DNA of 5,523 nucleotides from assembly GCA_007117405.1 (NCBI GenBank), contig SKGP01000090.1, forward strand, positions 1-5,523. Direction: 5' to 3'. A program made the translations under genes and the position numbers. Of this stretch, positions 1 through 5,523 are shown piece after piece; position 1 is the first letter of the stretch, and every line of letters begins with the position of its first letter. A model generated the notes under the pieces. That model saw nothing but the letters and a program-made list of their open reading frames with translations. It did not search any database and had not been told where the DNA came from. The stretch is from Candidatus Woesearchaeota archaeon. GTDB lineage: Archaea > Nanobdellota > Nanobdellia > Woesearchaeales > UBA583.

Positions 1-93
1 AAGAGCAATAGGACAATCTCATATATATCTGGATAAAACAATTTCTGATTATTCAAATGTTGCTGTAGGACTTCTTATAAGAGCAATAGGACA
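1..93 (+). repeat. 15-nt direct repeat inside the CobA-like gene
   Basis: The 15-mer aagagcaataggaca occurs exactly at 1-15 and again at 79-93. The offset is 78 bases (26 codons), so both copies encode RAIG in the same frame. In the second copy RAIG belongs to the conserved family helix (LIRAIGHGLKV). The first copy lies just before the degenerate P-loop and may extend past the window edge. It could be a small local duplication or chance in AT-rich DNA. Confidence 0.5.
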
Positions 94-1051
94 TGGTCTT
101 AAAGTTGCTTATGTTGATTGTGGAGGGAAATCAGGAAAATTTAGAAATTTTCTTGAAAATCTCTCATTAAATCTTAGTTTTGTAAAAAGTTTTGACAGAC
201 TACATATTGAAACATTTACATTAAAAACAGATGATAAAATTGAAAAATGTCTAATCCCTCTTGTTGAATTTAATACAATGAATTCTTCCATGTTTTGGAA
301 AAATATTGAAAATTTTGATTTAGTAATTTTTGACAATGCTAATTTTGAAAAAATAAACAAAATGAAAATAATAAATTATATCTCTCAAAGAAATCCAAAT
401 CAAGAAGCAGTATTTGTATTTTCAAATGAAGATGAATTCAATCAAGTAAAAGATAATTTTGATTTAGCAAGTATTTATGATGTAAAGTCTAAAAAAAATC
501 TCATTTCAAATGGAAAAATAATCTGTCTTACTGGAGATGGAAAAGGCAAATCTACATACTCATTTGGATACTTAGTTAGAAATTTTATAGAAAAAAAAGA
601 TGTAAAACTTATATATTTTGATAAAGGAGGTAAATTCTATGGAGAAAGAGTATTTTTTAATGCAATAAAAAAATGGGCAAAAACGAACTATTTGTACGGC
701 TCATTTGATTATGCTGCAACCGGACTTGAAAGATTTGACGGAAAAAGATTTAGATTTGACAATGTGCCAGATGATATTAAAGAAGCAAAAGAAGGTTTAA
801 TGCTTCTTAAAACTGCTATAAAGAAGCAAACTCCTGTAATTGCAGATGAAATAAATACAACTATTGGAACTGGACTATTAACAGAAGATGAAATAATTGA
901 AGTTTTAAAAGAAGTAAAAAATGAACTCTTAATATCTGGAAGATTCGCAACTGAGAATATAAAAAAAAAGTGTGAAACTGTAATTGAAATAAAAGAAATA
1001 AAACATTATGTTCATAGAGGACAGGGTGTGAGAAAAGGTATAGATTTTTGA
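2..1051 (+). CDS. Tandem CobA/BtuR-type P-loop protein (cob(I)alamin adenosyltransferase-like), 5' end missing
   Basis: The frame is open from the window edge to a TGA, giving 349 residues, so the gene starts upstream. The internal ATG at 278 is not the start, because conserved sequence continues before it. Two CobA-like domains are visible. Domain 2 (about residues 172-349) has Walker A GDGKGKST (178-185), the family segment IYFDKGGK, an acidic DEIN (282-285), SGR (312-314) and the typical ending KHYVHRG...KGIDF. In the CobA/BtuR family this fold binds ATP and transfers its adenosyl group to cob(I)alamin or cobinamide in the cytoplasm. Domain 1 (about 1-170) shows the same order, with GLLIRAIGHGLKVAYVD after the P-loop position and VIFDNAN at the DEIN position. 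Its glycines and lysine are gone (YLDKTISDYSNVAVG) and DEIN has become DNAN (111-114), so it is probably inactive. Family membership is secure. Cobalamin as substrate is uncertain, since DPANN genomes usually lack cobalamin synthesis. No T-rich terminator follows. Confidence 0.85.
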   Translation, partial: RAIGQSHIYLDKTISDYSNVAVGLLIRAIGHGLKVAYVDCGGKSGKFRNFLENLSLNLSFVKSFDRLHIETFTLKTDDKIEKCLIPLVEFNTMNSSMFWKNIENFDLVIFDNANFEKINKMKIINYISQRNPNQEAVFVFSNEDEFNQVKDNFDLASIYDVKSKKNLISNGKIICLTGDGKGKSTYSFGYLVRNFIEKKDVKLIYFDKGGKFYGERVFFNAIKKWAKTNYLYGSFDYAATGLERFDGKRFRFDNVPDDIKEAKEGLMLLKTAIKKQTPVIADEINTTIGTGLLTEDEIIEVLKEVKNELLISGRFATENIKKKCETVIEIKEIKHYVHRGQGVRKGIDF

Positions 1052-1064
1052 ACAATTATATGTG

Positions 1065-1074
1065 ATTTATAAAT
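1065..1074 (+). promoter_or_regulatory. Archaeal TATA box for the LysM transglycosylase gene
   Basis: The sequence atttataaat is centred about 26-27 bases before the ATG at 1096. That is the usual archaeal distance from TATA box to transcription start, so the mRNA probably begins at or very near the start codon (leaderless). No purine-rich Shine-Dalgarno sequence lies between the TATA box and the ATG, which agrees with this. The element sits in the 44-base gap after the CobA-like gene. Confidence 0.55.
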
Positions 1075-1095
1075 GAATAACTATTAGCTGTCTTT

Positions 1096-2271
1096 ATGAC
1101 AAATTCTCTTGAGACAATAATAAATAATGCATCATATCCATTTAAAGAGATACTTTTATCCTCTGTTGCAATATTTTCACTTAATAATCCAAATATGACT
1201 TTTATACCTGAATATGAAAATAGCAAAAAAAATTTAATAGAATCATTTATATATCAAGAACAAAAAGATCAGAAAATAAAAATAGAGTATAGAGTAAACT
1301 CTGGAGACACAGTAAGTTCAATTGCAAAAAGTCATGGCATTTCAACTGAAAATCTACTTAATCAAATGGAAGGTAGAGAAATTATAAGAGTCGGAGAGAA
1401 ACTAAAATTTGAAATAGACAGTAATTTTTTTAACGGATATATTCCCGGTAATATCAATCACAATAGAAAAAATGCCCTTTCTAGAACACCACAAGAGATT
1501 GCTGAGGACAGAAGAAGATTTGGAATTCAAGGAATGGGGGAATTTCTAGGTTATATACCAAATTCAAAGTCTGTTTCCTATGATATTGAAAGATATGACC
1601 ACTTATCACTATATTATGATTTATTCAAAGAAACAGCTGAAAAACATGAAAATCTAAATATTGAAGATTTATTAGCACTAATTGGAATTGAAAGTGGAGG
1701 AAATCCTTGGGCAGGTTCACATACAGGCGCACTAGGATTTGGACAGACTATTGCAGCAACATTTAATCCAAACAATAATTCAAACGGATTCAATCCATTC
1801 AATCCTTATGAAGTTATTCCTGAGGTTGGGAACATGCTTAACAGATACAAAAGACAATATGGTCCTATACTTGGATTTATAGCATACAATGCAGGACCTG
1901 GCAAAGCAAACGAAGCAAGAATTAGAGCAAATGAATTAGGAATTTCAATCTCATCTCCAGAGATAGTAAATGTAAAAGACCAAGATGGAAGATATATACT
2001 ATCTGAGGAAGCAAGAAGATATTACTCTAAAATAAATCGAGAAAGAAATATACTAAATCAAATTCCATTACTAGATGAAAGTAACTCAAAAAAAAGAAAA
2101 GAAAGAAAAGAAATACTAAAAAGTTTAGGATACATAAATTCAATTGAATTAAATAATGAAAAATTTGTATACTATTTAAATAGAGAAAAATATGAAAGAG
2201 AAGTAGCAAGAGCATATTTAAGATACCACAACGATATGATAAAGGTTGGATATGTTAATTCATACTACTAA
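1096..2271 (+). CDS. LysM-domain lytic transglycosylase (SLT-type, goose-lysozyme fold)
   Basis: The protein has 391 residues. The ATG is the first start after an in-frame TAA at 1078. Residues 1-40 contain a short hydrophobic stretch (19-29, ILLSSVAIFSL) after a single lysine, at best a weak signal or anchor. Residues 65-107 are a LysM domain (YRVNSGDTVSSIAKSHGIS...VGEKLKFEI), which in this family binds N-acetylglucosamine polymers. Residues 185-275 are the SLT catalytic domain: IGIESGGNPW with probable catalytic Glu199, GALGFGQ (211-217) and AYNAGPG (263-269). A basic stretch (331-340) and a Tyr-rich tail ending VNSYY follow and are not recognised. SLT enzymes cleave the MurNAc-GlcNAc bond of murein to form 1,6-anhydroMurNAc. 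An Asn-rich loop (223-239) lies where the domain usually carries a variable insertion. The gene overlaps the stop of the opposing gene by 4 bases. A T5 run (2273-2277) right after the stop may end transcription. Confidence 0.88.
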   Translation: MTNSLETIINNASYPFKEILLSSVAIFSLNNPNMTFIPEYENSKKNLIESFIYQEQKDQKIKIEYRVNSGDTVSSIAKSHGISTENLLNQMEGREIIRVGEKLKFEIDSNFFNGYIPGNINHNRKNALSRTPQEIAEDRRRFGIQGMGEFLGYIPNSKSVSYDIERYDHLSLYYDLFKETAEKHENLNIEDLLALIGIESGGNPWAGSHTGALGFGQTIAATFNPNNNSNGFNPFNPYEVIPEVGNMLNRYKRQYGPILGFIAYNAGPGKANEARIRANELGISISSPEIVNVKDQDGRYILSEEARRYYSKINRERNILNQIPLLDESNSKKRKERKEILKSLGYINSIELNNEKFVYYLNREKYEREVARAYLRYHNDMIKVGYVNSYY

Positions 2272-3068
2272 ATTTTTCTTGTTGAAGTAGCTACCCACAA
2301 ACCAACTTCTTCATTTCTTTCAATTCCATTTGGAATAATAAAATCAAACATCATAGCACTAAAAACTATTTTTATATGATTATTAGTCTCCCTATATCTA
2401 AAAAAAACCTTTTCAGGGTCAGCCCTTACTGCAAATGTTCCTGCATTATAAGATGCCGCAAGAACAACTATCTCTTCTGGAGTAAATTTAGCTTTTGATA
2501 CATCAATACCATGAACTCTTCCTGCTTCTTTAATAAGTCTTAAAGCACCTAGATAGTGATCTTCAGACTTATTAGGGTCAAGCCCCATTCTTTTTAGTAT
2601 ATTTGGCATTACCTGTAGTGCAGATATGGCTCCTGCGCTGCTAGTTCCAACATTTGAACCAAAATTAGATTCTGCAATTGCATAAGCCATAAGTAATTTT
2701 GGGTTAACACCCTCTTGTCTTGAATATATATTTATCATATGTGCAAGAGAAGGGTTTGCTAAAGCAAGATTTATTGTCCTATTTTTTTCATCAATAAGAC
2801 TTGAAGGGTCAATACCTAACTTTGTTCTGTAAACACTTGGAACATTAAATCTTCTCCTAACTTGGTCTACACCAAAATACTTTCTATGTTCAATAAGATA
2901 TTTTCTTGCAGCAATAATTTGTGCACTTTCACCACTTATCGCCTGACCAGAAACTTCCGTATTTCCAGACCGATTACTTAATTCTGCTCCTGAAACATCA
3001 TTATTCAAAGGAGAGATGGATAAAATACCGCCAATTATTCCTGTTGCTATTTTTTTTGCAAATTTCAT
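2268..3068 (-). CDS. Secreted lytic transglycosylase (SLT family)
   Basis: The protein has 266 residues. The N-terminus is a classical signal peptide: basic MKFAKK, hydrophobic core at 7-20, and probable cleavage after VSGA (25-28). Mature residues 29-110 are a polar linker and helical lead-in without a recognised domain. Residues about 110-245 form the SLT domain: AYAIAESNFGSN with probable catalytic Glu133, GAISALQVMP (146-155, the usual GA.GLMQ.MP), ASYNAG (205-210) and the late ETNNHIKIVF helix (227-236, the usual ET..YV.KV). The expected reaction is non-hydrolytic cleavage of murein glycan strands outside the cytoplasm. It differs from the convergent LysM enzyme by its clear signal peptide, lack of LysM and SLT-subtype motifs, so the two are not a recent duplication. 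The start is the only ATG near the promoter, and no Shine-Dalgarno precedes it. The 4-base tail-to-tail overlap leaves no intergenic terminator. Confidence 0.88.
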   Translation of the reverse strand: MKFAKKIATGIIGGILSISPLNNDVSGAELSNRSGNTEVSGQAISGESAQIIAARKYLIEHRKYFGVDQVRRRFNVPSVYRTKLGIDPSSLIDEKNRTINLALANPSLAHMINIYSRQEGVNPKLLMAYAIAESNFGSNVGTSSAGAISALQVMPNILKRMGLDPNKSEDHYLGALRLIKEAGRVHGIDVSKAKFTPEEIVVLAASYNAGTFAVRADPEKVFFRYRETNNHIKIVFSAMMFDFIIPNGIERNEEVGLWVATSTRKI

Positions 3069-3094
3069 CTTTAATAATATAAAAATAAAAGAGC

Positions 3095-3105
3095 AAATAT
3101 ATAAG
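3095..3105 (-). promoter_or_regulatory. Archaeal TATA box for the secreted transglycosylase
   Basis: Read on the minus strand this is cttatatattt, preceded by the purine-rich gaaata that could serve as the BRE. Its centre is about 32 bases before the ATG at 3068, predicting a transcript with a leader of only a few bases. It forms one half of a divergent promoter region. Confidence 0.5.
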
Positions 3106-3114
3106 TATTTCTGT

Positions 3115-3134
3115 TTATTAGTATCTCCTAATAA
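3115..3134. repeat. Perfect 7-bp inverted repeat between divergent promoters (candidate operator)
   Basis: TTATTAG (3115-3121) and CTAATAA (3128-3134) are exact reverse complements separated by 6 bases. The dyad lies about 20 bases upstream of the minus-strand TATA box. A third CTAATAA (3165-3171) sits at the BRE position just before the plus-strand TATA box. The spacing suits a dimeric DNA-binding regulator. Chance occurrence is plausible in AT-rich DNA, so the role is inferred. Confidence 0.4.
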
Positions 3135-3173
3135 GAGAAATCATATTTTAATTACTCTTTAGAACTAATAAAT

Positions 3174-3183
3174 AATTATATAG
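3174..3183 (+). promoter_or_regulatory. Archaeal TATA box for the coiled-coil operon
   Basis: The sequence aattatatag is centred about 26-27 bases before the ATG at 3205 but only 20-21 before the ATG at 3199. The 26-base spacing matches that of the LysM gene, so transcription probably starts at 3205 and the mRNA is leaderless. This decides between the two candidate start codons. Confidence 0.5.
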
Positions 3184-3204
3184 ATTCAATAAAAAAAAAT
3201 GTAT

Positions 3205-3927
3205 ATGGGTTTATTTAGCAAACATAAAGAAGAGAAAAACAGTGTAGCTCCTCCTCCGGCAGCACCACCTGTTCCAAATTTTGGCAATGGGATAAATTCT
3301 GCGCCTATGCCACCTCAACCACAGGCACCAAAGTACGAGTCTGCAGGAAATATTGTCCCACCTCCATTGCCAGGGGGAAGTTTAGAGGATATAAAAAGCA
3401 TAGTATCTGAAAGTTCTCAGAAAAAATCAGAAGAAATTAAAGAAAACGAAAGTACTAATTCTGGTAGCGAAATGAATAGTACAAGTACTGATGATTTTGA
3501 CGACTCGCTTTTTGATTTTTCAGATTTAAACATTCCAGAACCAAATTCAGAGACTAATCCTGAAAAAAATGCTAATTATCACTCAATTGACAATATTCCA
3601 AAAAATGATTATTCAATTGGCAAAGTAGATTTGGATGAAAGAGATGTTTCTGCAAAAAGGTTAGAAAATCAAGATTTTATAAAAAACAAAAGTTACAACT
3701 CAGTTCCACCAGGAAATGAAAACTTTTTTGTAACAACATCACAATTTAAAGCACTTTTAGAAATTGTTGAAAGCGTTAAAATGAAAGTAAAAGAGGCAAA
3801 TGAAAAACACCTAAGATTACTTGACATTAAATCTGAAGAAGATATAGAATATGAAAATTTAAGAAGAGACTTCCAATATATTGAAGATAAATTATATGAA
3901 GCTGATAGCATACTATTTGAGAAATAA
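3205..3927 (+). CDS. Unrecognised protein: Pro-rich and acidic disordered N-terminus, helical C-terminal domain
   Basis: I do not recognise a named family. The protein has 240 residues if it starts at MGLFSK (3205). An ATG at 3199 would add two residues (MY) but lies too close to the TATA box. Residues 1-12 are short and basic. Residues 14-57 are proline-rich (APPPAAPPVP, MPPQPQAP, VPPPLPGG). Residues 58-170 are Ser/Asn/Asp/Glu-rich and probably disordered, with an acidic patch DDFDDSLFDFSD (97-108). Residues 171-240 look like a short strand (FFV) followed by a helical hairpin or coiled coil. There is no signal peptide or membrane segment, so a cytoplasmic scaffold or adaptor is possible. The C-terminal domain aligns without gaps to the next gene's product. 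It heads a three-gene operon and ends 2 bases before the next ATG. I recall DPANN proteins with a similar Pro-rich plus helical layout, but that is memory rather than a search. Confidence 0.75.
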   Translation: MGLFSKHKEEKNSVAPPPAAPPVPNFGNGINSAPMPPQPQAPKYESAGNIVPPPLPGGSLEDIKSIVSESSQKKSEEIKENESTNSGSEMNSTSTDDFDDSLFDFSDLNIPEPNSETNPEKNANYHSIDNIPKNDYSIGKVDLDERDVSAKRLENQDFIKNKSYNSVPPGNENFFVTTSQFKALLEIVESVKMKVKEANEKHLRLLDIKSEEDIEYENLRRDFQYIEDKLYEADSILFEK

Positions 3928-3929
3928 AA

Positions 3930-4139
3930 ATGATAGGCAAAAAAAGAGAGATCTATATTAAAATAGAAAAAATAACTGAAATTGTTGAACTGCTCAAAAA
4001 TATAAAGGAGCAAGAAGAGATTTTAAGAGAATTATTTCAAAAATATGATAAAATAAACCTTGAAGAAAACAAAATTTTTGAAAACTGGAACAATTATATG
4101 GAGGATATTGTTCAAAAATTAGATCATGTAACACTTTAA
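3930..4139 (+). CDS. Small helical protein, paralogue of the C-terminal domain of the upstream protein
   Basis: The protein has 69 residues. After a basic start (MIGKKRE) comes a probable short strand (IYIKI, residues 8-12) and then two amphipathic helices broken near KINLEEN. No named family is recognised. A gapless 59-residue alignment with the C-terminus of the upstream protein (from ENFFV) gives 11 identities by my count, including the pattern I..EE....EN and a final KL, plus many Ile/Val/Leu exchanges. It therefore looks like a free-standing copy of that module. The ATG lies 2 bases after the previous stop and the gene ends 2 bases before the next ATG. No Shine-Dalgarno is visible, so coupled translation is likely. 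That position in a tight operon and its homology support a real gene despite its length. Confidence 0.72.
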   Translation: MIGKKREIYIKIEKITEIVELLKNIKEQEEILRELFQKYDKINLEENKIFENWNNYMEDIVQKLDHVTL

Positions 4140-4141
4140 AA

Positions 4142-4708
4142 ATGAAACCGAAAAAAAATCTTAAAAAAAAAGCAGTTATATCTAACAAAGATTCATACAA
4201 TGATTTATTTGTCTGTATGAGTGAACCTATGCTGAAAAGAAAATATCTTCTACTCTCAGTAAAAAATTCTTTAATTGTCCAAGAAGAAATGGATAAAATC
4301 CAACAACTTAGAAAAGAAAAGTCTGCAATACTAAATCAAATTAAAAAAAATATGGAATCTATTAATTCTGATTATCAAGAATTAAAAAAGCTTTTACCAA
4401 ATGTAAAAAATGTGCTCTCAATAACAGAACAAGAACTTGGAAACATAGAATCTGATATAGAACTATTAAAATCAGATATAAAAAATGATGAAGAAAAAAT
4501 CCGTATAGAAGAGAGTATGAAAGAATCTATTTTAAGTGGAGAAGGAATAAATTCACACCAAAAATCATCATTAAAAGATGAGATAAAATCTCATTATGAT
4601 ATAGAAAAGAGACCAATTATTCCAAGTAAAACAACTAAAAATATATCAAAATTAGATAGAATCCAAAATAATCTTAAAGTTATTGAATCTAAATTAAATC
4701 AGCTTTAA
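4142..4708 (+). CDS. Unrecognised coiled-coil protein with basic N-terminal tail
   Basis: The protein has 188 residues. The N-terminus is strongly basic (KPKKNLKKK). Next comes DLFVCMSEP (21-29), possibly a short strand and turn, then a helix (30-44). A long heptad-like coiled coil runs from about 45 to 130, interrupted near LLPNVKN (84-90). A polar linker (130-164) leads to a final amphipathic helix (165-188). There is no signal peptide, membrane segment or catalytic motif. The gene is third in the operon, 2 bases after the previous stop and without a Shine-Dalgarno. The basic tail could bind nucleic acid or the acidic linker of the first protein, but this is inference. I recall DPANN proteins with a similar SEP motif followed by a coiled coil; this would need a search. 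Confidence 0.75.
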   Translation: MKPKKNLKKKAVISNKDSYNDLFVCMSEPMLKRKYLLLSVKNSLIVQEEMDKIQQLRKEKSAILNQIKKNMESINSDYQELKKLLPNVKNVLSITEQELGNIESDIELLKSDIKNDEEKIRIEESMKESILSGEGINSHQKSSLKDEIKSHYDIEKRPIIPSKTTKNISKLDRIQNNLKVIESKLNQL

Positions 4709-4730
4709 CTTGCTAAATTAAAATAAATTT

Positions 4731-5357
4731 TTATTTCTTATTTTTTTTCTCCCCATACTCTTTTTCAACCTGTTCGAGTATTTCTTTACTATTCATTATT
4801 TTATAAAAGTAAAACATTACAAGCAGAGCAACCATTAATATTCCAACACCTACAAAACCAAAATTCTCATAGCTTTTTCCAAAATAATACCCTATAAATA
4901 CAAATATTGAAGACCAAATTGCAGAAGTTATAAAAACAATAGGAAGAAATATCAACCTATTCATTTTAGCTATTCCTGCGGGAATTGGAATGAATATCTT
5001 AATTGGATTCACCAATTTTCCTATAAACAAAAAAAATACTTGTCTCTTATTGAATGCAAGTTGAAATTTTCGAATTTCCTTATAGGGGTCTGTAAATTGA
5101 AAAAAAAATTTAATGAATTTTATTGAATAATCTAAACCTTTTCTTCTAGAGATTTCATACAATATCCAATTTCCCGTTGAATGCCCCAAAGCACCAATAA
5201 ATATAATCCAAAATAAACTTAGATGGCCTGTTGCTGCAAAATAACCAGCAATTACATAAATTATCTGACTAGAAGGAAAGGATGTTATACCATTGACAGT
5301 TATTAAAAAAAATATTGCGAAATAACTGAATTTGATAATCAATTCTTCAATTGTCAT
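4731..5357 (-). CDS. DedA/VTT-family (SNARE-associated) membrane protein
   Basis: The protein has 208 residues, a normal DedA length. Hydrophobic segments lie at about 8-22, 31-56, 130-159 and 165-187, and the C-terminus (190-208) is charged. Family landmarks are the P-rich re-entrant region FPSSQIIYVIAGYFAATGHLS (27-47), GNWILYEISRRKG (62-74), GKLVNPIKIFIPIPAG (113-128), AKMNRLIF (130-137) and GYYFGKSYE (156-164). DedA/VTT proteins act in membrane phospholipid homeostasis; some flip or recycle lipid carriers such as undecaprenyl phosphate or phosphatidylethanolamine, and E. coli members depend on proton-motive force. The usual acidic residue of P..SE is Gln31 here, and the usual arginines of RxxPxxR are Lys114 and Lys120. 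The ATG lies 2 bases after the chorismate mutase stop with no Shine-Dalgarno, so the two are co-transcribed. Family assignment is firm; transported substrate is unknown. Confidence 0.85.
   Translation of the reverse strand: MTIEELIIKFSYFAIFFLITVNGITSFPSSQIIYVIAGYFAATGHLSLFWIIFIGALGHSTGNWILYEISRRKGLDYSIKFIKFFFQFTDPYKEIRKFQLAFNKRQVFFLFIGKLVNPIKIFIPIPAGIAKMNRLIFLPIVFITSAIWSSIFVFIGYYFGKSYENFGFVGVGILMVALLVMFYFYKIMNSKEILEQVEKEYGEKKNKK
4741..4748 (+). terminator. T8 tract, probable terminator of the coiled-coil operon
   Basis: Eight consecutive T bases on the plus strand lie 33-40 bases past the stop of the third operon gene, within a T-rich stretch from 4728. Archaeal RNA polymerase ends transcription at such T-runs without needing a hairpin. 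The tract lies inside the 3' end of the convergent DedA-like gene, where it encodes part of the Lys-rich tail. Confidence 0.45.
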
Positions 5358-5359
5358 TT

Positions 5360-5523
5360 TTATTTATTAACGACTTTATTTTGTTCAACTTTTGATTCTT
5401 CAACAATTAAATCAAAAAGATTCTGAACTAAATTTTCATTTAAACCTAATTCTCTTGCTCTATTACTAAGAGTTGCAAAAACCTCCCTTTCTCTATCTGG
5501 TTGATATATTTCAATTCCATTAT
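5360..5523 (-). CDS. Chorismate mutase, AroQ type, C-terminal part (gene continues beyond the window)
   Basis: Only the last 53 residues are present; the gene begins beyond the right edge. The segment IYQPDREREVF matches the AroQ motif (v.d..RE..vl), and the ending LFDLIVEESKVEQ matches the final helix with its Ser and Gln that contact the substrate (Ser84 and Gln88 in the E. coli enzyme). Arg and Glu corresponding to E. coli Arg51 and Glu52 are present. The position usually held by Asp48 is Gln. AroQ converts chorismate to prephenate, the first step toward Phe and Tyr, in the cytoplasm. The protein ends 10 residues after the domain, so no dehydratase or dehydrogenase domain follows it; an N-terminal fusion cannot be excluded. 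The stop lies 2 bases before the DedA-like ATG. Confidence 0.8.
   Translation of the reverse strand, partial: NGIEIYQPDREREVFATLSNRARELGLNENLVQNLFDLIVEESKVEQNKVVNK

Follow-up and report, generated by a model that had tools for sequence, protein, structure and literature searches.

In Pacearchaeota and Woesearchaeota, large extracellular proteins resembling murein transglycosylases have been reported, for which binding and degrading of bacterial walls was suggested (Castelle 2021; PMC8204110), and vampiristic Woesearchaeota have been suggested as well (Vigneron 2022; PMC9723730). A 2024 mBio paper records murein-transglycosylase genes in three MAGs, and a 2024 ISME J paper records GH23 in many Pacearchaeota and in none of its own chimney genomes. 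A PLoS Biol paper of 2025 (PMC12352652), whose title reports archaeal peptidoglycan hydrolases killing bacteria, places modular hydrolases in nearly 5% of archaeal genomes, prominently in Nanoarchaeota, with more than one in 12% of the hydrolase-bearing genomes and a secretion signal in 32% of the modular hydrolases. A preliminary description of the locus analyzed here had offered it as a possible extension of this theme to DPANN archaea. That novelty did not hold: the theme had already been proposed there in 2021 and 2022 and, for modular hydrolases, in 2025, and we detected SLT domains in 168 of 371 genomes of the phylum, including 116 of the 243 that are at least 90% complete. What is new is the LysM-first architecture of one of the two proteins, seen in one of six open frames combining SLT and LysM among 60 genomes, and the evidence from an empty site in sister genomes. 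Our literature search, which was of partial coverage, yielded no description that we recognized of a LysM-first SLT protein, or of such a gene pair, in archaea.

The window, meaning the whole stretch of DNA that was analyzed, is the entire contig C18 of 5,523 bases. It comes from a bin of 94 contigs and 502,376 bases that is 71.5% complete and is assigned to UBA583, a DPANN lineage still without a name in PMC9348778. Its features are as follows.

2..1051, + strand: BtuR/CobA-like protein extended at its N-terminus and truncated at the 5' end by the contig edge (CobA_CobO_BtuR, E 4.5e-36); left border of the pair
1096..2271, + strand: gene of protein A, 391 aa, with LysM, a family region of ~55 residues, SLT and a helical tail
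1288..1407, + strand: LysM domain of A, residues 65-104 (PF01476)
1633..1938, + strand: SLT domain of A, residues 180 to about 280 (PF01464)
1690-1692, + strand: codon of the predicted catalytic Glu199 of A, from the MltC alignment
residues 264-267 of A, + strand: YNAG motif within the SLT domain
2268..3068, - strand: gene of protein B, 266 aa, with a signal-peptide-like start followed by an SLT domain
2415..2738, - strand: SLT domain of B, residues 111 to about 217 (PF01464)
2672-2670, - strand: codon of the predicted catalytic Glu133 of B, from the soluble lytic transglycosylase alignment
residues 207-210 of B, - strand: YNAG motif within the SLT domain
2982..3068, - strand: putative Sec signal peptide of B, MKFAKK-IATGIIGGILSI-...VSGA, judged by eye and hydropathy
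3199..3927, + strand: PPcc242, proline-rich coiled-coil-like protein, 242 aa; right border of the pair, directly after BtuR in three sister genomes (synteny at L080, L085 and L087)
3930..4139, + strand: cc69, small conserved protein, 69 aa, part of the syntenic backbone
4142..4708, + strand: cc188, coiled-coil-like protein, 188 aa, part of the syntenic backbone
4731..5357, - strand: VTT/DedA membrane protein; the syntenic G001 protein shares 52% identity with it
5360..5521, - strand: chorismate mutase, truncated at the contig edge; in genome G005 a replication factor C subunit comes after the corresponding gene

The two SLT proteins lie exactly where the preliminary description had placed them, and the intact SLT motifs that it quoted are present in both. 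Against Pfam cut-offs of 21.3 bits for SLT and 20.9 bits for LysM, the SLT domain of A scored 39.3 bits (E 5.5e-10 in the protein scan, 2.3e-11 in the genome search), its LysM domain 28.1 bits (E 2e-6 and 1.4e-7, respectively) and the SLT domain of B 27.7 bits (E 2.1e-6 and 1.0e-6), so that these matches stand above chance. They are the sole SLT matches in the bin at E 1e-3. The genes run tail to tail with overlapping stop codons, which makes a single shared transcript impossible, and their codon use is typical of the bin (z 0.37 for A and 1.25 for B versus 79 genes). As had also been proposed, A and B are of distinct types, with different architectures and no significant similarity in BLASTP (best E 0.05 in a single-pair comparison).

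In protein A, E199 aligns in a profile alignment with the E. coli MltC glutamate that appears as Gln in entry 4cfo, and the SLT domain of its family aligns with both MltC and P. aeruginosa MltD, catalytic Glu included. LysM is shared with MltD, where it follows the SLT domain instead of preceding it, and A differs further in the region between LysM and SLT, which is common to its archaeal relatives. Invariant columns in the family of A are E199, Y264, N265 and G267, while Q217 of A varies there. An extra N-terminal region of A recurs in proteins from three further families within the order, and matches between A and other archaeal proteins extend over about 100-220 residues. The N-terminus itself is weakly hydrophobic by hydropathy. 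A search among 5.8 billion proteins that required shared exact words returned only A itself. By its SLT and LysM domains A follows the rule of one catalytic plus one wall-binding domain that defines the modular hydrolases of PMC12352652; the proteins picked there for closer study carry an M23 peptidase, unlike A and B.

In protein B, E133 aligns in a profile alignment with the glutamate of a soluble lytic transglycosylase, and E133, Q152, Y207, N208 and G210 are invariant in its family. Its predicted fold resembles those of soluble lytic transglycosylases and g-type lysozymes at 13-19% identity in structural alignments; the catalytic Glu is shared with the soluble transglycosylases, whose solved members have 500-600 aa versus the 266 aa of B. 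SLT is the sole Pfam domain of B above cut-off, and because no wall-binding domain was found in it, B would fall outside the survey rule of PMC12352652. The two strongest hydrophobic stretches of B start at residue 234, the strongest, and at residue 7. The word-based search of 5.8 billion proteins returned B and one relative, P0003, to which B is 46-52% identical; no relatives of B were found in genome_contigs, and scanning viral_contigs with B and P0003 gave none either. Three relatives (P0003, L082:6746-8035 and L249:975-2207) begin with RRNFIK, RRSFLK and RRQFLR, respectively, which we take to be twin-arginine-like motifs, and the start of B looks Sec-like.

The preliminary description had merely presumed an archaeal host and had proposed that ribosomal genes be used to settle the taxonomy of the contig. 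The bin contains one full-length 16S gene, whose top Rfam family is archaeal (1333 bits), and the genes flanking the pair are syntenic with those of genomes of the same genus; from these two lines of evidence the contig is of archaeal origin, and the host of the locus is confirmed as a DPANN archaeon. The tetranucleotide correlation of C18 with the bin is 0.92, versus 0.82-0.96 for 16 other contigs of the bin, on a scale where one relative from another family also reaches 0.83. Near-full-length matches to the BtuR-like protein occur in four of the five same-genus genomes (51, 51, 47 and 38% identity over residues 1-349, 1-349, 7-324 and 18-319), with none in G003, and matches in other genera are weaker, at 27-43% over parts of the protein. 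The N-terminal extension before the adenosyltransferase domain is kept in the same-genus genomes.

These flanking genes also provide a view of the site without the pair. The backbone of the window reads BtuR, PPcc242, cc69, cc188, VTT and chorismate mutase, with A and B lying after BtuR. PPcc242, cc69 and cc188, which have no Pfam match above cut-off, are arranged alike next to BtuR in three sister genomes. G005 runs from a tRNA methyltransferase through BtuR, PPcc242, cc69, cc188, a 226-aa protein and chorismate mutase to replication factor C. The G004 genes are arranged likewise, with identities to G005 of 57% for the methyltransferase, 57% for the 226-aa-type protein and 73% for replication factor C; the G004 chorismate mutase matches Pfam only weakly, at 25.1 bits against a cut-off of 27, and gave no BLAST alignment with the G005 copy. 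G001 reads BtuR, PPcc242, cc69, cc188 and VTT. BtuR and PPcc242 are separated by 143 bases in G005, 89 in G001 and 97 in G004, versus 2,147 bases in the window, where A and B lie between them, and the pair is thus absent from all three sister loci that could be read. The remaining sites were not readable or differed, as the G002 contig ends 98 bases past BtuR, G003 has no BtuR match and a second BtuR gene of G001 (contig C92) has other neighbours. We infer that the pair was either gained between BtuR and PPcc242 in the host lineage or lost from its sisters, gain being the simplest reading. At the borders of the pair we found AT-rich imperfect repeats and no convincing terminal repeats of a mobile element. 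Further along, the VTT/DedA gene is kept in G001, with a different gene of ~226 aa at that place in G005 and G004 (the G005 copy has no Pfam match), and the VTT/DedA protein resembles the undecaprenyl phosphate transporter UptA at 59.8 bits, far below the 300-bit cut-off.

Regarding the origin of the two genes, a recent tandem duplication was rejected. Both proteins are closer to relatives outside the pair (P0003 at 46-52% for B, other archaeal proteins for A) than to one another, and comparing the two directly gave no significant match. The preliminary description had argued for two acquisitions instead of a local duplication and had proposed an SLT phylogeny, which we built. A search for SLT domains gave 204 hits, 200 of them at E 1e-3 or better, comprising 149 distinct domains of at least 60 residues; after removal of near-copies 142 were left, 86 from genomes of the phylum and 56 viral. 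The tree used all 86, 19 of the 56 viral domains and three PDB pieces, which represent cellular bacteria, and had 108 rows and 111 columns, with 8 of its 105 inner branches starred. B clustered with SLT domains of G002, G005 (two) and G108 (SH-aLRT 92), and A with family members of G188 and G073 plus one G043 row (81), near viral rows. G163, the third member of the family of A, fell on the side of B (78), which makes the tree poorly trustworthy. In an AU test, a single clade of A and B was not rejected (p 0.91), and the free search was shown to be poor, so the tree decides nothing on the origin of A and B. The exclusion of a recent local duplication therefore stood; two acquisitions from bacteria did not follow, given the AU result and given that the closest SLT domains to B in the order include three from within the same genus.

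SLT domains were present in 36 of 60 related genomes and LysM in 18, the bin included in both counts; among 14 control genomes SLT matched in eight, all of them bacteria. SLT and LysM shared one open frame in six of the 60 genomes, with SLT first in five and LysM first only in the window. At least two further genomes also have SLT genes close together, arranged head to tail in G159 and separated by a few ORFs in G097; this is a lower bound because the pairs were picked by eye. The PBP transpeptidase domain was found in three of the 60 genomes, G015, G004 and G053 (L211, L212 and L213), which is unexpected for archaea and may be explained by contamination. Searching the host genome for mur genes, as the preliminary description had advised, revealed neither a PBP transpeptidase nor a Mur_ligase_M match in the 71.5%-complete bin, the latter family being one that also matches in two archaeal controls. 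The SLT counts include some viral genes, as certain SLT-bearing contigs of sister bins are phage or phage-like: L091 (G001, contig C105) encodes a tail sheath and tube, and L089 (G004, contig C117) encodes virion proteins. On a further SLT-bearing contig, L006 (G001, contig C20), a PHROGs protein of unknown function lies beside a chaperonin. SLT genes were also seen near genes for dihydrofolate reductase, thymidylate synthase or dCMP deaminase (L084, L081, L096 and L092; genomes G002, G005, G108 and G001), the thymidylate synthase gene of G005 reading as two separate ORFs. A general link between B-like SLT genes and dTMP synthesis was rejected, because only the G002 and G005 places show dTMP-synthesis neighbours among 104 SLT or LysM loci, which had short flanks and some of which are copies of one place.

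Both predicted folds match lytic transglycosylases and show the lysozyme-like SLT fold, and alignments with solved transglycosylases place the catalytic Glu, the downstream Q and the YNAG motif in A and in B. With moderate confidence we read A and B as predicted exported lytic transglycosylases of the SLT-domain (GH23-like) kind, likely cutting the MurNAc-GlcNAc backbone in the peptidoglycan of neighbouring bacteria. Lytic transglycosylase action leaves 1,6-anhydro-MurNAc ends, and in each of A and B one Glu may act as the acid/base that generates them. B would be released through its putative Sec-type signal as a diffusible cutter, and A would dock through LysM on a GlcNAc-containing glycan and cut locally, with the possible outcome that a bacterial wall is loosened locally for feeding, competition or attachment. 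The murein-transglycosylase-like family fam00969 of Castelle 2021 resembles A and B in carrying such a domain in DPANN archaea and in its proposed role in attachment to or attack on bacterial walls; it differs in that its proteins reach 3,000 aa, those of the window being small, adjacent and, in one case, equipped with LysM. A more speculative reading, which we regard as doubtful, is that A and B form an exchangeable DPANN antibacterial cassette of a LysM-anchored and a diffusible cutter, gained as a unit at a single chromosomal position, with which an archaeal epibiont attaches to and opens bacteria.

Chitin is the main rival to murein as the substrate, and A and B might act on it or on another GlcNAc polymer such as an archaeal surface glycan, serving nutrition or the remodelling of the envelope of the cell itself or of an archaeal host. 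This seems unlikely, as in profile comparisons the solved structures nearest to A and B are those of murein transglycosylases and as no Asp or Glu that could be the second carboxylate of GH23 chitinases occurs within 30 residues after E199 or E133, a spacing read from the linear sequence. SLT domains are common parts of secretion systems, which lends some plausibility to a role in the archaeon's own machinery, for example as VirB1-like space-makers for a secretion or pilus machine, rather than against other cells; given that Pfam recognized no secretion gene in the window and that the archaeon is expected to have no murein layer to open, we consider such a role quite unlikely.

Two further explanations concern where the genes belong. 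That A and B serve lysis or entry for a virus or other mobile element residing in the archaeal chromosome is suggested by the resemblance of the SLT domain of A to those of at least 108 viral-contig relatives among the matches listed (80 kept; the top one 37% identical, over residues 180-270), by the viral rows nearest to A in the poorly supported tree and by the three phage or phage-like SLT loci in the sister bins G001 and G004 (L006, L091 and L089). The viral set is, however, biased towards A, since it was fetched with the profile of A's own family, and the scan with B and P0003 gave no viral relatives; moreover, the neighbours of the pair are conserved chromosomal genes instead of a phage neighbourhood, and the only phage structural matches that Pfam and PHROGs gave in the window are weak ones to the coiled-coil genes (E 0.04 or worse). 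We therefore judge a viral origin of this kind improbable. The typically bacterial nature of SLT and LysM, together with the phage or phage-like SLT contigs just named from the sister bins, could point to a bacterial contig misbinned with an archaeon. Synteny of the flanks with same-genus archaeal genomes contradicts a bacterial contaminant, and with the top BtuR matches lying within the genus and the tetranucleotide correlation of 0.92 falling inside the 0.82-0.96 of the bin contigs, misbinning is exceedingly improbable.

DPANN archaea are usually regarded as symbionts of other archaea. If A and B work on bacterial walls, DPANN archaea would be directly equipped for feeding on bacteria, competing with them or clinging to them, and if the two also form an exchangeable cassette, bacteria would be the hosts or prey of an archaeal epibiont. 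The presence of SLT domains in 168 of 371 genomes of the phylum, versus a PBP transpeptidase in three of 60, suggests a widespread trait in a group in which murein synthesis seems to be rare. The question can be put to the test with A and B, which are small proteins and far easier to express than relatives with open frames of >2,000 residues. With SLT genes in nearly half of the related genomes searched, the locus is a good example of a known theme in a clean genomic context.
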